Below are positions 1 through 10,111 of a stretch of DNA of 10,111 nt, piece by piece (within the stretch, counting starts at the first letter, position 1; every line of letters starts with the position of its first letter). Source of the stretch: Alphaproteobacteria bacterium (GTDB taxonomy: Bacteria; Pseudomonadota; Alphaproteobacteria; RF32; CAG-239); the NCBI GenBank assembly GCA_017645485.1, contig JAGCOI010000168.1, positions 1-10,111 of the forward strand. The letters are read 5' to 3'. Position numbers and translations under genes: made by a program. The notes under the pieces were generated by a model. That model had not been told where the DNA came from. It saw only the letters and a list, made by a program, of their open reading frames with translations, and ran no database searches.

Positions 1-1467
1 AGTTTGCTTTATGATAATATCGTGTTGCAAAGAGAATTGAACAGATTACAGGAAGATGTTTCGGAACAGGTTCAAACGGAATTGTCGGATAAACAAACGG
101 AATTGACACGTGAATACAAAATAAATGAAGATTTGCAAAAGAATTTTAATGAGCAGACAAAGGCTTTTACGGAAGGTATGCGTATTATCGGGATAAGCTC
201 GATTTTGTCGCTTGTTTCGATTATTGTGCTCGGGTTTTTACTTCAAAGATGGGTGATTAAACCGATTAAAAGGCTTTCGGAAGTGACGAAACTTGTGTCG
301 AAGGGTGATTTTTCACACCATGTGGCCGTTGATAAAAAACAAGTGTTTTTTGATGAGTTCGATACGCTTGCAAATACATTTAATACAATGATTTCAAATA
401 TTGAACACAATATTTCCGAAATTAAAAATTCAGAGTTTTTTTTACAGTTGTTGATTGATACGATTCCTGACGGTATTCGTGTGATTGATCAGGATTATCG
501 GATTGTGCATTCAAATAAGGCATATGATATGCAATTCAGCACCGTAGGGCATACGGAAAAATGTTTTCAGGCATACGGATATGACCGGCCGTGTCCGAGA
601 AGCGTATTCAATTGTCCTTTTAAGGAAATTAAAAATTTGAACAGCAAAAGCATTTCTTTAATACAAAACGTGGACGGACGGCCTTTGTCGGTTAATGCGG
701 CGCCGCTTAAAATGGTTGGCAGTGACGGAACGGAAAGCTTTTATATTATTGAATCTATTCGTGATTTGAGTGAAGATATTCGTTTTTCACATCAGCAAAA
801 AATTGCATCATTGGGTTTTTTGGCGACATCGGTTGCCCATGAAATGAAAAATAATTTGGGTTCGATGCGTATGATTATAGAGTCGATGTTGGAAAACGAT
901 AAAGACGAGAATCAAAACAAATATTTGCGTTTGATATATGATCAATTGCTTGCAAGTATTGCGATACCTGAGAGATTATTGAAACTTGCACGGCATAACT
1001 ATGAAGCGCCGGAAGAATTTGAAGTGCAAGATTCGATAGATGAGGTTATTTCTTTGTTGGATTATGAAGCAAAACGCAACGGGGTTGCGGTTAAACGGGA
1101 TTTTGTAAAAGGTGATTGCCGTATTATGGGCAATGCGGCGGATTTTAAGATGATTATTTTAAATTTGGCACAAAATGCCGTTAAAGCCATGCCGTCCGGC
1201 GGGGTGTTGACGTTTAGGACAGGCAAAGACAGAAATTATGCCATGATAGATATTCAGGATACGGGGATAGGTATTGAAAAAAGCAAAATAAATCATATTT
1301 TTGAGCCTTTTTATTCGGACGGACAACAAAACAGGCAAAGCGGAACCGGACTCGGATTGGCCATTGTGAAATCGCTTGTCGATAAATATAAAGGGCAAAT
1401 TTTTGTGGAAAGTAATCTGCATGAGGGTACCACTTTTACAATCAAATTTCCACGTATTAAAAAATAG
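1..1467 (+). CDS. Sensor histidine kinase (TM-HAMP-PAS-HisKA-HATPase), 5' end outside window
   Basis: This is a membrane-anchored two-component sensor kinase that would autophosphorylate a histidine and pass the phosphate to a response regulator not present here. The frame is already open at base 1, so the true start and probably a first membrane helix lie upstream. Counting residues from the TTG at base 4: residues 1-58 are a charged, coil-prone segment; 61-80 form a transmembrane helix; about 81-135 are a HAMP linker (WVIKPIKRLSEVT); about 143-260 are a PAS-like sensor with three cysteines (187, 197, 204). The HisKA H-box is SVAHEMKNN with the phospho-acceptor His279 (bases 838-840). The ATPase domain shows the N-box QNAVKAM (Asn391), the G1 box DTGIGI (Asp419), an F-box (IFEPFY) and the G2 box GTGLGL (447-452). 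All key catalytic motifs are intact. It ends in TAG, 60 bp before infA. The signal sensed cannot be read from the sequence. Confidence 0.93.
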   Translation, partial: SLLYDNIVLQRELNRLQEDVSEQVQTELSDKQTELTREYKINEDLQKNFNEQTKAFTEGMRIIGISSILSLVSIIVLGFLLQRWVIKPIKRLSEVTKLVSKGDFSHHVAVDKKQVFFDEFDTLANTFNTMISNIEHNISEIKNSEFFLQLLIDTIPDGIRVIDQDYRIVHSNKAYDMQFSTVGHTEKCFQAYGYDRPCPRSVFNCPFKEIKNLNSKSISLIQNVDGRPLSVNAAPLKMVGSDGTESFYIIESIRDLSEDIRFSHQQKIASLGFLATSVAHEMKNNLGSMRMIIESMLENDKDENQNKYLRLIYDQLLASIAIPERLLKLARHNYEAPEEFEVQDSIDEVISLLDYEAKRNGVAVKRDFVKGDCRIMGNAADFKMIILNLAQNAVKAMPSGGVLTFRTGKDRNYAMIDIQDTGIGIEKSKINHIFEPFYSDGQQNRQSGTGLGLAIVKSLVDKYKGQIFVESNLHEGTTFTIKFPRIKK

Positions 1468-1527
1468 GCTTGCAAAAGGCAAAAAAAAATATTATAGAGT
1501 ATGAACGTATTGATTTAGAGGTTTTAT

Positions 1528-1749
1528 ATGAGTAAAGAAGAATTGTTGGAATTGACCGGTGAGGTTGTGGAAAAATTGCCGAACGCCATGTTTCGCGTAA
1601 AACTTGAAAACGGTGTTGAAATTTTGGCGCACACAGCCGGAAAAATGCGCAAGTTTCGCATTCGCGTGATGGTTGGTGATAAGGTGGATATTGAGATGAC
1701 ACCGTATGATTTGACCAAAGGTCGCATCACGTTCAGACATAAAGATTAA
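1528..1749 (+). CDS. infA: Translation initiation factor IF-1
   Basis: A 73-residue cytoplasmic protein that binds the 30S ribosomal A site and works with IF-2 and IF-3 during initiation. The whole length matches the single OB-fold (S1-like) family: an N-terminal [12 protein letters not shown] strand, the [13 protein letters not shown] core, the [14 protein letters not shown] segment with its basic RNA-binding residues, and the C-terminal [14 protein letters not shown]. Length is normal for the family (about 72 residues). The ATG is supported by a Shine-Dalgarno-like AGAGG at 1517-1521, six bases upstream. It ends in TAA and is followed by an intrinsic terminator, so it is the last gene of its transcript. 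It could be cotranscribed with the kinase 60 bp upstream. A separate promoter in that gap is possible (TTGCAA at 1470, TATTAT at 1490), but its 14-bp spacing is poor. Conserved sequence makes the assignment very safe. Confidence 0.98.
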
Positions 1750-1778
1750 TTTTATTTGAAAATTTGCAGAAGATGTAT

Positions 1779-1809
1779 GCTTTCAGTGTTTATTGAAAGC
1801 CGTTTTTTT
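1779..1809 (+). terminator. Intrinsic terminator after infA
   Basis: A perfect 7-bp stem, GCTTTCA (1779-1785) pairing with TGAAAGC (1794-1800), closes an 8-base loop and is followed, after CG, by seven T residues (1803-1809). It starts 29 bp past the infA stop codon and is a standard Rho-independent terminator for infA. It separates infA from the repeat cluster and the giant gene downstream. Confidence 0.85.
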
Positions 1810-1901
1810 ATTGTGTTTTTTATAGACGAGATCAAAGGGATAAGCTCTAGGATGACGGGTATGGAGGCAGGGCGACGAAGGAGATTGCAATGACAGTCGG
1901 A

Positions 1902-1946
1902 GACTTGGGGGATTGCCACGTCGTGCGAAGCAAGCCTTGCAATGAC
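1902..1946. repeat. GATTGCC...GCAATGAC palindromic element, copy 1
   Basis: A 45-bp element with outer arms ATTGC (1912-1916) and GCAAT (1939-1943), ending in ATGAC. It matches 2084-2128 with only two differences (offset 182 bp). Its last eight bases also begin the 126-bp direct repeat, so different module types abut or overlap at the ATGAC end. Confidence 0.8.
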
Positions 1947-2064
1947 AATATAGATGGCAGGGGTGTGATGCCGAAAGAGATCCTGAAACAAGTTCAGGAT
2001 GACGAACTCCAACAAGTGGAGCGCGACGGCTTTGCCGCTTGCTCATCTTCGATTCCAGCATGAC
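1939..2064. repeat. 126-bp direct repeat, copy 1
   Basis: These 126 bases are identical to 2277-2402 (offset 338 bp) by direct reading. Identity breaks at both edges (T1938 against C2276; A2065 against G2403). The copy carries two hairpins with the same loop, ACAAG: ATCCTGAA/TTCAGGAT (1980-2000) and CTCCA/TGGAG (2007-2021). A small CGGC-TTT-GCCG palindrome follows. The perfect match implies a recent duplication or ongoing gene conversion. Confidence 0.92.
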
Positions 2065-2083
2065 AGGGTTGGGGAGGTATGAC

Positions 2084-2128
2084 GACTTAGGGGATTGCCG
2101 CGTCGTGCGAAGCAAGCCTTGCAATGAC
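2084..2128. repeat. GATTGCC...GCAATGAC palindromic element, copy 2
   Basis: The second copy of the element at 1902-1946, in the same orientation, differing at two positions (G to A at 2089 and A to G at 2100). It ends in ATGAC at 2124-2128 and is followed by an A-rich stretch. Confidence 0.8.
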
Positions 2129-2180
2129 AGGAAAGAAAAAAAGTCGGTCTAGCAACGCGATGGCAGTTAAGGTCTCGGGA

Positions 2181-2214
2181 GATTGCCACGGCGACACAGT
2201 CGCCTCGCAATGAC
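2181..2214. repeat. GATTGCC...GCAATGAC palindromic element, diverged copy 3
   Basis: A 34-bp member of the same family. The ends (GATTGCCACG and GCAATGAC) are kept, but the centre is different and forms its own perfect stem, GGCGAC (2190-2195) with GTCGCC (2199-2204) around ACA. Retention of a fold with a different core sequence suggests that structure, or a structure-recognising enzyme, is what is maintained. Confidence 0.7.
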
Positions 2215-2237
2215 AATATGATACCGTCGCCATTTGC

Positions 2238-2269
2238 GGTGAAAATAACGTTTTGAGGTTATTTTCATC
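2238..2269. repeat. Long hairpin within the repeat cluster
   Basis: GAAAATAAC (2241-2249) and GTTATTTTC (2258-2266) form a perfect 9-bp stem around an 8-base loop. The stem extends outward by T-A, G-T and G-C pairs to about 12 bp. There is no T-tract after it, so it is not a normal terminator on the + strand. It lies just before the second 126-bp copy and is unlike the GC-richer hairpins around it. Confidence 0.6.
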
Positions 2270-2276
2270 CTCATGC

Positions 2277-2402
2277 GCAATGACAATATAGATGGCAGGG
2301 GTGTGATGCCGAAAGAGATCCTGAAACAAGTTCAGGATGACGAACTCCAACAAGTGGAGCGCGACGGCTTTGCCGCTTGCTCATCTTCGATTCCAGCATG
2401 AC
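2277..2402. repeat. 126-bp direct repeat, copy 2
   Basis: Identical to 1939-2064. Here the left flank is TCATGC rather than the GATTGCC element. The right end continues straight into a second tandem unit of its last 61 bases, so this copy has grown by local duplication. Confidence 0.92.
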
Positions 2403-2458
2403 GAACTCCAACAAGTGGAGCGCGACGGCTTTGCCGCTTGCTCATCTTCTATTCCAGC
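2337..2458. repeat. 61-bp tandem repeat, two units
   Basis: Unit 1 (2337-2397) and unit 2 (2398-2458) are adjacent and differ at one base (G to T at 2450). Each begins ATGACGAACTCC and contains the CTCCA-ACAAG-TGGAG hairpin. A degenerate third module, beginning ATGAC at 2459 and followed by the next ATGAC at 2489, keeps only a CTTCTTCGATT remnant. Such a tandem could expand or contract by slippage. Confidence 0.9.
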
Positions 2459-2538
2459 ATGACAAGGTTGCTCTTCTTCGATTTTGGCATGACGGAGTGA
2501 CACAAGTGAGAGATGATGGGTGTTTGAATGAAAAAAAA

Positions 2539-2551
2539 TGTAAATATTACA
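2539..2551. promoter_or_regulatory. Short dyad upstream of the giant-gene promoter (possible operator)
   Basis: TGTAA and TTACA flank ATA in perfect dyad symmetry, about 58 bp upstream of the proposed -35 box. It could bind a dimeric regulator, but in AT-rich DNA such a short palindrome can arise by chance. The rest of 2494-2608 is AT-rich and shows nothing else I can name. Confidence 0.2.
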
Positions 2552-2608
2552 GAAATGTGAATTTTTTATAAAACGCCTGAAAAATGAGGGTTGTTTCGTA
2601 TTTTTCAC

Positions 2609-2637
2609 TTTACTTTTATGTTTTTTTTTCATAAAAT
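2609..2637 (+). promoter_or_regulatory. Predicted sigma-70-type promoter of the giant gene
   Basis: TTTACT (2609-2614, four of six matches to TTGACA) and TAAAAT (2632-2637, five of six to TATAAT) are separated by 17 bp that include a run of nine T. Transcription would start near 2644, giving a leader of about 90 bases that carries the hairpin described next. An alternative pair, TTGTTT (2591) with TTTTAT (2614), fits less well. Confidence 0.5.
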
Positions 2638-2664
2638 AATGAGCAACGACAAGTGTGCGTGCGA

Positions 2665-2708
2665 TTTTGCGCGTCTGAGATACGGACAGGTGGCGCAAGA
2701 CGCTTTTT
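2665..2708 (+). promoter_or_regulatory. Structured mRNA leader, possible attenuator
   Basis: In the predicted 5' untranslated region, TTTTGCGC (2665-2672) pairs with GCGCAAGA (2693-2700) using one G-U pair. An inner stem GTCTG/CGGAC (2673-2677 with 2683-2687) stacks on it, leaving a 5-base bulge. A competing pairing, GCGTCT (2671-2676) with AGACGC (2698-2703), is followed directly by five T residues (2704-2708), as in a terminator. The two pairings exclude each other, which is the arrangement expected of an attenuator. No known riboswitch or leader family was recognised. The Shine-Dalgarno site at 2721 lies just downstream. Confidence 0.35.
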
Positions 2709-2734
2709 CGCTTATGGAATAAGGGGATTCTGAT

Positions 2735-5700
2735 ATGGGCAATATGTCAAAGAAAATATTCGGATCAGTGGTTTTTGCTTTAGCGCTGTTTTGCTGCGCC
2801 AAAGTGGCTGTTACCGGTTTGACAACCGAGGAAAAATGTGAGGCATTGCCTGACTGTGAAGCGTTGGGGTATAAAAGAGGTAATACCGATTGTAATGAGT
2901 ATGAGCAAATCAGATGTCCGTATAATGCCGTATACAGCAAATGTGTGAATACGGATTGTGAAAAAATGGGCTTTTCCATCGGCGATAAATCCGCCTGGTG
3001 TAAGAAAGACAAAATTGTTTATTGTCCGACAGATGAAAATTATTCGCTTTGTCAGGAAGCTTGCGGTTTATGTAATCAGGGTGAAACGAATCCCGCTTGT
3101 CCTTACGGTATACAACAAATACAGGTGAAAAAAGACAGTACTTGTGAAACAGATTGCGAAACGGTCGGGTTGACCAATGATTGCGATCAGCCGTGTTATG
3201 AATGCAGAGTTTGTGAAGAAGATAAAAACAGCGGTTATATTGATGCCAAAGATCAATGCGAAGAAGATGAATATGTGGTCGGTGTTGTTAATCCGTCTTG
3301 TCCGGAAAATCTCGGTAAAGGTCAAAAATATTTGTGTAAGGTGTGTCCGGACGGTATGATTCCTGACGGGGATATGACTGACGGCAGCGATGGCAAGACA
3401 AGTTGTAAATGTGATGAAGAACATGGTTCTTATGCAAGATGTCCGACGGGTGCGGATTGTGATCGTGTGGATACATCAAGTGAATTTTCGGAATGCTATC
3501 GTCCTAAAATTGATGAAGATGAAGACGGCTGTGTTAACGGGGATAACAATCAAAAGGGCTATGTGAAATTTGTTGAGGATAATATGGATGATCACTTTGA
3601 ATATGCCAATGCCCCGGTTACGTTTATATTAAACGAAGACGGTAAAAATGTTGAAAACAAATGTGTTGAAGTTTTAGGTTGTAACAGCGAGGTTGAAGGA
3701 TCTACCCAAACGCCGAATTTTGATAACTATTTTGTAACGGATAACAGGCAATTAGGCGGTACGACATGTTCTTGGGTTTCGGGATGTAATACGGAAAATA
3801 CAAATATCAGAGAAGATAAATGTTCGACAGGGCGTGTGTTCAGCGAGGTTAAGGAAGCCGGTGGTCATAAGTGCGGTCAATGTTTGTGTGATATAGAAAG
3901 AGGTTATTATCCGAGTGCGCCGGACGGACGTATCAGTACAAGCGAAAAAATAGACGGTCAGGTTTGTTTTGTGGCAACGGCATGCGATGAAACACAAAAT
4001 TGGACGGCGGCATGGGAAGATGACCACTTTAATTATGACAAGAAAGATGAGGGCGACGGATTGTTGCCGGCTTGCCGCAAAATTTTGGGATGTAACGGGA
4101 ACAAAGATGCGGCAAACAGTGAGAATAAGTATGATGCGAACTATTTTTCCATTGTGGAAGTTTCAAATGCCAACACAACATGTTATTATGTAAACGGGTG
4201 TAAGGAAGGAAAGGTAACTTCATGTGATGCAAGTCAGGGTTTAAGATGGAAAAAGCTTTCAGCTACGTCTTCGGATTATAAAGAAGTTGCACAACTTAAT
4301 TTACGGTGCGGTACGTGCGAGTGCGATGTTTCGAGGGGCTATTATGCAAACGGATGCCCCGAAGGTGCCGTTTGTACGCAAGTCGGCGGATGTTATAAGG
4401 TTGAGGCAGATACTTGTGCCGAGGGTTATGTAAAGCCCGATGAAGCAGACAGTGTGCATTTTCAAATAGGTGTGGTCAAGAAGTTTACGGGCTCAGACGG
4501 AAACGAAGTTTCATGCCGAAAAGTTAACGGATGTAATTCAAATAAGGGGGCAACTGAAAATGCTGCGGATTTACAGGATGATTTGAAATATTTCGATGTT
4601 GCTTCCAAAACGCTCGGTACAAAGACATGTTATTGGCGCACCGGCTGCCGATATGTTGAAAAGGGCGGAGATTGCGGTGCAGGCTATCTTAAAGGAGAAT
4701 GCTCTGAAGGTAAAACAACGGATAATGCCCGATCAAAGGTATGCTGTTTATGTGCAACAGCGACCTGTGAGACAGGGACGAGTATTTATCCGGTTGAAAA
4801 GAAGACTTATCAATGCACAACCAGCGGGCAAAGCGGGGATAAACCTTGTTATGCCTGCACGTGTGCAAAAGATTATTGCGGCAGCGGATGTAATACGAAA
4901 TTAAGTGCGTGTGATGCAAATAAATATAAATACGATAAAGTTGCCAATGCCAAAATGGGCTCAAAATGCGAGACGATTTCTCGAAATGAAAATTACAGCT
5001 GTGTTTATGAAGGCGTTAAATATGACAGTTTTGAATGTAATGACGGATTTAAGAAAAACGGTAATGAATGCGTTGCCAAAACATGTGAGGAAGATTATGG
5101 CTTAAAATCCGCACCGTCAAGTGATGTGACGCAAACATCAAAAGGAACGATTGAAAAAATCGGCAATCGATTTGAGGTTTGTTATTCTTACCAAACGAAA
5201 GAATGCCAAGATTATTATATGCTTACGTTTGCAGAAAAAGAGGCGATTACAGACGACGGTATTCGGGCCAGATGCCAAGAGATAGATCCGGTTTCAGGTT
5301 TGCACTGTTACAGCTGCGAAAATAAGGGCGGTAGTCAATGTGTGTATAAATTTAAGGATGCAAACGGTCAGAATCAAACGCAGAATATGACGGTTAATAT
5401 TTGCGGTGATGAATATAAATATGAAGCGCAAGACGGTATGGTTTTGAGAACCGGGGACAGATGTATTAACGTTGTTAAAAGAGGCGGTGATTTGTGTGCC
5501 GTTAAGACGCTTTATAAGGACTTTGCGTGTAAAGACGGTTGGCAAATTCAAGAAGACAGTGAGGGTAATGCTCTCGGGTGCATACCGGTAACGTGCGAAA
5601 GCAAGAAAGAGACGGTTACAATCAATAATACGGATACGCAAGTGACCATGTCGGAAGCAGAGTGCGATACGGCGGGTTGGCGGACATGTGCCAGCAAAGA

Positions 5701-7588
5701 AATTTTGTGCGGGAATAATTCGTGTAAATGTTATTACGGTATTTTGAAAGATTGCACGGATTACGGTTATTTAAATCAGTGTGTGCCGGGCTTTAAATGC
5801 GAAGAAAAAGGCGTGAGAATCGGCGGTGAAATGAAGATTTGTTATGAAAAAGGCGTTGAAAGCACTTGTGAAGATTACGGTTATTTAGCAGAAGAAGATA
5901 AGACAGGCGGTAAGAAATGTACGACGATTCCGGGGCTTGCAAGCGGTGCAGATGCTCAAGGTAATACGCTTTTTAACTTAACATGTTACAGTTGCGGTTT
6001 TTGTGAGGCAAATCAATGCACAAAAGATGGCGGTACGGCTTGCGGGCAAACATTGGGCACATGCAAAAAAGTAGATGAGATTGATGTTTGTACATTTACG
6101 GCAACAAGCGGTTGCGGAACGGGCTTGTGGCGTTCGGCAGATACGGCTATTGAACACGGACACATGGATATAACAAACACATCTCCAGATGCATCTTGTG
6201 ATATTTGGAAAAAAGGCGCGGATGATGCCTGCCAAGTTGACAGATATTATAATAAAATTGTGTGCGATACATGTTACAGAGCAAATGAAGGGCAAACACA
6301 ATGTACGGCTTTAACGTGTCCGACAGGGTTGGTTGCGTATGAAAATATAACAGAGAATCAATTGAATCGGCGTGTTGTTGAGCGCGCAGATGTTGAGGAA
6401 AACGGAACAACATGTGCCAGATGTTATAGCGTTGGCGGTTGTGATAATGCCAAGGGTTATTACAGCAAAAATGCCTCGAATTTGTCCGGTCTTTTGAACG
6501 AAGGTTATCATTTGAAACAAGAGGGTGCTGAAGAATGTTTGAGGGTTGCTCAAAATTCGTGCCGTGCCTGCTTTAAGTGGGATGGTTTAACAAAAAGCTG
6601 TCGTCGAAAAACATGTGAAGACCTTAAATATACAGAAAATGGGAAAAATCGGACATATTTTTCGAAAGCTGAAGCAAGTGAGTGTTATAAATTTACGGAA
6701 CTCGGCAGCGGTACTAACACAACAATAGACGATGGATATGTGATTAGCGGGATAAGTGCGGCGGTTCAATGTTCTGAGCGGGTTGAAAACGGCGGTATCG
6801 GACTGACTTATTGCGTGAAGAAGGTTTGTGATGAATCAAATAAGATGTACAACACGGAACAAGCCTGTAACCAGAATAAGGTAAAATACGGCGTTAAGAG
6901 TTGTCGAAAGGCGACAGCTTTGGACGGATGTGATGATGATAATTTCCCTTGTTGGACGCCGAATTTCAGCGATCCGATTGTGTGCAATGATATTAAAGCC
7001 GTATCATCAAGCGAAGATTACGGCGATGGCGATGAACAGGTGTTTACAGCCGGATATAATTACCAAGCAAACGGCGCTAAAAATTTGGTTGAGCCGGGTA
7101 ACGATTTGCCCGGACATAAGTATGCAACACTTAACGTGATACTCGGCTTAACGGAACCCAATAAATTAGTCAAATCAAGCGATGTATATTCTTGTTTGCA
7201 ACCAACAGACCACACAGGTACGTGGCATAGTATAGATTCGGTGTGTTTTGAGGACGGCGGTTTATGTGTGGAGCCTGAAGATGACAGTATATGTAATGAA
7301 GATGCAAAGATAGACAATTACTGGTTTACCAACTTTACAGACGCCAAAAATTATATGGTCAATCAGTGCAGAGGCGGCACATTGCTTTTATATGAGGGTA
7401 AGGTAAGGTGTGAATGCGACAGATTGGATCGTGTTGATGTTACAAAATGCAGTGATGTTGAAACTCAATATTATCCGACAACTGCTAACCCGAGACAATG
7501 TTTGTATGACTTAGGTTGTGATACCGCAGCAGGATATTATAACAGTGAGTCTACATGTCTTGATAAAAATCCCGGGGTTTATGGGTGA
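2735..7588 (+). CDS. Giant cysteine-rich exported repeat protein, part before in-frame TGA
   Basis: A 1,617-residue product of unknown function. The ATG has a good Shine-Dalgarno AAGGGG (2721-2726) eight bases upstream; a second ATG at 2744 is further away. Residues 1-28 look like a Sec signal peptide: a basic start (MSKK), a hydrophobic core at about 9-20, and likely cleavage near AVTG/L. The CC at 21-22 is not a good lipobox. I count about 139 cysteines (8.6%), so the mature chain is probably an extracytoplasmic, disulfide-stabilised protein. Visible repeats are two C-E-x-x-G-[YF] units at residues 41-106, three tandem modules at 310-673, and a recurring C-x4-G-C motif, often followed by GYY. 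No enzyme motif or known domain was recognised. The frame stops at TGA but is open for 840 codons beyond it, so this is probably only the N-terminal two thirds of the original protein. A surface adhesin or envelope role is a guess. Confidence 0.9.
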   Translation: MGNMSKKIFGSVVFALALFCCAKVAVTGLTTEEKCEALPDCEALGYKRGNTDCNEYEQIRCPYNAVYSKCVNTDCEKMGFSIGDKSAWCKKDKIVYCPTDENYSLCQEACGLCNQGETNPACPYGIQQIQVKKDSTCETDCETVGLTNDCDQPCYECRVCEEDKNSGYIDAKDQCEEDEYVVGVVNPSCPENLGKGQKYLCKVCPDGMIPDGDMTDGSDGKTSCKCDEEHGSYARCPTGADCDRVDTSSEFSECYRPKIDEDEDGCVNGDNNQKGYVKFVEDNMDDHFEYANAPVTFILNEDGKNVENKCVEVLGCNSEVEGSTQTPNFDNYFVTDNRQLGGTTCSWVSGCNTENTNIREDKCSTGRVFSEVKEAGGHKCGQCLCDIERGYYPSAPDGRISTSEKIDGQVCFVATACDETQNWTAAWEDDHFNYDKKDEGDGLLPACRKILGCNGNKDAANSENKYDANYFSIVEVSNANTTCYYVNGCKEGKVTSCDASQGLRWKKLSATSSDYKEVAQLNLRCGTCECDVSRGYYANGCPEGAVCTQVGGCYKVEADTCAEGYVKPDEADSVHFQIGVVKKFTGSDGNEVSCRKVNGCNSNKGATENAADLQDDLKYFDVASKTLGTKTCYWRTGCRYVEKGGDCGAGYLKGECSEGKTTDNARSKVCCLCATATCETGTSIYPVEKKTYQCTTSGQSGDKPCYACTCAKDYCGSGCNTKLSACDANKYKYDKVANAKMGSKCETISRNENYSCVYEGVKYDSFECNDGFKKNGNECVAKTCEEDYGLKSAPSSDVTQTSKGTIEKIGNRFEVCYSYQTKECQDYYMLTFAEKEAITDDGIRARCQEIDPVSGLHCYSCENKGGSQCVYKFKDANGQNQTQNMTVNICGDEYKYEAQDGMVLRTGDRCINVVKRGGDLCAVKTLYKDFACKDGWQIQEDSEGNALGCIPVTCESKKETVTINNTDTQVTMSEAECDTAGWRTCASKEILCGNNSCKCYYGILKDCTDYGYLNQCVPGFKCEEKGVRIGGEMKICYEKGVESTCEDYGYLAEEDKTGGKKCTTIPGLASGADAQGNTLFNLTCYSCGFCEANQCTKDGGTACGQTLGTCKKVDEIDVCTFTATSGCGTGLWRSADTAIEHGHMDITNTSPDASCDIWKKGADDACQVDRYYNKIVCDTCYRANEGQTQCTALTCPTGLVAYENITENQLNRRVVERADVEENGTTCARCYSVGGCDNAKGYYSKNASNLSGLLNEGYHLKQEGAEECLRVAQNSCRACFKWDGLTKSCRRKTCEDLKYTENGKNRTYFSKAEASECYKFTELGSGTNTTIDDGYVISGISAAVQCSERVENGGIGLTYCVKKVCDESNKMYNTEQACNQNKVKYGVKSCRKATALDGCDDDNFPCWTPNFSDPIVCNDIKAVSSSEDYGDGDEQVFTAGYNYQANGAKNLVEPGNDLPGHKYATLNVILGLTEPNKLVKSSDVYSCLQPTDHTGTWHSIDSVCFEDGGLCVEPEDDSICNEDAKIDNYWFTNFTDAKNYMVNQCRGGTLLLYEGKVRCECDRLDRVDVTKCSDVETQYYPTTANPRQCLYDLGCDTAAGYYNSESTCLDKNPGVYG
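2855..3052 (+). repeat. N-terminal tandem protein repeat (two CEALGY/CEKMGF units)
   Basis: Within the giant protein, residues 41-70 and 75-106 align: C-E-x-x-G-[YF], then a Cys followed by P (C61, C97), then a closing Cys exactly nine residues later (C70, C106) preceded by Y-S. Related C-[ET]-x-x-G-[YFL] starts recur further on, including C-E-T-V-G-L, C-T-D-Y-G-Y, C-E-D-Y-G-Y and, beyond the stop codon, C-E-G-Y-G-Y. I have seen this style in large proteins of uncultured gut alphaproteobacteria, but cannot name a family. Confidence 0.7.
3662..4753 (+). repeat. Three tandem cysteine modules of the giant protein
   Basis: Three successive modules share one cysteine pattern: C-x4-G-C, about 30 residues containing an N-Y-F or K-Y-F, a second C-x4-G-C, then a Cys cluster. 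They span residues 310-385, 447-530 and 594-673. The first motifs read CVEVLGC, CRKILGC and CRKVNGC; the second read CSWVSGC, CYYVNGC and CYWRTGC; the closing clusters are CGQCLC, CGTCEC and CCLC. Linkers of 62 and 64 residues begin with D-x3-RGYY. The similarity is at protein level only; the DNA has diverged, so the duplications are old. Confidence 0.8.
7367..7417 (+). repeat. CxGG...CxC protein module, copy before the stop
   Basis: Residues 1545-1561, CRGGTLLLYEGKVRCEC, match CVGGDLWIENGYLVCNC encoded at 8450-8500: same length, same cysteine spacing (C-x13-C-x-C), and the same CxGGxL start. One copy lies on each side of the in-frame TGA. Confidence 0.75.
7586..7588 (+). other. In-frame TGA replacing a conserved cysteine codon
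   Basis: This is the only stop in a 2,459-codon frame. It falls at the first position of the recurrent C-x4-G-C motif: stop-L-E-V-N-G-C here, against CYYVNGC, CRKVNGC, CTQVGGC, CYSVGGC, CLYDLGC and others. A Cys codon (TGT or TGC) is one base away from TGA. TGG is used freely for Trp on both sides and no other TGA is in frame, so a general TGA-to-Trp code is unlikely. I saw no convincing hairpin close downstream that would act as a bacterial selenocysteine element. Confidence 0.85.
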
Positions 7589-10111
7589 TTAGAAGTTAAT
7601 GGTTGCTATATACGTGATTTAGATAAAAAAGTGACGTGCTGCTCGCCGGCAAACCCGAATTATCCGCACGAAGGGTTTACACATGAAGATCCTTGCGATA
7701 AAAAATTATTCGGTTGTTGGAGTACGCAAAAGAAAGTGATAAAGACTCTTAACAATAGTAACCAAACAGAGAATAGGACATGTTGGAAATGGGTTCAAAA
7801 TACCTGTGAAGGTTATGGTTATAAGGATACCACCGGTGATGGCGGCCGAGGTAGCTTGCAAACAGAAACTTATTATAATACTTATCAAAAATGTTATGAG
7901 TGGGCAGAAAGCGGCAATAATAGTTATACATTTTTGATTACAAGAGGTGATCCAAATACCGGTCAAGCAGTGGAGCCTTTGAAGTGTTATGATAACGCTA
8001 ACAATGCAAATAAGGCCTCATGCCCCAATAGGGGAGGTGCATTTGATAACAATACTGCAAGCGATTGTCAAAAAGGCAGAGGTACTAATGTTTCTGACGG
8101 TCAACATAACTGTTGCGAACAGGGTACTGCCGGTTGCGATGAGTCTTACAGTGCTTGTACCGGTGTTAAAACATGTTATATCATTGATAATCGTTACAGA
8201 TGCAAGGCTTCCAATAGATTCTATGAAAACTCTTCTTGGTCAGACGGTTCCCAGCCTTGGCACCCCACTTATTCTACCTATTACCACGTCGAGGATGGGT
8301 ATAAAGAAGTAAATCCCAGTTCCAATAACGGTTGTACCGAGGCTGAAGTTCCTCTCTATGCCTTTGGTGAAAACTTCGCTCCGGATTTCTATAGGTATGG
8401 TTTGTCGGGTACAACGGGTAGTCAGCTCTTTGATGAAATTTTAACATCTTGTGTCGGCGGTGACTTGTGGATTGAAAACGGTTATCTTGTTTGTAATTGT
8501 TCTAATGTTACCGCTTCTGTTACCGCTTCCGAACCAAAAGATAATTATTGCCCGAAATATCACAAGTGTGTGAAAAAAGACCCGGGTGATGACTGCTTTT
8601 TCGACGATGGTTGCGATGACAGAGGCTTAAATGGTGCTACTAAATATTATGATTCTCAAGGCGCTTGCCAATCAGATAATAATGGTGCCCTTTGCAAACA
8701 ACTCGATAATTCTTCCTGTTGGACCCGTTCAGGTTGCGGTATAGGTTATTATCCAGATCCCGCAACAGGTAGATGCTTGGTCAACACCTGTGAAAACTAC
8801 TCTAAAACTGCAGGAGCTGCTGCTACCCATGTTGAAAATGCTTATTACGGCGATTGGGAAGAAACATTATACTTTACTAACGAAATGGATCAATGCGGCT
8901 TGTTTAGAGAATACGAAATTGATATACCTGAAGGAACAGTGATATTTGCCAAAGGTGCGGGTAATGCCGCTTGTCCTGACGTCGGAGAATTTGCCGATGA
9001 CGGGACAGAAACCTGTTTAGCAGGGGAAAACAGACCGTATCATCCGAAAAAAGCCGGTAAGGGCGCTAAACAAAAGTGCCATACCATCAGCTATGGTGAT
9101 GATGCACCTTGCAGTAAATATGCTTATCATCTAAAATATTATGACTATTCTAATTACGACACTCAGGATTACTGGGTTGCATGGATGAGTGAAGATTGCA
9201 CATCTGCAACAGCATCAATCACTTGGGAACCAGAAGAAGACTATTATGAAAGTGATGGGCACGGCGGTCGTAAGACGCATTACATTGATTACGGATGTAA
9301 GAAAGGTTTGTTGGGCGAGCTTGGTGATGAGGATCCGGATGATGTGATATATATGCCTCTGGAAGAGTGGGAATTATATCTGCCAGGAGGGTGGGGATAT
9401 ATCAATTGTTATGATCAACCGAATAGTAAAAGATGTTATATTCGGAAACAATGTACACCAAGTGCCTGTCTCGGATTTCCGTATCGTGTAGGAAATGGCA
9501 GAAGCGTGAGCGGTGATATTACTTCTAATGCGACCAAGAGTGTTGTTTTAGGTCGAATCTTGGAGACAGGATATACCAACAGGAAGAGGGGAATAACAAA
9601 TAGATACTATTTTGGTACTTTATACAGTTATAAACCGAATGCGGATGGTGCGTATGATGTTAGAGGCAATTATAACCATTTAGGCAACGGTGTGTTTGAA
9701 ATTCATGATGCTATCGGCCAAGTTTGGGGCTATATTAACTTCGGCAGTACTGAAAACTATTCGCATTATGAAGATACGTTGAAATATTCTTCAGGTATGG
9801 AGACCGGCTATGGCGATATTTCTTGTGCAAATACAAGTGGTCCTGCTAATAGTGGCTTTACTAATGACAGAGTAACTTCTGTCGGGTGTTATGCGACGTA
9901 TTGGATCGACTCCCAAGGCGGTACTAACTGGAGCTATAATCCGGAATCAAATAACTGCAAATGTTGTGAAGTATTTAAGAATGAGACAAAGAAGAGACCT
10001 GTTACTTGCCCTTCCACTACTGTAGAACGGCTTTTCAAACAGTTTTGTGAAGGACAAACAGAGGAAAGTTGTGGCGGTATAACTACATCCAGTCAGTTTG
10101 ATATTTATGCA
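7589..10111 (+). CDS. Continuation of the giant cysteine-rich protein after the TGA, open at window end
   Basis: The same frame runs for 840 sense codons without another stop and is cut by the window edge, so the 3' end is unknown. It is clearly coding: about 50 cysteines, the shared motifs C-E-G-Y-G-Y (near 7807), CVGGDLWIENGYLVCNC (8450-8500) and CWTRSGC with GIGYY (8717-8755). No start is credible near the stop: the first in-frame ATG is at 8885, and a GTG at 7631 has no ribosome-binding site. It therefore depends on readthrough or is the silent 3' part of a broken gene. A 118-codon stretch (9470-9823) has no cysteine and may be a different domain. Use of ACT/ACC and TCT/TCC codons is roughly three times denser than before the stop. 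The function is unknown. Confidence 0.75.
8450..8500 (+). repeat. CxGG...CxC protein module, copy after the stop
   Basis: CVGGDLWIENGYLVCNC is the partner of the module at 7367-7417, with identical cysteine spacing. It ties the sequence after the TGA to the same protein family as the sequence before it. Directly downstream, two 12-bp units (GTTACCGCTTCT/C, 8507-8530) encode a short VTAS-VTAS tandem. Confidence 0.75.

Follow-up and report, generated by a model that had tools for sequence, protein, structure and literature searches.

What does a single in-frame TGA mean when it falls on a conserved cysteine of an otherwise open giant frame? An earlier note on the window studied here (the whole stretch of DNA that was analysed, 10,111 bases) had described a frame of 2,459 codons running from position 2735 to the window end with one stop, and had offered three readings: a freshly broken gene, an assembly error, or a UGA that is tolerated or recoded. 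Our recount gave exactly this frame (2735–10111, plus strand), with its single stop, TGA, at 7586–7588 as codon 1618. The window is the whole of one contig (G000:C246) in a 1.16 Mb, 251-contig, 92%-complete draft genome, and the giant frame is therefore ended by the contig end rather than by a stop codon. The features of the window are collected in Table 1.

Table 1. Features of the 10,111-base window
Feature	Position	Strand	Remarks
Histidine kinase gene, 3' part	1–1467
infA	1528–1749
Giant cysteine-rich protein gene, codons 1–1,617	2735–7585	+	92% identical to P0002, 48% to P0003, 95% to P0005
N-terminal cysteine-rich domain, two similar halves (by eye)	2825–3106	+	Common to genus and family paralogues; 15 invariant columns in 27 sequences; no convincing Pfam family
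Variable block B	4235–4834	+	About 66% identical to P0002, 84% to P0005; neighbouring blocks 92–100%
Variable block E, contains the TGA	7535–8030	+	Window 35–55% identical to P0002 and P0005; P0002 and P0005 84–100% identical to each other
In-frame TGA	7586–7588	+	Column is Cys in 3/3 uninterrupted homologues
Open continuation of the giant gene (841 codons), truncated at the contig end	7589–10111	+	62% identical to P0005 over 655 columns, 59% to P0002 over 468
Variable C-terminal region	8640–10111	+	To P0005, 82–90% as far as about 9088, about 40% as far as about 9538, 25% or less beyond; to P0002, 64%, falling to about 20%

The giant frame and its homologues

The TGA had been placed on the first cysteine of a repeated motif, C-x4-G-C. 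All nine upstream copies that the earlier note had listed were found (residues 310, 345, 447, 483, 547, 594, 632, 1230 and 1589), as was the copy past the stop (base 8717), together with a further one at base 8594; these 11 intact copies compare with a mean of 1.4 and a maximum of 6 in 500 residue shuffles. The N-terminus is hydrophobic and resembles a signal peptide by eye, and the giant protein is probably secreted and probably disulfide-rich. Cysteine accounts for 189 of the 2,459 codons, and 48–53% of the one-substitution routes to TGA in the frame start from Cys codons, so that a TGA falling on a cysteine is unsurprising.

With the upstream 1,617 residues as query, three proteins were recovered among 4,707 candidates: P0001, which is the window's own truncated protein, P0002 (2519 aa) and P0003 (2539 aa). 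A second query (residues 1560–2459, with X at the stop) recovered P0005 (2902 aa) and P0002 among 2,234 candidates. P0002, P0003 and P0005 run uninterrupted past the TGA position by 901, 908 and 1,288 residues, respectively, and all have Cys at its column, which bears out the earlier placement of the stop on a motif cysteine. Homologues that consistently end near the TGA had been named as the observation that would speak against an interruption, and none of the three does so. These continuations indicate that the giant gene goes on from 7589 to the window end. Since its homologues continue and its downstream part is homologous in the same frame, the gene as assembled is very probably interrupted by a premature stop. 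The C-terminal type of the window is partly common to P0005 (409 of 655 columns identical).

Further searches returned few relatives. Used alone, the 841-codon downstream part had no match among 4,969 candidates; the search took in only proteins whose length was 0.55 to 1.75 times that of the query, so full-length relatives could not surface. Against whole genomes, the same part matched one of 57, namely its own. No relatives were found in viral contigs, either with this part or with a P0002/P0003 alignment as query, and two queries against genome contigs gave 22 and 56 pattern matches, none of them a relative. Phages searched with the first 300 residues and plasmids searched with the 3' part likewise yielded no relative. 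No publication on the giant gene appeared among the matches listed in a literature search (titles and abstract starts). In the database, the truncated protein P0001 represents a cluster of five member sequences; these lie outside the set of proteins and genomes read, in which no other carrier of a stop at the TGA column was seen.

Upstream, all aligned cysteines are kept (139/139 against P0002 and 139/139 against P0005), and in 7589–8905 all 31 aligned P0002 cysteines are kept as well, though identity in 7589–8032 is only 53/131; this retention suggests that the 3' part had until recently been constrained as coding sequence. When the full downstream alignment is counted, with its unrelated C-terminus, 43/47 cysteines are kept with respect to P0005 and 36/50 with respect to P0002. 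Substitutions yield a stop in 5.6% of cases, so each 1% of neutral divergence over 841 codons should bring about 1.4 stops, and no second stop occurs in the 841 downstream codons. Thus either the TGA is a recent event or no real one, or translation of the frame continues.

Decoding of UGA

In selenoproteins, UGA is read as selenocysteine at Cys positions, and the giant gene resembles them in carrying one UGA in frame where its homologues have Cys. It differs from them in that a SelB match stays below the cut-off, no structure is found after the codon, and the surroundings are a repeated, structural-looking motif instead of a known redox site. The best match to the SelB model TIGR00475 reached 186.5 bits (cut-off 242.25), in an assembly whose 92% completeness makes absence no proof. 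No bacterial SECIS hairpin was apparent in the 60 bases from the UGA, which fold at −7.9 kcal/mol (z 0.07; 98 of 200 shuffles were as stable). Selenocysteine at the TGA was ruled against because of the sub-cut-off SelB and a downstream fold no better than chance. ARAGORN found no tRNA-Sec in the 30 loci scanned, which provide an incomplete tRNA set.

A reassigned UGA is made unlikely by an intact RF2 (prfB, 498 bits against a cut-off of 370) and by the use of TGA as a normal stop, which terminates 42 of 275 long ORFs in 120 of the genome's own contigs (574,575 bases). PMC13092985 describes bacterial reassignment of UGA to Trp as arising mostly via suppressor tRNAs and sometimes via a tRNA-Trp with an altered stem. 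None of the 21 tRNAs from the same 30 loci has a UCA anticodon, in a set that is incomplete and from which tRNA-Trp is also missing. The base after the TGA is T; according to PMC5289835, +4U lowers read-through in E. coli, an effect seen mainly for UAA.

We consider it hardly credible that the UGA is read through or recoded (as Cys, Trp or Sec) and that full-length protein is made. The frame does stay open past the TGA, cysteines are kept in 7589–8905 and the codon sits at a conserved Cys, but RF2 is present, TGA is a normal stop, SelB scores below its cut-off, no structure follows the codon and no UCA anticodon was read. The T after the TGA points the same way, with the proviso that its effect is mainly one on UAA, and the remaining lone stops of the draft genome, described below, are TAA. 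Of the three earlier readings, a broken gene and an assembly error therefore both stand, whereas a tolerated or recoded UGA gives way to RF2, the use of TGA as a stop, the SelB result, the lack of structure and the two TAA stops. In a frame this rich in cysteine, where about half of the one-step routes to TGA lead from Cys codons, a UGA that falls on a conserved cysteine, however striking, does not have to signify recoding, and the two conserved genes of this draft genome that each carry a lone TAA add to this caution.

Mosaic alleles and the N-terminal domain family

When compared in 50-codon blocks, the upstream part of the giant gene, except 4235–4834, is 88–100% identical to both P0002 and P0005. 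Identity to both sister alleles then drops from about 98% to about 40% in a second variable block (7535 to about 8030), and the TGA lies about 15 codons inside it. From about 8640, P0002 diverges from the window and P0005, and from about 9089 all three differ. The giant gene is mosaic: sharply bounded blocks of high or low identity alternate in the three alleles (window, P0002 and P0005), and each allele combines them differently. These combinations probably reflect recombination between strains, although a chimeric assembly of any of the three alleles could also give rise to them. Third-codon-position composition in 8033–8905 differs from that of the upstream part (p 2.7e-7; the lowest value in 27 upstream control windows was 0.087), which suggests that this segment is of other origin; 7589–8032 and 8906–10111 do not differ from the upstream part (p 0.84 and 0.26).

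Mosaic surface proteins diversify by recombination between alleles. The giant gene is like them in its sharp identity blocks, differently combined among three alleles, and unlike them in that no Pfam, NCBIfam or PHROGs family matches the giant protein, for which a surface location and a recombination mechanism are putative. Exchange of variable segments between strains, with stop-bearing segments in the pool, could in principle switch the product between a short form of 1,617 residues and long forms with different C-terminal regions, but we regard such a switch as improbable.

The N-terminal domain recurs in paralogues: 11 of 38 genomes, its own included, match P0003, and 29 of 152 genomes of the bacterial family match P0002, with only two candidates scored for most genomes. 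Among the 30 and 49 matches listed, the window's is the only one with an internal stop, and most of the others cover little beyond the N-terminal domain, so that hardly anything follows for the remainder of those genes. Nine of the 15 positions that are invariant in 27 copies of the domain are Cys. Paralogue lengths lie between about 100 residues and at least 1,560, a contig end truncating the longest, and there is no universal C-terminus, although several in one genome (G014) share one. By this account the cysteine-rich domain heads many presumably secreted proteins in both genus and family, standing by itself or followed by C-termini of various kinds. One TAA-ended paralogue (L121) is followed by a long open frame, which by eye encodes an unrelated protein.

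Database searches placed neither the giant protein nor its domain. Pfam gave nothing for the upstream half and one sub-cut-off match for the downstream half (E 0.065), and NCBIfam and PHROGs gave none for either half at E 0.1. Pfam matches to the 27 domain copies were scattered (best E 0.012). The predicted structure of the domain has a mean pLDDT of 74 and a pTM of 0.43, and its model matched no PDB fold at E 0.001; a profile of the domain matched PDB sequences only at chance level, to fibronectin (E 0.33 and 0.88). The lasting interest of the locus lies in this uncharacterised family of giant, mosaic, presumably secreted cysteine-rich proteins, whose N-terminal domain recurs within the bacterial family, and the mosaic structure of the giant gene, more than the TGA, is the part worth following.

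Lone stops in the draft genome and the origin of the TGA

Same-frame neighbours without a nearby ATG were sought in 120 contigs and the window, which gave 15 candidates, two of them on the minus strand of the window. Three were kept as true interruptions, namely the window TGA, a J-domain gene and sufD, and the rest were set aside by eye; these look like gene boundaries or chance frames, except for two in one locus (L155, G000:C38). There, at about 2715 on the plus strand, TAG closes a diguanylate cyclase frame, and directly behind it, in the same frame, comes an RlmD-like frame without roughly the first 79 profile positions. This could be a gene boundary or a further break; an additional candidate stop pair lies on the minus strand of the same locus, outside the three kept. 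An earlier screen by codon score was dropped, as it had listed three candidates, none of them among the three interruptions kept.

The J-domain gene (G000:C26, L085:7274–8449, minus strand) has one in-frame TAA after codon 179. Of 10 relatives in the genus, 8 match, all eight with open frames of 310–406 aa, and the five of these that were aligned read through. In sufD (G000:C37, L154:2693–3940, plus strand), one in-frame TAA separates profile positions 2–80 from 84–273; 9 of 10 relatives match strongly, seven with frames of 405–423 aa and two beginning at contig ends. Because both genes carry TAA where their relatives are open, lone nonsense codons are a trait of this assembly and not of UGA. 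For the stop in sufD, a consensus error would be a more natural account than a biological cause. If all three stops were errors, the implied substitution error rate would be about 1 in 10,000 bases, an estimate that takes most of 585 kb as coding. Spurious internal stops in assemblies are documented in PMC11017572, and the giant gene shares with single-substitution nonsense pseudogenes and such assembly stops, as treated there, one in-frame stop, an otherwise intact frame and uninterrupted relatives.

The TGA is thus very probably an ordinary premature stop, with no decoding of the codon, consensus error and recent nonsense allele being counted together. In this case, one substitution could have made a TGA in a gene that normally encodes a protein of about 2,500–2,900 residues; ribosomes would be expected to terminate there via RF2 and release an N-terminal product of 1,617 residues, with the 3' part past the TGA left untranslated. 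Some observations fit less well: the segment with the TGA differs from both sister alleles and no close copy of this exact segment was seen, cysteine retention downstream is incomplete, and tRNA-Trp is absent from the 21 tRNAs, although that set is incomplete. A division into two genes, the first ending naturally at 7588 and the second beginning just after, is very unlikely. A GTG at 7631 could open a frame of 827 codons, but by eye no clear ribosome-binding site precedes it and no signal-peptide-like stretch follows it, the first in-frame ATG comes only 432 codons on, and all three homologues run through. The separate downstream start that the earlier note had set against an interruption is accordingly not to be seen in any good form.

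Between the two origins of a premature stop, we give about an even chance to an erroneous base in the consensus sequence of the fragmented draft assembly and slightly favour it over a real allele; it would become unlikely if the five members of the P0001 cluster were independent samples that share the stop. A real, recent nonsense allele, possibly created when recombination brought in a stop-bearing segment, would mean that the strain makes the truncated 1,617-residue protein, and this falls a little short of an even chance. It would fit the position of the TGA, which comes just past the point where both sister alleles cease to match closely. It would also fit a paralogue from another genus (G014:C36, L029) that by eye seems broken by an in-frame TAA, and the wide range of paralogue lengths with no C-terminus common to all, which suggests that a short form may be tolerated. 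Against it, the two further lone stops, one of them in sufD, make a general problem of consensus quality plausible, and the TGA has no other carrier among the proteins and genomes read, the P0001 cluster members lying outside these.

Rfam gave nothing at gathering score in the window. Between infA and the giant gene, the stretch 1902–2463 holds direct repeats: a 126-nt unit occurs three times, twice in identical form and once at 66%, and a 53-nt unit forms a pair at 91%. Among 60 other contigs, 2 carry a short core of these repeats, on the opposite strand.
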